Shown here: positions 1 through 57,509 of the stretch, one piece after another
How the letters are laid out: every line of letters starts with the position of its first letter
How positions within the stretch are numbered: position 1 is the stretch's first letter
Assembly: GCA_947460255.1 (NCBI GenBank)
Contig: CANHIS010000013.1
Location: 1-57,509 of the forward strand
Source of the DNA: Bacteroidota bacterium
GTDB lineage: Bacteria > Bacteroidota > Bacteroidia > M30B66
Length of the DNA stretch: 57,509 nt
Direction of reading: 5' to 3'
Position numbers and translations under genes: made by a program
Notes under the pieces: generated by a model
The model's input: only the letters and a program-made list of their open reading frames with translations
What the model was told of the DNA's origin: nothing
Databases searched by the model: none

Positions 1-16
1 ATTTGAGAAAGCTTAT

Positions 17-24
17 TAAATTTG
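17..24 (+). promoter_or_regulatory. predicted Bacteroidota -7 promoter element
   Basis: The bases TAAATTTG match the phylum's -7 consensus TAnnTTTG and lie 18 nt before the ATG at 43. The -33 TTG would fall just outside the window, so only half of the promoter can be judged. Confidence 0.4.
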
Positions 25-42
25 CAGCGGACAAAAAAGTGT

Positions 43-663
43 ATGAAAAAGAATCAACCAAAAATAATCCTGGTTTTAAGTGCGATCATGGTAGCAGCTA
101 TTTTCCGTCTAATACCTCATTGGCCAAATTTCACTCCAATGGCAGCCATTGCACTTGCTGGAGGAGCTCTTATAACTAACCGTTTTTTAGGGTTTGTCTT
201 GCCGCTTTTGGCCATGTTCATTTCCGATCTGCTTACTGTAATGTTCATCAATTATCAATGGACAACCCCTGTAGAATATTTCACCTCTTCAGAAACTGGC
301 TTGGTGTATCTTTCAATTTTAGCAATGACAGCTCTTGGTGCCTGGTTCGGTAATAGAAACTACACCAAATCAACAACTGAAAACACCGGTAAATTTTTCC
401 AAAAGAAATATTCAACTGATCTATTAAATGTGTCATTCCTTTCGGCATTGGTATTTTTCTTGATCTCGAATTTCGGAACTTGGATTTCTGCACACAGCTT
501 GATGCCGAAAACTTTTTCTGGGCTTATCGCTACTTACGAAATGGGGATCCCGTTTTTCGGTTACAACTTGCTTGGGAATATTTTCTACTCCTTCTTAATG
601 TTCGGCTTCTTTCACGCCGTAACAGATTTCAAGACTTCCCTCAAGAGGGAAACGATTCAATAA
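43..663 (+). CDS. DUF6580 family integral membrane protein
   Basis: A protein of 206 residues with about five hydrophobic segments. An early Arg-Leu-Ile-Pro-His-Trp-Pro-Asn-Phe-Thr-Pro stretch is followed by a Gly-rich helix, as I recall for the DUF6580 family, which resembles substrate-binding subunits of ECF-type transporters. The substrate is unknown. An in-frame TTG at 22 would lengthen it by seven residues, but it overlaps the predicted promoter element, so the ATG at 43 is preferred. The gene is followed after 16 nt by the FAD oxidoreductase and probably shares its transcript. Family assignment is by recognition of conserved stretches. Any transport role is inference. Confidence 0.7.
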   Translation: MKKNQPKIILVLSAIMVAAIFRLIPHWPNFTPMAAIALAGGALITNRFLGFVLPLLAMFISDLLTVMFINYQWTTPVEYFTSSETGLVYLSILAMTALGAWFGNRNYTKSTTENTGKFFQKKYSTDLLNVSFLSALVFFLISNFGTWISAHSLMPKTFSGLIATYEMGIPFFGYNLLGNIFYSFLMFGFFHAVTDFKTSLKRETIQ

Positions 664-679
664 ATAAGGTTCATCTTTC

Positions 680-1813
680 ATGTTCAGTTTCTGGGAGCAG
701 AATACCTGGTTCGAGCATGTGGATTTCTGCATCGTTGGAAGCGGAATCGTTGGATTGTCGGCAGCTATACAATTACGGCTGAAAAACCCTCATGCCAAAA
801 TACTAGTATTAGATCGAGGGATTTTGCCAAATGGAGCGTCGACTAAAAATGCAGGTTTTGCATGTTTTGGTAGTCTGAGTGAAATTGTATCGGACCTTAA
901 AATCATGCAGGAAGATGAAGTCCTTCAACTCATCGAAAACCGGTGGAAAGGTTTAGAACTTCTCAGAGAAAATCTTGGTGATGATAATATTGGTCTGCTC
1001 AATTTAGGCGGTTACGAAATCTTTCGATCTTCCAACAACCAACAATTTGAAGCATCTCTCGAAATTCTCGAGAAAATGAATCAGGCGCTCAGAAACTTGA
1101 TTCCGGGAAAACCAGTCTACTCTAGAATTGATCACGAAATTTCTTCCAAAGGCTTTCTCGGTGTTTCAGGAATGATTTTAAACCGTGCTGAAGGCCAGAT
1201 CGACACAGGCAAAATGATGTTCAACCTCATCAAAAAAGCACAGCAGCTCGATATTTTGGTTCTGTACGCTGTGCAAGTTGATGGTTTCGAAGAGCTGCAG
1301 CACACAGTTCAACTCAACACTTCCGCAGGTAAAATATCTTGCAGAAAATTACTGATTACCACAAACGGATTCGCACAACAGTTACTTCCCGATTTGGATG
1401 TAAAGCCAGGCAGAGCGCAAGTTTTAGTAACATCGCCAATTTCCTCCTTGAAATTTCAAGGCACCTACCATTTAGACGAAGGTTACTTTTATTTTCGGAA
1501 TTTTGGCAATCGCATTTTGTTAGGCGGTGGACGAAATTTAGACATTTCGGGCGAAACCACTTATTCGCACCAAACAACCGAAAACATTCAGGAGCATCTC
1601 GAATTATTATTGAAAAACATGATTATTCCCAACATCGATTTTAGTGTTGAATATCGTTGGGCTGGAACTTTGGGCTTAGGAAAATCGAAATCGCCCATCA
1701 TTCAAGCTATCTCCAATCGAGTGTTTTGCGGCGTGCGGATGGGTGGAATGGGCGTTGCTATTGGCAGCAAAGCTGGACTTGATCTTGCTAATATCGTTAC
1801 AGAAAACGATTAG
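680..1813 (+). CDS. FAD-dependent oxidoreductase (DAO/glycine-oxidase-like)
   Basis: A 377-residue flavoprotein of the D-amino-acid oxidase (DAO) superfamily. Residues 16-25 form the Rossmann dinucleotide motif (Gly20-x-Gly22-x-x-Gly25) after a short beta strand. An acidic residue ends the second strand (VLDRG), and a Gly-rich C-terminal segment (residues about 350-372, GVRMGGMGVAIGSKAG) is the second FAD contact typical of DAO enzymes. The protein probably oxidises a small amine or amino acid in the cytoplasm, but the substrate cannot be read from sequence. It lies 16 nt behind the DUF6580 gene. Its TAG stop interlocks with the stop of the convergent subtilase gene, leaving no room for a terminator between them. 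Confidence 0.8.
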   Translation: MFSFWEQNTWFEHVDFCIVGSGIVGLSAAIQLRLKNPHAKILVLDRGILPNGASTKNAGFACFGSLSEIVSDLKIMQEDEVLQLIENRWKGLELLRENLGDDNIGLLNLGGYEIFRSSNNQQFEASLEILEKMNQALRNLIPGKPVYSRIDHEISSKGFLGVSGMILNRAEGQIDTGKMMFNLIKKAQQLDILVLYAVQVDGFEELQHTVQLNTSAGKISCRKLLITTNGFAQQLLPDLDVKPGRAQVLVTSPISSLKFQGTYHLDEGYFYFRNFGNRILLGGGRNLDISGETTYSHQTTENIQEHLELLLKNMIIPNIDFSVEYRWAGTLGLGKSKSPIIQAISNRVFCGVRMGGMGVAIGSKAGLDLANIVTEND

Positions 1814-4800
1814 TGTTTTACAACAAATTTGACTGAAATATTTCCACTTTTCGTACTCGAAAGCCTTATCAAATAAAGGCCTTCAGCAAAATCACGTGTT
1901 TCTAAATTAACCCAACTTTGGGAGGTATTTCCACCTTGAATTAACCTGCCTCTTGCATCGAAAACATTCCAATCAACCTGATGATCAAAAGGAACGTAAA
2001 AATTAACCGCTTCATTGGCGGGATTTGGATACAATGCAAAACTATCGATGTCTAAAAGTTCATCAATTCCAACGAAATTCACAGGAAAAATCCCCGAAAT
2101 GCTTGAACATCCTCCAGGAATAAAAACACGAACATTGTAATTTCCATTGGCGGTAGGTATATAAAATTGCTCATTTGCATTTTCCACCAAAGCGCCATTA
2201 AAATACCATTCGTAACCAGATCCGTTACTGGCGACCAATGTTCCCCCGTTTACAGTTATTGAAGGTTGCGGCGGGCTCGTTATCACAACTATTCGCTGCA
2301 ATGCAGTATCGGCACAACCTGCCGAGGTGATTCCGTTTACAATGTAATTGGCACTCGTAATTGGCGATACAGTAATTTCTTCACCATCGTTTGCAGACAT
2401 AGCTTGACCTGAATTCCAAATATAACTTAAGGCTCCTGAGGCAGTTAAATTTGCAGACGCCCCAACACAAATGGTATCTGTATCAGTTGTGATAGTTACA
2501 AATGGATTTTCCAGCACTTCCACATAATCTTCCAATAACAAAGTATCGGATCCAGAAGCATTTTGTACAATCAATTGAACATCGTAATTTCCTTCTGTAT
2601 TGTAACTTACAATGGGATTAGACAAAGAACTTACTGCTGGGTTTCCACCTTCGAAAGTCCATTGGAAACTATTAGGAATACCTGCGGATGTACTTGCAAA
2701 TGCAACTTGTTTTGAGCTGCAAACAGGTAAATCCCAAGCGGCATTGAAACTTGCAACAGGCGGCTGATTGTTTGGTATGCCAGAGATATTGATGTTATCT
2801 ATATAAATGTTGTTCCCGTTCATTGAGTATCCTTCGAAACGCACAATAACATTGGTTTGTCCTGCATAATCGGTGAGATCAAACTGGCTACATTCGGCGA
2901 AATTTGGTTGCCCACACCAAGATGTATCAGTCGATGGTATAAATTCACTATTACTCAATTGCAACGTAGCAAAATTAAAACTGCCATTTTCGCCGAATCC
3001 AGCAAGACGGTTCCACGAAGACCCACAATCATCTGATATGGAAATAATTAGCGAATCTGTTAAGCTATTAATCCTTCCTTGATAGGCGTGATCAAAAGAC
3101 AATTCAACAGAAGAGAATCCTGAAAAATCCAATACTCTAGAAGTGAGCAAATCTCGAGAAGAATTGTTATCATCGTTAAAATAATTTAATCTTGCTACTT
3201 TAGAACCTTGGGCCAAAGAGAAGGATGTGTTTATTTCCCAAGAAATCGGAGAGTTGTCATTAACTAAAAACCATTGATTAGAAATGAAACTACCACTTTC
3301 AAAATTTTCAAAAAAAGGTAAAGCCTGCCCTAAGTTTGAAAGGCTTCTAATATTCTTAGCAATTACATTGTTTGCCAAATAAACATCATTAAAGGAATCG
3401 TTTAAGATTTCATTAATGGAAACAGTATAAACATGATTACCTGGAGAAAGAGAGAGCTCTTGCATTTGAATTAAAATACTATCTCCTGAAGCCAAAACAC
3501 CTTCAAAATCGAATATAAATGGTAATTCAACATCCAGTTGAGCTTTTACCTTAAATGAAGTAACATCATGAAAACCATCGTTTTTTACTGTTAAAACTGG
3601 ACTTTGAAGATAATCACATGAATATGTTGACAAGTTTTCAATGCTAGAAATGCTTAAATTATAGTCTATTGAATCAAGGCCCAAGCATATTAAAGCTTGT
3701 TGCGCATTGATTCTTCCTGCACCAATTAAGCCTTCATAATCTGGATTAACAAGACTAAGATCGTCGGCTGAATTTTTTATACACGATTCTATTTCGGAAG
3801 GAGTTAAGGAATTGTCTTTAGATTTTAACAAGGCAGCTAAAGCAGAGACAAGTGGCGCGGCAAAAGAGGTTCCATCTTTTTGAGTATAGTTGTCGAAAGG
3901 ACTAGTAGACCAAATTTGGTTCCCAGGAGCAGATATATCAACCCAACTTCCAAATGAAGAAAATGATGATTTTACATCAAAAAGACCGGTTGATGAAACA
4001 CTAATAACTCCATTGTATCCAGCTGGATACTGTATTACAGTATTATTAAAGTTACCAGCGGCTGCTACAACAACGATGTTTGAATCAATTGCATTGTTTA
4101 CTACCGCTAGACCAGTTTGAGAAAATGTTGAAGATCCCCAGCTGCAATTGATTACATTCACTTGATTTTCAGTAGCCCAAGCAATGCCTTCAAATCCTCC
4201 AATAACTACATCTGGATTATTGTCGAATGTTGCCTTTATTGGTAAAATGAAAACACCATGAGCCAACGATGCTATTCCTATATTGTTATTGGTTTTGGCT
4301 GCAATTAAACCAGCTATATGCGTTCCATGATCAAAGGCAGAACTAGGAGGTTGAACATCAAAATCTTCATGTGCAATATCGAAACCAGGATAACAAATAC
4401 CATTTAAATCAGGATGATTTGTTTGAAAAGCATCATCAATTACTGCAACTTTTATAAATGAAGAGCCTGTTTGAATATCCCAAGCATCTTGAGACTTAAT
4501 TTTGTGAAGATACCATTGTCCACCATCATTCGAACTATTTGACCCTAAATCATTAGGTGATAAAAATTTCAAAAGTTTTGGAACGAATTCCACATATTCT
4601 ATATTTGAAAATCTACTGAGCTTTAAACTGCATTCTGTTGCATCGATAGGTGTATCAAACCACAATCTGTAAATAGATTTAAGGTCAGAATTCTTACTAA
4701 ACTTAAATGAACATTTTGCAGAATCCAAACCTTGATTGATTAACTCTTTCGAAAGAAACTTCCATACTTTTTCTTGATCGATCGAATCGTTATATGTTAA

Positions 4801-4917
4801 AAAATCAGATTTAAATTTCACATACAATTGATCATTTATTACTGTTTCTTGGGCGTTCAGGGTTGCCGAATCCAAGATTGAAATTGCTAGAAAAAAGAAA
4901 AAAGACAATAATTTCAT
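1810..4917 (-). CDS. secreted S8 subtilisin-like protease with T9SS sorting domain
   Basis: The ATG at 4917 gives 1035 residues beginning with a clear signal peptide (MKLLSFFFFLAIS..., cleavage near LNAQ). An ATG 14 codons upstream would spoil the signal peptide. The subtilase domain has Asp161 (VAVIDDAF), His197 (DHGTHIAG), oxyanion Asn289 (AAAGN) and Ser351 (GTSFAAP). The Asp motif reads D-D-A rather than the usual D-[ST]-G. Then come a jelly-roll/CARDB-like region, a PKD domain (about 735-800), an Ig-like region, and a last ~75 residues with the LYPNPA...GLYLIRL pattern of type A T9SS sorting domains. The product is expected to be exported by Sec, moved across the outer membrane by T9SS, and either anchored or released. 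A monocistronic gene. Confidence 0.9.
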   Translation of the reverse strand: MKLLSFFFFLAISILDSATLNAQETVINDQLYVKFKSDFLTYNDSIDQEKVWKFLSKELINQGLDSAKCSFKFSKNSDLKSIYRLWFDTPIDATECSLKLSRFSNIEYVEFVPKLLKFLSPNDLGSNSSNDGGQWYLHKIKSQDAWDIQTGSSFIKVAVIDDAFQTNHPDLNGICYPGFDIAHEDFDVQPPSSAFDHGTHIAGLIAAKTNNNIGIASLAHGVFILPIKATFDNNPDVVIGGFEGIAWATENQVNVINCSWGSSTFSQTGLAVVNNAIDSNIVVVAAAGNFNNTVIQYPAGYNGVISVSSTGLFDVKSSFSSFGSWVDISAPGNQIWSTSPFDNYTQKDGTSFAAPLVSALAALLKSKDNSLTPSEIESCIKNSADDLSLVNPDYEGLIGAGRINAQQALICLGLDSIDYNLSISSIENLSTYSCDYLQSPVLTVKNDGFHDVTSFKVKAQLDVELPFIFDFEGVLASGDSILIQMQELSLSPGNHVYTVSINEILNDSFNDVYLANNVIAKNIRSLSNLGQALPFFENFESGSFISNQWFLVNDNSPISWEINTSFSLAQGSKVARLNYFNDDNNSSRDLLTSRVLDFSGFSSVELSFDHAYQGRINSLTDSLIISISDDCGSSWNRLAGFGENGSFNFATLQLSNSEFIPSTDTSWCGQPNFAECSQFDLTDYAGQTNVIVRFEGYSMNGNNIYIDNINISGIPNNQPPVASFNAAWDLPVCSSKQVAFASTSAGIPNSFQWTFEGGNPAVSSLSNPIVSYNTEGNYDVQLIVQNASGSDTLLLEDYVEVLENPFVTITTDTDTICVGASANLTASGALSYIWNSGQAMSANDGEEITVSPITSANYIVNGITSAGCADTALQRIVVITSPPQPSITVNGGTLVASNGSGYEWYFNGALVENANEQFYIPTANGNYNVRVFIPGGCSSISGIFPVNFVGIDELLDIDSFALYPNPANEAVNFYVPFDHQVDWNVFDARGRLIQGGNTSQSWVNLETRDFAEGLYLIRLSSTKSGNISVKFVVKH

Positions 4918-5133
4918 AAACACAGGGCTCAAATGATAAGTGCAATTTGCCAGTTTCAACTTGTCAATGCAACATTAATGTTCAAAAATAGTTTTTTATT
5001 GCTTCATTTACTGGTTTAAAAATTAGGTTTTTTTCTTAGTCTATTATTGGGTCAACATTAGACTTAACACAGTAATTATCTCACTTTCATTAAATCAATT
5101 ACCGAATTGGAAACATTAAACCGGACAAAAAAA

Positions 5134-6164
5134 TCAAGCTGCTGATTTGATAGTTGTTTTCCAAACTGTTCTGGTGATTTTAGCCTAAGGTGGCAAGTTT
5201 TCGATTATTCTGTACCAACATTCTATGTATTCAAAGATTGTCGTTTTAGCGATTAATTCTCAGTTATATCTGCTATAAGTAGTCTCTGATTTGAGGTTCT
5301 TGAAGAACCTTTCCATCACAGCATTTTCAGAGCAGTTCCCCTTTCTGCTCATACTTTGAATGATCTTTTTATTTCCAAGACGATCTCTAAAGTCCTTGCA
5401 AGCATATTGCACTCCTCGATCGGAATGGAAAATCAATCCTTCATTAATCGGTTTATTACCAATAGCCATTGATTAAGCTGGAAGGGTTGTTTGTTCTGCT
5501 GTCATTGCATTGCTCATTGCCCTTCCAATCACCTTTCTGTCAAATAAATCCAATACGACTGTTAAGTAAAGCCATTAATGTTTCACTTTGAAATAGGTTA
5601 TGTCAGATACCCAGACTGTCTCTGGCTGATAAACGATTCAGGACATTATCAGCAACAGGGAAAGCGTGCTTTGAATCAGTTGTGAATACCGATACTTTTT
5701 GTTCACAATGCTTTTAAAGGCCTTCTAAGCGATCAATTTATTTTCTAATGTCCACTTAGAAGACTTACTTGCTAGCCACTGATAAAGCTTTATCTGCTCA
5801 CCTTGAACACTTTACACATCTTCTCAACAGCATAATTACCAGTATGAGCCTTTATAAACTGGTACTACTGCTGTCGCTCTTGGAGAAGATACTCACTGCC
5901 ATTTAAAAATATCACGTTTTATCTCAACCACCTTTAACTACTTCTTTAGAGCGAGAATCTCTCTTCCTTTATCGCTGAGGATCTTCTTTCCATAACCGGG
6001 AAAACTCGTGTTTAAAAGCTCTCATACTCTCTATTCCCGCATAGAAGCATGCCTACTTCAAGACCTAAATCTTGAGAAACTTCAGTAAAAGATTTACCGC
6101 TGCGGTGAAGTTCGACTGCCATTATCTAAAAGGCATTGTCGTAATGTTTTCTGCTTTGATTCAT
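5134..6164 (-). pseudogene. decayed IS3-family insertion sequence (orfA and orfB remnants)
   Basis: Reading the minus strand from the ATG at 6164 gives an IS3-type OrfA start (MNQSRKHYDNAF) that hits a stop after 12 codons, resumes (MAVELHRSGKSFTEVSQDLGLE), then stops again. Further along, around 5750-5840, an OrfB start (GNYAVEKMCKVFKVSR) is broken by stops and frameshifts. The longest intact piece, 5260-5469, keeps the catalytic-core signature HSDRGVQYA and the Glu-containing ENAVMERFFKNLKSE of the DDE transposase. A final out-of-register EYIECWY piece ends at 5134. No intact transposase is possible. Terminal inverted repeats could not be placed reliably. Confidence 0.85.
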
Positions 6165-6277
6165 TCTTTTATGAATTAAAGCTTAACTCTATATCCGCGC
6201 AAAGGTATAAATCCAGTATCAACTCCATTGTTACACTAACAAGTTAATGCAATAATTGCTTAAGCTTACAAAATCAA

Positions 6278-7135
6278 TTAATGGTATTCAGCAAACAGCA
6301 ATGAAGCAATTCTTTCTGCTTCCTTTAATGCCTCGGTATTTAAACCATGCTCGAATCCATTTTGATCGCACCACTCTACGATTTTTTCGGTAGCCATGTT
6401 ACCTGTGAGATTATCGGCAGCCATTGGACAACCGCCAAATCCCTTTAATGCTGCATCAATTTTTGTGCATCCGGCTTCGATCGCAGCTTGAGTTTTGGCT
6501 GTAACATCTTGCGGCAATGCATGTAAATGCAACGATAAGCTAACATCCAAGAATTCGGGTGCGATAGTTTTGTATAGCGAAGTCACACTTTCGGGTGTTG
6601 AAATTCCGGTTGTGTCGGCAAATGAAAGATGCTTCACTCCCATTTCTGCCAATTTATGTGCGTAATCTGCCACCAACAATGGACTCCAAACATCCCCGTA
6701 AGGGTTTCCGAAAGCCATCGATAAATAAACCACCAAGGCTTTTTGGTGCTTGTCGCAAATTTCAAGCATCTCCTCTACCCTTCCGAAAGATTCTGTGATT
6801 GAGGCGTTTGTGTTTCTGCGTTGAAAGGTTTCACTTACAGAAAATGGGAAACCCAAAATGGAAACAATTGGATGATTTACAGCTGTTTCAGCCCCACGTT
6901 TATTGGCAACAATGGCAAGAATTTTTGTGAGGAATTCCTGTTTTGAAATTGCATCGAAAACCTCTGAAGTATCGGCCATTTGTGGAATGGCGGCAGGCGA
7001 AACAAAACTTCCTGCATCGAGCACCGGGAAACCAACATGAAGAAGTGCACTTAGGTATTCAATCTTGCGTTCGGTTGGAATGAACGTTTTAATTCCTTGC
7101 ATTGCATCTCTTGGGCATTCAGTAATATGTATCAT
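6278..7135 (-). CDS. hydroxymethylglutaryl-CoA lyase
   Basis: A 285-residue TIM-barrel enzyme of the HMGL-like/DRE-TIM family, expected to split HMG-CoA into acetoacetate and acetyl-CoA at the end of leucine breakdown. Visible family residues are Arg9-Asp10 (ECPRDAMQ, where most members have GPRDGLQ), the metal-binding His203-x-His205 (LHLHALPQ), and catalytic Cys236 in GFGGCPMA, followed by a Gly-Asn pair (LTGN). Its ATG overlaps the stop of pyrD (ATGA, 7132-7135), so it is probably translated by coupling from the pyrD message, although the two pathways are unrelated. It is slightly short for the family but complete. Confidence 0.87.
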   Translation of the reverse strand: MIHITECPRDAMQGIKTFIPTERKIEYLSALLHVGFPVLDAGSFVSPAAIPQMADTSEVFDAISKQEFLTKILAIVANKRGAETAVNHPIVSILGFPFSVSETFQRRNTNASITESFGRVEEMLEICDKHQKALVVYLSMAFGNPYGDVWSPLLVADYAHKLAEMGVKHLSFADTTGISTPESVTSLYKTIAPEFLDVSLSLHLHALPQDVTAKTQAAIEAGCTKIDAALKGFGGCPMAADNLTGNMATEKIVEWCDQNGFEHGLNTEALKEAERIASLLFAEYH

Positions 7136-8163
7136 CGATTAATGATTGCTTGATTGATTCTTTTCACCAATGCTGGTCCTTCGTAAATAAAGCCAGTGTA
7201 AATTTGAACTAGATCGGCACCTGCGTCTAATTTTTCGAGCGCATCTTCGGCGGTTTCAATGCCTCCACAACCAATAATCAGGTGTTCGGGCGTTAACTTT
7301 TCGCGCACCATTTTCACAATTCTGGTGGCTCTGGCCTTTAATGGCCATCCGCTCAAACCGCCATCACCAAAAGCATTTATCTCTGATGATCTGCTATTTA
7401 AGCCATCTCGTGAAATGGTGGTATTGGTTGCTATAATGCCATCAATTCCAGTTTCGAGAATAATTTCAATCACATCACTTAACTGATGATCATTTATATC
7501 TGGTGCAATCTTGAGTAAGATAGGCTTAAAAACAGATTTTGCTTTTCGTGCATCCATAATCGAGGAAAGCAATTTCCGCAAAGGTTCTTTTCCTTGTAGA
7601 TTTCGGAGGCCAGGCGTATTGGGAGAACTTACATTCACAGCAAAATAATCAACCGAATCGTACAATTTGTGAAAGCTGATAAGGTAATCTTCGTGGGCTG
7701 ATTCTTCGGGAGTAACCTTGTTCTTGCCAATGTTTCCACCGATGATAAGATTTTTCGGGCGGTTTTCAAGTTGCTTCACCATGGCATCCACACCATCGTT
7801 ATTAAAACCCATTCGATTGATTAAGGCTCGATCGTTGGGCAAGCGGAAAAGGCGAGGTTTAGGATTTCCCGATTGCGCCAAGGGAGTAACAGTTCCAACT
7901 TCAATGAAGCCAAATCCAAGATGCTGAAAATCTTTGTAAAGTGTGGCATTCTTGTCGAATCCCGCAGCTAGACCAACTGGATTCGGAAACGACAAACCTT
8001 TCTTGTGTACTTTAAGCTTTTCGTTTTCAACCAAATATAATTTTCGAAAAAGCCAAGTAAACCCGGGAATGAGCAGAATAAAATGCAGTATTCCAGCCGT
8101 TAAATAGTGGGCCTTTTCGGGAGAGAATTTAAACAGGAACGGACGAATGATTAACTTGAACAT
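7132..8163 (-). CDS. pyrD: dihydroorotate dehydrogenase (quinone), class 2
   Basis: A 343-residue FMN enzyme of pyrimidine synthesis that oxidises dihydroorotate to orotate and passes electrons to membrane quinone. The N-terminal ~45 residues form the amphipathic membrane-tunnel helices that define class 2. NPVGLAAGFDKN (61-72) binds FMN, and the catalytic base is Ser180 in NVSSPNTPGLR. The start at 8163 matches the usual N-terminus (MFKLIIRPFLFKFSPEKAHYLT). A consensus promoter ends 4 nt before the ATG, so the message is predicted to be leaderless or nearly so. HMG-CoA lyase follows with a 4-nt overlap. Confidence 0.95.
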   Translation of the reverse strand: MFKLIIRPFLFKFSPEKAHYLTAGILHFILLIPGFTWLFRKLYLVENEKLKVHKKGLSFPNPVGLAAGFDKNATLYKDFQHLGFGFIEVGTVTPLAQSGNPKPRLFRLPNDRALINRMGFNNDGVDAMVKQLENRPKNLIIGGNIGKNKVTPEESAHEDYLISFHKLYDSVDYFAVNVSSPNTPGLRNLQGKEPLRKLLSSIMDARKAKSVFKPILLKIAPDINDHQLSDVIEIILETGIDGIIATNTTISRDGLNSRSSEINAFGDGGLSGWPLKARATRIVKMVREKLTPEHLIIGCGGIETAEDALEKLDAGADLVQIYTGFIYEGPALVKRINQAIINR

Positions 8164-8167
8164 GCTG

Positions 8168-8195
8168 CAAAGTTAATGGCTGCGCGTTAACTCAA
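8168..8195 (-). promoter_or_regulatory. pyrD promoter (TTG-N17-TAACTTTG) abutting the start codon
   Basis: On the minus strand, TTG at 8195-8193 is followed after exactly 17 nt by TAACTTTG at 8175-8168, a full match to the Bacteroidota -33/-7 pattern. Only CAGC separates the final G from the pyrD ATG. The usual start point, about 5-6 nt after this G, would coincide with the ATG. The -33 element overlaps the last codon of the upstream methyltransferase gene. Confidence 0.7.
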
Positions 8196-8962
8196 TGTGA
8201 TGAAAATGCTCTTCTTCTAGTGAATTCGCTCAGAAAAATTGCTGCTGCGGTGGCAACATTCAAACTTTCGGTTTTTTCTGATGAATTTAATCCTCTCGGG
8301 ATGTGAACTTTACGTGAAATCAAGTGCTCTAAATATTCGCTTAATCCATGAGATTCGCTACTAAGAACCAGGCAACCTTCGGGAATAAAATTCGAAGTGT
8401 AAAGATTTTCACCTTCCAAATCGGCGGCTAGCAAAGGACATTGTTGAGGCAATTTTTCAATAAAGTCTTGAAGATTTGTGTAAAACGGCCGGATGCGGAT
8501 AAATGACCCCATGGAAGCTTGGATCACTTTGGGATTCGTCCATTCGACGCAATCGCTTGAAGCTACAATGGCATCTACGCCAAACCAATCGGCCAATCGA
8601 ATAATGGTTCCCAGATTTCCGGGATCTCGAATTGCATCCAACAATAAAACAAATGAACCAGCCGCGTAAACAGGTTGTAAATCATTCGGAATGCTGCAGA
8701 TAGCAAGCACTTCAGGGGCAGTTGAAAGTGAGGATATCTTTTCAAAATCTTGCGGAAGAGCAACTTCAACTTGATGATTAAGCAAGATACCTTGGTTACT
8801 GTCTATCCACTTTTGAGTGGCAATAACTTGTACGGTGTCCTTTGCGGAACTTAGTATTTCAGGAACGATCTTTGCGCCTTCAGCAATGAACAAATTTTCT
8901 TGCATCCTGAATTTCTTCTGATGCAATTTTTGAATTGTTGAAATCCTGTTTTTGCTGAGCAT
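8192..8962 (-). CDS. TrmH/SpoU-family RNA 2'-O-methyltransferase
   Basis: A 256-residue SPOUT-class methyltransferase. An N-terminal substrate-binding domain (about 1-95) precedes the trefoil-knot catalytic domain. The domain shows motif 1 (residues about 110-128, AIRDPGNLGTIIRLADWFG), motif 2 (LSSESHGLS) and motif 3 (SLNVATAAAIFL), which together bind S-adenosylmethionine and the target ribose. The substrate is probably 23S rRNA or a tRNA; family members near this length often act on 23S rRNA, but the exact site cannot be predicted. It is transcribed divergently from the BamA/TamA-like gene, from a promoter that overlaps that gene's promoter. It stands alone upstream of pyrD, which has its own promoter. 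Confidence 0.88.
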   Translation of the reverse strand: MLSKNRISTIQKLHQKKFRMQENLFIAEGAKIVPEILSSAKDTVQVIATQKWIDSNQGILLNHQVEVALPQDFEKISSLSTAPEVLAICSIPNDLQPVYAAGSFVLLLDAIRDPGNLGTIIRLADWFGVDAIVASSDCVEWTNPKVIQASMGSFIRIRPFYTNLQDFIEKLPQQCPLLAADLEGENLYTSNFIPEGCLVLSSESHGLSEYLEHLISRKVHIPRGLNSSEKTESLNVATAAAIFLSEFTRRRAFSSH

Positions 8963-8981
8963 AGAAAAGCCGTTAAATTTG
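8951..8981 (+). promoter_or_regulatory. promoter for the BamA/TamA-like gene (TTTG-N19-TAAATTTG)
   Basis: TTTG at 8951-8954 and TAAATTTG at 8974-8981 are separated by 19 nt, matching the Bacteroidota promoter pattern. Transcription would start near 8986 and reach the ATG at 9009. This supports that start rather than an in-frame ATG at 8952, which lies inside the promoter. The -33 part overlaps the first codons of the divergent methyltransferase gene. Confidence 0.65.
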
Positions 8982-8987
8982 AGAATT

Positions 8988-8995
8988 CAAAAGTA
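8988..8995 (-). promoter_or_regulatory. -7 element for the TrmH-family gene
   Basis: On the minus strand the bases read TACTTTTG, matching TAnnTTTG, 25 nt before the methyltransferase ATG at 8962. No clear TTG sits 17-23 nt further upstream. Its predicted start point (about 8983) nearly touches the divergent start at about 8986. Confidence 0.45.
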
Positions 8996-9008
8996 CGATA
9001 AACCTGCG

Positions 9009-11450
9009 ATGACCATAAAACCAACCTCAATGCCGAAGGCCGCTTGCGTGCTATTATCGGCAACTTTTCTGGTTGTGTTGATGGCGTTAGGCTGCAGCCC
9101 CGTTAGACGTTTGAATGAAGGAGAATTTTTGCTGCAAAAAAATAGAATCATTGGGAATAATTCATCTATATCCGACGCCCAATTGTTGGCATACGTAAAG
9201 CAAAAGCCCAATAGAAAAGTGATAAATCTGTTTCGATTTCATCTTCAGGTTTACAGTTTAGTTAAACAGGAACGCTTTCAGAAACGCTACCAAGTGCGCA
9301 TCGAAAAACGAGCGTTGAAAAATGCAAGAAGATTAGCACAAGGCAAAAAGGCACTAGCGGCAGAACCCCTTAGCTTTCCGAATTGGTTGTTGAGCATTGG
9401 CGAAAGTCCTGTGATTCATGATACCTTTCAAGTGAATAGAAGTGCAGTTCAGCTACAATTATACTTAAGAAACCATGGATACTTTAACGCGTTAGTTGAA
9501 GATTCAATCGATTATAACATTAAGAGAAAAAGAGCTGAAGTATTTTATAAAATCAATGCAGAAAAGCCCTACACATTTAACCAGATTGAATACAATATTA
9601 CAGATCGAACCTTGAAGGAAATCTTTTTAAATAATTGGTCGAACAGCCTACTAAGGAAAGGAGACATTTTCAACAGTGATATTTTAGAGAATGAACGCGA
9701 TAGAATTACAAACTTATTACGCAATGAAGGGTATTATTCGTTTGTAAAAAATTACATCAAATATTCCGCCGATACCACAATTGGCGAAAGGAAAATTAAT
9801 TTAGAACTAGAAATTGAGAATCCAAATAAAATAGTTCCTGGTTTTGTAGATAGCACAATAGAATCGAGGCATGTTAGATATAAAATTAACAACATATTTA
9901 TCACCAGTGATTATAAATTACGCCCCGATTCAAATGCTGTAGAAGACACGTTGTATTTCGATAACGTACATTATATTTCTAACAATGGCTTGAAATTTAG
10001 ACCCAGAGCAATAAAGCCTTCCATTTCGATACAACGTGGAGACTTATATAGCAAAGAAAATATTGATCAAACGTACCGAAGAATTGCAGAGCTGAACGCA
10101 TTTAAATTTATCAACCTCAATTTTCAGCCAGTTGATTCTACTAATTTATTAGATCTTAACATTCGTTTAAGTCCTAGAGCGCGACAATCTATCACATACG
10201 AAACTCAGGGAACAAATACTGCGGGAAACTTTGGGGTAGCCTTGAATTTGATTTATCAGAATCGGAACTTGATGAAGGGCCTTGAACTTTTCGAAATGCG
10301 TTTAACAGGAGGTTTAGAGGTTCAACGAATTTTAGGAAATATTGATGAAAATAACCAAGATGGAGTTACCGATTTCCTTCCGTTCAACACGATTTTATTT
10401 GGTCCAGAAGTTTCTTTGGTGATTCCAAAAATTCCGAAAGCATTAAATTCTTTAGGTCCCAACAACCGTAAAACGAGAATTGCATCTTACTTTAATTTGC
10501 AGCAACGACCCGATTATTACCGTTCGATTTTCACTTCTATTTATGGATTTTCAGCCAACAAAAACAGAAGAATCAATTTGGCTTTCAATCCGGTTGAAAT
10601 CAACTTCGTGAATGTTAACTTAACACCAGCATTCGAAAATTTATTAAACAACTCCAACAACTTATTCCTAAAAAACAGCTTTAAAAGTCAGTTCATTTCA
10701 GCAGGAAAGTTCACCAGAACATACAACAGCCAAGTTGCAGGCGAAAACAAGGCATTTACATTCTTGCAATGGAATTTTGAAACTGCAGGTCTATTGTTAA
10801 ATGGAAGTAGAAGTTTTTTCAAAAATCCAGGGGTAGAAAATGCTGGCACACCCGAGGAAAAGTATATCGTTTTTGGAATACCATATTCTCAATACATTCG
10901 ATTTGACTCCGATTATCGTTTTTTCAAGTATTTCAATAAGTGGTCATCTTTAGGATTTAGAGCAATTACTGGCTTAGGAATTCCGTATGGTAATAGCTCC
11001 GTGATGCCTTTTGAAAAAAGTTTTTTTGTTGGAGGAGCCAATAGTATTCGTGCTTGGGTTGCAAGATCACTTGGTCCTGGTGGATTTCGTGATACAACAG
11101 GAATTCGAATTGACCAAATCGGAGATATAAAATTGGAATGGAATTTAGAATACCGACAAAAAATTTACAGCGTTTTCGAAAGTGCATTTTTCATTGATGC
11201 TGGGAATATTTGGCTTCGTCAAAAAGATGAGCAACGAGAACTCGCAAATTTCGAGCTTAATCGTTTTTACAAAGAAATTGCCGTAGGCTTTGGTTTAGGA
11301 CTTCGATTAAATTTCGATTTTTTCATTATTCGTCTTGATGCAGCTCATCCACTTCGCGATCCAGGTTATCCACTCGGACAACGTTGGTCGTTTGATCGAA
11401 TGGCTCTGAAAAACGTGAATTTAAATTTTGGTATCGGTTATCCGTTCTAG
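9009..11450 (+). CDS. lipidated BamA/TamA-family outer-membrane protein (TamL-like)
   Basis: The ATG at 9009 gives 813 residues with a lipoprotein signal: a hydrophobic run ends in LMALGC, making Cys29 the lipidated residue. POTRA-like repeats follow, then a C-terminal beta-barrel of the surface-antigen/Omp85 type. The barrel shows the lid-loop-like VGGANSIRAWVARSLGPG and a final strand ending in aromatic residues (NFGIGYPF). Lipid-anchored TamA relatives (TamL) are typical of Bacteroidota, and a role in inserting proteins into, or moving lipids to, the outer membrane is inferred. It probably forms a transcript with the CoA transferase 6 nt downstream. An ATG at 9030 is an alternative start. 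Confidence 0.85.
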   Translation: MTIKPTSMPKAACVLLSATFLVVLMALGCSPVRRLNEGEFLLQKNRIIGNNSSISDAQLLAYVKQKPNRKVINLFRFHLQVYSLVKQERFQKRYQVRIEKRALKNARRLAQGKKALAAEPLSFPNWLLSIGESPVIHDTFQVNRSAVQLQLYLRNHGYFNALVEDSIDYNIKRKRAEVFYKINAEKPYTFNQIEYNITDRTLKEIFLNNWSNSLLRKGDIFNSDILENERDRITNLLRNEGYYSFVKNYIKYSADTTIGERKINLELEIENPNKIVPGFVDSTIESRHVRYKINNIFITSDYKLRPDSNAVEDTLYFDNVHYISNNGLKFRPRAIKPSISIQRGDLYSKENIDQTYRRIAELNAFKFINLNFQPVDSTNLLDLNIRLSPRARQSITYETQGTNTAGNFGVALNLIYQNRNLMKGLELFEMRLTGGLEVQRILGNIDENNQDGVTDFLPFNTILFGPEVSLVIPKIPKALNSLGPNNRKTRIASYFNLQQRPDYYRSIFTSIYGFSANKNRRINLAFNPVEINFVNVNLTPAFENLLNNSNNLFLKNSFKSQFISAGKFTRTYNSQVAGENKAFTFLQWNFETAGLLLNGSRSFFKNPGVENAGTPEEKYIVFGIPYSQYIRFDSDYRFFKYFNKWSSLGFRAITGLGIPYGNSSVMPFEKSFFVGGANSIRAWVARSLGPGGFRDTTGIRIDQIGDIKLEWNLEYRQKIYSVFESAFFIDAGNIWLRQKDEQRELANFELNRFYKEIAVGFGLGLRLNFDFFIIRLDAAHPLRDPGYPLGQRWSFDRMALKNVNLNFGIGYPF

Positions 11451-11456
11451 TTAAAA

Positions 11457-12530
11457 ATGACCACAAACACATTCAATAATTTAGTGGTTGTAGAATTGGC
11501 AAGCGTTCTTGCAGGCCCATTTGTAGGAAGATTTTTCAGAGAACACGGCGCGCGAATTATTAAAATCGAAAATCCAAATTCAGGAGGTGATGTAACGAGA
11601 ACGTGGAGAAATGGCAATGAAAATTCTAGTGGGCTAAGTGCTTACTATGTTTCGGTTAATCAGGGAAAAGATGTTGCATTTTTAGATTTAAAAAACCAAG
11701 AAGATCACATCAAACTGCTCGAATTATTAACTACTGCAGACATACTCCTCACAAATTTCCGGTATGGTGAAGATGAAAAATTCCAACTAAAACTAAACGA
11801 TCTAAAAGAGAGATTCCCCAAGTTAATTATTGGTCAAATTGATGGTTTCGGAGCTGAAAATCCTCGTGCTGCGTATGATATTGTTTTGCAAGCAGAAACT
11901 GGCTATCTATCAATGACAGGTAGTAAAAACCATCCTGCGAAATTGCCAGTTGCTTTTATAGATATTTTGGCTGGCCACCAATTAAAAACAGGGATTTTGA
12001 TGGCAATGTTGAACAAACAAACTACAGGTTTAGGTTGTATAGTTCGCGTTTCATTAAAGGATGCAGCCATCGCTACTTTAATGAACCAAGCATCAAATTA
12101 CTTAATGAGTGATTTGATTCCATCGGCAATCGGGACTTTACACCCAAACATTGCGCCGTATGGAGAATACTGCGTTTGTAGCGATGGGAAATCAATTGTT
12201 CTGGCCATTGGAAACAACAAACAGTTTGAGGCTTTATTGAATATTTTAGATTTAAAAGAATTACAAAACGACATTCGTTTTTTAGAAAACCCTGATCGCG
12301 TAAAAAACAGAGCAGTCTTGAATATTCTGCTCAACGAAGCTTTTGGAAAAATGCCAATGGATTTTTGGATGCGTAAATTGATTCTAGATGGAGTGCCGGC
12401 AGGAGCCATTAGATCAATCAATGAGGTTTTGGATGATCCGAGTGTTGCGTATTTAATTGAACAGAGTGTTTTGGAAAATAATGGCCAAAAAATTAGTTCA
12501 GTTGTAACTTCAGCATTTAGATTTGAATAA
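11457..12530 (+). CDS. family III CoA transferase (CaiB/BaiF-like)
   Basis: 357 residues with the typical N-terminus (VVELASVLAGPFVGRFFREHGA...IIKIENP) and catalytic Asp169 in VAFIDILAG, at the same number as the reference formyl-CoA transferase. Family III enzymes move CoA between carboxylic acids by an aspartyl-CoA thioester; the acids used here cannot be predicted. The HMG-CoA lyase gene nearby might suggest branched-chain or ketone-body acid metabolism, but the two are in different transcription units. Only 6 nt separate it from the outer-membrane protein gene. Transcription should end at the hairpin just after the stop codon. Confidence 0.85.
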   Translation: MTTNTFNNLVVVELASVLAGPFVGRFFREHGARIIKIENPNSGGDVTRTWRNGNENSSGLSAYYVSVNQGKDVAFLDLKNQEDHIKLLELLTTADILLTNFRYGEDEKFQLKLNDLKERFPKLIIGQIDGFGAENPRAAYDIVLQAETGYLSMTGSKNHPAKLPVAFIDILAGHQLKTGILMAMLNKQTTGLGCIVRVSLKDAAIATLMNQASNYLMSDLIPSAIGTLHPNIAPYGEYCVCSDGKSIVLAIGNNKQFEALLNILDLKELQNDIRFLENPDRVKNRAVLNILLNEAFGKMPMDFWMRKLILDGVPAGAIRSINEVLDDPSVAYLIEQSVLENNGQKISSVVTSAFRFE

Positions 12531-12532
12531 AA

Positions 12533-12564
12533 AAAGCCGGAAAATCGTTAGAAGTTCCGGCTTT
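12533..12564. terminator. bidirectional intrinsic terminator
   Basis: A perfect 10-bp inverted repeat, AAAGCCGGAA at 12533-12542 and TTCCGGCTTT at 12555-12564, encloses a 12-nt loop, with A and T runs on the flanks. It sits between the convergent CoA transferase and NYN genes and can serve both. Confidence 0.85.
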
Positions 12565-12585
12565 CGAATTTATTTCAAAACGCTA

Positions 12586-13557
12586 TTAATTATAGTTGTG
12601 GTCGATGTCATCAGAATCAACATCCACCTCTGGCTCCATTTCGAAATCGTAGTCTAGTTCGCTTACTTTACGAACATTTTTAGCCACTTCATTTCCTTTG
12701 TCGTTAATTTCGATAGTAAACTCCACGGTGTCGCCATCTTTAATTTCATTGAAGTCGCCTTCAACCACATCTAAATAATGGAAGAACAGATTGTTTGGAG
12801 GAAAAGCTACAAAGCCATAACCACTCTTCATATTGAGTGTTTTTGAAACTTTTACATCGCCCTTATCAATGATGTTTTTGTATGTTTTCGGAGCACTTTC
12901 TTGGTTTACGAAAAGCTGCGAAATGGATGAATCTTTACCAGTAACACTGTTATCGATAAGTTCATGCATGGCAATTGGATAAGAAACTTCTTCCAACAAA
13001 TCTTGAGAAGTACGTGTTACAATTTCACGCCCAGTATCGTCTGTATATTCAAAATCCCAACTAAGCACCATAACGCGGGTTCCGATGGTATTCACTTTAC
13101 GAATAAGTGGAACGAAATCTCCGTCGGCAGTGATGAGCACCATGACATCATATTTCTTCATCCAAACAAGCTCGAGGGCTTCAAGTGCAAGCCAAACATC
13201 GATCCCTTTTTCTTCCTTTCGGCTTCCACGCGTCCGTAATGGAAGATAGTGTGTTACTACACCTTCCGACATTAATACATCGTCGAACAAACGGTCATTA
13301 TAAAGTTGGTTTCCCCGCTGTGATGCTTCATATGCACTCATTCTCCCCCTAAAGTAATGTGCATCAACAACGTGACAAAGTCTGTGATCAACACCCATTT
13401 CTTCGGCGATTTGCTCGCGAACAAAATTGTGCAGTCCGTTGATACTGATTCTTCTTCTTCTTGGATGGAAATAATTGTAGTAATTGCTTACGTGCAGGAA
13501 ATAATTCCCGTCGTAAAAGACGCCGATTTTAACGACGCCATCCCGTGATTGACTCAT
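12586..13557 (-). CDS. NYN-domain RNase-like protein fused to a cold-shock domain
   Basis: 323 residues. Residues about 8-185 form a NYN/LabA (DUF88) domain: an acidic FYDGNYF near the N-terminus, a buried VDAHYFRGR strand, GIDVWLALEAL and MVLITADGDFVPLI supply the conserved acidic residues that bind metal in PIN-like nucleases. Residues about 230-305 match a cold-shock/OB fold (SGYGFVAFPPNNLFFHYLDV, with the GFI-like and FFHY RNP motifs). The tail is acidic. An RNA-cleaving or RNA-binding enzyme is inferred. It is transcribed alone behind a leader of about 150 nt. Confidence 0.85.
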   Translation of the reverse strand: MSQSRDGVVKIGVFYDGNYFLHVSNYYNYFHPRRRRISINGLHNFVREQIAEEMGVDHRLCHVVDAHYFRGRMSAYEASQRGNQLYNDRLFDDVLMSEGVVTHYLPLRTRGSRKEEKGIDVWLALEALELVWMKKYDVMVLITADGDFVPLIRKVNTIGTRVMVLSWDFEYTDDTGREIVTRTSQDLLEEVSYPIAMHELIDNSVTGKDSSISQLFVNQESAPKTYKNIIDKGDVKVSKTLNMKSGYGFVAFPPNNLFFHYLDVVEGDFNEIKDGDTVEFTIEINDKGNEVAKNVRKVSELDYDFEMEPEVDVDSDDIDHNYN

Positions 13558-13995
13558 AATTTAATTGATGTTGGTTGGTTTGTGATGATATGGTAAAATT
13601 CAAATAACTGAACCGGGATTATTACAACTAAATATTCTTTTATATACTGTTAGCTTATAATAATTCTAAAGAATAATAAAAGATACTTGGTCTCAACAAC
13701 CATGATTCTACTGCAAAATTAACTAAATGTTAGAAATACAATAAGGAATTTCTAACATTTTTGCCATTCATTACAAAATGAGTGTTAATACTCAGTAGGA
13801 CTTCATTGACTTCTCTTCTGTATATTGAATGCTATTTAAAATAAAACGAGAATGACATTTATGTAAAAACCTGTTTAACATGTATATAAGTCTATTCTCT
13901 TTAAAATTATAAGCAAAATAAACAAACCGAAAAAACATTGTAAATCACCAAATATGCTTTCGATTTGCATTACGAAAGACACAAAAATTCACAAA
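13558..13995. other. AT-rich intergenic region holding the NYN-gene promoter and hairpins
   Basis: No coding potential is seen in these 438 bases. On the minus strand a full promoter (TTG at 13741-13739, N17, TAATTTTG at 13721-13714) would give the NYN gene a leader of about 150 nt. A perfect 13-bp inverted repeat (13725-13737 and 13748-13760, 10-nt loop) overlaps the -33 element and spacer. A second, near-perfect 16-bp palindrome lies at 13779-13794. No terminator with a clear T-run was found for the upstream LptF/G gene's 5' side, and none is needed there. Confidence 0.6.
13714..13741 (-). promoter_or_regulatory. promoter for the NYN/cold-shock gene (TTG-N17-TAATTTTG)
   Basis: Both boxes match the Bacteroidota pattern with ideal 17-nt spacing on the minus strand. 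The 13-bp inverted repeat at 13725-13760 covers the spacer and -33 box, so a protein bound there could block RNA polymerase. The predicted start near 13709 implies an unusually long leader. Confidence 0.6.
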
Positions 13996-15081
13996 TCACT
14001 TAGGCGCTTTTTGCAAAAGATACACTGCTAAAATCAAAAACAGAAAATTAGGCATCCATGCTGCAATTGCAGAATTCAAGCCTCCTTCAGTTGCGAAAAC
14101 CGACGACAATTGCATAAGCATGATATATGAAAAACTAATTCCAATACCGATTCCTATATGCATACCAATTCCTCCTCTTACCTTTCTGCTGGCCATCGCC
14201 ACGGCAATTAACGTGAGTATTATATTCGCAACAGGATTTGCCAATCGACGATGTTTCTCCAAAACATAGTAGTCGATAAACTCGCTTCCTTTAGATCGTT
14301 CACGTTCAATAAAGCCGTTCAATTCGAAAATATTCATCATTTCTACATCATCATCTGCAATGTCGAAATCGGCAGGCTTGAAATTAAACGTGGTATCGAG
14401 TGTTGCACCAATTTTTATGCTTTCGTTTTTCCCATTAAATTTTCGAAACACATAATTCTCTAGTGTCCACTTCTGCCCTATTGAGTCCCATTTCAAATAG
14501 TCCGACGATAATTTGTAGAGCATTTTGCGGTCTTGAAGTTTCTCAATGGTGAAACGGTATCCAGTTTTCGTGCTTTTTGTATAGGTGTCGAGATAAATAA
14601 ATGTGCCGGGGGAAATTTGGCGATGTAAATTGTTGTAGTTCCGTTTCCAATTGTATTTCAAATACTTGTACTCAAACTTCAGCCTTTGTGCGTTCGCTCT
14701 TGGGATCACAAAACTGTTGAGTAAAAACGACATCAACCCAATTAAGGCTGCCGAAAAAATGTAAGGTCTCAGCAAACGTCCAAAACTAACTCCAGAGCTT
14801 AAAATGGCAACGATTTCGGTTCTGCTCGCCATTCGTGAAGTGAAGAATACTGCTGCAATGAAAACGAAAAGCGGTGTAAATAAATTAGCGAAATATGGGA
14901 TGAAATTCACATAATAATCCATCACCAATTCGGAAACGGGAATGTCTTTTTCGAAAATATCGTCCACCTTCTCAGTAAGATCGAAAATCACTGCAATGAG
15001 AACAATCAGCATAATCGTAAAGCTGAATGTTCCCAGAAATTTACCAATGATATAGCGGTCGATGATTTTAAAAAACTTCAT
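13996..15081 (-). CDS. LptF/LptG-family permease (lipopolysaccharide export)
   Basis: 361 residues from the ATG at 15081. This start begins with the family's typical cytoplasmic lead-in and first helix (MKFFKIIDRYIIGKFLGTFSFT) and lies 1 nt after the tgt stop; longer frames run into tgt. Three N-terminal membrane helices, a large periplasmic beta-jellyroll (about 130-265) and three C-terminal helices follow, as in LptF/LptG. The family forms the membrane part of the LptB2FG exporter that pulls lipopolysaccharide from the inner membrane. F and G cannot be told apart here. It is probably co-transcribed with tgt. Confidence 0.88.
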   Translation of the reverse strand: MKFFKIIDRYIIGKFLGTFSFTIMLIVLIAVIFDLTEKVDDIFEKDIPVSELVMDYYVNFIPYFANLFTPLFVFIAAVFFTSRMASRTEIVAILSSGVSFGRLLRPYIFSAALIGLMSFLLNSFVIPRANAQRLKFEYKYLKYNWKRNYNNLHRQISPGTFIYLDTYTKSTKTGYRFTIEKLQDRKMLYKLSSDYLKWDSIGQKWTLENYVFRKFNGKNESIKIGATLDTTFNFKPADFDIADDDVEMMNIFELNGFIERERSKGSEFIDYYVLEKHRRLANPVANIILTLIAVAMASRKVRGGIGMHIGIGIGISFSYIMLMQLSSVFATEGGLNSAIAAWMPNFLFLILAVYLLQKAPK

Positions 15082-15082
15082 T

Positions 15083-16213
15083 TCAGAGACGCTGCTTAAC
15101 TTTTTTAACCATTGCATTTTTCCATGTGGCGAAGTCGCCTTGGATAATGTGTTTTCTCGATTCGCGCGCCAACCAGAGATAAAAGCCCAAGTTGTGCACC
15201 GAGGCAATCATTCCCGCGAGGTATTCGCTTCCAATAAACAAGTGGCGAAGATATGCTTTCGAATAATCACCATCCACGTAAGTGTGTCCCATTGGATCAA
15301 CTGGAGAAAAGTCGTTTTTCCATTTTTCATTTCGAATGTTGATAATGCCTTCGGATGTAAAAAGCATCCCGTTTCGGGCGTTTCTAGTTGGCATCACGCA
15401 ATCGAACATATCGATTCCCAAGGAAATTCCTTCCAAGATATTCTCAGGAGTTCCTACGCCCATCAGATACCGTGGTTTGTCTTTCGGTAAAATACGGCAC
15501 ACCTGATCTGCTATTCTGTACATGTCTTCCGCTGGTTCACCCACTGATAAACCACCAATTGCGTTGCCTGCTCGGTTTTTCGATGCAATATATTCGGCGC
15601 TTTCTTGGCGAAGATCATCGTAAGTGCTGCCCTGTACAATTGGAAACAGATTCTGCTCATAACCATATAGTTCGGGCGAAATTTCCAATTGTGCGATGCA
15701 TCGATCCAACCAGCGATGCGTCATTTCCATCGATGCGCGAGCATACTTGAAATCGCAAGGCCAAGGCGTACATTCATCGAACGCCATGATGATGTCGGCC
15801 CCAATTTTCCGTTGGATATCCATCACCGTTTCGGGAGAAAACAGGTGTTTTGAGCCGTCAATATGCGACTGAAAAACGGCTCCTTTTTCGGTAATCTTTC
15901 GACGATCGGAAAGCGAAAAAACTTGGTAGCCGCCACTGTCGGTAAGAATCGGACGATCCCATCCGTTAAATTTATGTAAGCCACCGATTTTTTGCAAAGT
16001 ATCAACACCCGGACGCAAATACAAATGATAGGTATTGCCTAAAATGATATCGGCGTTGATGTCGTTTTTTAGCTCGCGCTGATGCACAGCCTTCACCGTT
16101 CCAGCGGTACCAACTGGCATAAAGATCGGAGTTTGAATATTTCCGTGGGCGGTTGTAAGTTCACCTGCACGGGCAGATGAGTGGCTATCGGTAGCTGCGA
16201 GAGTAAATTGCAT
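15083..16213 (-). CDS. tgt: tRNA-guanine transglycosylase
   Basis: A 376-residue TIM-barrel enzyme that exchanges guanine 34 of tRNAs with GUN anticodons for a queuine precursor. It has Asp92 (TDSGGYQVFSL), GGLSVGEP (220-227) and the nucleophile Asp271 with the tRNA-binding loop (MFDCVMPTRNARNG). The usual C-terminal zinc site, a CxCxxC motif plus a later His, is not complete: residues about 305-316 read VDPMGHTYVDGD with no cysteines, and only His340 remains. I recall similar sequences in other Bacteroidota, so this may be lineage-wide. A TATCTTTG element lies 20 nt upstream. The LptF/G gene follows after 1 nt. Confidence 0.94.
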   Translation of the reverse strand: MQFTLAATDSHSSARAGELTTAHGNIQTPIFMPVGTAGTVKAVHQRELKNDINADIILGNTYHLYLRPGVDTLQKIGGLHKFNGWDRPILTDSGGYQVFSLSDRRKITEKGAVFQSHIDGSKHLFSPETVMDIQRKIGADIIMAFDECTPWPCDFKYARASMEMTHRWLDRCIAQLEISPELYGYEQNLFPIVQGSTYDDLRQESAEYIASKNRAGNAIGGLSVGEPAEDMYRIADQVCRILPKDKPRYLMGVGTPENILEGISLGIDMFDCVMPTRNARNGMLFTSEGIINIRNEKWKNDFSPVDPMGHTYVDGDYSKAYLRHLFIGSEYLAGMIASVHNLGFYLWLARESRKHIIQGDFATWKNAMVKKVKQRL

Positions 16214-16232
16214 GCGTTGTTAAAAAGTTGCG

Positions 16233-16240
16233 CAAAGATA
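16233..16240 (-). promoter_or_regulatory. -7 element for tgt
   Basis: The minus strand reads TATCTTTG, a match to TAnnTTTG, ending 19 nt before the tgt ATG at 16213. No good -33 TTG was found at the expected distance. Confidence 0.5.
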
Positions 16241-16277
16241 GCCGAATAGGATGCAGTTTTTGAATGATCATTCATTC

Positions 16278-16285
16278 TACTTTTG
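16278..16285 (+). promoter_or_regulatory. -7 element for the glycosyltransferase operon
   Basis: TACTTTTG matches TAnnTTTG. The ATG at 16301 lies 15 nt downstream, giving a leader of only about 10 nt with AAGG just before the ATG. A TTG at 16260-16262 is somewhat too close (15 nt). This element overlaps an in-frame TTG at 16283 and argues against that codon as the start. Confidence 0.5.
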
Positions 16286-16300
16286 CAGGCTTCAATAAGG

Positions 16301-17434
16301 ATGATGTTACCTGATTTTACCTTACGCTGGGAATTGTCGATATTAATCGTGTTTGGCTTAATGCTGCTCGTGCAGATTGGCTATTACCTGATTACATATA
16401 TTAAAGTATCGTTTTATAAACTCAAACCGCATCCAGTGAGCTATCCTCCTGTGTCGGTGGTAATTTGCGCGCGAAATGAGGAAGACAACTTAAAAAACTT
16501 CCTTCCGTTGGTGCTTCAACAGGAATACCCGAATTATGAGGTAATTGTGGTAAACGATTGCTCTTGGGATGGAAGTCAAGACTTGTTAGAATCTCTGCAA
16601 CGCGAGTATAAGCAATTAAACATCCGAGAGATTAAAGAAGTGGAAGGCCGTGAGCACGGGAAAAAATTTGCGTTAACCATTGGGATCAAGGCCGCAAAAT
16701 ATGAAACCTTGTTGCTTACCGATGCAGATTGTTACCCAACCAGCCACGATTGGATTACGCACATGGTGAACGGCTACGGTGAAGAAAAGGAAATTGTGTT
16801 GGGTTACGGGAAATACGCGAAAAAACCAGGCATGCTGAACCAATTCATTCGTTTCGATGCATTTTTCATCGCTGTACAATATATGGCTCGCGCACTCGCT
16901 GGAAAAACCTACATGGGAGTTGGAAGAAACATGTCGTACGAACGAAAATTGTTCTTCAACGTTCGCGGTTTTGCCTCTCATATCCACATTTGGTCGGGCG
17001 ACGACGATTTGTTTATCAACGAAGTGTCTACACCGAAGAATGTTTCTGTGGTAATCGATAAAGGCGCATTCACAGTTTCGGAGCCAAAAGAGACTTGGAA
17101 ATCTTGGTTCTTGCAGAAGAAGCGACATCACTCAACTGCCCGTCATTACAAGGATTCGCATAAAAAATTCTTGGTAATGTATCCGCTGTCGTGGTACGTA
17201 CTGCATTTGGCATTCATTGCCGGATTAATTCTACAATACAATGTGTTAATATTAATTGGAGGTTATTTCTTAAGAGCATTGGTTCAAATTATTATATTGC
17301 ACGCTGCTGCAATCAAACTGGACGAGCGTGATCTGGGATGGAAAGCTCCGTTTTATGAGATAATTCAACGGTTTTTCATTCATCCGATATACTTCTTTTC
17401 CACAATATTTGTAAGGCAAAGACGATGGACGTAG
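16301..17434 (+). CDS. membrane-bound family 2 glycosyltransferase
   Basis: 377 residues from the ATG at 16301 (a second ATG follows directly). One N-terminal membrane helix precedes a GT-A fold. The fold shows the nucleotide-binding strand VSVVICARNEEDNL, VIVVNDCSWDGS and the metal-binding TDADC motif. A later DDDLFINE motif is the probable catalytic acid region, followed by KKRHHSTARHY near the membrane interface. Two or three C-terminal helices complete the protein. It is likely to build a cell-envelope polysaccharide or glycolipid from a UDP-sugar; the product is unknown. Its last codons overlap the start of the sigma factor gene by 10 nt. Confidence 0.85.
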   Translation: MMLPDFTLRWELSILIVFGLMLLVQIGYYLITYIKVSFYKLKPHPVSYPPVSVVICARNEEDNLKNFLPLVLQQEYPNYEVIVVNDCSWDGSQDLLESLQREYKQLNIREIKEVEGREHGKKFALTIGIKAAKYETLLLTDADCYPTSHDWITHMVNGYGEEKEIVLGYGKYAKKPGMLNQFIRFDAFFIAVQYMARALAGKTYMGVGRNMSYERKLFFNVRGFASHIHIWSGDDDLFINEVSTPKNVSVVIDKGAFTVSEPKETWKSWFLQKKRHHSTARHYKDSHKKFLVMYPLSWYVLHLAFIAGLILQYNVLILIGGYFLRALVQIIILHAAAIKLDERDLGWKAPFYEIIQRFFIHPIYFFSTIFVRQRRWT

Positions 17435-18033
17435 AATCACATCTTTCCTCAAAAGCCCAGTATGATATTCATCTGGTGAACCGTGCTGTGGATAAGCATG
17501 ATCAGGCCGCGTACGCTGAATTACTCGACCGCTACAAAGAATCCGTTTACTTTCTTCTGTTGAAGATGGTGAACAACAAAGACGATGCTGAAGATCTCAC
17601 GATTGAGGCATTTGGTAAGGCTTTCAAGAACATTGCTCAGTACACACCGAATTACGCATTCAGTACTTGGCTATTCAGAATTGCTACCAACAATTGTATC
17701 GATTTTATCCGTAAAAAGCGCACTGTTACGCTATCGCTTGATCGTACATTCAGCAATGGCGAAGGCAGCGAAATGACAATGGACGTTCGGTCTGAAACAC
17801 CAGATCCGGAAGAAACCATGATCAGAAAGCAAAAGAACGTTTTGATGCGGTCGTTGGTCGATAAGCTCAAACCTCGTTATAGAACGCTTATCGAACTTCG
17901 TTACTTCCAAGAATTGTCGTACGAAGAAATTGCAGAACGATTGGATCTTCCACTTGGAACCGTGAAAGCACAACTTTTCAGAAGTAGGGAATTCCTCTAC
18001 AACATTATCCGTAACCAACAGGAACGGATTTAA
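17425..18033 (+). CDS. ECF-type sigma-70 family RNA polymerase sigma factor
   Basis: 202 residues. Region 2 spans about 20-95, with the core-binding DAEDLTIEAFGKAFKNI and the -10-binding WLFRIATNNCIDFIRKKR. An acidic linker (about 105-130) leads to region 4 (about 140-195) with the helix-turn-helix ELSYEEIAERLDLPLGTVKAQLFRSRE. No anti-sigma factor gene is adjacent. Instead the gene is placed between a glycosyltransferase (10-nt overlap) and rsmG, an arrangement that suggests constitutive expression rather than a self-contained stress regulon. Confidence 0.93.
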   Translation: MDVESHLSSKAQYDIHLVNRAVDKHDQAAYAELLDRYKESVYFLLLKMVNNKDDAEDLTIEAFGKAFKNIAQYTPNYAFSTWLFRIATNNCIDFIRKKRTVTLSLDRTFSNGEGSEMTMDVRSETPDPEETMIRKQKNVLMRSLVDKLKPRYRTLIELRYFQELSYEEIAERLDLPLGTVKAQLFRSREFLYNIIRNQQERI

Positions 18034-18058
18034 TTACTCACTTTTTATACGATTGATC

Positions 18059-18063
18059 GGAGG
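18059..18063 (+). promoter_or_regulatory. Shine-Dalgarno sequence of rsmG
   Basis: GGAGG lies 7 nt before the ATG at 18071. Strong Shine-Dalgarno sequences are rare in Bacteroidota, and this one fixes the rsmG start downstream of an in-frame TTG at 18053. Confidence 0.6.
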
Positions 18064-18070
18064 CTTTTTC

Positions 18071-18697
18071 ATGGAAGGAATGGAATTGATTTTACACTAT
18101 TTCCCAGAAATCACGGAAAAGCAAAAAGGGCAATTTGCTCAAATGCAGGCAATTTATGAAGATTGGAATGCGAAGATTAATGTGATCTCTCGAAAAGACA
18201 TCTCCGAACTTTATCTACGCCATGTGCTTCACGGTTTGGCCATTGCAAAGTTTATTCAGTTTGTTCCAGGCACCAGAATTCTTGATATTGGCACCGGTGG
18301 TGGATTTCCAGGTATTCCGCTTGCTGTGATCTTTCCAGAATGCGAATTCCTACTCACCGATTCGATTGCCAAAAAAATCACAGTTGTGAATGCTGTTGCT
18401 GAAGCACTAGAGTTAACCAATGTGAAAACACATGCTGGTCGTGTGGAACGCGTTACCGACAAGTTCGATTTCATCGTTTCTCGTGCCGTAGCGCCATTGG
18501 ATGAACTGGTGAATTGGACCAAAGGGAAATTTATCAAACAAAGCAAAAACGAATTCACCAACGGATGGATCTGCCTTAAAGGAGGCGATTTGGTGGAAGA
18601 GGCAACCTTATCGGGCCGAAGATTTGAAATTGTACCGCTTCAAAAGTGGTTCAAGGAAGATTTCTTCGAATCCAAACGAATTATCTACGCCGTTTAA
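18071..18697 (+). CDS. rsmG: 16S rRNA (guanine527-N7)-methyltransferase RsmG
   Basis: 208 residues from the ATG at 18071. The Rossmann-like methyltransferase core shows ILDIGTGGGFPGIPLA (S-adenosylmethionine binding), an acidic end of the second strand (LLTDSIAKK) and the RsmG-type VSRAVAPLDELVNW loop. It modifies G527 in the decoding region of the small ribosomal subunit; its loss gives low-level streptomycin resistance in other bacteria. The gene has a rare clear Shine-Dalgarno. Its TAA stop shares the tetranucleotide TTAA with the stop of the convergent mannosyltransferase gene. Confidence 0.94.
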   Translation: MEGMELILHYFPEITEKQKGQFAQMQAIYEDWNAKINVISRKDISELYLRHVLHGLAIAKFIQFVPGTRILDIGTGGGFPGIPLAVIFPECEFLLTDSIAKKITVVNAVAEALELTNVKTHAGRVERVTDKFDFIVSRAVAPLDELVNWTKGKFIKQSKNEFTNGWICLKGGDLVEEATLSGRRFEIVPLQKWFKEDFFESKRIIYAV

Positions 18698-20172
18698 GAC
18701 TTCAACCGAAGTTCGTGGATCATGTAGATTCGTGATCGTTGAATCCAATTTCCAAAATTAAACACTTCAATCCATTGAGGATAAGCGCAATATAGCTTCT
18801 TGTCTTCGTACGCTTTGTAGTTTATATCCAAGGTGAAATCTTCCTCCAACAACAAAACATGCTGAGGTTTATAGGTTTCTAAAAACTGTTCTATTTCGAA
18901 ATTGTCTTTTACTACGAGCACCTTCACCCGTGGTGTTTTGTAGAAATATATTGGAATGCCAACCGCTTGGTACATGTCTTCATTTTTGCAGATCAACACA
19001 ACAGGTGCCTTTTGAGACTCATCATACAAAAACCGGTAATATTTCATGATCACCTGCGTGGGTGTAAGTGCATAAGCTAACAATGCCACAAAATTTATTG
19101 CGAGAACTGGAATAAGCAACCAATTCCAGCTTTTCCGGTACTTGTAGCGATTCAACACAGCATCTATCCCGAGTGAAACGAGAAAGATAAAAGCGAATAC
19201 CACCGGAAACAAAAACCGCAATTCCTTGTGACCAACAGCCATGTGCCCGAGTAAAAATGGAACGAAAACCCAAAGAAAAACGGATGACTTATTTCGATAT
19301 CCTCCAACAAAAAACAAGATCAGCAAAAGCACACTAAAGGGAGGAATGCCTTTCTCGATAAACAGTTTGAAGTAATCCCACCAAGGCGTTTCGCCAAATT
19401 CTGCTACGCGATTTTCGACAATGTTTTGATAGAAGTAATTGAATGGTGTGAAAACGGTTTCTTCATAAAACCATGTGTCGATTCCAACGCAAATCATCAT
19501 CACGATCAAGGCAGGAAAAACCAACATGAAAATTTCTTTCCAATTGGTCTTTTGCACAAACAACAGCCAAAGCCCTAATCCGGCCATTGCAAATGCCATT
19601 TGAAATCGGAAGAAAAACGAAAGACCTAGAAGTATTCCTGCAAGAATCAGTTTGTAGTTCGACTGCCTAGGAACATGTTTATAGAAATGAAGAACAAAGT
19701 AAATCGCTGCCCAAAAAGTGATTGATGCGTAGTTTTCGGAGGAGAATCGAACGCTGATAAAGGGTACAAACCAAAATAAAACAGAGAGAAAGATGAAAAA
19801 CTTTCTTGACCACTCATTCTTGAATTGATCAACAAGGAGCAACGCAAGTTTCGAGATGACAAGCCAACTCAAGAAGGCGGTGAGTAAACGCAAAATCAGC
19901 ACTTGGGTAAATGGAGATTCAATGCCCATCCATCCCAAAAAAGTTACGGCACCCAAAGCCAAGGAAGGTTGTAACGCCGGACGGATTTTCTCATTAAACT
20001 CCCATGGTAATTCAGATGCCGGAGTTAAACCACGCTTATAGTTAGCAAATTCCAAGAGTTGAAAATGCTCATCTGCATGGAAATATCCATGGCTAAAAAA
20101 GGCAGTGATGATGAAAGTTAACAAACCGCCCAAAAGCAGCAGTTTGTAAGGTGATCGAATAATTTCAGACAT
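18694..20172 (-). CDS. GT22-like (PIG-B/Alg9-type) membrane mannosyltransferase
   Basis: 492 residues with about ten membrane helices. The first lumenal or periplasmic loop carries the acidic HADEHFQ motif (Asp34, Glu35), followed by the IRPALQP stretch. A later cytoplasmic-side GHKELRFLFPVV matches the HKExRF motif of the GT22 family, whose known members add mannose from a polyprenyl-phosphate donor. A periplasmic sugar transfer to an envelope glycan or protein is inferred. The C-terminal ~110 residues form a soluble domain. The gene is monocistronic and convergent with rsmG. Confidence 0.75.
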   Translation of the reverse strand: MSEIIRSPYKLLLLGGLLTFIITAFFSHGYFHADEHFQLLEFANYKRGLTPASELPWEFNEKIRPALQPSLALGAVTFLGWMGIESPFTQVLILRLLTAFLSWLVISKLALLLVDQFKNEWSRKFFIFLSVLFWFVPFISVRFSSENYASITFWAAIYFVLHFYKHVPRQSNYKLILAGILLGLSFFFRFQMAFAMAGLGLWLLFVQKTNWKEIFMLVFPALIVMMICVGIDTWFYEETVFTPFNYFYQNIVENRVAEFGETPWWDYFKLFIEKGIPPFSVLLLILFFVGGYRNKSSVFLWVFVPFLLGHMAVGHKELRFLFPVVFAFIFLVSLGIDAVLNRYKYRKSWNWLLIPVLAINFVALLAYALTPTQVIMKYYRFLYDESQKAPVVLICKNEDMYQAVGIPIYFYKTPRVKVLVVKDNFEIEQFLETYKPQHVLLLEEDFTLDINYKAYEDKKLYCAYPQWIEVFNFGNWIQRSRIYMIHELRLKS

Positions 20173-20315
20173 TTAAGAATTGTGTCGCTCAACTAACCGC
20201 GAAAATCGAAAAGTGTTGTTGGAACTGAGAATTAATTTCAACGAGACGGAAGTTTGCACACCTTGCACTTCCACTGAACTAAAAATATAATCGCTCATTA
20301 CTACGATAGTGTAAC

Positions 20316-20396
20316 TTATCGTTTAAAATAACGATAAAGATAATTATCATTCAAATTAACGATATTTTGAAATATCATCACTTTGAACGATATTTG
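20316..20396 (+). promoter_or_regulatory. inverted-repeat cluster over the SatD-DUF3307 promoter
   Basis: Three inverted repeats lie in 80 nt: TTATCGTT-N6-AACGATAA (20316-20337), GATAATTATC (20339-20348) and GATATT-TTGA-AATATC (20361-20376). A further AACGATA half-site (20386-20392) lies at the promoter. The promoter is TTG (20367-20369), N19, GATATTTG (20389-20396; one mismatch to TAnnTTTG). The third repeat covers the -33 box and the half-site covers the -7 box, as expected for a repressor site. The downstream SatD-like protein has an HTH and may bind here. Confidence 0.55.
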
Positions 20397-20400
20397 TATT

Positions 20401-21048
20401 ATGATAGCAATCATCAAGGGCGACATCATCGCATCAAGAAAAATCCAAAACCCCGAAAGGTGGATGCTTCCATTGAAGCAACTGCTTGAAACTTGGGGCC
20501 AATCGCCGAAAAACTGGGAATTGGTTTGGGGCGATTTCTTCCAAATTGAAGTGCCCAATCCTGAAGATGCACTCAGAAGAGCGCTGATCATCAAAGCACT
20601 CATCAAAAGTGTGGAACCCGAAAATGCTGGAAAGAAGCAAAGCTCGATCGATGTCAGAATGTCGATTGGTATTGGGGAAAAAACCTATAGCAGCGAACGG
20701 ATTTCTGAAAGTAACGGTCCGGCATTCGTAAACGCTGGCGAGAAATTCGAAAAACTCAACAAAGAAAAGGTCAACCTTGCCATTCAAACGCCTTGGAAGG
20801 AGATCGATGAAGACATCAACTTAAACCTGAAATTGGCCGGAATTTTTATGGATGAGTGGACTGTCTCGTCGGCTCAATTGGTCGAATTGTTTTTCAAACA
20901 TCCGCACGCAACACAAACGGAAATTGGAGAAATGCTAGGCATCCGACAAAATTCGGTAAGCGGCAGATGGACGCGTTCACACATCGAAGAAATCCAAGCT
21001 GTAGAAATATCGTTCAACAAGAAAATTAAGCAAGCCCTACAAAAATGA
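20401..21048 (+). CDS. SatD-family protein with C-terminal helix-turn-helix
   Basis: 215 residues from the ATG at 20401. The N-terminal half starts MIAIIKGDIIASRKI and contains a nucleotidyl-cyclase-like fold pattern (VWGDFFQIEV, then MSIGIGEK), as in SatD proteins. The last ~60 residues hold an HTH (ATQTEIGEMLGIRQNSVSGRWTR). Function is unknown. The HTH and the inverted repeats upstream suggest that it regulates its own promoter. The gene overlaps the DUF3307 gene by 4 nt (ATGA); I associate SatD with DUF3307 partners in Bacteroidota. The -7-like element ends 4 nt before the ATG, so the message may be leaderless. Confidence 0.75.
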   Translation: MIAIIKGDIIASRKIQNPERWMLPLKQLLETWGQSPKNWELVWGDFFQIEVPNPEDALRRALIIKALIKSVEPENAGKKQSSIDVRMSIGIGEKTYSSERISESNGPAFVNAGEKFEKLNKEKVNLAIQTPWKEIDEDINLNLKLAGIFMDEWTVSSAQLVELFFKHPHATQTEIGEMLGIRQNSVSGRWTRSHIEEIQAVEISFNKKIKQALQK

Positions 21049-21764
21049 TCGTTCTCATCAAATTGATCCTAGCGCATCTCATAGGAGATTTTGTGCTTCA
21101 ACCATTAAGTTGGGTGAACGCTAAAATCGAACGCAAAGCGAAATCACCCACTTTGTATTTGCACGCGCTTATCCACGGATTGCTGGTGTATATCTTCATC
21201 GGTGAAGCTTCCGCGTGGTTGCCAGCTTTGTGCTTGATGGTCATACATCTACTGATCGACCTGATGAAACTGTACCTTCAAACGGAGCGCTCCAAGAATA
21301 CTTGGTTTGTGCTGGATCAAGCATTTCACCTGCTCAGCATTTTGGTGATCTGGAAGCTGGCGTATCCGGCGTTAGCCGACCAAAGTTATACAAACACCGA
21401 ACTAAAGATCTGGCTGGTTGCCACGGCAATTGTACTGTTAACGAATGTAGCGGCGTTGGTGATTCAGATGATGATGCGACGTTGGTCAGAAATCATTGAG
21501 AAGTTCACGAAAAATTCATTGCCCAATGCTGGGAAATACATTGGAATGCTCGAACGATCATTTATCCTGCTGTTTATCCTAACGAACCACTGGGAAGCTA
21601 TCGGTTTTCTGCTCACTGCAAAATCAGTATTTCGTTTCGGAGACCTGAACGAAGCCAAGGAAATAAAGCTTACAGAATACGTATTGATTGGAACGTTGAT
21701 CAGTTTTGGAATCGCAATTCTGACTGGTGTTGCAGTGCAAGAGATCATTGCGTCACTAAGCTAG
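21045..21764 (+). CDS. DUF3307 integral membrane protein
   Basis: 239 residues. The N-terminal ~125 residues match DUF3307: LILAHLIGDFVLQPLSWVNAK, then HALIHGLLVY, a conserved HLLIDLMKLYLQ and FVLDQAFHLLSILVIW, with several membrane-embedded His and Asp residues. Six or seven helices are expected in total. No biochemical role is known. Its ATG overlaps the SatD stop codon, so the two are co-translated and probably act together, perhaps as sensor/regulator and membrane partner. It is convergent with pgi, with one base between the stops. Confidence 0.8.
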   Translation: MIVLIKLILAHLIGDFVLQPLSWVNAKIERKAKSPTLYLHALIHGLLVYIFIGEASAWLPALCLMVIHLLIDLMKLYLQTERSKNTWFVLDQAFHLLSILVIWKLAYPALADQSYTNTELKIWLVATAIVLLTNVAALVIQMMMRRWSEIIEKFTKNSLPNAGKYIGMLERSFILLFILTNHWEAIGFLLTAKSVFRFGDLNEAKEIKLTEYVLIGTLISFGIAILTGVAVQEIIASLS

Positions 21765-21765
21765 A

Positions 21766-23418
21766 TCAGTGCTGCCAAGCTTTCCAAGTGTTGATCAAGG
21801 CATTCGTGGAGCTGTCGTGGCTCGAAACTTCATCCTCCGAACGGAGCTCTGGGAGAATTTTTCCAGCCAATTGTTTCCCTAATTCAACGCCCCATTGATC
21901 GAACGAATACACGTTCCACAACACGCCTTGAACGAAAATCTTTTGCTCATAAGCTGCCACCAAAGCGCCCAACATGAATGGTGTTAACTGCTTCACCAAG
22001 AGACTATTGGTGGGCTTGTTACCTTCAAAAACACGGTAAGGTGCATGAAACTGGATTTCTTCAGCCGACATGCCGCGAGCCGATAACTCAGTTTCTACTT
22101 CTGCACGAGATTTCCCGTTCATCAATGCTTCTGTTTGAGCGAAATAGTTCGACATCAACAAAGCATGATGATCTCCCAGTTGGTTGTGGCTCACTGCTGG
22201 CGCGATGAAATCGGCAGGAATCAACTGCGTTCCTTGGTGAATAAGTTGGTAAAAAGCGTGCTGTCCGTTGGTGCCAGGTTCGCCCCAAATCACCGGACCA
22301 GTTTGATAGTCTACAGGATTTCCATTGCGGTCGACAGTTTTGCCATTACTTTCCATGTCGCCCTGTTGGAAATATGCAGCAAAACGATGCATGTATTGGT
22401 CGTAAGGCAAAATGGCTTGCGAAGCAGCTCCGAAGAAATTGACATACCAAATGCCCAACAAAGCCATGATCACAGGAATATTCTCTTCGAACTTGGCTGT
22501 TCTGAAGTGCTTATCCATTTCATGCGCACCTTCGAGCAACTCAATAAAATGTTTGTAACCCACTGATAGAGCGATTGGTAAGCCGATTGCACTCCAAAGG
22601 GAATACCTTCCTCCTACCCAATCCCAAAATCCGAACATGTTTCCAGTGTCGATTCCGAATGCAGAAACAGCTGATGCATTGGTAGATACGGCAACAAAAT
22701 GCTTTGCAACGAATGCTTCATCTTTCGCGATTTCTAAAAACCAAGACCTTGCAGAATGCGCATTGGCCATGGTTTCCTGCGTCGTGAAAGTCTTAGAAGC
22801 AATGATGAACAAAGTGGATTCAGCATCGATTTTGCGCAGGGTTTCGGCCATGTGCGTGCCATCCACATTCGAAACGAAATGCATCTGAATACTGCGGTTT
22901 GCGTAAGGCTTCAATGCTTCACAAACCATCACGGGACCTAAATCGGATCCACCGATGCCGATATTCACGACATGTTGGATTGGTTTTCCGGTGAAGCCTT
23001 TCCAAGCACCAGAATGAACTTCACCAACAAATTTCTCCATCCTGCCGAGGACTTCCAAAACATCTGGCATCACATCCTTACCGTTCACGAAAACCGGCTT
23101 CCCACTTCGGTTTCTCAAGGCAGAATGCAACACAGCACGATTCTCAGTGGCATTGATTGCCTCTCCAGTAAACTGGGCTTCAATAGCAGCTTCCAATCCG
23201 CATTCCTTCGCCAAAGCCACCAAACGCTGCATGGTTTCAGCATTGATTCGGTTCTTCGAATAATCGAACAGCAAGTCGTTCCAACGAATCGATAACTGTT
23301 GTGCGCGTTGCGGTTGTTGTGCAAACATTTCACGCAGATGCACCTTCGAAATTTGTTGATAATGAGACTGAAGCGCAGAAAAAGCGGCTGTTTGACTGAA
23401 GTTAACTTTTGGAAACAT
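21766..23418 (-). CDS. pgi: glucose-6-phosphate isomerase
   Basis: 550 residues from the ATG at 23418, which gives the usual MFPKVN-type N-terminus; an ATG two codons upstream (23424) is equally possible. Signatures are [16 protein letters not shown] (phosphate site), [17 protein letters not shown], the [18 protein letters not shown] loop with the catalytic His region, and [13 protein letters not shown] with the C-terminal Lys. It interconverts glucose 6-phosphate and fructose 6-phosphate. It is the last gene of the carbohydrate block, separated from fba by 91 nt containing a terminator-like hairpin that ends directly before the start codon. Confidence 0.96.
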
Positions 23419-23431
23419 AAGCATAGAAAAA

Positions 23432-23468
23432 CCTGAACTTCAAGTAAAATAGGTACTCAAAGTTCAGG
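23432..23468 (-). terminator. terminator or attenuator hairpin between fba and pgi
   Basis: On the minus strand CCTGAACTT and AAGTTCAGG form a perfect 9-bp stem with a 19-nt loop, followed by TTTTT and then the pgi ATG region. A second GC-rich hairpin (CCCCG-AA-CGGGG type) lies just after the fba stop, near 23490-23503, without a T-run. Together they would lower read-through from the upstream operon into pgi. Confidence 0.55.
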
Positions 23469-23509
23469 GTTAAGGTTGAGTGTTTTATTTCCCCGTTCGG
23501 GGGATGGCA

Positions 23510-24583
23510 TTATCGGCGGTTGATGCAGTTTAGGTCAGCGAAAGCTTGTTCAAGACGCTTGCGGAAAGTGTCTTCCCCTTTGCGCATCCACACACGCGGA
23601 TCGTAGAATTTCTTGTTCGGCTTATCGTCGCCTTCAGGATTTCCAATTTGGCCTTGGAGATAACCTTTGTTGGCTTCGTAGTAATCTTTCACACCTTCCC
23701 AGAAAGCCCATTGAAGATCGGTGTCGATGTTCATTTTGATGGCTCCGTATGAAATTGCCTCACGAATTTCTGCTTCCGAAGATCCTGATCCTCCGTGAAA
23801 TACGAAGTTCACTGGCTTATCGATCGTGTTGAATTTCTGTTTGATGTATTCCTGAGAATTGTGAAGGATTTTTGGTTCCAACTTCACGTTTCCTGGTTTG
23901 TACACACCGTGCACATTGCCAAAAGCAGCCGCGATGGTGAAGTTCGGGCTCACTTTCATGAGTTCTTCATAAGCATATGCAACTTCCTCAGGCTGTGTGT
24001 ACAAGTGTTTGCTGTCGATGTGTGAATTGTCAACACCATCTTCTTCTCCACCAGTAACACCCAATTCAATTTCGAGCGTCATGCCGAGGCGTGCCATTCT
24101 TTCGAGGTAACGCTTGCAGATTTCGATGTTTTCTTCAATTGGCTCTTCACTCAAATCGAGCATGTGACTAGAGAAAAGCGGCTTCCCATTGGCTTTGAAA
24201 AATTTCTCACCAGCATCAAGTAAACCATCGATCCAAGGCAACAATTTCTTGGCAGCATGATCGGTGTGGAGAACCACTGGCACATTGTAGGCTTCTGCCA
24301 TCAAATGCACATGATGAGCTCCTGAAATTCCTCCAGCGATAGAAGCTTGTTGCTTGCTGTTGTCTAAACCTTTCCCTGCAAAAAACTGTGCACCACCATT
24401 CGAAAACTGAACGATCACGGGCGAGTTCACTTTGCTAGCAGTTTCTAAAACGCCATTCACAGTATGCGAAGAAATTACGTTCACCGCTGGCAATGCATAG
24501 CCAGTTTCGTTGGCGTGACGTAACAATTGACTCAATTCTTGGCCGTAAACAACGCCCGATTTTAAAGTTGTAGCAGTTTCCAT
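23510..24583 (-). CDS. fbaA: fructose-bisphosphate aldolase, class II
   Basis: A 357-residue zinc-dependent aldolase that splits fructose 1,6-bisphosphate. VVLHTDHAAKKLLPWIDGL carries the catalytic Asp and a zinc His. SSHMLDLSEEPIEENIE and ELGVTGGEEDGVDN follow, then FGNVHGVYKPGNVKL and FVFHGGSGS bring the other zinc His residues and the phosphate loop. The length and insertions fit the class IIA (E. coli FbaA-like) group. It starts 2 nt after the GH13 gene stop, so it belongs to the pfkA-led operon. Confidence 0.96.
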   Translation of the reverse strand: METATTLKSGVVYGQELSQLLRHANETGYALPAVNVISSHTVNGVLETASKVNSPVIVQFSNGGAQFFAGKGLDNSKQQASIAGGISGAHHVHLMAEAYNVPVVLHTDHAAKKLLPWIDGLLDAGEKFFKANGKPLFSSHMLDLSEEPIEENIEICKRYLERMARLGMTLEIELGVTGGEEDGVDNSHIDSKHLYTQPEEVAYAYEELMKVSPNFTIAAAFGNVHGVYKPGNVKLEPKILHNSQEYIKQKFNTIDKPVNFVFHGGSGSSEAEIREAISYGAIKMNIDTDLQWAFWEGVKDYYEANKGYLQGQIGNPEGDDKPNKKFYDPRVWMRKGEDTFRKRLEQAFADLNCINRR

Positions 24584-24585
24584 GA

Positions 24586-25986
24586 TTATGGTTTTTTAAA
24601 TCTTAAAACTTGGTATGACCAAGGCTCCAAAGTTGAAGAATATTGTGCTTTAAATGCAACTGGTTTTCCAACTGAATCGAAAATTGAGATCCATTCGCCA
24701 GCCAAATCTGCATTGTCCATTTTAGCCTTCACTTTTTTGTCAGACAAATTGAAAATGAACAACACTTTTGAATTGTCTTTTTTGCGGATTACTGCAAACA
24801 CTTGTTCATCTGCACCAGTGTTCAAACGAATCAATTCTCCACCATCTTCTCCAGTAAGCAATGCTGGTTCGGTAGCTTTGAGTTTGTTTAACCTTTGATA
24901 AAAATCGAGCAGAGGAAGCTTGCTGAAGTCGATCGTGTCTTTGTCGAAGAACTTCAAGCGCTTGCGCATATCTGCTTCTTGACCGCTGTAGATCAAAGGC
25001 ATACCTTTAAATGCGTAGGTAAGTGCTGCAAATGCCTTCGACTTGTCGCCCATTTTTTCCCAGTTGCTTCCGTTCCAAGTATTTTCATCATGGTTTGAAG
25101 TAAAGTACATACGAACAGCCGATTTCGGGAAGCTTTCTTGTTCCTTCAGATATTCATCAAGGGCTTTCACGGTTTTCTTACCAGCAGCGATGTCGTTCAT
25201 CGGATGTAGCACACCCCAAGCATAAGTCATGTCGAATGCTTTGTTGTGAAGCTCTGCCTTCTCCCCTTCTGCCAACATGAAAATATCGCGTTTCGTAGAG
25301 CGAAGTTCGCGAATACAATCTTGCCAGAAATCTGTAGGAACCATTTCAGCTACATCACAACGGAAACCATCGATATCGGTAGCACGCAACCAGAATTTCA
25401 TCGCTTCGATCATAGCATTTCTTAACTCACGGTTGTCGAAGTTGAGATCTGCTACGTCATGCCAATCAGCCACTGGAGGAATGATATTTCCTTTTGCATC
25501 CTTATTATAGAATTCTGGATTCGAAACTGTCCAATGGTGATCGTAAGCTGTATGGTTTGCAACCCAATCGATGATGACTTTCATGCCCAGTTGGTGCGCT
25601 TTGTTTACCATTTTGATCCAGTCTTCCATACTGCCATATTCTGGATTCAAAGCCATGTAATCGCGCACAGCATAATAGGAACCCAAACTGCCTTTGCGGT
25701 TTTTAATCCCGATCGGCTGCACCGGCATGAACCAAAGAATTTTCACGCCTAAATCCTTCAAACGCTCAAGTTGTGGCGTGAATTCATTGAGCGTTCCTGA
25801 CGGCGTAAACTGACGAAGATTCACTTCATAAATCACTGCATCGTGCGCCCATTTTGGCGTCGTTGCTAGGTTAACTTTGTTCTTCAAGTCTTTTGTAGAA
25901 AGGTTAGATCGTTGAGGAGAAACCGTTTGAGCCTGCGCTGCAACTGCCAGCATTCCCAACATACAGGTAATAATTGTTTTTCTCAT
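24586..25986 (-). CDS. secreted alpha-amylase family protein (GH13)
   Basis: 466 residues with a signal peptide (MRKTIITCMLGMLAVAAQAQ, cut after residue 20). The GH13 barrel has conserved region I (VIIDWVANH), the nucleophile Asp211 (DGFRCD), the acid/base Glu240 (MLAEGE) and Asp300 (TSNHDEN). All catalytic residues are present. It lacks extra carbohydrate-binding modules and is probably periplasmic, cutting maltodextrins. It sits 8 nt after the lipoprotein amylase gene and 2 nt before fbaA. Confidence 0.92.
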   Translation of the reverse strand: MRKTIITCMLGMLAVAAQAQTVSPQRSNLSTKDLKNKVNLATTPKWAHDAVIYEVNLRQFTPSGTLNEFTPQLERLKDLGVKILWFMPVQPIGIKNRKGSLGSYYAVRDYMALNPEYGSMEDWIKMVNKAHQLGMKVIIDWVANHTAYDHHWTVSNPEFYNKDAKGNIIPPVADWHDVADLNFDNRELRNAMIEAMKFWLRATDIDGFRCDVAEMVPTDFWQDCIRELRSTKRDIFMLAEGEKAELHNKAFDMTYAWGVLHPMNDIAAGKKTVKALDEYLKEQESFPKSAVRMYFTSNHDENTWNGSNWEKMGDKSKAFAALTYAFKGMPLIYSGQEADMRKRLKFFDKDTIDFSKLPLLDFYQRLNKLKATEPALLTGEDGGELIRLNTGADEQVFAVIRKKDNSKVLFIFNLSDKKVKAKMDNADLAGEWISIFDSVGKPVAFKAQYSSTLEPWSYQVLRFKKP

Positions 25987-25994
25987 GGATAAAC

Positions 25995-28376
25995 TTATTG
26001 GAGAGTGATGATTTCGAATGACAATGGTTGAACCGTCAAAGAAAGCTTGTTGTCTTTCACTGAGGTTTTCGATTGATTGAATGCTTCTGCCGATTTGGTA
26101 GCCGTTCCGGCTGGAAGTGCAACTTCTAAATTTGCAGCGGATGCACCACGATTAAGCGCTACAACGACGCTCTTACCGAAGTATGAACGGATGTAAACCA
26201 ACTGATCTTTAGACGCTTGCAATACTTTGGTGCTTCCATAGATCAATGGCATCGAGTTTTTGCGGAGGTTACCCAACTTCGTTACAGTTTGTTTTACTGA
26301 TGCTTCTTCTGGCGATAAACCACTGAAGCGCATCATTCTGCGGTTGTCAGGATCGTTTGCACCGGTCATCCCGATTTCGTCTCCATAATACACCACTGGT
26401 ATTCCTGGAATTGTCATGATGAACGCATGAAGCATTTTCAAACGTGCGTAGCCTTTCGGATCTTCCACTTTGATTTCATGGTTCCAACCTGCTTCTTTCT
26501 CATCCTCGCCTTGGCGGTAAGAACCTCCAGCATAATAAAGGAATCGAGGCATGTCGTGGTTTCCGGTGATATTGCCCATCAAGGAGTGGTTTCCGTAATA
26601 CAACGCACTCTCTTTCAACGATGCAGCAACTTTTTCAAACGATTCAGCATCAGATGAAAACACAGGTCTTGCATCAAAATAGAGATTGAAGTCAAATTGC
26701 GCATCAATCATCCCTGAACCAATGTAACTGCCAATCAATTCGCGGCTTCCGAAGGTTTCTCCGATTTGATAAACATTACGATTCTTTGGACCAGCAACGC
26801 GGTTTTTCAATTTACGGGTGAGTGCTCTCCAGAAATCTTCTGAAACGTGCTTGGTAGCATCGTGACGGAATCCATCCAAGTTGTATTTCTCCACCCAAAA
26901 CAAAGCTGAATCGGTGAAAGCATTGATCGCTTCAGGTTTCGTGTAATCGATGTCAGGCATGAAAGTATCGAACCAAGTTGTGAGTCGCTGTTCATCCCAA
27001 ATTCGGATGTTCACACGACCATCTTTGGTGTACATCGAGCTGAACCATTCTGGATGTTGCTTGAAGATCTTGTTTTCATCGTGCACGTGGTTCGAAACGA
27101 AGTCCATCAAGACATTCATGTTTTCTCCATGCGCTTGATCAACGAGTTTTCCGAACACTTCATTCGAGCCCAAGCGATGATCTACAACAGTTGTGTTTAC
27201 AGGCCAGTAACCGTGATAACCTGAGAACCAACGACGTGGCTCCGGATATTCTTGGTAAGCTCCTTCAGGATTTTGAACGATTGGAGAAATCCACAAGGTA
27301 TTCACACCCAACTCTTTGAAGTAACCTTCTTTAAGTTTCTGCATGATTCCTTGTAAATCGCCACCTTGGTAATTGGCTTTGAAATCAACGCGAGGATCTT
27401 TTACCGGTTGGTTGTTGCTGGTATCTCCATCCATGAAACGGTCAACCATCATGAAGTACAGAATTGCAGCATGGTAGTCGTCGCGTTTTAATTGAGATGC
27501 AACATCAGCCACTTCGTCTTTCACTAAAGGAATGATCACATCATTCGCTCCACCTGCCGCATTGTAAGAATAGATGCGCAAACTAGATCTTTCGGTAGTC
27601 TTTGCTACTTCTGGAATAGTAATCTCCAACTTCTCCCCTTCCAGCTTCACGGCCCCTTGCGGAACGCGGTAATTCTCCCACAAAACGATCGCTTCTTCTG
27701 CACCGTTAGCCACATTTAATGTTACTTTTCCACTTTCGTGGGATGCAGTGCTGATGAAAGGCGTCTTCGAATCATCTGTACCAGTAACTTTCATTACCGA
27801 GTTAAATCCTCCAATGCCATTGGAAGTGGAGTCAGGATTTGACTTATCGAGCGACCATTTTCCATCCGTAACCACTTGATAGGAATACTTGCCCGGATTA
27901 AGGTTCAGGTCGATTGTCCAACCTTCGGACGACTTTTTCAGTTGGGTGAGATTCGGTTGCCAGTTGTTGATATCGCTAGCCAATTGCACCGATTGAACTG
28001 TTTCTGGGATATTTTTCAGAACTACACGGTGCGAAACCTTCACTGATCGTCTCAGCGGAATTGCATAAGCAAAACCTTTCGACCACAACTTCATTACGGA
28101 AAATGGCTTCATCACTTTCGGATCTGCTTTGATCTTCAGGATAGATTGACCAGATTTAAACTGAAAATCAAGACCTTCAACTTTGGAAATGGAGTCAATT
28201 TGTGCAACATCGTCCACAAAATCCATCAAGTCGATTCTGCCTGTGTCGATGGGCAAAGTAACCAAAGATGCCAAACCAGTGATGATAGGTTTATCGGGCA
28301 CTTCAAGTTTGTCGTTGCTACCGCAGGATTGGAATCCGAGCGCAGCTGCAAGTATCAGATAGCTAAGGTTTTTCAT
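25995..28376 (-). CDS. lipoprotein alpha-amylase/neopullulanase-like enzyme (GH13) with CBM48-like domain
   Basis: 793 residues. The N-terminus ends in GFQSC, making Cys18 the lipid attachment site. Residues about 115-200 form an AMPK/CBM48-like starch-binding fold (the NNWQPNLTQLKKSSEGW strand pair and GKYSYQVVTDGKW). The GH13 barrel follows, with DFVSNHVHDE, nucleophile Asp506 (DGFRHD), Glu540 (IGETFG) and Asp608 (TGNHDMPRF). The C-terminal beta domain ends at residue 793. Comparable to SusA/SusG-type amylases, but no SusC/SusD genes are present in the window. It probably acts on starch oligomers at a membrane face. Confidence 0.92.
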   Translation of the reverse strand: MKNLSYLILAAALGFQSCGSNDKLEVPDKPIITGLASLVTLPIDTGRIDLMDFVDDVAQIDSISKVEGLDFQFKSGQSILKIKADPKVMKPFSVMKLWSKGFAYAIPLRRSVKVSHRVVLKNIPETVQSVQLASDINNWQPNLTQLKKSSEGWTIDLNLNPGKYSYQVVTDGKWSLDKSNPDSTSNGIGGFNSVMKVTGTDDSKTPFISTASHESGKVTLNVANGAEEAIVLWENYRVPQGAVKLEGEKLEITIPEVAKTTERSSLRIYSYNAAGGANDVIIPLVKDEVADVASQLKRDDYHAAILYFMMVDRFMDGDTSNNQPVKDPRVDFKANYQGGDLQGIMQKLKEGYFKELGVNTLWISPIVQNPEGAYQEYPEPRRWFSGYHGYWPVNTTVVDHRLGSNEVFGKLVDQAHGENMNVLMDFVSNHVHDENKIFKQHPEWFSSMYTKDGRVNIRIWDEQRLTTWFDTFMPDIDYTKPEAINAFTDSALFWVEKYNLDGFRHDATKHVSEDFWRALTRKLKNRVAGPKNRNVYQIGETFGSRELIGSYIGSGMIDAQFDFNLYFDARPVFSSDAESFEKVAASLKESALYYGNHSLMGNITGNHDMPRFLYYAGGSYRQGEDEKEAGWNHEIKVEDPKGYARLKMLHAFIMTIPGIPVVYYGDEIGMTGANDPDNRRMMRFSGLSPEEASVKQTVTKLGNLRKNSMPLIYGSTKVLQASKDQLVYIRSYFGKSVVVALNRGASAANLEVALPAGTATKSAEAFNQSKTSVKDNKLSLTVQPLSFEIITLQ

Positions 28377-28386
28377 CGGGTTGAAT

Positions 28387-30807
28387 TTACCATTCTATTT
28401 TAACAGCACCAGTGGATGCCGCAATTTTCACTGAGCGGATGCCAGAAATTTGCACCGGATCTTTTGGAGGAACGTGGTAAGGATCGAAGTCTGAAACGGG
28501 TTCTACAAATCGGTAATTAGAAGCTTCCGTGGAAACTGCTGCCCCATTCACTTTCACTGATTCGGGCTTCACACCATGGAAGTAAATGTTCCAGTGTTTG
28601 TAGCGCGACAGATATCCGCCTTGCGCGGCAGAAACCTCTAATGAATTCCCAATAATCGAGAATTTACGTTCCACTGAAGCACCTTGTTGGAAGGCATACG
28701 TATCACCATCGTCTTCATAGTAATCAAAACTACCATCAGCGCCTGTGTACACATGAACTTCAAGCGTATCAGCGTCATCAGCGCGATCGAGATGCTGCAT
28801 TGTTTCTTGCATCAACAACAAACTTCCAGCCTTCACGAACAATGGAAGCAGTTCTTTGGTGTAGTCGAGCACCTCTTCTTTATTGCCAGCTTGCAGCTTG
28901 TCGGTGTACATTTCGTACCACTGCCCTGCTGGGAACCACGCACGGTGGAAATTGGTATTCGATTTCACTGGAATTACTAGAATCGACGGACCAAACAGGT
29001 ATTGATTCTGATAAGGATCGCGGTACACTTCCGCATCAAACGGATTGGAGATTGCCAAGGATCTTGAAACCGGCATTCCTGTCTGGCTGGATTCGTAGAA
29101 AACCGAGTACAGATAAGGCATTAAGCGGTAACGAAGACTGATATAGTTACGTGAAATATCTTCTACTTCTTCACCAAACGACCACGGTTCAGAGTCGCGG
29201 CTGTTCACCATCGAGTGCGAACGGAAAAACGGTGAGAAAGCTCCCAATGCAATCCATCTAGCGAATAGATCTGGCGAGGCTTCTCCAGCAAATCCACCTA
29301 CATCGTATCCTGCGAAAGGCACACCAGTGAGGCCCATACTGTTTACCAAGCGAACGCCTGCTAACATGTGTTCATCGTGACTTACATTGTCGCCGGTCCA
29401 AACTGCAGCATGACGTTGGATTCCGGAATAGCCTGCACGGGTTAAAATGAAAGGACGTTTTCCGTTCAACAAATTCTTCGCTCCTTCTTGCGTGGCGCGG
29501 GCCATCTGCATACCGTAAACATTGCGACTTTTCTTGTGGGTTCCGCCTTCGCCTTCGTAGTTGAATTCGATCAAGTCAGGCAGATGTTGTCCCCAAGCTG
29601 CAGGTTCGTTCATGTCGTTCCAAAATCCCGTAACACCCACATCTGTAAGCGCATGCATCTTTTCGCCCCACCATTTACGGGCTTCTTCAAGAGTAAAATC
29701 AGGGAATGCCGACCAACCTGGCCAAACTTGTCCGTTGTATTCTTCACCATCTGGATAAGTAACGAACAGATCCTTCTCTTTCCCTTCATCATAGGCATGA
29801 TAGCCCACTTCTTTCTTCACGCCAGGATCGAGAATAACGACAACCTTGAATCCCATGGCTTTGAGTTCTTCCATGAGGCCTTTCGGATCAGGAAAACGCT
29901 CGTTGTGCCAAGTGAAAACCTTGTAGGCTTGCATGTAATGGATGTCGAGGTAAAGCACATCCGCAGGAATTTTCTTTTCACGGAAAGTTCTCGCTGCATT
30001 GAGCACCTCTTGGAAAGGATAGTAGCTATAACGACATTGCTGGAAACCAAGGCTCCACAAAGGCGGCATCTCGATACGACCTGTTAGCCAAGTGTAGTTT
30101 TCGATGATTTTTGCAGGAGAATTTCCGTGGATGAAATAGTAGTTCATCTCACCGTCTTCCGCCTGAAAATAGGAGAATCGATTGTTGGAGCAGCCGAAGC
30201 TAAAGGTAGTTTTATGGGAATTATCGAAGAAGATTCCGTATACATTTTTACCGTGCAAGCCCATGTAAAACGGTGTGCTTAGGTAAATTGGATCTGCATC
30301 GGTGTCGTATGCAAAGTGGTCGGTATTCCAGTTCACATAAACCTTTCCACGGCGATCGAGGTTTCCGGTTTTCTCTCCTAGTCCAATGAAACGTTCATCT
30401 TCGAACAGCTTTTTGTAGGTGGTTACTTCTGTGCCCAACCAGCTGGTTCCAAAGGATTTATCGTCTTGTGAAAGAAGATTTCCTGCATTGTCGAAAATGC
30501 TGATGCGCATTGGATCTTTTGAAAGATGCACGCGCAGGGCGGATGTTTTGAGCTCGAATGCAGAGTCATTTTCGGTTAATGTGAAGCTGGTAGAGCTGAT
30601 AGGCTGCTCCACAACAGCATACGAAAAACCTGAAAAATCTTGATCCAACTTACTGATTCTGAATCGGATGATTTCTGGTGAATAAGCTGTGATGAGGATG
30701 CGAGCATTCTGGGTAGTGAACGCAAAACCATGGTCAATTTCGTTCCATGAACTGAAACTTCCAGTGGCTTCGTTGAACGTTCCTGTAGTACGTTTGATGC
30801 GGGTCAT
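28387..30807 (-). CDS. alpha-glucosidase, glycoside hydrolase family 31
   Basis: 806 residues with an N-terminal beta-sandwich, a barrel and C-terminal beta domains. The nucleophile is Asp398 (GFWNDMNEP) and the acid/base is Asp473 (VWTGDNVS). Upstream motifs DVLYLDIHYM and FTWHNERFPDPKGL are typical of GH31 alpha-glucosidases. No signal peptide is visible, so the enzyme should be cytoplasmic and release glucose from imported maltodextrins or related alpha-glucosides. The gene lies 10 nt before the lipoprotein amylase gene. Confidence 0.93.
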   Translation of the reverse strand: MTRIKRTTGTFNEATGSFSSWNEIDHGFAFTTQNARILITAYSPEIIRFRISKLDQDFSGFSYAVVEQPISSTSFTLTENDSAFELKTSALRVHLSKDPMRISIFDNAGNLLSQDDKSFGTSWLGTEVTTYKKLFEDERFIGLGEKTGNLDRRGKVYVNWNTDHFAYDTDADPIYLSTPFYMGLHGKNVYGIFFDNSHKTTFSFGCSNNRFSYFQAEDGEMNYYFIHGNSPAKIIENYTWLTGRIEMPPLWSLGFQQCRYSYYPFQEVLNAARTFREKKIPADVLYLDIHYMQAYKVFTWHNERFPDPKGLMEELKAMGFKVVVILDPGVKKEVGYHAYDEGKEKDLFVTYPDGEEYNGQVWPGWSAFPDFTLEEARKWWGEKMHALTDVGVTGFWNDMNEPAAWGQHLPDLIEFNYEGEGGTHKKSRNVYGMQMARATQEGAKNLLNGKRPFILTRAGYSGIQRHAAVWTGDNVSHDEHMLAGVRLVNSMGLTGVPFAGYDVGGFAGEASPDLFARWIALGAFSPFFRSHSMVNSRDSEPWSFGEEVEDISRNYISLRYRLMPYLYSVFYESSQTGMPVSRSLAISNPFDAEVYRDPYQNQYLFGPSILVIPVKSNTNFHRAWFPAGQWYEMYTDKLQAGNKEEVLDYTKELLPLFVKAGSLLLMQETMQHLDRADDADTLEVHVYTGADGSFDYYEDDGDTYAFQQGASVERKFSIIGNSLEVSAAQGGYLSRYKHWNIYFHGVKPESVKVNGAAVSTEASNYRFVEPVSDFDPYHVPPKDPVQISGIRSVKIAASTGAVKIEW

Positions 30808-30821
30808 TCTGAGGGAATGGT

Positions 30822-31691
30822 TTAGCTTAGTTTTTTATGGAAATGGTTCTTCATGTGGTAGTTAACCAGTCCGAAGATCGGTTTCTTGATAATTGTTCCA
30901 ATTTCGATGTTCATCGTTTTGGCCACATTTCGGAGATTTTCTTCAAAATGGAAAGCAATGGAGCCAATCATGTGCGTTGGAACGCGCTGATGATTTTTGT
31001 AGCACTGAACATGGGTGCGAAGGAAATCCGCCATGCCTTGATTTACAGTTTCCTGCACCCAAGGGAGATTCTTATTATCCGACATGACCTTCATGAATGA
31101 CGCCAAGTACACGTTCGCATGCGGCTTCATGTAAACGCCTTCCACAATAATATCGCGGTTAAGCTTGTGCTCATCGCGAAGCACTGTATGGATTTCTTCA
31201 GGAAGATTGTTTGACAAATATTGGCGTAGTAAAATCTTGCCGTAATAGCTTCCAGAACCTTCATCTCCAAGGATATAGCCTAATCCCAAACCTGAATTCG
31301 CCTGCTTCACAATGTCGCCATCGAAGTAGCAAGAGTTTGATCCAGTTCCGAGAATCCCTGTAATTGCAGGATTTTCGTCCCAAGTGGCAAAAGCCGCCCC
31401 AACAAGATCGTGGTCTACATAGATGTTTGCAATTGGGAAAACAGAGCGAAGCGCACGTTCTACCACAAGTTTGAGGTCTTTGCTGGAACATCCTGCACTG
31501 TAGAGGAAAAGCATGGTAACTTTTTCGGCAAATGCACAGAGTTCGGTATTTTGGCGGATCGCATTGGAAATAACCGCTTCGTTGTGGAAATACGGGTTAA
31601 ATCCCATTGTGCTAAAGCTGATGGCTTCTTCATTGTCCTGGATCAACATCCAGTCGCACTTGGTAGAACCGCTATCGGCAATCAATAACAT
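30822..31691 (-). CDS. BadF/BadG-type sugar kinase, N-acetylglucosamine kinase-like
   Basis: A 289-residue ASKHA-fold kinase. The first phosphate motif is IADSGSTKCDW (5-15). TGILGTGSNSCYFDG is the adenosine/phosphate 2 region, and GYILGDEGSGSYYGK supplies the loop typical of N-acetylglucosamine kinases in this family. In this operon its real substrate could be glucose released by the glycosidases rather than GlcNAc; no separate glucokinase gene is seen in the block, so that is inference. It lies 19 nt after gapN and 14 nt before the GH31 gene. Confidence 0.85.
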   Translation of the reverse strand: MLLIADSGSTKCDWMLIQDNEEAISFSTMGFNPYFHNEAVISNAIRQNTELCAFAEKVTMLFLYSAGCSSKDLKLVVERALRSVFPIANIYVDHDLVGAAFATWDENPAITGILGTGSNSCYFDGDIVKQANSGLGLGYILGDEGSGSYYGKILLRQYLSNNLPEEIHTVLRDEHKLNRDIIVEGVYMKPHANVYLASFMKVMSDNKNLPWVQETVNQGMADFLRTHVQCYKNHQRVPTHMIGSIAFHFEENLRNVAKTMNIEIGTIIKKPIFGLVNYHMKNHFHKKLS

Positions 31692-31710
31692 ATAGTTGTG
31701 TGTTGAAGGT

Positions 31711-33333
31711 TCAAAGTAAAAATTGGTCGGAAAGAAAATTACTCATTCGGTTTTCGAGAATCTGGTTGAATATTTCTCGATTGCCATTATTGTCGCGGGT
31801 TGCAACCATCGTACGAATCGAGAAAACTCGAAGGGCATCTGAAACACTCAAGGTGCCTTCAGCTGAATCTTTCCTTCCGTTAAATGGATACATATCGGGA
31901 CCGCGCTGACATTTCGTGTTGATGTTCACCCGGCAAACTTGATTTACCAAAGGATCGATCAGCTCTGCAATCTGCGCAGCATTATTACTGAAAATGCTCA
32001 CTTGTTGCCCGAAATTGCTTTCGGTAACGTAATGAACAGGATCGTTGATTTCACTGAAAGGTACAATCGGAACGATCGGTCCGAATTGCTCTTCATGGTA
32101 AATCCTCATCGACTTATTGACAGGATAAAGCACCGTTGGAAAAACGAAGCTTAGGTATTGTAGACCACCACCTTCGTTCTGAACAGCAGCACCTTTGCTG
32201 AGCGCATCTTCAATTAATCCATGCAAATATTCTGGTTTACCTGGTTCTGGAAGAGGAGTCACTGTAACATGCTCATCCCAAGGCATACCTGCTTTGAGTT
32301 GTTCTACTTTGAGGCAGAAACGCTGCATAAAATCCTGTAAAACAGACTCGTGCACAAACAGGATCTTCAAAGCAGTGCAACGTTGTCCGTTGAAGGCGAG
32401 CGCTCCAATAAGACACTCATTTACAGCTACATCTAGATCTGCGTCTTGTAGAATGATGGCTGGATTTTTAGCATCCAAACCTAGAACTGAACGAAGTCGA
32501 TTAGGTTTGGGATGTAATTTCTTGATTTGATTGGCTGTAGCACTCGCTCCAATAAAGGCGAGTACATCTACTTTGCCTGATTCCATGATGGCTTTCACCA
32601 CCTCTTTTCCCTCGCCATATACGAAGTTCACTACACCTGGGGGAAATGCTTCTTGGAAGGCTTTTAACAGCGGTTCCATGACTAGAATTCCGTGTTTTGC
32701 AGGCTTGAATACCACCGTATTTCCCATGATAATGGCAGGAAGTAAAGTGGCGAAACTTTCGTTCAGTGGATAGTTGTAGGGCGCCATACAAAGCACAACA
32801 CCAAGCGGACCGCGACGAATTTGCGCATAAATGCCCGAGTTGAGTTCAAGGTTTGAGGAATCTCTGTCGAGCTGTTTTACCGCTTCTATTGTATCTGATA
32901 TGTAATCTGATGTTCGATCGAATTCCTGTTCCGATTCTGAGCGATTCTTCCCAATTTCCAACATCAACCATTTCACAACTTGCTCACGTTGTATCTTGTA
33001 CAGCTCAAGGAAATGTTCAACCGCTTTTATCCGATCGCGAACACGCATCACTGGCCATTCTCCTCGACCAAGATTCCAAGCATTTACAGCATCTTGTAGG
33101 ATTGTAAGCGCATGGTCTCCCGAAAAAACGGGTACAGAACCTAGGCGAAGTTTGTGATTTCCTGATTCATCGAAAAGGTAAATAGGAGAATGAACCTCTT
33201 GGGAAGGGCCATTCCATGTATGAATTTCTCCACCCGACAAATAATAGTTCTGTTCGAGCGGAGAAAATCCGAGCGTACCTAAAATTTCGGCGTTTTGCGG
33301 AAAAAGGCCGGTATTTCGGTTGGTTTGAATCAT
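31711..33333 (-). CDS. gapN: GapN-like NADP-dependent glyceraldehyde-3-phosphate dehydrogenase (ALDH family)
   Basis: 540 residues from the ATG at 33333, 7 nt after pfkA. The aldehyde dehydrogenase fold has the oxyanion Asn187 (APYNYPLNE), FKPAKHG for the cofactor, and the nucleophile Cys319 (FNGQRCTALK). Where most ALDHs have the base-containing ELGGK, residues 285-289 read GLDAK (LGLDAKNPAI), so an Asp replaces the nearby acid that I recall as Glu in the group. GapN oxidises glyceraldehyde 3-phosphate straight to 3-phosphoglycerate with NADPH formation and no ATP. Clustering with pfkA and fbaA supports this role over a general aldehyde dehydrogenase. Confidence 0.83.
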   Translation of the reverse strand: MIQTNRNTGLFPQNAEILGTLGFSPLEQNYYLSGGEIHTWNGPSQEVHSPIYLFDESGNHKLRLGSVPVFSGDHALTILQDAVNAWNLGRGEWPVMRVRDRIKAVEHFLELYKIQREQVVKWLMLEIGKNRSESEQEFDRTSDYISDTIEAVKQLDRDSSNLELNSGIYAQIRRGPLGVVLCMAPYNYPLNESFATLLPAIIMGNTVVFKPAKHGILVMEPLLKAFQEAFPPGVVNFVYGEGKEVVKAIMESGKVDVLAFIGASATANQIKKLHPKPNRLRSVLGLDAKNPAIILQDADLDVAVNECLIGALAFNGQRCTALKILFVHESVLQDFMQRFCLKVEQLKAGMPWDEHVTVTPLPEPGKPEYLHGLIEDALSKGAAVQNEGGGLQYLSFVFPTVLYPVNKSMRIYHEEQFGPIVPIVPFSEINDPVHYVTESNFGQQVSIFSNNAAQIAELIDPLVNQVCRVNINTKCQRGPDMYPFNGRKDSAEGTLSVSDALRVFSIRTMVATRDNNGNREIFNQILENRMSNFLSDQFLL

Positions 33334-33340
33334 TTGAATA

Positions 33341-34330
33341 TCAGACAGACAGGATATTAGCGATGCGAAGCAATTCCTGTTCGAAATTGTCGACATTGGT
33401 TGTAGCCTGTGCGAAAGGGGTAAAATTAATCTGATTATTCACAATGCCGATCATCACGGCTGATTTGTTATTCAAGAGGCTTTCAACAGCCACAACACCT
33501 AAGCGTGAAGCCAATACGCGATCTGCTACTGATGGAGATCCACCACGAAGCAAGTGACCAAGGATGGTAACTTTGGTGTCGTAATATGCGAACCGTTCGT
33601 TTACTTCTTTGGCCAAGTCGATCGAGTGACCAGGTTTCCCGCCTTCGGCAACTACCACAAGACTGGATGATTTTTTGCGTCCTGCTCCTTTTTCAAGGAT
33701 GCGCACGAGTTCTTCAACATCCATTGGCTTTTCTGGAATTATTGTGGCTTCAGCGCCTGCAGCAATAGAGCTACGCAGCGCAATCTGTCCAGAATTTCGG
33801 CCCATCACTTCGATGAAAAACAAACGATTGTGCGATGATGCAGTATCGCGAACCTTGTCGATTGCACGAGCAGCGGTGTTTACAGCTGTATCGTAACCGA
33901 TGGTGTAGTCGGTACCATTTAAGTCATTATCAATCGTGCCTGGAATTCCGATTACAGGAATCCCGTATTCTTCAGAGAAAATTCCAGCCCCTCTAAATGT
34001 TCCGTCACCACCAATTACTACAAGGCCTTGGATGTTGTGCTCGAGCACATTATCGTAAGCTTTCTTGCGGCCTTCGGCTGTTCTAAATTCAGCACTGCGG
34101 GCCGACTTCAGGATGGTTCCACCGCGTTGAATGATGTTTGAAACAGAACGACTGTCGAGCGTTTTCATTTCGCCGGCAATCAATCCATCATACCCTCTGT
34201 AAATCCCAACTGCTTCTTTTCCATAAAAAATGCACGCTCTCACGACAGCACGAATGGCTGCATTCATTCCTGGTGCATCGCCTCCTGAGGTCAAAACACC
34301 AATTTTCTGGATCTGTTCTCCCTGAATCAT
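33341..34330 (-). CDS. pfkA: ATP-dependent 6-phosphofructokinase
   Basis: A 329-residue PfkA-type kinase, and the first gene of the carbohydrate operon. KIGVLTSGGDAPGMNAAIR starts the fold, GGDGTF binds nucleotide, and PGTIDNDL contains the catalytic Asp. The Gly in PGTIDND (Lys in PPi-dependent enzymes) indicates ATP use. MGRNSGQIA and the RGG...ADR region bind fructose 6-phosphate and effectors. A TATATTCG element ends 4 nt before the ATG, and a 17-bp palindrome lies directly upstream of it. Transcription probably extends through gapN to fbaA. Confidence 0.96.
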   Translation of the reverse strand: MIQGEQIQKIGVLTSGGDAPGMNAAIRAVVRACIFYGKEAVGIYRGYDGLIAGEMKTLDSRSVSNIIQRGGTILKSARSAEFRTAEGRKKAYDNVLEHNIQGLVVIGGDGTFRGAGIFSEEYGIPVIGIPGTIDNDLNGTDYTIGYDTAVNTAARAIDKVRDTASSHNRLFFIEVMGRNSGQIALRSSIAAGAEATIIPEKPMDVEELVRILEKGAGRKKSSSLVVVAEGGKPGHSIDLAKEVNERFAYYDTKVTILGHLLRGGSPSVADRVLASRLGVVAVESLLNNKSAVMIGIVNNQINFTPFAQATTNVDNFEQELLRIANILSV

Positions 34331-34334
34331 GTTG

Positions 34335-34359
34335 CGAATATAAGTGTTAGTCTGACACT
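34335..34359 (-). promoter_or_regulatory. pfkA -7-like element with adjacent palindromic operator candidate
   Basis: TATATTCG on the minus strand (34342-34335) has one mismatch to TAnnTTTG and ends 4 nt before the pfkA ATG. Directly upstream, AGTGTTAG-T-CTGACACT (34343-34359) is a 17-bp palindrome with one wobble pair and occupies the spacer of the promoter. It is a plausible regulator site for the carbohydrate operon. No -33 TTG is seen. Confidence 0.45.
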
Positions 34360-34630
34360 ATGAAATTTTCTTCTTCGATAAATATTCACTAACCGAAATT
34401 TTCTTTTCAATAGAATGGGCTTTGGTGCCATAATGTATTCTTACAGACTAGTGTGATTTTTTTAAATGTTAAATGAATCACTTGAGTAATTAGAGGGAAA
34501 AGAAGATGGAATTTAGCGGAAAAATGTGTGAGAATTCATTGTTGATATGAGTAACTTTTATTTGGGCAAAATATGACAAGAATCATTTTTAGGCCTGATG
34601 ATTATCAGTGAGTTCGGGATTTATATAGTC
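34360..34630. other. AT-rich intergenic region between pfkA and the universal stress gene
   Basis: No coding frame of note. It carries the upstream parts of two divergent promoters. A near-perfect palindrome, CTGATGATTATCAG (34595-34608), lies about 23 nt upstream of the plus-strand -7 box and may be an operator of the stress-protein gene. Nothing else was recognised. Confidence 0.4.
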
Positions 34631-34638
34631 TACATTTG
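34631..34638 (+). promoter_or_regulatory. -7 element for the universal stress protein gene
   Basis: TACATTTG matches TAnnTTTG and lies 20 nt before the ATG at 34659. No TTG occurs at the ideal distance; TTC at 34613-34615 is the closest match. Confidence 0.45.
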
Positions 34639-34658
34639 ATATATAAATTAACCGAACG

Positions 34659-35516
34659 ATGAAAAAAATACTGGTACCCACAGATTTTTCTGCAAATTCA
34701 ATGAAGGCGTTGAAATTTGCGATACAAACTGCAATAAAATCTAAAGCGCAAGTGGTATTGATGCATCAAACATCCATATTAGAATTGGCTCCAGATTCTG
34801 CATTCACAGGACTTTACGTGCCTACTACTGGTGATCAAATTGATTATGCAAAAAATGCTTTGTCGAAGTTCAGAAAAAAGGCGCTGTCTGGATTTAAAGG
34901 TAAAGCTGATGAATCATTGATTGAAGCAGAAGTTGTTCCAGGTGTAGGCACTGTTGACATCATCTTAGAAACAAGAAAAAGAGTGAAAGCTGATGTTATC
35001 GTAATGGGAACAACTGGTGCGAGTGGACTAAAACGTTTGTTCATTGGAAGTGTAGCTGCGCAAGTGGTTGAAAAATCTCCCGTTCCGGTGATAGTGATTC
35101 CTGAATCACACAGAATGGGTGCAATTAAGAAGATTGGATATGCGAGCGATTTAGCGCATGTTTCAAAAGATTTAGAACAAATCGCACCAATTGTTGAAAT
35201 ACTTGGTGCAGAGTTAGAGATTTTTCATATCGAACCTACATTCCCTACCAACGAAGCATTTTTGAAATTCAAGCCAGAGACAGAGATTCCAGCATTGGCT
35301 AAGAAATTCAATTTAACAAACTTGAAATACCGCTTGGTAAAAACTAAGTTCGACAATGATTTTTATTCTGGGATTGAAAGTTACCGAAGAAATCAAAAGC
35401 CTGATATGCTTGTGGTCATTACACACAAACGCGGCTGGCTGGGTAAGATATTCGATCCTTCAAAGAGTAAAGGATTAGCATACCACACTAAACTCCCAGT
35501 TATTTCTATCAAGTAA
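34659..35516 (+). CDS. universal stress protein, two UspA domains
   Basis: 285 residues. The first Usp domain (about 1-147) starts MKKILVPTDFSANSMKALKFA and keeps the ATP-binding loop pattern G-x2-G-x9-G-[ST] (GTTGASGLKRLFIGS). The second (about 150-285) is diverged: it ends in KGLAYHTKLPVISIK and lacks the glycine-rich loop, so only the first is expected to bind nucleotide. A cytoplasmic stress or starvation factor; the partner is unknown. Monocistronic, convergent with the DUF4296 gene (2 nt between stop codons). Confidence 0.9.
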   Translation: MKKILVPTDFSANSMKALKFAIQTAIKSKAQVVLMHQTSILELAPDSAFTGLYVPTTGDQIDYAKNALSKFRKKALSGFKGKADESLIEAEVVPGVGTVDIILETRKRVKADVIVMGTTGASGLKRLFIGSVAAQVVEKSPVPVIVIPESHRMGAIKKIGYASDLAHVSKDLEQIAPIVEILGAELEIFHIEPTFPTNEAFLKFKPETEIPALAKKFNLTNLKYRLVKTKFDNDFYSGIESYRRNQKPDMLVVITHKRGWLGKIFDPSKSKGLAYHTKLPVISIK

Positions 35517-35518
35517 AA

Positions 35519-35863
35519 TCAACGTACTTGCTGAACTTGCCTTTTACTGATATCTGCCAAAGCGTCTTCATATATCTTTTGAAGACGCTTTGTGTTTATT
35601 GAATAGTAATTGAGGGATTCTAGAAATTGTTTTCGGTCGGTTTTGAAATCTTTCATGATTTGCTCATAAAAGAATTCTTGTTTAAATCTTGCTGCATCTG
35701 GCTTGGAAATACTGTAATTGTAGGCTGCATCAACAATCGATATTTCAACCAATATATCAGTCATTACTGAATCTGGAAGAATTCCTTCAGGTGTTGACTC
35801 CCTTCCTCCGCAGGAAGAAAATAACGTGGTGAAAAGCACAAAAAACAGAAGACAAAATCTCAT
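35519..35863 (-). CDS. DUF4296 lipoprotein
   Basis: 114 residues. The signal sequence ends in LFSSC, making Cys18 the probable lipid site. The mature part has the DUF4296 pattern: PDSVMTDILVEISIVDAAYNY, a helical middle, and a C-terminal segment with YYSINTKRLQKIYEDALADI. It is probably a small envelope helical protein of unknown role found in Bacteroidota. Its ATG overlaps the pyrC stop (ATGA), making it the last gene of the GNAT-lysine-pyrimidine operon. Confidence 0.75.
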   Translation of the reverse strand: MRFCLLFFVLFTTLFSSCGGRESTPEGILPDSVMTDILVEISIVDAAYNYSISKPDAARFKQEFFYEQIMKDFKTDRKQFLESLNYYSINTKRLQKIYEDALADISKRQVQQVR

Positions 35864-37212
35864 CGGTTAAACATTAAACGCATTCCACGGGAACTTTCAT
35901 CAAAGATACCATTGTCGTAAACCAAATTGCCATTAATAAATGTCTTTTCCACTTTGGCTTTAAAAGTTGTGCCCATAAAAGGCGACCAACCACATTTCGA
36001 CAGAATTGAATCTTCAGTAACGATTTGTGGATCGTCGGGATTTACAAGCACTAAATCGGCAAAATAGCCTTCACGCAGGTAGCCTCTCCGATCTATTGAA
36101 AACAAATCGGCCACTTTGTGTGCATATCTTGAAACAATAAATTCGGGTGTAAAAATCCCTTGAAAAGCCATTTCAAATAAGGCTTGCATGGCATGTTGAG
36201 CGAGTGGTCCACCCGATGGAGCGGTTAAATAAGGATTCTTTTTTTCGGCAATTGTATGCGGTGCATGATCGGTTGCTAAAACATCAATTCGCCCGTCTAT
36301 CAGAGCTTGTCTTACGGCATCTCGATCTGCTATAGATTTAATTGCAGGATTCCATTTGATATAATTCCCTTTTGTTAAGTAATCTCCCTCAGAAAACCAC
36401 AAATGGTGAACACAGGCTTCTGCGGTAACTTTCTTTTCCGACAAGGGAATATCGTTCCTAAAAAGCTCTGTTTCTCTAGCGGTTGAGATGTGAAGGATAT
36501 GCAATCTTGTTCCAAATTTTTCGGCCATTTCAATTGCACGCGACGAAGAGCGGTAACAAGCTTCAGTATTACGAATTACAGGGTGCATTTGTACCGGAAT
36601 ATCATCACCGTATGTTTCTTGTAGATGCTTCAGATTCTGCTTGATCAAAGGGTCGTCTTCGCAATGACTAGCAATAAGCAATTTTACTTCCCTGAAGATA
36701 TTTTCGAGAGAAGAAGGATTATCAACCACTAGATTTCCAGTGCTAGAACCCATAAAGATTTTAGCTCCACAAACTGATGTAGGATCAGTTTTTACTAATT
36801 GATCGAGATTGTCGTTCGCGATACCTATATAAAAACTGTAATTCGCAAGTGATTTTTCGGCAGCTATTACATATTTATCAGCCAATAACTGTTGGGATAT
36901 TGCAGCAGGAACAGTATTTGGCATTTCCATAAAACTGGTGATTCCACCTGCCACTGCAGATTTCGGCTCGGTATACAAATCACCTTTGTTTGTTAAACCA
37001 GGCTCACGAAAATGCACTTGATCATCAATAAAACCGGGAATCAACCATTTACCTTTTGCATCGATAACAGTATAATTCTTAAGGTTTTCCTCTGCAGAAG
37101 CAGGCCCTTCGTAAATCTTTTCGATGAATTGGCCTTTCAATTTGATGCATCCACGAAAGCGCTTTTCTTCGTTGATGATGGTGGCATTGTGAATGAAGTA
37201 TCCAGATGACAT
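35860..37212 (-). CDS. pyrC: dihydroorotase, amidohydrolase type
   Basis: A 450-residue amidohydrolase that closes carbamoyl-aspartate to dihydroorotate. The first metal motif reads DDQVHFREPG: Gln65 stands where other dihydroorotases have the first zinc His of HxH, and His67 is kept. The other metal and substrate residues are present: Lys151 (CGAKIFMG, carboxylated in relatives), His183 (ASHCED), His241 (LHILHIST) and Asp315 (ATDHAPHT). I recall the DDQVHFREPG form in other Bacteroidota, so it is probably a lineage trait rather than decay. It is 11 nt behind aspartate kinase. Confidence 0.9.
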   Translation of the reverse strand: MSSGYFIHNATIINEEKRFRGCIKLKGQFIEKIYEGPASAEENLKNYTVIDAKGKWLIPGFIDDQVHFREPGLTNKGDLYTEPKSAVAGGITSFMEMPNTVPAAISQQLLADKYVIAAEKSLANYSFYIGIANDNLDQLVKTDPTSVCGAKIFMGSSTGNLVVDNPSSLENIFREVKLLIASHCEDDPLIKQNLKHLQETYGDDIPVQMHPVIRNTEACYRSSSRAIEMAEKFGTRLHILHISTARETELFRNDIPLSEKKVTAEACVHHLWFSEGDYLTKGNYIKWNPAIKSIADRDAVRQALIDGRIDVLATDHAPHTIAEKKNPYLTAPSGGPLAQHAMQALFEMAFQGIFTPEFIVSRYAHKVADLFSIDRRGYLREGYFADLVLVNPDDPQIVTEDSILSKCGWSPFMGTTFKAKVEKTFINGNLVYDNGIFDESSRGMRLMFNR

Positions 37213-37223
37213 ATTGATGGGTT

Positions 37224-38498
37224 TTATGAATTGATGTTTGTGGTAACCATTTGAAGTGTATTTCGGCTTCTTTGCTCGACCAAGACTTGCCTATTGTTGC
37301 TGAGTTTTTTAGATAGTTCCTCGGTATAATTTCTGATCGTAATCAATTCGCAATCTGCGTTGTAAAGGACTTTATATCGTTGACTCAACACATCGATAAA
37401 TTCTTTCAATTTTCCATTGCTTTCGTTTACACACAAGGAGAACTTAAGCGCTGAATTTTGCATAAGGTTCACTTTAATTCTTCTTTCTGAAAGCTGCTCA
37501 AAAATATCGCGAATATTTTCCTCAATGATAAATGAAAAATCACGTGGTGAAATGGAGATTAATACCTGATTTTTCTTGAAGATGAAAGTAGGGATGGTAT
37601 TTTTAAAATCGTCTTTACCAATTACAGTTCCAGGTAAATCGGGGTGTAAAAATGATTTTACACGTAGCGGAATATTCTTATTTTGTAAAGGTTTCAGTGT
37701 CTTGGGATGAATAACTGTGGCTCCGAAGTATGCCAATTCTATTGCATCATAATATGATATCTCATTAAGCAATACAGCTTCTGGAAACTCTTTGGGGTCT
37801 GCGTTGAGCACACCAGGAACATCCTTCCAAATAATTACTTCTTCGGCATTTAGACAATGTGCAAAAATTGCCGCTGAATAATCTGAACCTTCTCTTCCAA
37901 GTGTGGTTGTAAAATTGTCTGACGTTCCACCAATAAAACCTTGAGTTAAGATGCATGCACCCGGATTATTGAGCTGTAGATCATGCCATGCGGCTGTAAT
38001 TTTATTCGCGGAAAATTCCCAATCCACATTGCCTTCTCGAAAAGTTTCATCGGTTCTAATTAAATCTCTTGCGTCGAGCCACTGCACTGGAATTCCTATA
38101 TGATTTAAATAAGCTGCAACGATCCTAGTACTTAACATTTCTCCAGCAGAAACGATTTGATCGTATTCGTAGTCGTATGCTTTAATCTGCTCCTCCTCTA
38201 CTGCCCAATACAGTTCAGCAAAGATGTTTTCTAAGTCATCAAAAACAGGATCATTTTTAGGAACAAGTGATGCAGCAATTTCAAAATGCTTTTGTTTGAG
38301 TGTTTCAATTAATTGATGTAAATCATCGTTCTTCTGGTAATAAGAATTACAGATTTCCTCTAATGCATTGGTAACTTTACCCATTGCAGAAACAACGATA
38401 AATGGCGAATCATTCAAATTGGCAGAAACAATCGCAGCAACATTTCTTACACCTTCTGCATCTTTTACAGATGCACCTCCGAATTTAAATACTTTCAT
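37224..38498 (-). CDS. aspartate kinase
   Basis: 424 residues beginning with MKVFKFGGASVKD (KFGGxSV phosphate loop). TLGREGSDYSAA marks the aspartate/ATP site, and the IKRKN-like linker leads to C-terminal ACT domains (about 300-415), which in relatives bind lysine or threonine. It phosphorylates aspartate in the route to lysine, threonine, methionine and diaminopimelate; dapB, a later step, is near the other end of the window. The ATG overlaps the GNAT gene stop (ATGA). No second (homoserine dehydrogenase) domain is fused. Confidence 0.92.
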   Translation of the reverse strand: MKVFKFGGASVKDAEGVRNVAAIVSANLNDSPFIVVSAMGKVTNALEEICNSYYQKNDDLHQLIETLKQKHFEIAASLVPKNDPVFDDLENIFAELYWAVEEEQIKAYDYEYDQIVSAGEMLSTRIVAAYLNHIGIPVQWLDARDLIRTDETFREGNVDWEFSANKITAAWHDLQLNNPGACILTQGFIGGTSDNFTTTLGREGSDYSAAIFAHCLNAEEVIIWKDVPGVLNADPKEFPEAVLLNEISYYDAIELAYFGATVIHPKTLKPLQNKNIPLRVKSFLHPDLPGTVIGKDDFKNTIPTFIFKKNQVLISISPRDFSFIIEENIRDIFEQLSERRIKVNLMQNSALKFSLCVNESNGKLKEFIDVLSQRYKVLYNADCELITIRNYTEELSKKLSNNRQVLVEQRSRNTLQMVTTNINS

Positions 38499-38974
38499 GC
38501 TTCGAATTCAATTAGCTCTAACTGCTCTCTAGTAAATTTACAATTGATCCAAGTTGGATCGAGTGTAGCTTGAAAATGCTTATAAAAATTGATTGCTGGC
38601 TCGTTCCAATCTAATACCTGCCATTCTAATCGGCCGGCATTTTGGTCTTTTGCGAATTGAATTGAGCGTTTAAATAGTTTGCTTCCAATTCCTTGGGATC
38701 GATATTTCTCAGTTACAACGATATCTTCTAGAAAAATACATTTTCCTTTCCAAGTTGAATACTTCGTGTAAAGCAGTGCTATTCCAATTACTTCCTTGTT
38801 GATTTTCGCAACAAAACATGTAAAGATTTTATTCTGCCCGAAGCCATCATTCAAAAGAATTTCAGGTGTGATAACCATTTCTTCTGGGGCTCTTTCGAAA
38901 GTTGCTAATTCAAAAATCAAGCGATGAATGTCGTTTACATCAGAGGGAACTGCTTCGGTGATTTCGATTGTCAT
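38495..38974 (-). CDS. GNAT-family N-acetyltransferase
   Basis: 159 residues from the ATG at 38974, which starts at the fold's first strand (MTIEITEAVPSDVNDIHRLI). Motif A, the acetyl-CoA pyrophosphate loop, is VVTEKYRSQGIGSKLFKRSIQFA, and motif B is LEWQVLDWNEPAINFYKHF. This resembles the spermidine/diamine N-acetyltransferase-like group, but the substrate is not certain. First gene of the operon GNAT-aspartate kinase-pyrC-DUF4296. A TATTTTCG element (38986-38979) ends 4 nt before its ATG, suggesting a leaderless message. An upstream in-frame ATG at 39004 lies before the promoter element and is rejected. Confidence 0.85.
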   Translation of the reverse strand: MTIEITEAVPSDVNDIHRLIFELATFERAPEEMVITPEILLNDGFGQNKIFTCFVAKINKEVIGIALLYTKYSTWKGKCIFLEDIVVTEKYRSQGIGSKLFKRSIQFAKDQNAGRLEWQVLDWNEPAINFYKHFQATLDPTWINCKFTREQLELIEFEA

Positions 38975-39042
38975 TTGGCGAAAATAGTGAACAGGCCCAT
39001 TCATTTTAGGCAGTGTTCATAAGAATTAAAAAATGGCAAAAA

Positions 39043-39070
39043 AAAAGGTGCAGAACAAGCTGCACCTTTT
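39043..39070. terminator. intrinsic terminator after the AT-hook protein gene
   Basis: AAAAGGTGCAG at 39043-39053 pairs perfectly with CTGCACCTTTT at 39060-39070 around a 6-nt loop. On the minus strand the stem is followed by a long T-run (39042 downward). It ends the AT-hook gene transcript and insulates the GNAT promoter. Confidence 0.85.
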
Positions 39071-39090
39071 AAATTTATAAGGAAATTTGA

Positions 39091-40383
39091 TTAAATCATA
39101 TAACCCGCGTCATTGGTTCCTAAGGCAGCCCAATATGCTTGTCTGTCTTTGTCTTTCCGACGACGAATAATTTTATTGTCGGCGTTTAATCCATTTAAAG
39201 CAGACTGAATTGCAGTTTTTGCAGAATCCTTTTCTTTACCTTTTAAGTTAAATTCCTTAATACCTGCAGAAACCATTTCGTCTGTATTTAAGAATTTACC
39301 TTCTTTTGTAAGGAATACTACAATGAATTCTCGGTAATGCTCTTTTTTAGGAAGGGTTGACTCGGCGGCCTTAACCACTTTAGCTGCTTTCACAACCATA
39401 GCTGGTTTAACTGCTTTTGCTTTTACTTCTTTAACAGCTTTAACCTTTTTCTCTGCCTTCGGTTTAGCAACCTTTACTGCTTTAGGCGCTTTTGCGGGCT
39501 TAGCCACTTTAGCAGGTTTTGCAACCTTAACTTTAGCAGGCACAGAAACCTTTGCCACCGCAGCTTTTGAAGACGCGCCAGAAACCGCTTTCGGCTTTCT
39601 TCCTCGCTTACCAGCTACTTTCGACACCGCTGCTACAGCAACAGCTGTTGTTTTGGGTTTACGGCCTCTTTTCGCACCTGTTGACTTAACGGCAGGTGCA
39701 ACATTAGCAGCTGTATTTGAAACAGCTTTAGGCTTACGACCTCTTTTGGCGCCAGTTGCTTTTACTACTGGAGTTGCAGATGAAGCGGCTTTGGGTTTAC
39801 GACCTCTCTTTGCGCCAGTTGCTTTTACTACTGGAGTTGCAGATGAAGCGGCTTTTGGCTTACGACCTCTTTTTGCGCCAGTTGCTTTTACTACTGGAGT
39901 TGCAGATGCAACTACTTTGGGTTTACGCCCTCTCTTTGCGCCAGTTGCTTTTACTACTGGAGTTGCAGCTGAAGCGGCTTTGGGTTTACGACCTCTTTTC
40001 TTAGGCTCAGAAGCCAAAGGAGCCGTTTTGATTTTTGCTGGACGCCCTCGTCTTTTAGGCTCCGTGATAGTTGCAGCATTCGAATCTGCTTTTGCAGCAG
40101 CTGGTTTGCGGCCACGTTTTTTTCCTGTTACTGGTTTTTCCGATTTTTCTTTTTTCGGTCTACCGCGTTTCTTTGCTGGATTTGCCGCAGCAACTTCAGT
40201 GAAATCTTCAATTGCAGATTTAATTGCAGAAGGTTTTCTTCCACGTTTACTAGGAGTGCTGCCTATTTTTGAAAGAATTGTTTTGATATTTCTAACTCTT
40301 TCTTCTGCAGCTGCTAACTCCTGAGCGTAAAATGAACTTAATTCGCCCATTTCATCCGCAGAAAATGCGATGCTTTTTGCCAT
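39091..40383 (-). CDS. AT-hook/histone H1-like DNA-binding protein with repeat array
   Basis: 430 residues of very low complexity. A helical N-terminus (1-45, AEERVRNIKTIL) is followed by eleven AT-hook-like cores (KRGRKP or KRGRPK) between about residues 45 and 250, each core expected to enter the minor groove of AT-rich DNA. A Lys-Ala-Val-Pro run like the tail of histone H1 follows (about 255-330). The C-terminal ~85 residues look like a compact winged-helix-like domain (EHYREFIVVFLTKEGKFLNTDEM). A nucleoid-organising protein is inferred. Four AT-hook units are almost identical at DNA level. A TACATTCG element lies 21 nt upstream of the start. Confidence 0.8.
   Translation of the reverse strand: MAKSIAFSADEMGELSSFYAQELAAAEERVRNIKTILSKIGSTPSKRGRKPSAIKSAIEDFTEVAAANPAKKRGRPKKEKSEKPVTGKKRGRKPAAAKADSNAATITEPKRRGRPAKIKTAPLASEPKKRGRKPKAASAATPVVKATGAKRGRKPKVVASATPVVKATGAKRGRKPKAASSATPVVKATGAKRGRKPKAASSATPVVKATGAKRGRKPKAVSNTAANVAPAVKSTGAKRGRKPKTTAVAVAAVSKVAGKRGRKPKAVSGASSKAAVAKVSVPAKVKVAKPAKVAKPAKAPKAVKVAKPKAEKKVKAVKEVKAKAVKPAMVVKAAKVVKAAESTLPKKEHYREFIVVFLTKEGKFLNTDEMVSAGIKEFNLKGKEKDSAKTAIQSALNGLNADNKIIRRRKDKDRQAYWAALGTNDAGYMI
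39749..40000 (-). repeat. 63-bp tandem repeat, four copies, in the AT-hook gene
   Basis: The bases GCGCCAGTTGCTTTTACTAC recur at 39749, 39812, 39875 and 39938, exactly 63 bp apart. Each unit encodes 21 residues (one KRGRKPK core plus a SATPVVKATGA-type linker). The copies differ by only a few bases, which indicates recent duplication or gene conversion. The number of units is likely to vary between strains. Confidence 0.9.
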
Positions 40384-41210
40384 GATTTTTATTTATTTAT
40401 TGAGCGAATGTAATACATATTATTTAATATTAAATACTTTAATGTAAGAAAATAATTACAATTAATTTAGAATTAAACATTATATTACTGATAATCAGTT
40501 TTTTATATTTATAAATACATTTGTCATTTGATATAAATAGGATGTTTGAAATATGTGCATTTGTATCAAAAAAGCTATTTGTATAAATTACATCATCCTG
40601 AAAACTAGTAATCTCTGATTTCTTATGCAATTACCTAATTGAATAATCTGTAATTGAAACACATCTTTGATTTTAACCAATCTCAACATGCAGTAATAAG
40701 TCATAAACTGCTCATTATATGATTTTAACAATGACTAATGTAATTTTTTAATTTAATCCATTCAGTTGAAAATGAAATAATTTTTCACTCGTTAAAATCC
40801 TGATTACGCTATTTTTAAGTTTCGTGATAAAATGAAAAATAGAATGATGTGAACTTCAAGAAACAATCAAAAATGGAATGAGGTTCACAAATCAATTTGT
40901 CTTTTGTAGTATTTCCTTATTTATCGATCCAATAAATTGGTAATGGTGGATTAAATCACAAAAGAACAATCTCGCTATATGATTTAGTTTTATCAGAATC
41001 AAATGAAGATTGAGCTTATGAACAAAAAGATTTATACAAAGTTCTGACTGAACCAGAACTTTATTGGCTAAAATGAAATCTTAACTTTAAAAACCAAATG
41101 ATATAAGATCAAAAAACTTGAAATGATGGCTTAATCGCTTTTTGTGTTCTTTGGAATAAAAATGTATTGCTATAATCCGAAACAACAAAATCTGTTTGCT
41201 GTAATTATTA
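40384..41210. other. 827-bp AT-rich non-coding region
   Basis: No frame longer than about 63 codons, and none with recognisable protein character. Contents seen: the AT-hook gene promoter element TACATTCG on the minus strand (40412-40405); the palindrome ACTGAT-A-ATCAGT followed by six T's (40487-40499); and AGTTCTG-N7-CAGAACT (41040-41060). Very AT-rich tracts fill the rest, which could themselves be targets of the neighbouring AT-hook protein. No decayed gene was recognised. Confidence 0.5.
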
Positions 41211-42374
41211 TTACAAATCAGCAGTTACATTTCTTCGATACAAAATCGTATTAAACTTTTCATTTACAATGGCTACCTTTTTGAAATAGTACTTCAAAAT
41301 TGTGATGAAATCTTTGTTTTGTAAAGCCATTTCTATTGCGCCTTCTTGACACATTCCAACTCCGTGACCATAGCCTTTTCCAGTAAAAAGAACTGAATCA
41401 TTCAAGCACTCTATATCAAACCAAGCTGAACGCAACGAGAAAAGTGAACGCATTTTAACTGCTGATACAACAAGGTTTCCAAATGCAAACTCATTGGGTC
41501 TTTCGCCCGTGTGACAGAACTGAATAAATTGGCATAATGAATCGCGATCAATTACATTGTTTGTGATTCCAATAGTCGAATTGAATTGGTTATTCGAGAT
41601 TTTCTTTTCCCATGTTGCATGTTTACCATTTAGACAAAAAGAATCCAAGGTTATTTCACAAACAGAAATATCGTTCTTCCATACAGCTTTTGCTGAAGCA
41701 GTCATTCCACCACAATTCGAATGAAAAACAGCTTCTGCATAGCCATTCAAATCTGGATTTTTTAATACAATGCCATCGGTAGCCATAACAGCATCCAACC
41801 ATGGTTGATAATGACTATATCCTTTGTAAACTTGACAGTGTGTTTGGTCGCAAATACTAAAGCCATCCTTTGCATGTCGGCCTTCATAAAACTTCATATA
41901 TGTTCTTGAAACAACAGCCATGGCGTCGTAAAAGGATTTCGGCTTATTCATTCCTGCTTCTCCTTTTAGAACTCCGCACAAATAGTTTGATTCGTCGGTG
42001 ATATTGATCAATTTAATCTCTCCTTTAACTGAAGTTATTTCAAACGCTCCAGTGTAGGTCAATTCCTTCAAATCAGGATTGATACAATCGATTTTAATGA
42101 CTTGTTTATTTAACGGATCGAATTTCAATTTTTTAAACTTCCCTAGTCGCTGAATTCCAGCATCAAGAATTAAATCATTCCCAACAGCAGATATTGAAAA
42201 ATCCTGATTATTGAAAAATGTAAAACTTAAAAAATCTGCTTGAAGTGATAATTCACCAGCAGAATTCAACAAGCTTAATTTCTTTAATTCAGATGCTCTA
42301 AACAACCCAATTCTGAGCTGTTGGGCTTGAATTAAATTACAAAGCAAAATGAATACATATATAATGTATCTCAT
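41211..42374 (-). CDS. SpoIID/LytB-domain exported protein
   Basis: 387 residues with a signal peptide (MRYIIYVFILLCNLIQAQ). The SpoIID domain follows: YLCGVLKGEAGMNKPKSFYDAMAVVSRTY contains the catalytic Glu region, then HCQVYKGY and EAVFHSNCGGMTASAKAVW, with the C-terminal GKGYGHGVGMCQEGA signature. SpoIID enzymes are lytic transglycosylases that act on peptidoglycan strands lacking stem peptides; non-sporulating Bacteroidota also carry them. A cell-wall remodelling role is inferred. TAAATTTG ends 4 nt before the ATG, suggesting a leaderless message. It lies 67 nt downstream of the lpxB stop and probably has its own promoter. Confidence 0.88.
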   Translation of the reverse strand: MRYIIYVFILLCNLIQAQQLRIGLFRASELKKLSLLNSAGELSLQADFLSFTFFNNQDFSISAVGNDLILDAGIQRLGKFKKLKFDPLNKQVIKIDCINPDLKELTYTGAFEITSVKGEIKLINITDESNYLCGVLKGEAGMNKPKSFYDAMAVVSRTYMKFYEGRHAKDGFSICDQTHCQVYKGYSHYQPWLDAVMATDGIVLKNPDLNGYAEAVFHSNCGGMTASAKAVWKNDISVCEITLDSFCLNGKHATWEKKISNNQFNSTIGITNNVIDRDSLCQFIQFCHTGERPNEFAFGNLVVSAVKMRSLFSLRSAWFDIECLNDSVLFTGKGYGHGVGMCQEGAIEMALQNKDFITILKYYFKKVAIVNEKFNTILYRRNVTADL

Positions 42375-42378
42375 TCAA

Positions 42379-42386
42379 CAAATTTA
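42379..42386 (-). promoter_or_regulatory. -7 element abutting the SpoIID-like gene start
   Basis: The minus strand reads TAAATTTG, a full match to TAnnTTTG, followed by TTGA and the ATG. No TTG at 17-23 nt upstream. The distance again puts the expected start point at the ATG. Confidence 0.5.
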
Positions 42387-42441
42387 ACTCGTGTGATAAA
42401 TGCTTAAATGGATCTTGAATTAGCTTATCAACAGCACACGG

Positions 42442-43548
42442 TTAACTTAGCAATGAAATCATTTTTTCAGCAACTCTTGAAGAAGCGCCTTCTCCTCCTG
42501 ATATGGCTTGCAGATTCAACAAATTACTAAGAATTGATTTCCGTTCCTCAGTATTTTCGGTGATTTTAATCAGTTCTAATTCTAAACTCTTAGCCGTTAA
42601 TTGATCCTGAATAAGTTCCTTAACTGCAGGAAAATCTAAAATTAAATTAACCAACGAAATGTATTTTACCTTGATTAGTCTTTTTGCAATTTGATATGAA
42701 ATGTTTCCACCTTTATAGCAGACTACTAAAGGAACGCCAAACAAACCGGCTTCCAGCGTGGCGGTTCCAGATGTAACAGCTGCTGCTTTTGCATTTAATA
42801 ATAGCTGATATGTTTCACCAAAAACTACCTGAATAGGCTTTTCTCCTGCAATTTCCTGATAGAATTTAAAATCGTGTACCGAAACACCAGCTATAATTGG
42901 CTTCCATTCGGGATGTTTTGAAACTGCTTCCAACATAATAGGAAGCATTTTCTTAATCTCCTGCTTCCGGCTTCCAGGTAGCAGAGCAATAATATCTTGT
43001 CCTTCTGATTGATGATTCTTACGGAACTGGTCAACGTTCGGAATCTCCTTCATAGCATCCAACAAAGGATGGCCTTCAAAATGTGTTTCCATTCCGAACT
43101 TCTGGTAAAATTCTTTTTCAAATGGAAGTATTACAAACATTTCATCAACGTCGCGCTTAATTTGATGTACACGACTTTGTTTCCAAGCCCAAATCTGAGG
43201 TGATATATAGTAAAATGTTTTGATGCCCTTTGATTTTGTGAAGGTTGATATTCTGAGGTTAAAACCAGGATAATCAACTAAAATCACAACATCAGGCTCA
43301 AATTGTAAGATGTCTTTTTTACAGAAATCCAAATTCTTAAGGATCGTTGGAAGATTAGCAATGACTTCCACAAAACCCATAAATGCCAAATCGCGATAAT
43401 GCTTCACCAACGTGCCACCTATTGCTTGCATACGATCACCACCCCAAAATCGAAAATCTGCAGCAGTATCGCGAGACAACAATTCCTTCATCAAATTTGA
43501 TGCGTGCAAATCACCAGAAGCTTCTCCGGCTATGATGTAGTATTTCAT
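42442..43548 (-). CDS. lpxB: lipid-A-disaccharide synthase
   Basis: 368 residues of the GT19 family, joining UDP-2,3-diacylglucosamine and lipid X to form the lipid A disaccharide at the inner membrane face. The N-terminal YIIAGEASGDLHASNLMKELL is diagnostic. FWGGDRM, VDYPGFNLR, YYISPQIWAWKQSR and LLPGSRKQEI follow in the usual order, with SGTATLEAGLFGVP in the nucleotide-sugar site. Length and order are normal for the family. A weak TTTCTTTG element lies upstream. No other lipid A genes are close, although the LptF/G permease in the window acts later in the same pathway. Confidence 0.95.
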   Translation of the reverse strand: MKYYIIAGEASGDLHASNLMKELLSRDTAADFRFWGGDRMQAIGGTLVKHYRDLAFMGFVEVIANLPTILKNLDFCKKDILQFEPDVVILVDYPGFNLRISTFTKSKGIKTFYYISPQIWAWKQSRVHQIKRDVDEMFVILPFEKEFYQKFGMETHFEGHPLLDAMKEIPNVDQFRKNHQSEGQDIIALLPGSRKQEIKKMLPIMLEAVSKHPEWKPIIAGVSVHDFKFYQEIAGEKPIQVVFGETYQLLLNAKAAAVTSGTATLEAGLFGVPLVVCYKGGNISYQIAKRLIKVKYISLVNLILDFPAVKELIQDQLTAKSLELELIKITENTEERKSILSNLLNLQAISGGEGASSRVAEKMISLLS

Positions 43549-43646
43549 GGACGTTCAATTGCAAAGAAAATCAAACTAATCGATTGCACAATTTTACCAA
43601 CTCAAAATTCAACTTACACAATTCTTTTCACTACATGATTTTCCTT

Positions 43647-43677
43647 TTGGGCGTTGAATTGATTTGATGTACGTTTG
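43647..43677 (+). promoter_or_regulatory. promoter for the metallo-hydrolase gene (TTG-N20-TACGTTTG) near its ATG
   Basis: TTG at 43647-43649 (within TTTTG) and TACGTTTG at 43670-43677 are separated by 20 nt. Five bases (AAGTT) separate the final G from the ATG at 43683, so the message should have no or almost no leader. Confidence 0.6.
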
Positions 43678-43682
43678 AAGTT

Positions 43683-44444
43683 ATGAAGATTACATTCCTA
43701 GGAACTGGAACATCACAGGGAGTACCTGTAATTGGATGCCGCTGTGAGGTTTGTATGTCTTTGGATTCGAAAGACAATCGCCTCAGATGCTCTGTGTTGA
43801 TAGAATACAACGATCGAGCTGTAGTTATCGATACAGGACCAGATTTTCGTCAGCAAATGCTTAAATATAAGGTTAGTCGTTTAGATGCGGTGTTGTTTAC
43901 CCACGAACACAAAGACCACGTAGCTGGATTAGATGACGTACGGGCATTTAACTTCATCATGAAGCGGCACATGGATGTTTACTTAACTGATGCTGTAGAA
44001 GCCGCTATTAGGCGGGAGTTTTCATACATCTTTTCTGATTTCAAATATCCAGGCATTCCATTATTGAACCTTCATCGTATAGAAAACCAACCTTTCGAAT
44101 TGTTTGGAGAAACGATTCAACCAATTCAAGTGATGCATTATCAAATGCCCGTCTTAGGTTTTAGGGTTGGTGATTTCGCTTATATCACTGATGCGAATTC
44201 AATATCAGAAACTGAACTTCAAAAGTTGAAAGGCGTAAAATTCCTCGTGCTGAATGCTTTGAGAAGAGAGCCCCACATTTCGCATTTTAATTTAAATGAA
44301 GCTATTGATTTAATTCAAGAAGTAGCGCCCGAAAAAGGTTTCCTCACACACTTGAGTCACCAGATGGGCTTGCATGAAAAAGTATCAATCGAACTTCCTT
44401 CGAATGTAGAAATTGCCTACGATGGTTTAACAATCTCGCTTTAA
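43683..44444 (+). CDS. PhnP-like metallo-beta-lactamase-fold phosphodiesterase
   Basis: 253 residues. The start MKITFLGTGTSQGVP and the cysteine cluster Cys19-x-Cys21-x2-Cys24 (CRCEVC, a structural zinc site) match PhnP relatives. Then come VIDTGPDFRQQML and the two-metal motif His74-x-His76-x-Asp78-His79 (THEHKDH), with further ligands in VMHYQMPVLGFRVGD and ITDANSIS. A phosphodiesterase acting on cyclic ribose phosphates or a similar small ester is likely; no phosphonate (phn) genes are near, so the PhnP name only describes the fold. Its TAA stop overlaps the stop of the convergent T9SS protein gene. Confidence 0.87.
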   Translation: MKITFLGTGTSQGVPVIGCRCEVCMSLDSKDNRLRCSVLIEYNDRAVVIDTGPDFRQQMLKYKVSRLDAVLFTHEHKDHVAGLDDVRAFNFIMKRHMDVYLTDAVEAAIRREFSYIFSDFKYPGIPLLNLHRIENQPFELFGETIQPIQVMHYQMPVLGFRVGDFAYITDANSISETELQKLKGVKFLVLNALRREPHISHFNLNEAIDLIQEVAPEKGFLTHLSHQMGLHEKVSIELPSNVEIAYDGLTISL

Positions 44445-46360
44445 CCGATCAACAAGACTTTGCCTGTCATCAAATGCTTCTTGCCTGATTGATCGTAGAA
44501 AAATGCCCTGTAAACATAAGTTCCACCGGGTAAATACTTCCCAGATCTAGTTCCTTTTCCATCCCACCCGAAACGTTTGTCGTTTGTAGTGTAAACTTCA
44601 CTGCCCCATCGATCGAAAATTGTCATGGTGAAAGTAGAGTCAAAGATTCCCGAAGCAACAACATTGAAGGTATCGTTTACAAAATCCCCATTAGGCGAAA
44701 ATGCGTTGGGCGCATAAAAGTTCAATAAGAAATCGATCGTTACTGGCTTGCTGATGGAGTCTTTGCAGCCAAAAGGGTTCTGTGCAATGAGCTTCACGTC
44801 GAAAGTACCAGATCCTGGAAAAATGTAATCTGGTTCAAATTCTGTCGAAACATCACCTGAGTCGAAATTCCAAATAAAATCTGTGGCGTTTTCACTCTGA
44901 TTTAGGAATGAAACAGTAGGAAGAATACCTGTAATTGGATTGTCGTCGGGAGAAAAAATAAAGTCTGCTTCAAGATTAAATCGGAAGTCGGGCACTGTAA
45001 AATCAACTTCATAACGACAGCCAAAGCTATCACGAACAGCCATTACATAATCGCCTGTCAATAAACTGTCAACAAACGTTGTATCCACGGCTTGTCCTTG
45101 AACATCCCAAAAATAAATGTACGGTAATTCAGCTGGAGGAGAAGTAAATGGCTCTCCGCCAGAAACTATGGCAAAAGCAGATCCTAATCCGAATGAGCAA
45201 GTATCTGGAATAACAACTACATCTACAGTGAAATTACTATTGTCTTCAACAAAAATTGAATCAGATTGGGTACAGCCATCAGCATCGATAATAATCACTT
45301 CTTGCCAACCAAATGGCAAAGCAGTTGCAGTTGGAGTTGATTGATTCGCAGGTTGCCAGTTGTAAACAAATGGAGCAGTACCGCCAGTTACAGTGGCTGT
45401 TGCAGTTCCGTTGTTTGTTCTGCAATCGACCGCTGTAAAATTTGATGCGATAGTGAAAGCATCAATGTTAAAGACAACCAATTCGGTATCGGCTGCGATA
45501 TTTCCACACAAGTCTTCAATTAAACCAGCTCTTCCAAGGGTGTAAACTCCACCAAGGAACAACTGCTGATTCAACAGAAACGTAAATTCTTTATCATAGC
45601 TACCGCCATTCACGCAACCAACACTTTCAAGGGCGTTAATATTTATCGGCTCACCAAGTGGATCGAGCAAAAAGAAGTCTGATGCAGTAATTGATTCGCA
45701 AGAAATAAATTCTGAAAAATTCAAAGTAATCAGATTCGAGCCGCAGTTAACTTGATTTTGCAGCGGACTAATCGTTGGCGGAGTAACATCAATAATTCCT
45801 GCAGTTGAAAGGGATAAGTCCAAGATGTAACCACATTGATTTGTACCTTGAAAATTATTCACCACCAAAGCATAAATTTCTCCAGCAGCGACTGGAATTG
45901 TAGGTTCATCTTGAGGATTAGGTCCATCATTCATTCCTGTAGTGGTAGGAATGTTTTGACCATTAAAATTGCATGAAACTTCTAACGTTGGGTCGGTCGC
46001 TATTTCAGCACAAGATGCGTTTGTTAAGTTGAAAAGCGCCCAATCATAATCTGCTCCTTCACAATTTGGTTGAATATTGAAACCAAAAATCCCCGGAGTT
46101 TGAACAGTGATAATGTACCATGCATTGTTGCGTTCGCCGCTATTAAGGCATGATTCTACAGGGTCTATCTCATTAAGAAAATTTCCTTCACCAGTAAATG
46201 ATAATGGTTGATTATAATTTAGTTCACAAACGGTAAAGCCTCCCAAACAGTCGCCTGCTGTAGGTGCGAGTTGTGAAACTCCGAGCATTGGCGTTATCAG
46301 GAACAACCAGCTCAAAAGCTGAATGATGGGATTGCGTTTAAATCTTTTTTTCATATCCAT
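44441..46360 (-). CDS. secreted T9SS type B protein with SprB-like repeats and PKD domain
   Basis: 639 residues with a signal peptide (cut near MLGVSQ). The N-terminal region has paired cysteines (CLGGFTVCELNY) and a beta-sandwich. Two SprB-type repeats (about 300-455, TATATVTGGTAPFVYNW and SAFAIVSGGEP) precede a PKD domain (about 460-540). The last ~95 residues are the gliding-motility-associated C-terminal domain: APNAFSPNGDFVNDTFNV, then TIFDRWGSEVYTT and GGTYVYRAFF. This is the type B sorting signal for T9SS. It is probably a surface or matrix adhesin. An ATG two codons later is an alternative start. Confidence 0.9.
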   Translation of the reverse strand: MDMKKRFKRNPIIQLLSWLFLITPMLGVSQLAPTAGDCLGGFTVCELNYNQPLSFTGEGNFLNEIDPVESCLNSGERNNAWYIITVQTPGIFGFNIQPNCEGADYDWALFNLTNASCAEIATDPTLEVSCNFNGQNIPTTTGMNDGPNPQDEPTIPVAAGEIYALVVNNFQGTNQCGYILDLSLSTAGIIDVTPPTISPLQNQVNCGSNLITLNFSEFISCESITASDFFLLDPLGEPININALESVGCVNGGSYDKEFTFLLNQQLFLGGVYTLGRAGLIEDLCGNIAADTELVVFNIDAFTIASNFTAVDCRTNNGTATATVTGGTAPFVYNWQPANQSTPTATALPFGWQEVIIIDADGCTQSDSIFVEDNSNFTVDVVVIPDTCSFGLGSAFAIVSGGEPFTSPPAELPYIYFWDVQGQAVDTTFVDSLLTGDYVMAVRDSFGCRYEVDFTVPDFRFNLEADFIFSPDDNPITGILPTVSFLNQSENATDFIWNFDSGDVSTEFEPDYIFPGSGTFDVKLIAQNPFGCKDSISKPVTIDFLLNFYAPNAFSPNGDFVNDTFNVVASGIFDSTFTMTIFDRWGSEVYTTNDKRFGWDGKGTRSGKYLPGGTYVYRAFFYDQSGKKHLMTGKVLLIG

Positions 46361-46379
46361 TCTCGGATCTCAAATCAAG

Positions 46380-46411
46380 CAAATTTAACGAATTAATCCA
46401 AACAGAAACAA
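46380..46411 (-). promoter_or_regulatory. promoter for the T9SS type B protein gene (TTG-N21-TAAATTTG)
   Basis: On the minus strand TTG at 46411-46409 and TAAATTTG at 46387-46380 are 21 nt apart, within the accepted range, with a 19-nt gap to the ATG at 46360. Confidence 0.6.
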
Positions 46412-46466
46412 GTTAGATGCTTGCCAATTAATAAGATTACGTTGGAGAGCAAATTTTAGTGTGTCG

Positions 46467-47369
46467 TTACCAGCGAATTGGAGAAAATCCAGCACCACTT
46501 TGGCTTCTATAATAGAATGTTGGCGCGGGAATTTTCACCCATCTAACTGCGCTCGTAAAAATCTTCCAAGCCTTTCCTTTCACTTTCAATTTCCGTAAAT
46601 CTATGTCGAACGATAGGTTGAATTCCCTCTCTCGAGGGATGTTGGAGTAATTAAACACTTTACCACCATCGTCCCAAATATTGTTCGTTCCGCCCAGCAA
46701 TCCATGTGCACCGTAACCCAATGAAACACATAACCACGGCGGGATTTTGTGGTGAAATAGATTGAGAGGAATTGAAAGCCAATACGTTTGCTCATTGTAG
46801 TTTTTGAGCATCCTTTCAGGGATATTGCTGCCCAATAAATTTGGACGGTACTGACTGAAACCTCCTGCATTCCAAGAATATTTCAAATTAAACTGATCTA
46901 AAAAATCCGATTCCGATTGAATGTACGAAAACGCAATTCCTCCGAAATTAGAAAGCAAATCGGCAGTTGAAAATCCCCATCCGTCCGAAAATCCATCCAT
47001 CACCTCTATTGATGTCATGAACATTGTAGGATACAGAACTCCCAACCAGCGAGATTGCTTTTCGGTGAATCCTGATAGCTCTGCCGATTCTCTTATGAAA
47101 TCAGAAATCCACCACGACGTAACGAAATGTCCCGTTTTATCCATTCCAAGCCATTCATTTCTATCATTGAAGGCTCGAAACTTCCCGGTGTTGTAAGGCT
47201 TATACCAAGTGTTGTACAAGACCAAACTTCCTGCAGAATACATTGATAATGTTGTTGTTAAGTATGCAACTTTATGATTCTGGGTAGTATTTGTTGAATC
47301 TACCGACTGTGCCCGTACCAACTGTATGAGAAAGAAAAATGCAAATACAACAATCTTTTTATCAGGCAT
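46467..47369 (-). CDS. DUF2279 (YfiM-like) exported protein
   Basis: 300 residues with an N-terminal signal segment (MPDKKIVVFAFFFLIQLVRAQ). The central part has the conserved aromatic/acidic pattern WLGMDKTGHFVTSWWISDFIRE, then EVMDGFSDGWGFSTADLLSNFGG, as in DUF2279. Several amphipathic or membrane-buried segments suggest an outer-membrane-associated protein. The function of the family is unknown. A TAACTTTG element (47392-47385) lies 15 nt upstream of the ATG, back to back with the tRNA-Ser promoter. Confidence 0.78.
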   Translation of the reverse strand: MPDKKIVVFAFFFLIQLVRAQSVDSTNTTQNHKVAYLTTTLSMYSAGSLVLYNTWYKPYNTGKFRAFNDRNEWLGMDKTGHFVTSWWISDFIRESAELSGFTEKQSRWLGVLYPTMFMTSIEVMDGFSDGWGFSTADLLSNFGGIAFSYIQSESDFLDQFNLKYSWNAGGFSQYRPNLLGSNIPERMLKNYNEQTYWLSIPLNLFHHKIPPWLCVSLGYGAHGLLGGTNNIWDDGGKVFNYSNIPREREFNLSFDIDLRKLKVKGKAWKIFTSAVRWVKIPAPTFYYRSQSGAGFSPIRW

Positions 47370-47384
47370 TTAAAATAATTTTCG

Positions 47385-47392
47385 CAAAGTTA
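47385..47392 (-). promoter_or_regulatory. -7 element for the DUF2279 gene
   Basis: The minus strand reads TAACTTTG, ending 15 nt before the ATG at 47369. No -33 TTG at the expected spacing. Confidence 0.5.
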
Positions 47393-47416
47393 GCCAAAAG
47401 AATCACAAGTTTATTT

Positions 47417-47445
47417 TTGGGAAATCAACAGCTTTACTACTTTTG
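47417..47445 (+). promoter_or_regulatory. tRNA-Ser promoter (TTG-N18-TACTTTTG)
   Basis: TTG at 47417-47419 and TACTTTTG at 47438-47445 are 18 nt apart. Only five C's separate the final G from the mature tRNA 5' end, so the primary transcript would have almost no 5' leader. Confidence 0.7.
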
Positions 47446-47450
47446 CCCCC

Positions 47451-47535
47451 GGAGAAATGGCAGAGCGGTCGATTGCGGCAGTCTTGAAAACTGTTGACTG
47501 TAATAGGTCCGGGGGTTCGAATCCCTCTTTCTCCG
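47451..47535 (+). tRNA. tRNA-Ser(UGA)
   Basis: The acceptor stem GGAGAAA pairs with TTTCTCC at 47528-47534, with discriminator G47535. The anticodon arm GCAGT/ACTGT (47478-47482 and 47490-47494, one G-T pair) closes a loop with anticodon TGA at 47485-47487. A long variable arm follows, then a normal T-arm (GGGGGTTCGAATCCC). All are diagnostic of serine tRNA. CCA is not encoded. A terminator hairpin follows at 47548. Confidence 0.96.
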
Positions 47536-48080
47536 CTGAAAATTAATCCTCACGAAATCGTGGGGATTTTTTTTTGCTTATAATCTTCACAAAGCCGCAG
47601 GAAATTGCGGTCCCATCGGGAAAAAATGTTGATTGTTAAAGTTCTGGGGGTCTCCCATCGGGATTTCTCCGCTGAAAATTAATCCTCACGAAATCGTGGG
47701 GATCTTTTTTCATCAAACTTCACAAAGCCGCAGGAAATTACGGTCCCATCGGGAAATACTGTTGATTGTTAAAGTTCTGGGGGTCTCCCTTCGGGATTTC
47801 TCCGCTAAAAATTAATCCTCACGAAATCGTGGGGATTTTTTTTTGCTTATAATCTTCACAAAGCCGCAGGAAATTGCGGTCCCATCGGGAAAAACTGTTG
47901 ATTGTTAAAGTTCTGGGGGGCTCCCTTCGGGATTTCTCCGCTGAAAATTAATCCTCACGAAATCGTGGGGATTTTTTTTGCTTATAATCTTCACAAAGCC
48001 GCAGGAGATTGCGGTCCCATCGGGAAAAACTGTTGACTGTTAAAGTTCTGGGGTTCTCCCATCGGGATTTCTCCGCTGAA
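47536..48080 (+). repeat. four tandem ~135-bp repeats derived from tRNA-Ser plus its terminator
   Basis: The motif GCTGAA that follows the tRNA 3' end recurs at 47535, 47671, 47804, 47940 and 48075 (spacings 136, 133, 136, 135). Each unit carries, in order: a terminator hairpin (CCTCACG-AAAT-CGTGGGG plus T-run); CTTCACAAAGCCGCAGG; a segment like the tRNA from ATTGCGG through CTGTTGACTGT (unit 4) or CTGTTGATTGT; and a 3' end TTTCTCCGCTGAA. Where the anticodon stem and T-arm should be, short TCCC-ATC-GGGA or TCCC-TTC-GGGA hairpins replace tRNA sequence, so none can fold as tRNA. Units are about 90% alike. Confidence 0.85.
47548..47575 (+). terminator. intrinsic terminator of tRNA-Ser
   Basis: CCTCACG (47548-47554) pairs with CGTGGGG (47559-47565) around the loop AAAT, followed by A and nine T's. 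The same stem recurs in units 2-4 of the array (starting at 47684, 47817 and 47953). Confidence 0.85.
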
Positions 48081-48309
48081 TTAAATCCAGTGCAGAAAAT
48101 CTAAAGAATCAATTGAAAGTTTCTTTGCGACAAATTCGAATAAATCGAACAACAACAAAAAAAGCATTGTCTATAAATCCAGAAAATGATAGATGCAATG
48201 AATATCATCTATGAGTTAATGCCAATGCAAAAATCAAATAAGAAGCACCTATTAAAATTTATACTGTGATTGATTAAATGGCCTAATAAGCTATGTTTTT
48301 AAACAGAGT
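48081..48309. other. AT-rich spacer after the tRNA array
   Basis: 229 bases with no recognisable gene, tRNA or repeat. The similarity to the array ends at 48080. The minus-strand small ORF begins its 3' end just beyond. Confidence 0.4.
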
Positions 48310-48501
48310 TTAGTAAGTGTCGCTTCCGAATTTTAATTCATCCAATAAAGATTGAATACGCTTGAGCGCTTCAATTTCTTCATTACTCAGCTTTGAATTG
48401 TTTTGTTCTTCTAATTTTCCTTGTGAATTCAGGCGAAGAGCATGCAATTGATCAACACTAAGTTCTGTTCCATTGTTCACTTGAAAGAGAATTGGCTTCA
48501 T
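48310..48501 (-). CDS. small acidic protein of unknown function downstream of a sensor kinase
   Basis: 63 residues from the ATG at 48501, whose A is the last base of the kinase stop codon (TGATG). The sequence (MKPILFQVNNGTEL...) has no signal peptide or membrane segment and an amphipathic C-terminal helix rich in Glu, Asn and Leu (SNEEIEALKRIQSLLDEL). It is not recognised. The start/stop coupling and normal codon usage argue that it is translated, perhaps as a modulator or partner of the kinase; this is inference. A non-coding tail is the alternative. Confidence 0.5.
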   Translation of the reverse strand: MKPILFQVNNGTELSVDQLHALRLNSQGKLEEQNNSKLSNEEIEALKRIQSLLDELKFGSDTY

Positions 48502-50321
48502 CACGATGTAACTGAAGTAAGTGGTTTAACAGGGTTTTCCTTTTGATAGGTGTTTTGTTGCAGTGTGAATTGAAACGGCTTAAATCCTTCGTGACTTTGT
48601 TTAGGCCATTTAAATTTAAATTTTGTGGTTTCTCCTGGTTGTGATTCAACCCAAATTTTACCACCAGCTTCATCAATAATTTTCTTTACGATCGCCAAAC
48701 CAACACCTGTACTTTCGAAGGTATCTCTGGCTTGAAGTGTCTGAAAAATAACGAAGATCTTTTCATGAAATTGTGGATCAATTCCTGGTCCGTTGTCTTC
48801 GAAACAAAACACATAATCCTCGCCTTGATCTTCGCATGAAATATTCAAAATTGGATTTGGTTTGTCATTGTGTTTCACTGCATTGCTTACCAAATTAGCA
48901 ATCACTTGTTGAAGTTTCATCCGCTCTGCGAACAACACTGGCATTTTTCCAGATACATTGAATTTCACATTTGCTTCTTGAACAAACAATTCCCGGGCAT
49001 CGTCAATAAGTTCGGCCACATCTACTTGCGAATTCGGACTTTTCACACGATCGGCTCTCGAATAGTCAAGAATTCCGTTAATCAATGCTTCCATGCGCAT
49101 CACACGGCCTTTAAGAATCTTGAAATGCTCTTTGGTATCATTGGTAAACTTGTCGCCAATATCTTCCTCAATCCACACAGTGAGATTCGAAATTGCCCGA
49201 AGTGGTGCTTTCAAATCGTGCGATACGACATAGGCAAATTTGTCTAGTTCTTTGTTTGCCTTTTCTAAGTATCGATAATATTCGGCCATTTTCACCTCTG
49301 CCTCTTTCCGTTCGGTGATGTCGGAATTTACATGGATAAACCGTTCAAGCTTTCCTTCATCATCCAAAATTGGTGTAACGTTTACTTGTTGCCAGATTGT
49401 TTTTCCTGACTTATGATATTTTTGAAGTTCCCCTGAGAACGACATACCACCAATCAATTTTTCATTTAACTGTTTTATTGTTTCCCTTGAGGTTAGAGGT
49501 CCATACAAGATATTTTCAGGCTTTTTGCCTTCCACTTCATCGCTCGAAAATCCTGTTAATCTTGTAAAACCATCATTTACCCATTCAATTTCTCCAGAAG
49601 CATTGGTAATCATTACGGAGTTGTCGGTGTTTGATGCAACCAACGATAATTTCTTGAGCTCCTCGTTCTTCTTTTCCAAGGCCACAGCCGACTCCATTAC
49701 TTTGGTGATGACAATGTTTTTGGAACTCAACAAATTGTTTGATAAACTGTAAATGAGCAACGTGGCAGTAGTATAAGTGATCATGTAATCGAGATTCAAC
49801 ATCAGCCCTTGCGGATCAGAATCAACGATATTTCTTACATCCCTGCCATAAGTATTCGAATAAAAATAAAAGAATGCAAGGTTGAGAATACTCATCAACG
49901 AAATCACTTTTCCCGACTTATTGCCCAACAACATAAATGTGGCGAGAATTAAACCGCCCATGTACATCATTCCTGAGTTTCTTATACCTCCAGAATAATA
50001 AGTAACAAAGTGCAATACCAAGAAATCGCTCAGCAAGGAAATCCAGTATGCGCTTTTAAAATTCTTATGGTAGTTAAGGGCAAAATAATTAATTGCCAAT
50101 ATACTTGTAAGACCTATTAAAATTTCCGTCATCCAATCTGATGCGCCTGCTACAGAAATAATCTGAACGGTGATCGATAAAGAAATTAGAAAGGTTGTGA
50201 GCGAAAGGGTTCTAAATAAATTAAACCGCTGACGTTCAGAAAGATCATCTGTATGAATGCAGCGTTGTGCATCTCGAATTAACAGGACATCTATAAAACG
50301 CTTTGTAAACGGGTGTTTCAT
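48501..50321 (-). CDS. membrane PAS-domain sensor histidine kinase
   Basis: 606 residues from the ATG at 50321. About six membrane helices (45-200) form a 7TM-like sensory region with no large external loop. A PAS domain (about 225-330) with its PAC end (FIHVNSDITERKEAE) follows. The HisKA dimerisation helix has the phospho-acceptor His368 (YVVSHDLKAPLRAIS). The ATPase domain (about 470-585) has the N box (VSNAVKHN), G1 (FEDNGPGIDP) and G2 (STGVGLAIVKKII). No response regulator gene is adjacent, so it is an orphan kinase. An imperfect GTTCTT/AAGAAC hairpin lies just upstream of the start. Confidence 0.92.
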   Translation of the reverse strand: MKHPFTKRFIDVLLIRDAQRCIHTDDLSERQRFNLFRTLSLTTFLISLSITVQIISVAGASDWMTEILIGLTSILAINYFALNYHKNFKSAYWISLLSDFLVLHFVTYYSGGIRNSGMMYMGGLILATFMLLGNKSGKVISLMSILNLAFFYFYSNTYGRDVRNIVDSDPQGLMLNLDYMITYTTATLLIYSLSNNLLSSKNIVITKVMESAVALEKKNEELKKLSLVASNTDNSVMITNASGEIEWVNDGFTRLTGFSSDEVEGKKPENILYGPLTSRETIKQLNEKLIGGMSFSGELQKYHKSGKTIWQQVNVTPILDDEGKLERFIHVNSDITERKEAEVKMAEYYRYLEKANKELDKFAYVVSHDLKAPLRAISNLTVWIEEDIGDKFTNDTKEHFKILKGRVMRMEALINGILDYSRADRVKSPNSQVDVAELIDDARELFVQEANVKFNVSGKMPVLFAERMKLQQVIANLVSNAVKHNDKPNPILNISCEDQGEDYVFCFEDNGPGIDPQFHEKIFVIFQTLQARDTFESTGVGLAIVKKIIDEAGGKIWVESQPGETTKFKFKWPKQSHEGFKPFQFTLQQNTYQKENPVKPLTSVTS

Positions 50322-50550
50322 GTGCGTGGTTTGAATGAGTTCTTCCAAGAAAGAACATGTTATTATTCGTAAACACTATAAAACAGTTACCTTACAGATT
50401 GCCAATTGCCTACCTATTCAATGTATTTTCTTACCTGTAAATTGAAGAATAACCCAATCATATTTTCAACGATTTAGGTAAGAGGATTTTTCAAATTAAA
50501 TCAAAAGTTTTTTAGATAGTCTTGAAGAAATCAAATCCGACGAGTTTCAT

Positions 50551-51462
50551 CTATTTACCAAATTTTCGAAACAATGATTTCCATTCACCTTTTCTAATCC
50601 TTGGAAATGCTAATGCAGCGAACAAACCAATACCTGATAACAATCCGAAAACAATTCCTTCTTGCGCAAAATTTATTGCTGCTTGAATACCTTCCATGAT
50701 AGCCAATCCAGTAGCTGCATAAACAAAAATGACGCCCCAGCCCAATAGCAAATAAATTCCAGCACGAAATGTCTTGTGAAGAACAGAATCATCAAAAAAT
50801 GGCGAATGATTTAGTGCATTGTTCATGATTCTTCCCCATAAAACTAGTAATGCCACAGTTAAAGAAATACCAAAAACATAAGTATCATTATGCCCGATTA
50901 ATGCATTATATATTCCATGTACAGCCACAGCCAAAACAAATCCAGGTAAAAATCCCAACCAAGACGATTTGTTAAGTTTGTATTTGGCATACATCATTTG
51001 ATAAGCAATAACAGAAGAGGTAAACATGTGCATGACACACGTATAAAAAGCCCTAGATTCAACAATTTCAAGAGAATACCGATTAAAGTAAATGACATTT
51101 TCGATGGTTGCAAAACCCATTGCACCAACCGATGCGTACTTAATGAAATCAAAGGGCTCATTCACCACTTTTCGAAAGCTCAGCATGATGAGAAACGGAA
51201 GAATTTTCACAATTTCTTCGAAAAGAGCAACTGCTACGACATGGAATTCTAATCGCACCATGAAATTGCCTTCAGATTCGAACATTTGCTGAAGCGGCCA
51301 TATCGATTGAAGCACGAAAACAAGAAACAAAAATGCGCATCCCATCACAAAAGTGATCAATGTATAAATGCTTCTTTCTTTTTCGAAAATATCCATCTTT
51401 CTCAAAAAGATGATATAAACAAAGGCAATCAGAAATGCAGCAATTGCAGCATAAATATTCAT
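50551..51462 (-). CDS. PrsW-family intramembrane metalloprotease
   Basis: 303 residues from the ATG at 51462, which gives a proper first helix (MNIYAAIAAFLIAFVYIIFL). Eight or nine membrane helices carry the PrsW motifs: LFEEIVKILPFLI (EExxK-like, metal-binding Glu residues), GFATIENVIYF, the HMFTSSVIAYQ His in a membrane helix, and the later AVHGIYNALIG. In Bacillus, PrsW cuts an anti-sigma factor; the target here is unknown, though the window encodes one ECF sigma factor without an anti-sigma gene. A TAAATTCG element lies 15 nt before the ATG. Divergent from ppa. Confidence 0.85.
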   Translation of the reverse strand: MNIYAAIAAFLIAFVYIIFLRKMDIFEKERSIYTLITFVMGCAFLFLVFVLQSIWPLQQMFESEGNFMVRLEFHVVAVALFEEIVKILPFLIMLSFRKVVNEPFDFIKYASVGAMGFATIENVIYFNRYSLEIVESRAFYTCVMHMFTSSVIAYQMMYAKYKLNKSSWLGFLPGFVLAVAVHGIYNALIGHNDTYVFGISLTVALLVLWGRIMNNALNHSPFFDDSVLHKTFRAGIYLLLGWGVIFVYAATGLAIMEGIQAAINFAQEGIVFGLLSGIGLFAALAFPRIRKGEWKSLFRKFGK

Positions 51463-51612
51463 AAACCGATTTTCGACGAATTTAATTTTATTTATGCTCC
51501 ATTGGCAGGGTAAAAATTCATGAAACACCAAATTTATCCTGATTTTAAACTTAATTTTCGGAATTCTGATTTACATTATGTCAGCAATTTAATCAACCAA
51601 CAGCAGAAAAAT

Positions 51613-52155
51613 ATGGCTCATCCTTGGCACGACGTTACTAGCTTTCCCGAAAATGAAAATCTTGTACATGCAATCATCGAAATCCCGAAAGGCAGTAAAG
51701 CAAAGTTCGAGGTACACAAACCTTCAGGATTGCTAAAACTTGATCGGATGCTGTTTTCGGCAGTCCACTACCCTGCTAATTATGGTTTTATTCCTAGAAC
51801 CCTAGCCGGGGATAATGATCCGCTCGATATACTAGTGATTTGTCAGGCCGATCTGCCACCACTTACGCTTGTTGAAGCACGCGTGATTGGGGTAATGAGG
51901 ATGCGCGATAAAAATGAAACGGACGACAAAATCCTAGCCGTTGCAGAGCACGATGTTTCGATGCAGAACATCAACACTCTGAGCGATCTGCCTGATTATC
52001 TTCTTGCTGAAATTCGACGATTTTTCGAAGATTACAAAAAGCTTGAGCAACGCAATGATGTGGTGGTTGAAGAAATTCTCGACATCAACGAAGCGCGTCG
52101 AATCATAGATGAAAGTGTTACCGGTTATCAGCAACACTTTCATCCTGAAGTTTAA
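51613..52155 (+). CDS. ppa: inorganic pyrophosphatase, family I
   Basis: 180 residues from the ATG at 51613, which yields the usual N-terminus MAHPWHDV; the frame extends 31 codons upstream without family similarity. The active-site motifs are present: AIIEIPKGSKAKFEV (Glu and Lys ligands), YPANYGFIPRTLAGDNDPLDILV (the metal-binding Asp cluster) and EARVIGVMRMRDKNETDDKI (the Lys-x-Asp-x3-Asp-Asp loop). It removes pyrophosphate to drive biosynthesis. No clear promoter element was found near the ATG. It is convergent with lepB, with 3 nt between stop codons. Confidence 0.93.
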   Translation: MAHPWHDVTSFPENENLVHAIIEIPKGSKAKFEVHKPSGLLKLDRMLFSAVHYPANYGFIPRTLAGDNDPLDILVICQADLPPLTLVEARVIGVMRMRDKNETDDKILAVAEHDVSMQNINTLSDLPDYLLAEIRRFFEDYKKLEQRNDVVVEEILDINEARRIIDESVTGYQQHFHPEV

Positions 52156-52158
52156 TAA

Positions 52159-53811
52159 TTAACGTTTGGTGATGAATCGGCGGCGGTTGTTCCAACCCCA
52201 AATTCCTGCCAACAATGGAATCATTATCCAAAAGAAATAGGATTTCGAGTTTCCTCCATTGTTGATGAAACTAAATACACGCTCGAATCGAATCCCAGGA
52301 AATCCGCGATTTGTAGCCCGCGACAACCAAATAAACACCGCTTTCCCAACTACATGATCATGTGGCACAAAGCCCCAAAAACGCGAGTCTAATGAATTGT
52401 GGCGATTATCGCCCATCATGAAATAGTAGTTCTGCTTAAATGTATAGCTCGTTGCTGGACTTCCGTTGATGAGAATTTGGTCGCCTTTAACTTGCAACGA
52501 ATTGTCTTCATAATCGCGGATGATTCGCTCATACATACGAATATTCGATTTGTTGATCTGCACAGAAACACCTTCTTTCGGAACTACAAGTGGTCCAAAA
52601 TTATCACGATTCCAAGGAAGAGTCGGTATATGAGGAAACGCACGGTAATCGTATTCATTTGCAGGATTAAGCAATGGTTGAATATCGGCCACTGCATTTA
52701 CATTGCGCAACTTATCCAGATTCTTGCTGTTCAACATAGCAATTGGATAACTCGACTGTTGACCATAAAAATCGGTAATGTCGAGTTTGTCTAAGGTAGC
52801 TTGATTGAGCGGCGATCGAAGTGCTAACTGATAAGAAAACTGAAGCAACTCAGGATTCTTTGCCATTTGGTCGTTCAGATAAACCTGTCCGCCACGAATC
52901 TCAATTTTATCTCCAGGAATCCCGATGCAGCGTTTCACATAGTTGTCGCATTTGTCGATAGGCCGCACTACCAAATCGTACCGAGCGGCAACAGCTTCAC
53001 GCGCCATTTTCATTAATCCTTCGCGGTTTTGCTCAGGATCCATTTTCATGTTCACAGCCATTGTGTGCATTGTGTCGAGCACAATTCCGTAATAGCTTTC
53101 ACTTTGGCGTTGCACAATAACCGTGTCGCCTTCAGGGAAATTAAATACTACTACATCGTTATTTTTCACCTCGCCAAGCGCAGGAAACCTCATGTAAGGC
53201 AATTGAATCCATGTTGTATACGATGGTGTGTGGTCGGTGAGTGGCAATGTGTGGTGTGTAAATGGCACTGTTAGCGGTGTGTTGGGCACCTTCGAACCGT
53301 AACTCACTTTACTTACAAAAAGGTAATCCCCTACCAAAAGCGACTTCTCCATCGATGGCGTCGGAATGGTGAAAGCCTCAATAAAGAATGAACGGATAAT
53401 TGTGGCTGCAACTACAGCAAATACAATGGCTTCCGACCATTCGGTTACGGTGGTTCTTTCGTACTTCTTCCAGTAATCATTACCCATCCAACGGTATTTA
53501 TCCTGGAATCCGAGCATAATCAAAGCAATCGGCGAAAGAATTATTCCTCCGATGGTTACAAAAGGACTTTCAACTTCAAAATTTCGGATGGTTAAAAACA
53601 CCAAGACCAAAAACATGATGATGTTCACACCTGGAATCAGCAATAAAATCAGCCACCACCATGGGCGTTCAACCAGTTTAAGCCAAACCCAAAGGTTGAA
53701 CCCAGGCACGAATGCTTCCCATCCCTGTTTACCAGCTTTTCGAAAAACACCGAAAAGCCCGCCATGAATGAGCAATAAAATGAGAAGGTTAACGATCCAC
53801 TTGATTTCCAT
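52159..53811 (-). CDS. lepB: signal peptidase I with N-terminal DUF5684-like domain
   Basis: 550 residues. The N-terminal ~80 residues (GLFGVFRKAGKQGWEAFVPGFNLWVWLKL, then three helices) resemble DUF5684, often seen as a separate protein. The S26 peptidase follows: catalytic Ser153 (IPTPSMEKSLLVGDY) and Lys293 (CDNYVKRCIGIPGDKIEIRGG), with the C-terminal box MGDNRHNSLDSRFWGFVP. Large insertions between the boxes make it far longer than E. coli LepB (324 residues). It removes signal peptides from Sec-exported proteins, among them the T9SS and lipoprotein cargo in this window. Gene five of the par operon, 4 nt after dapB. Confidence 0.92.
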   Translation of the reverse strand: MEIKWIVNLLILLLIHGGLFGVFRKAGKQGWEAFVPGFNLWVWLKLVERPWWWLILLLIPGVNIIMFLVLVFLTIRNFEVESPFVTIGGIILSPIALIMLGFQDKYRWMGNDYWKKYERTTVTEWSEAIVFAVVAATIIRSFFIEAFTIPTPSMEKSLLVGDYLFVSKVSYGSKVPNTPLTVPFTHHTLPLTDHTPSYTTWIQLPYMRFPALGEVKNNDVVVFNFPEGDTVIVQRQSESYYGIVLDTMHTMAVNMKMDPEQNREGLMKMAREAVAARYDLVVRPIDKCDNYVKRCIGIPGDKIEIRGGQVYLNDQMAKNPELLQFSYQLALRSPLNQATLDKLDITDFYGQQSSYPIAMLNSKNLDKLRNVNAVADIQPLLNPANEYDYRAFPHIPTLPWNRDNFGPLVVPKEGVSVQINKSNIRMYERIIRDYEDNSLQVKGDQILINGSPATSYTFKQNYYFMMGDNRHNSLDSRFWGFVPHDHVVGKAVFIWLSRATNRGFPGIRFERVFSFINNGGNSKSYFFWIMIPLLAGIWGWNNRRRFITKR

Positions 53812-53815
53812 AATC

Positions 53816-54532
53816 TTAGCGTAGGTTTAAAAGGTCTTGCATGGTAAAAACACCTTGCTTATTGAGAATAAATTTGGCTGCTTCAATGGCTCCTGCAGCA
53901 AAACCCTTGCGGTTGAAGGCATTGTGCGTTAACACAATTTCGTCGTTCGCAGATATATACTGAACACTGTGTTTTCCGATGGTTTCGCCTTCGCGGATAG
54001 CATCAATTGGCAATCCTCCAGGAGCAGAGTCATTAACATTGCACCAATGCGATAAATTGTTGCGGTGCTTGATGATTTCGTCGGCAATCCAAATTGCAGT
54101 TCCGCTTGGCGCATCTTTTTTGTGAATGTGATGCGTTTCTTGAAGATGTAAAGCATATTCTGGATGCGTCTGCATGAAATCAGCTATCCAAGCGTTCATC
54201 CGAACGAAAAGATGCACACCAACACTAAAGTTAGAAGCATAAAATAGCGCCCCTTGGTGATCACTGCAGGATTGAGAAATACTTTCCAAATTGGTGAGCC
54301 AACCTGTGGTGCCTGTTACCACGGGAACGCCTAATTTGAAGCATGTTTCGAGGTTTTCAATCACTTGATCGGGACTTGTAAATTCGATAGCCACATCACA
54401 AGATGCGAGCTCATCTTCCCAGTTTGCTGGCCTTTCCTTCGGTAGGATAAACACCTCATGAACAGCTTCCTGAGTGAGTAGCTCATGGAGAATCTTCCCC
54501 ATTTTACCATAACCGATCAGTGCAACTTTCAT
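53816..54532 (-). CDS. dapB: 4-hydroxy-tetrahydrodipicolinate reductase
   Basis: 238 residues. VALIGYGKMGKIL is the NAD(P) loop, TGTTGW and NFSVGVHLF mark the active-site edge, and ETHHIHKKDAPSGTA is the family's substrate signature, with the catalytic His pair and Lys. It makes tetrahydrodipicolinate for lysine and diaminopimelate, the peptidoglycan crosslinker. It sits between the DUF5683 gene (1 nt) and lepB (4 nt), so cell-wall precursor supply is tied to the chromosome segregation operon. Confidence 0.94.
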   Translation of the reverse strand: MKVALIGYGKMGKILHELLTQEAVHEVFILPKERPANWEDELASCDVAIEFTSPDQVIENLETCFKLGVPVVTGTTGWLTNLESISQSCSDHQGALFYASNFSVGVHLFVRMNAWIADFMQTHPEYALHLQETHHIHKKDAPSGTAIWIADEIIKHRNNLSHWCNVNDSAPGGLPIDAIREGETIGKHSVQYISANDEIVLTHNAFNRKGFAAGAIEAAKFILNKQGVFTMQDLLNLR

Positions 54533-54533
54533 T

Positions 54534-55184
54534 TCAAAAACGAAGATTTATTCCCAAGCCGAGGGAAGTTCGCGCCGACAAAGCGTTGAAAACAGGTTCT
54601 GGTCGAATGTTGATGCTCAAATCATCGCTCATATTGAAATCAAAGAAATGGGCATCCACAGTGGCATCGATGATATTCAATGTGTACAGCAGCGCGAAAC
54701 CAATGATGGTGAGGTCTCTGTTTCGACGATAAAAATCTTGAAGTTCATTCAAATCGCCATCAGAATACAATGCTAAATCTTCGTTAAATCCGCTTATTGC
54801 GTCAGATTGACGAAGGATGAGTTCATTTTTGTGAAGTCGATAATTTCTTAAACTGAATTGGTAAGAATACACCAGTGCTGCTGTTCCTACTCCAATCACA
54901 CCAATTTTCCAATACTTACGGTTATATGCTTGGCCAAGCCCAGGAAGGATTGCTGAATAAATACCTGCCTTTCGAGGAGAATGAAGCGCTTTTGAAGATG
55001 CCGTGTCTGTTTTAAGAACTTTCGCTTCAGAGTTAGGCTTAGCGGTTTTATCTGGTGAAGATTGCAACTTACCTAACTTGTTCTTCATGCGAATTTCAGA
55101 ACTGTCGCTTTGAGATACAATGTTGGTATGAAGCATCAGAAATAATACTCCTAAACACCAAGCTCTCAATAGGATTTTCTGCAT
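54534..55184 (-). CDS. DUF5683 membrane protein
   Basis: 216 residues with an N-terminal signal segment and a Ser-, Lys- and Asn-rich linker (about 28-65). The domain follows: HSPRKAGIYSAILPGLGQAYNRKYWKIGVIGVGTAALVYSY gives a Gly-rich membrane hairpin typical of DUF5683, and a second helix (IGFALLYTLNIIDATVDAHFF) follows. Function is unknown. I associate it with par-linked operons in Bacteroidota. It overlaps parB by 1 nt and dapB is 1 nt away, so coupling is tight. Confidence 0.82.
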   Translation of the reverse strand: MQKILLRAWCLGVLFLMLHTNIVSQSDSSEIRMKNKLGKLQSSPDKTAKPNSEAKVLKTDTASSKALHSPRKAGIYSAILPGLGQAYNRKYWKIGVIGVGTAALVYSYQFSLRNYRLHKNELILRQSDAISGFNEDLALYSDGDLNELQDFYRRNRDLTIIGFALLYTLNIIDATVDAHFFDFNMSDDLSINIRPEPVFNALSARTSLGLGINLRF

Positions 55185-56074
55185 CAGGGAATCAGTTTCC
55201 GAAGAATTTCGTTGAGTTCAAATTCTGAATTAAACTTGATCGAAATCTGCCCTTTTCCATCTTTGCTCGATTTTATATCCACCGGAACTTCGAGGCGTTG
55301 GTGAAGCATTTTCTCTGCCGACTTAATCACCTGAGAAACACTAATAGCAGCAGGCTTTTCGGGCCCGCCAGCAGCTTTGGTATTTCTAGCAGCTTCTTCC
55401 ACTTGACGCACCGACATTTCGCTGCTCAAGATTTGGTTGTACAAACTAAGTTGAAGTTTAGGATCATCGATATTTACCAGTGCTCTAGCGTGGCCCATGG
55501 TAATTTTTCGTGAACGAATGCCCAATTGGATTTCAGGCGGCAGTTTCAACAAGCGAAGATAGTTGGCTACAGTGGAGCGTTTTTTGGCCACCTTTTCAGA
55601 AACCTCTTCCTGCGTAAGCTTAAGTTCTTCGAGCATTCTTTGGTAAGCCAACGCGATTTCGATAGCATCGAGCTCTTCGCGTTGAATGTTTTCTACCAAA
55701 GCCATTTCGAGCATTGCCTGATCGTTGGCAATGCGGATGTAGGCAGGAATTTCGGTTAAACCAGCTATTTGAGATGCACGAAATCTTCGTTCTCCACTAA
55801 TTAGTTGGTATTTATCGTAGCCCATTTTCCGCACGGTAACTGGCTGAATGAGCCCCATTTCTTGAATGGATGCAGCCAATTCTTTCAGTGCTTCTTCTTC
55901 GAAAAAGGTACGAGGTTGAAACGGATTCGCTTCTATATTGGCAATAGCCAGAAGAGAAATAGAACCAACAGAACCAGCTTCAGATTGACCTGATGCTTTG
56001 GTTGTTATGTCTGTTTCTGGACTAGTGAGCAGCGCGCCGAGTCCTTTTCCGAGGGCATTTCGTTTGTTGTTCAT
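55184..56074 (-). CDS. parB: chromosome partitioning protein ParB/Spo0J
   Basis: 296 residues from the ATG at 56074, giving the usual MNNKRNALGKGLGALL start; an ATG three codons earlier is possible. The ParB/Srx domain with the CTP-binding loop (GERRFRAS) and ANPFQPRTFFEEEALKELAASI spans about 30-125. An HTH (LTQEEVSEKVAKKRSTVANYLRLLKLP) binds parS. The C-terminal ~50 residues are the dimer domain. No parS site was recognised in the window. It starts 14 nt after the parA stop and forms the core of the segregation system. Confidence 0.93.
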   Translation of the reverse strand: MNNKRNALGKGLGALLTSPETDITTKASGQSEAGSVGSISLLAIANIEANPFQPRTFFEEEALKELAASIQEMGLIQPVTVRKMGYDKYQLISGERRFRASQIAGLTEIPAYIRIANDQAMLEMALVENIQREELDAIEIALAYQRMLEELKLTQEEVSEKVAKKRSTVANYLRLLKLPPEIQLGIRSRKITMGHARALVNIDDPKLQLSLYNQILSSEMSVRQVEEAARNTKAAGGPEKPAAISVSQVIKSAEKMLHQRLEVPVDIKSSKDGKGQISIKFNSEFELNEILRKLIP

Positions 56075-56088
56075 GAAGGACAATTCGA

Positions 56089-56910
56089 TCAGTTGTTCCG
56101 AACATCCAAATCATCGATAATCTTATCGCTGATTGGAATTCTAGTGAGGTCGTTTTTTTGCAAGATTTCACGGGCCAAATTCAGGTAATTGATTGCTCCT
56201 GAAGAAGATGCATCATGCATAATCACCGACAATCCAAAACTTGGCGCTTCTCCTAAACGGATGTTGCGTTGAATAATTGTATCGAAAACCATTTGTTGGA
56301 AGTGCGTTTTCACCTCTTCAACAACTTGGTTTGAAAGACGTAAACGGCTATCGTACATCGTTAACAAAATGCCTTCGATTTCGAGGTCAGGATTGAGACG
56401 AGATTGAACGATTTTAATGGTATTGAGAAGTTTACCTAAACCTTCCAATGCAAAGTATTCGCACTGAACAGGAATGATCACCGAATCGGCTGCAGTTAAT
56501 GAGTTTACCGTAATCAAGCCAAGAGATGGAGAACAATCGATGATGATAAATTCGTATTGATCCCGAATTTTGGCAATCGCGTTGCGCATCATGTGTTCGC
56601 GATTAACCATGTTGATCATCTCTATTTCAGCACCAACAAGATCGATGTGTGCTGGAATAATATCCATGTTTGGTGTAGAAGTATTCAGGATGATATCCTT
56701 TGGTTCCGCTTCATTGATGATGCATTCGTAAATGCTTGTGCGGATATTCCGAGGATCTAAGCCGATTCCAGATGTTGCATTCGCCTGCGGATCTGCATCA
56801 ATCAACAAGGTTTTATGCTCAAGAATAGCCAGACTGGCAGCGAGATTGATGGCAGTAGTCGTTTTACCAACTCCTCCTTTTTGGTTCGCAATTGCTATGA
56901 CTTTACACAT
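56089..56910 (-). CDS. parA: chromosome partitioning ATPase ParA/Soj
   Basis: 273 residues. The deviant Walker A is KGGVGKTT (11-18) with the signature lysine Lys11; Walker A' follows in LLIDADPQANATSGIG, and Walker B in FIIIDCSPSLGLITVNSL. A nonspecific DNA-binding surface is expected in the C-terminal half. It drives ParB-parS segregation by ATP-dependent dimer gradients on the nucleoid. It is the first gene of the operon parA-parB-DUF5683-dapB-lepB, and a TATATTTG element lies about 48 nt upstream. Confidence 0.95.
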   Translation of the reverse strand: MCKVIAIANQKGGVGKTTTAINLAASLAILEHKTLLIDADPQANATSGIGLDPRNIRTSIYECIINEAEPKDIILNTSTPNMDIIPAHIDLVGAEIEMINMVNREHMMRNAIAKIRDQYEFIIIDCSPSLGLITVNSLTAADSVIIPVQCEYFALEGLGKLLNTIKIVQSRLNPDLEIEGILLTMYDSRLRLSNQVVEEVKTHFQQMVFDTIIQRNIRLGEAPSFGLSVIMHDASSSGAINYLNLAREILQKNDLTRIPISDKIIDDLDVRNN

Positions 56911-56958
56911 GGTACAACGATCTGCGGTTAGGTATTAAAAACTTATCTGAAATGACCG

Positions 56959-56966
56959 CAAATATA
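56959..56966 (-). promoter_or_regulatory. -7 element for the par-dapB-lepB operon
   Basis: The minus strand reads TATATTTG. The nearest upstream TTG is 24 nt away, slightly beyond the usual 17-23. The leader to the parA ATG would be about 43 nt. Confidence 0.45.
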
Positions 56967-57094
56967 AGTAATGATAGTGGCGAAGTTGAGCAAAATGATC
57001 AACAAAAAGCCGTTGGTAAGTTTGAGAATGTTAATAACATAAATGCAAAATTCGGCATGCTTCAAAGCTTCATTTCTTCATCAAAAGGCAATAC

Positions 57095-57509
57095 TCACCG
57101 ACCTACATCACCAACCGTGATGATCAATGTTGAAATACCTACCAACAAAATCAGCCCTAACACGTAACGCTGAAAACGCTGCTCGGAGATGAACCGAAGT
57201 AAATACCTACCCAAAGCAGTTCCTACAAAACTTAAAATCAACAACATCGGAATCAATGGAAGCAATTTCATCGTGAAGTAACCTGCTTCAACATACACCA
57301 CGCTCCTACTCACATCAATGCCCAAATCGATAAATGCCGACGTGGCAATAAAAACATCCTTGTTTAAACTAAACGAGGCCAAAACCAAACCTCTAATCGC
57401 GCCGCCTGTGCCTACTAATCCAGCTGCCAATCCCGAAAATGCACCTCCTGTTGCGGCAGTAAGTCTAGATGGATTCAATGCAAAATCAGATTTTATCAGC
57501 AGTACAGAA
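57095..57509 (-). CDS. TauE/SafE-family permease, C-terminal part (truncated by the window edge)
   Basis: The frame is open to the end of the window, and 137 residues are visible up to the TGA stop at 57097-57095. They show at least three membrane helices and the TauE/SafE pattern GGAFSGLAAGLVGTGGAIRGL...SAFIDLGIDVSRSVVYV, a half-repeat of the eight-helix family. Such proteins move sulphur compounds or organic acids; the substrate here is unknown. The N-terminal half, its promoter and its upstream neighbour lie beyond the edge. Confidence 0.85.
   Translation of the reverse strand, partial: SVLLIKSDFALNPSRLTAATGGAFSGLAAGLVGTGGAIRGLVLASFSLNKDVFIATSAFIDLGIDVSRSVVYVEAGYFTMKLLPLIPMLLILSFVGTALGRYLLRFISEQRFQRYVLGLILLVGISTLIITVGDVGR

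Follow-up and report, generated by a model that had tools for sequence, protein, structure and literature searches.

A tRNA-Ser-linked array of paired minihairpins and recurrent tRNA-3'-end repeats in Bacteroidota

Repeats of a tRNA 3' end behind the tRNA gene itself have, to our knowledge, so far been regarded as a peculiarity of enterobacteria (tyrT/rtT). In Escherichia coli K-12, a 178-bp unit is repeated 3.1 times behind tyrV; each copy has a 19-nt tRNA 3' end, AATCCTTCCCCCACCACCA, running from the T-loop on and preceded within the unit by the complementary GGGGAAGGAT. These repeats (rttR) are covered by the Rfam family RtT (RF00391), which also matches the tyrT-tyrV spacer (L296), so that the region has four RtT copies. 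Displacement of a tRNA 3' fragment, followed by a displaced terminator, is likewise known from the attR of genomic islands, and the T-loop and anticodon loop are crossover subsites of integrases in tRNA genes (PMC4383910). Two further systems offer a comparison, namely REP/BIME palindromes with their RAYT transposases (PMC3733652) and the attC arrays of integrons. A literature search over a limited range of journals gave no such repeats for Bacteroidota. Here, we describe a tRNA-linked tandem array of a Bacteroidota bacterium and its relatives within the phylum.

The analyzed stretch of DNA (57,509 nucleotides, hereafter the window) contains an intact tRNA-Ser(TGA) gene followed by four tandem units of about 135 bp, with ARAGORN and Rfam confirming the tRNA and TRF the array of the preliminary description. 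TRF delimits the array at 47528-48080 (period 136, 4.1 copies, 93% matches), beginning with the last nine bases of the tRNA, and successive units start 133, 136 and 135 bp apart. The minihairpin pairs are located as previously claimed. The features are as follows.

46467..47369, minus strand: upstream neighbour, DUF2279 protein, also the neighbour in the congener G001
47451..47536, plus strand: tRNA-Ser(TGA), intact (ARAGORN; Rfam tRNA, 56.2 bits)
47537..47672, plus strand: unit 1, made up of a terminator, a spacer, a tRNA-like portion bearing two minihairpins, and the acceptor 3' strand TTTCTCCGC
47545..47568, plus strand: native intrinsic terminator of the tRNA, first of four terminator-like sites
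47611..47621, plus strand: first minihairpin of unit 1, TCCC-ATC-GGGA, at the anticodon-arm position
47653..47663, plus strand: second minihairpin of unit 1, TCCC-ATC-GGGA, at the T-loop position
47673..47805, plus strand: unit 2, terminator at 47682-47703
47806..47941, plus strand: unit 3, terminator at 47814-47837
47942..48076, plus strand: unit 4, terminator at 47950-47973, no terminator after the acceptor strand
47744-47754, 47880-47890 and 48015-48025, plus strand: first minihairpins of units 2-4, TCCC-ATC-GGGA
47786-47796, 47922-47932 and 48057-48067, plus strand: second minihairpins of units 2-4, TCCC-WTC-GGGA
48501..50348, minus strand: downstream neighbour, predicted PAS-domain sensor kinase, also the neighbour in G001

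All units follow one plan, in which a terminator copy is followed by a spacer, a tRNA-like piece spanning D-arm to T-stem, and TTTCTCCGC; the acceptor strand and both minihairpins are present in four of four units. The preliminary description had the anticodon stem and the T-arm replaced by hairpins. The hairpins are indeed there, but the first replaces the anticodon arm only in its 5' half, anticodon included. Resemblance to the tRNA picks up again just 3' of the anticodon. The D-arm region is altered as well (CCGCA-GGAAAT-TGCGG). In the second minihairpin (context GGGGG-tc-TCCC-ATC-GGGA-tt-TCTCC), the T-stem is kept and the T-loop replaced. The view of four tRNA/terminator units holds insofar as there are four terminator-like sites, against 1.1 expected from shuffles; the first, however, is the tRNA's own and none follows the last unit. 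The fold z-score over the whole stretch is -5.5, the units fold better on the plus than on the minus strand in five of five cases, G-T pairs make up 17% of their stem pairs, and the fold consists of separate hairpins and no four-way junction. Neither an integrase nor a transposase adjoins the array, and no island genes lie between it and the next gene.

The genome has no other array of this kind. GTCCCWTCGGGA occurs genome-wide in the four array copies, at one site within an apparent coding region and nowhere else, and the minihairpin is not dispersed. An Rfam scan gave no known RNA above threshold besides tRNA; weak matches with high E-values were taken as chance. When relatives were searched, one genome per species, the same array was found at the orthologous site of the congener G001, with the same two minihairpin positions and the same neighbours. 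G001 is split there between contigs CAMCXT010000021.1 and CAMCXT010000006.1, which both break inside the array. It was assembled separately, and this rules out an assembly artefact, the caveat raised by the preliminary description. The tRNA stretch AACTGTTGACTGTAATAGGTCCGGGGG is unchanged in the G001 units, the first hairpin is identical, and the second has the loop AAC, changes in the second hairpin being confined to the triloop. A comparison of five units from two species shows no variation in any of the 16 stem columns, against variation in 37 of 89 in the spacers (P about 6e-5 for exchangeable columns, 0.01 counting the tRNA-like part alone). As no stem base varies, there is no covariation to count in the window-type stems. 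Identity between units is 88-97% within the window genome and 76-77% to the units of the congener, which supports the earlier suggestion of amplification. The array is not the product of random decay, as had been argued from the window and as is supported by the same minihairpins in the same places of G001 and by the invariant stem columns.

Of the known systems, the E. coli tyrT/tyrV repeats come closest. With them, the window array has in common the tandem arrangement directly distal to a tRNA and a tRNA 3' end in each repeat (TTTCTCCGC in the window, AATCC...CCA in E. coli), the piece retained in the window being shorter owing to the replacement on the T-loop side. In several other Bacteroidota, the repeated tRNA piece starts at the same T-loop position as in E. 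coli. The tyrT/tyrV repeats differ in that they belong to tRNA-Tyr of Enterobacteria and that their units contain neither an intrinsic terminator nor a four-way junction. The RtT profile (RF00391) matched the E. coli locus only and none of the Bacteroidota loci tested. The window array is thus built like the tyrT repeats, yet it is no RtT member as this family is defined by sequence.

Sister species in the genus of the window have quite different, non-homologous arrays at the same tRNA-Ser, such as about five 120-bp copies in G004. The DNA right behind tRNA-Ser in such relatives folds into a four-way junction that leaves hardly one base unpaired. Its stem P1 starts directly behind CCA, and P2 usually corresponds to the terminator. 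In P3, the region of the T-run is paired with an A-run, frequently with G-CTTG-C at the tip; P4 is mostly capped by a C-GNA-G triloop. The closing strand of P1 is followed by a box of the approximate form GAAGCCYCCCCC-n-GGGATCA-stem-TAATCCC (CCCCC-n-GGGATCA...TAATCCC), with a conserved C.A mismatch in its hairpin. Full copies (G050, G140, G384, G111, G094) continue from TAATCCC into the 3' end of the tRNA itself and then into the next unit; the repeated unit of G004, G024, G062, G098, G069 and G126 is the second half only (P3', P4, P1', box). The stems of these elements are too variable for a sequence aligner. Their loops are distinctive, with C-GNA-G in 25 of 101 loops compared with 3 of 589 in controls, and 11 G-CTTG-C loops compared with none. 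GCGAAGC mini-hairpins are described in parts of the literature as extraordinarily stable DNA hairpins (e.g., PMC4686876). G-T pairs amount to 2.8-3.2% in junction-element stems; the corresponding values are 7.4% for terminators located behind other tRNA genes and 12-14% for tRNAs. P1-P4 fold better on the plus than on the minus strand in 23 of 25 cases, whereas whole elements show no strand bias; the strand test is therefore not usable as proof of action at the DNA level and leaves room for a role as RNA. Overall, we consider action as DNA likelier than action as RNA for the junction elements and have no such preference for the window array. The window units possess neither the four-way junction nor a complete GGGATCA...TAATCCC box nor GNA triloops. 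They have CTCCC-ATC-GGGA directly before TTTCTCCGC, with the rest of the box absent, and their minihairpins would be linked to the box by place and plan, not by sequence homology.

The window genome itself encodes two full junction units of about 193 bp behind its tRNA-Cys (L073, G000:C91), and each is closed by the 3' end of tRNA-Cys and a terminator. The orthologous array of G001 has one junction unit and a further tRNA end, and tRNA-Cys arrays are found in other versions in G045, G053, G006, G064 and G069. The simplest version, that of G053, has units of ~90 bp composed of a terminator, the T-stem, a short hairpin replacing the T-loop, and the acceptor 3' strand. The stem of the box matches the T-stem of the adjoining tRNA (Ser, GGGAT/ATCCC; Cys, GCGGAT/ATCCGC), and many copies, the window's included, obey a common rule: the T-stem is retained and the T-loop replaced, often by a small hairpin. 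The first minihairpin of the window ends where the hairpin of G045 ends, at AAAA just behind the anticodon. Features of similar build, in which tandem copies of a tRNA 3' end and its native terminator alternate with a hairpin-forming insert, recur directly behind tRNA-Ser and tRNA-Cys of Bacteroidota.

Among Bacteroidia loci fetched by their tRNA, a tandem array lies downstream of 11 of 95 tRNA-Ser(TGA) genes and upstream of none of 102; the 11 include the window itself and one apparently unrelated case (L185), 560 bp away. A junction or box was recognized in about 19 of some 108 tRNA-Ser(TGA) loci (~18%) by inspection, a count that was not blind. Inverted repeats of at least 9 nt, with the first 24 bases behind the tRNA set against bases 75-215, were present in 18 of 100 loci and in 3.5% of shuffles. 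Contig ends within about 600 bases of tRNA-Ser are listed in 12 cases downstream and 3 upstream, each case being visible on one strand only, and arrays of such inserts may explain the frequent breaks of Bacteroidia assemblies just behind tRNA-Ser. Across the phylum, the Ser-type box pattern matched in 7 of 238 genomes. Three matches are convincing, each behind a tRNA-Ser (TGA, GCT and GGA) and two of them outside Bacteroidia. A pattern of tRNA-Ser ends recurring within a single fixed range of gaps was matched by two loci only in 395 genomes, and one of these, L115, has no hairpins. Viral contigs gave no match to the box or hairpin; one hit, with no tRNA nearby, was taken as chance. A different long palindromic repeat, GGGGCAAACCTACGTGTTTGCCCGG, was observed behind the terminator of tRNA-Ser(TGA) in G036 (L034). 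Hairpin repeats linked to tRNAs are a recurrent, largely unexplained DNA feature, and their recurrence in the whole phylum, at loops used by integrases and with conserved hairpins, provides a large comparative data set on their origin and role.

In G050, G140, G384, G111, G094 and E. coli tyrV, the tRNA piece that is repeated begins on the 3' side of the T-loop; in the window and G045, it begins on that of the anticodon loop, so that the boundary of the window's displaced tRNA fragment falls at a known crossover subsite. Tyrosine-integrase ORFs are located directly behind several tRNA-Ser genes of the same class. Since the loop boundaries are integrase subsites and tRNA-Ser is in use as a target, we propose an insertion at the loops with regeneration of tRNA and terminator, in view of the observed anatomy, recurrence, downstream-only placement, T-loop boundary and orthologous congener array. 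Briefly, a hairpin-ended piece of non-coding DNA would join the tRNA gene at a loop; this would be the T-loop, to which the window and one further case add the anticodon loop. Insertion would restore the tRNA and displace a duplicate of its 3' end, together with the terminator, to the downstream side, in the manner of integrative elements. With its T-stem kept and its T-loop replaced, the displaced copy would be neither a tRNA end nor an intact T-loop site. Copies might then multiply and homogenize through recombination between repeats, and stacked terminators would be a by-product of this amplification. A recombinase would make the joint, with the structure acting as single-stranded DNA, and the window array and the four-way-junction elements could share this mode of origin. 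We favour this account of recurrent tRNA-3'-end repeats, made by insertion of hairpin DNA at tRNA loops and subsequent amplification, yet tentatively and just short of calling it probable. Against insertion in the window itself stand the missing integrase, junction, complete box and GNA triloops and the 17% of G-T pairs. No joint, circle, empty-site pair or responsible enzyme was seen in the surveyed genomes (one per species), and there was no overlap between surveyed loci with integrases and loci with elements. A more far-reaching proposal, which we regard as rather unlikely, is that micro-elements folding as single-stranded DNA, with a four-way junction and a box hairpin with its C.A mismatch, are put into tRNA-Ser and tRNA-Cys loops throughout the phylum by a putative trans-acting recombinase, that tRNA and terminator are regenerated and the arrays expand, and that the window array and the tyrT repeats are divergent products.

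A probable integrative element of 52 kb resides in the tRNA-Ser(TGA) of G101 (L239 and L250; G101:C4:281281 and 333516). An integrase ORF lies behind the tRNA, and a second copy of the 22-bp tRNA core, GTTCGAATCCCTCTCTCTCTGC, is found 52 kb away with a terminator after it; this terminator is placed as a displaced native one would be, and the site is presumably the attR.

Among the origins listed in the preliminary description, scars at the tRNA 3' end fit the relatives best, although no integrase lies near the window. The likeness to attR comprises the displaced tRNA 3' fragment with the displaced terminator behind it and the boundary at the T-loop or anticodon loop (PMC4383910; G101), whereas the Bacteroidota inserts are only about 20-110 bp long, gene-free, in tandem and have no integrase nearby. 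Taken literally, each unit would be the displaced tRNA fragment of a since-lost island (ICE or phage), as could be expected from the use of tRNA-Ser as an island target in this class and from the presumed attR of G101 with its fragment and terminator. However, all units of an array have the same insert and the same hairpins, unlike independent scars, the window lacks island genes between the array and the next gene, and the units are too small for genes; we deem true attachment-site scars the least probable reading of all. Neutral tandem duplication, by palindrome slippage behind a strong terminator with template switching that restores the hairpins, would involve neither mobility nor function. 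Truncated arrays that start at hairpin loops and units that are alike within and different between species agree with such slippage, but conservation of the GGGATCA...TAATCCC box extends beyond one class, invariably at a tRNA-Ser, apical loops are conserved, and arrays are downstream only, which makes a neutral origin quite improbable.

It is also conceivable, if rather doubtful, that the array is transcribed as a trailer of the tRNA and kept as functional RNA, in the form of stacked terminators and/or an rtT-like small RNA. Stacked terminators had been suggested before and are compatible with the anatomy of the window array, in which the DR of each of units 1-3 ends in a strong terminator (four sites against 1.1 expected). 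The better fold of the plus strand in five of five units, the invariance of the stems over two species and the annotation of E. coli rttR as RNA point in the same direction. In contrast, the paucity of G-T pairs in junction elements relative to terminators and tRNAs, the patchy presence and the unrelated units at the same tRNA in sister species speak against an RNA role, and insertion with amplification remains our preferred reading.

REP/BIME palindromes have in common with these repeats that they are short hairpins in extragenic tandem clusters, but the window-type repeats are not dispersed and are not the palindromes that flank the RAYT genes of the carriers, and we rejected a REP reading on these grounds. 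As five near-complete carrier genomes lack Y1_Tnp and the palindromes around RAYT genes differ, resident RAYT transposases are not the answer. In G050, a RAYT gene (L223, G050:C29) is flanked by GACCCCATCGGGGTC arrays, and CCCATCGGG is common to these and the window minihairpin, probably by chance. Integron attC arrays are tandem recombination sites that fold as single strands; the conserved C.A mismatch in the box hairpin suggests a likeness by analogy only, whereas the junction elements have no cassette ORFs and their site is a tRNA gene.

Elsewhere in the window, the minus strand encodes a Lys/Ala/Arg-rich protein of 430 amino acids (39091-40383) with AT-hook-like GAKRGRKPK repeats, whose coding DNA forms a 63-bp tandem repeat at 39718-39996.
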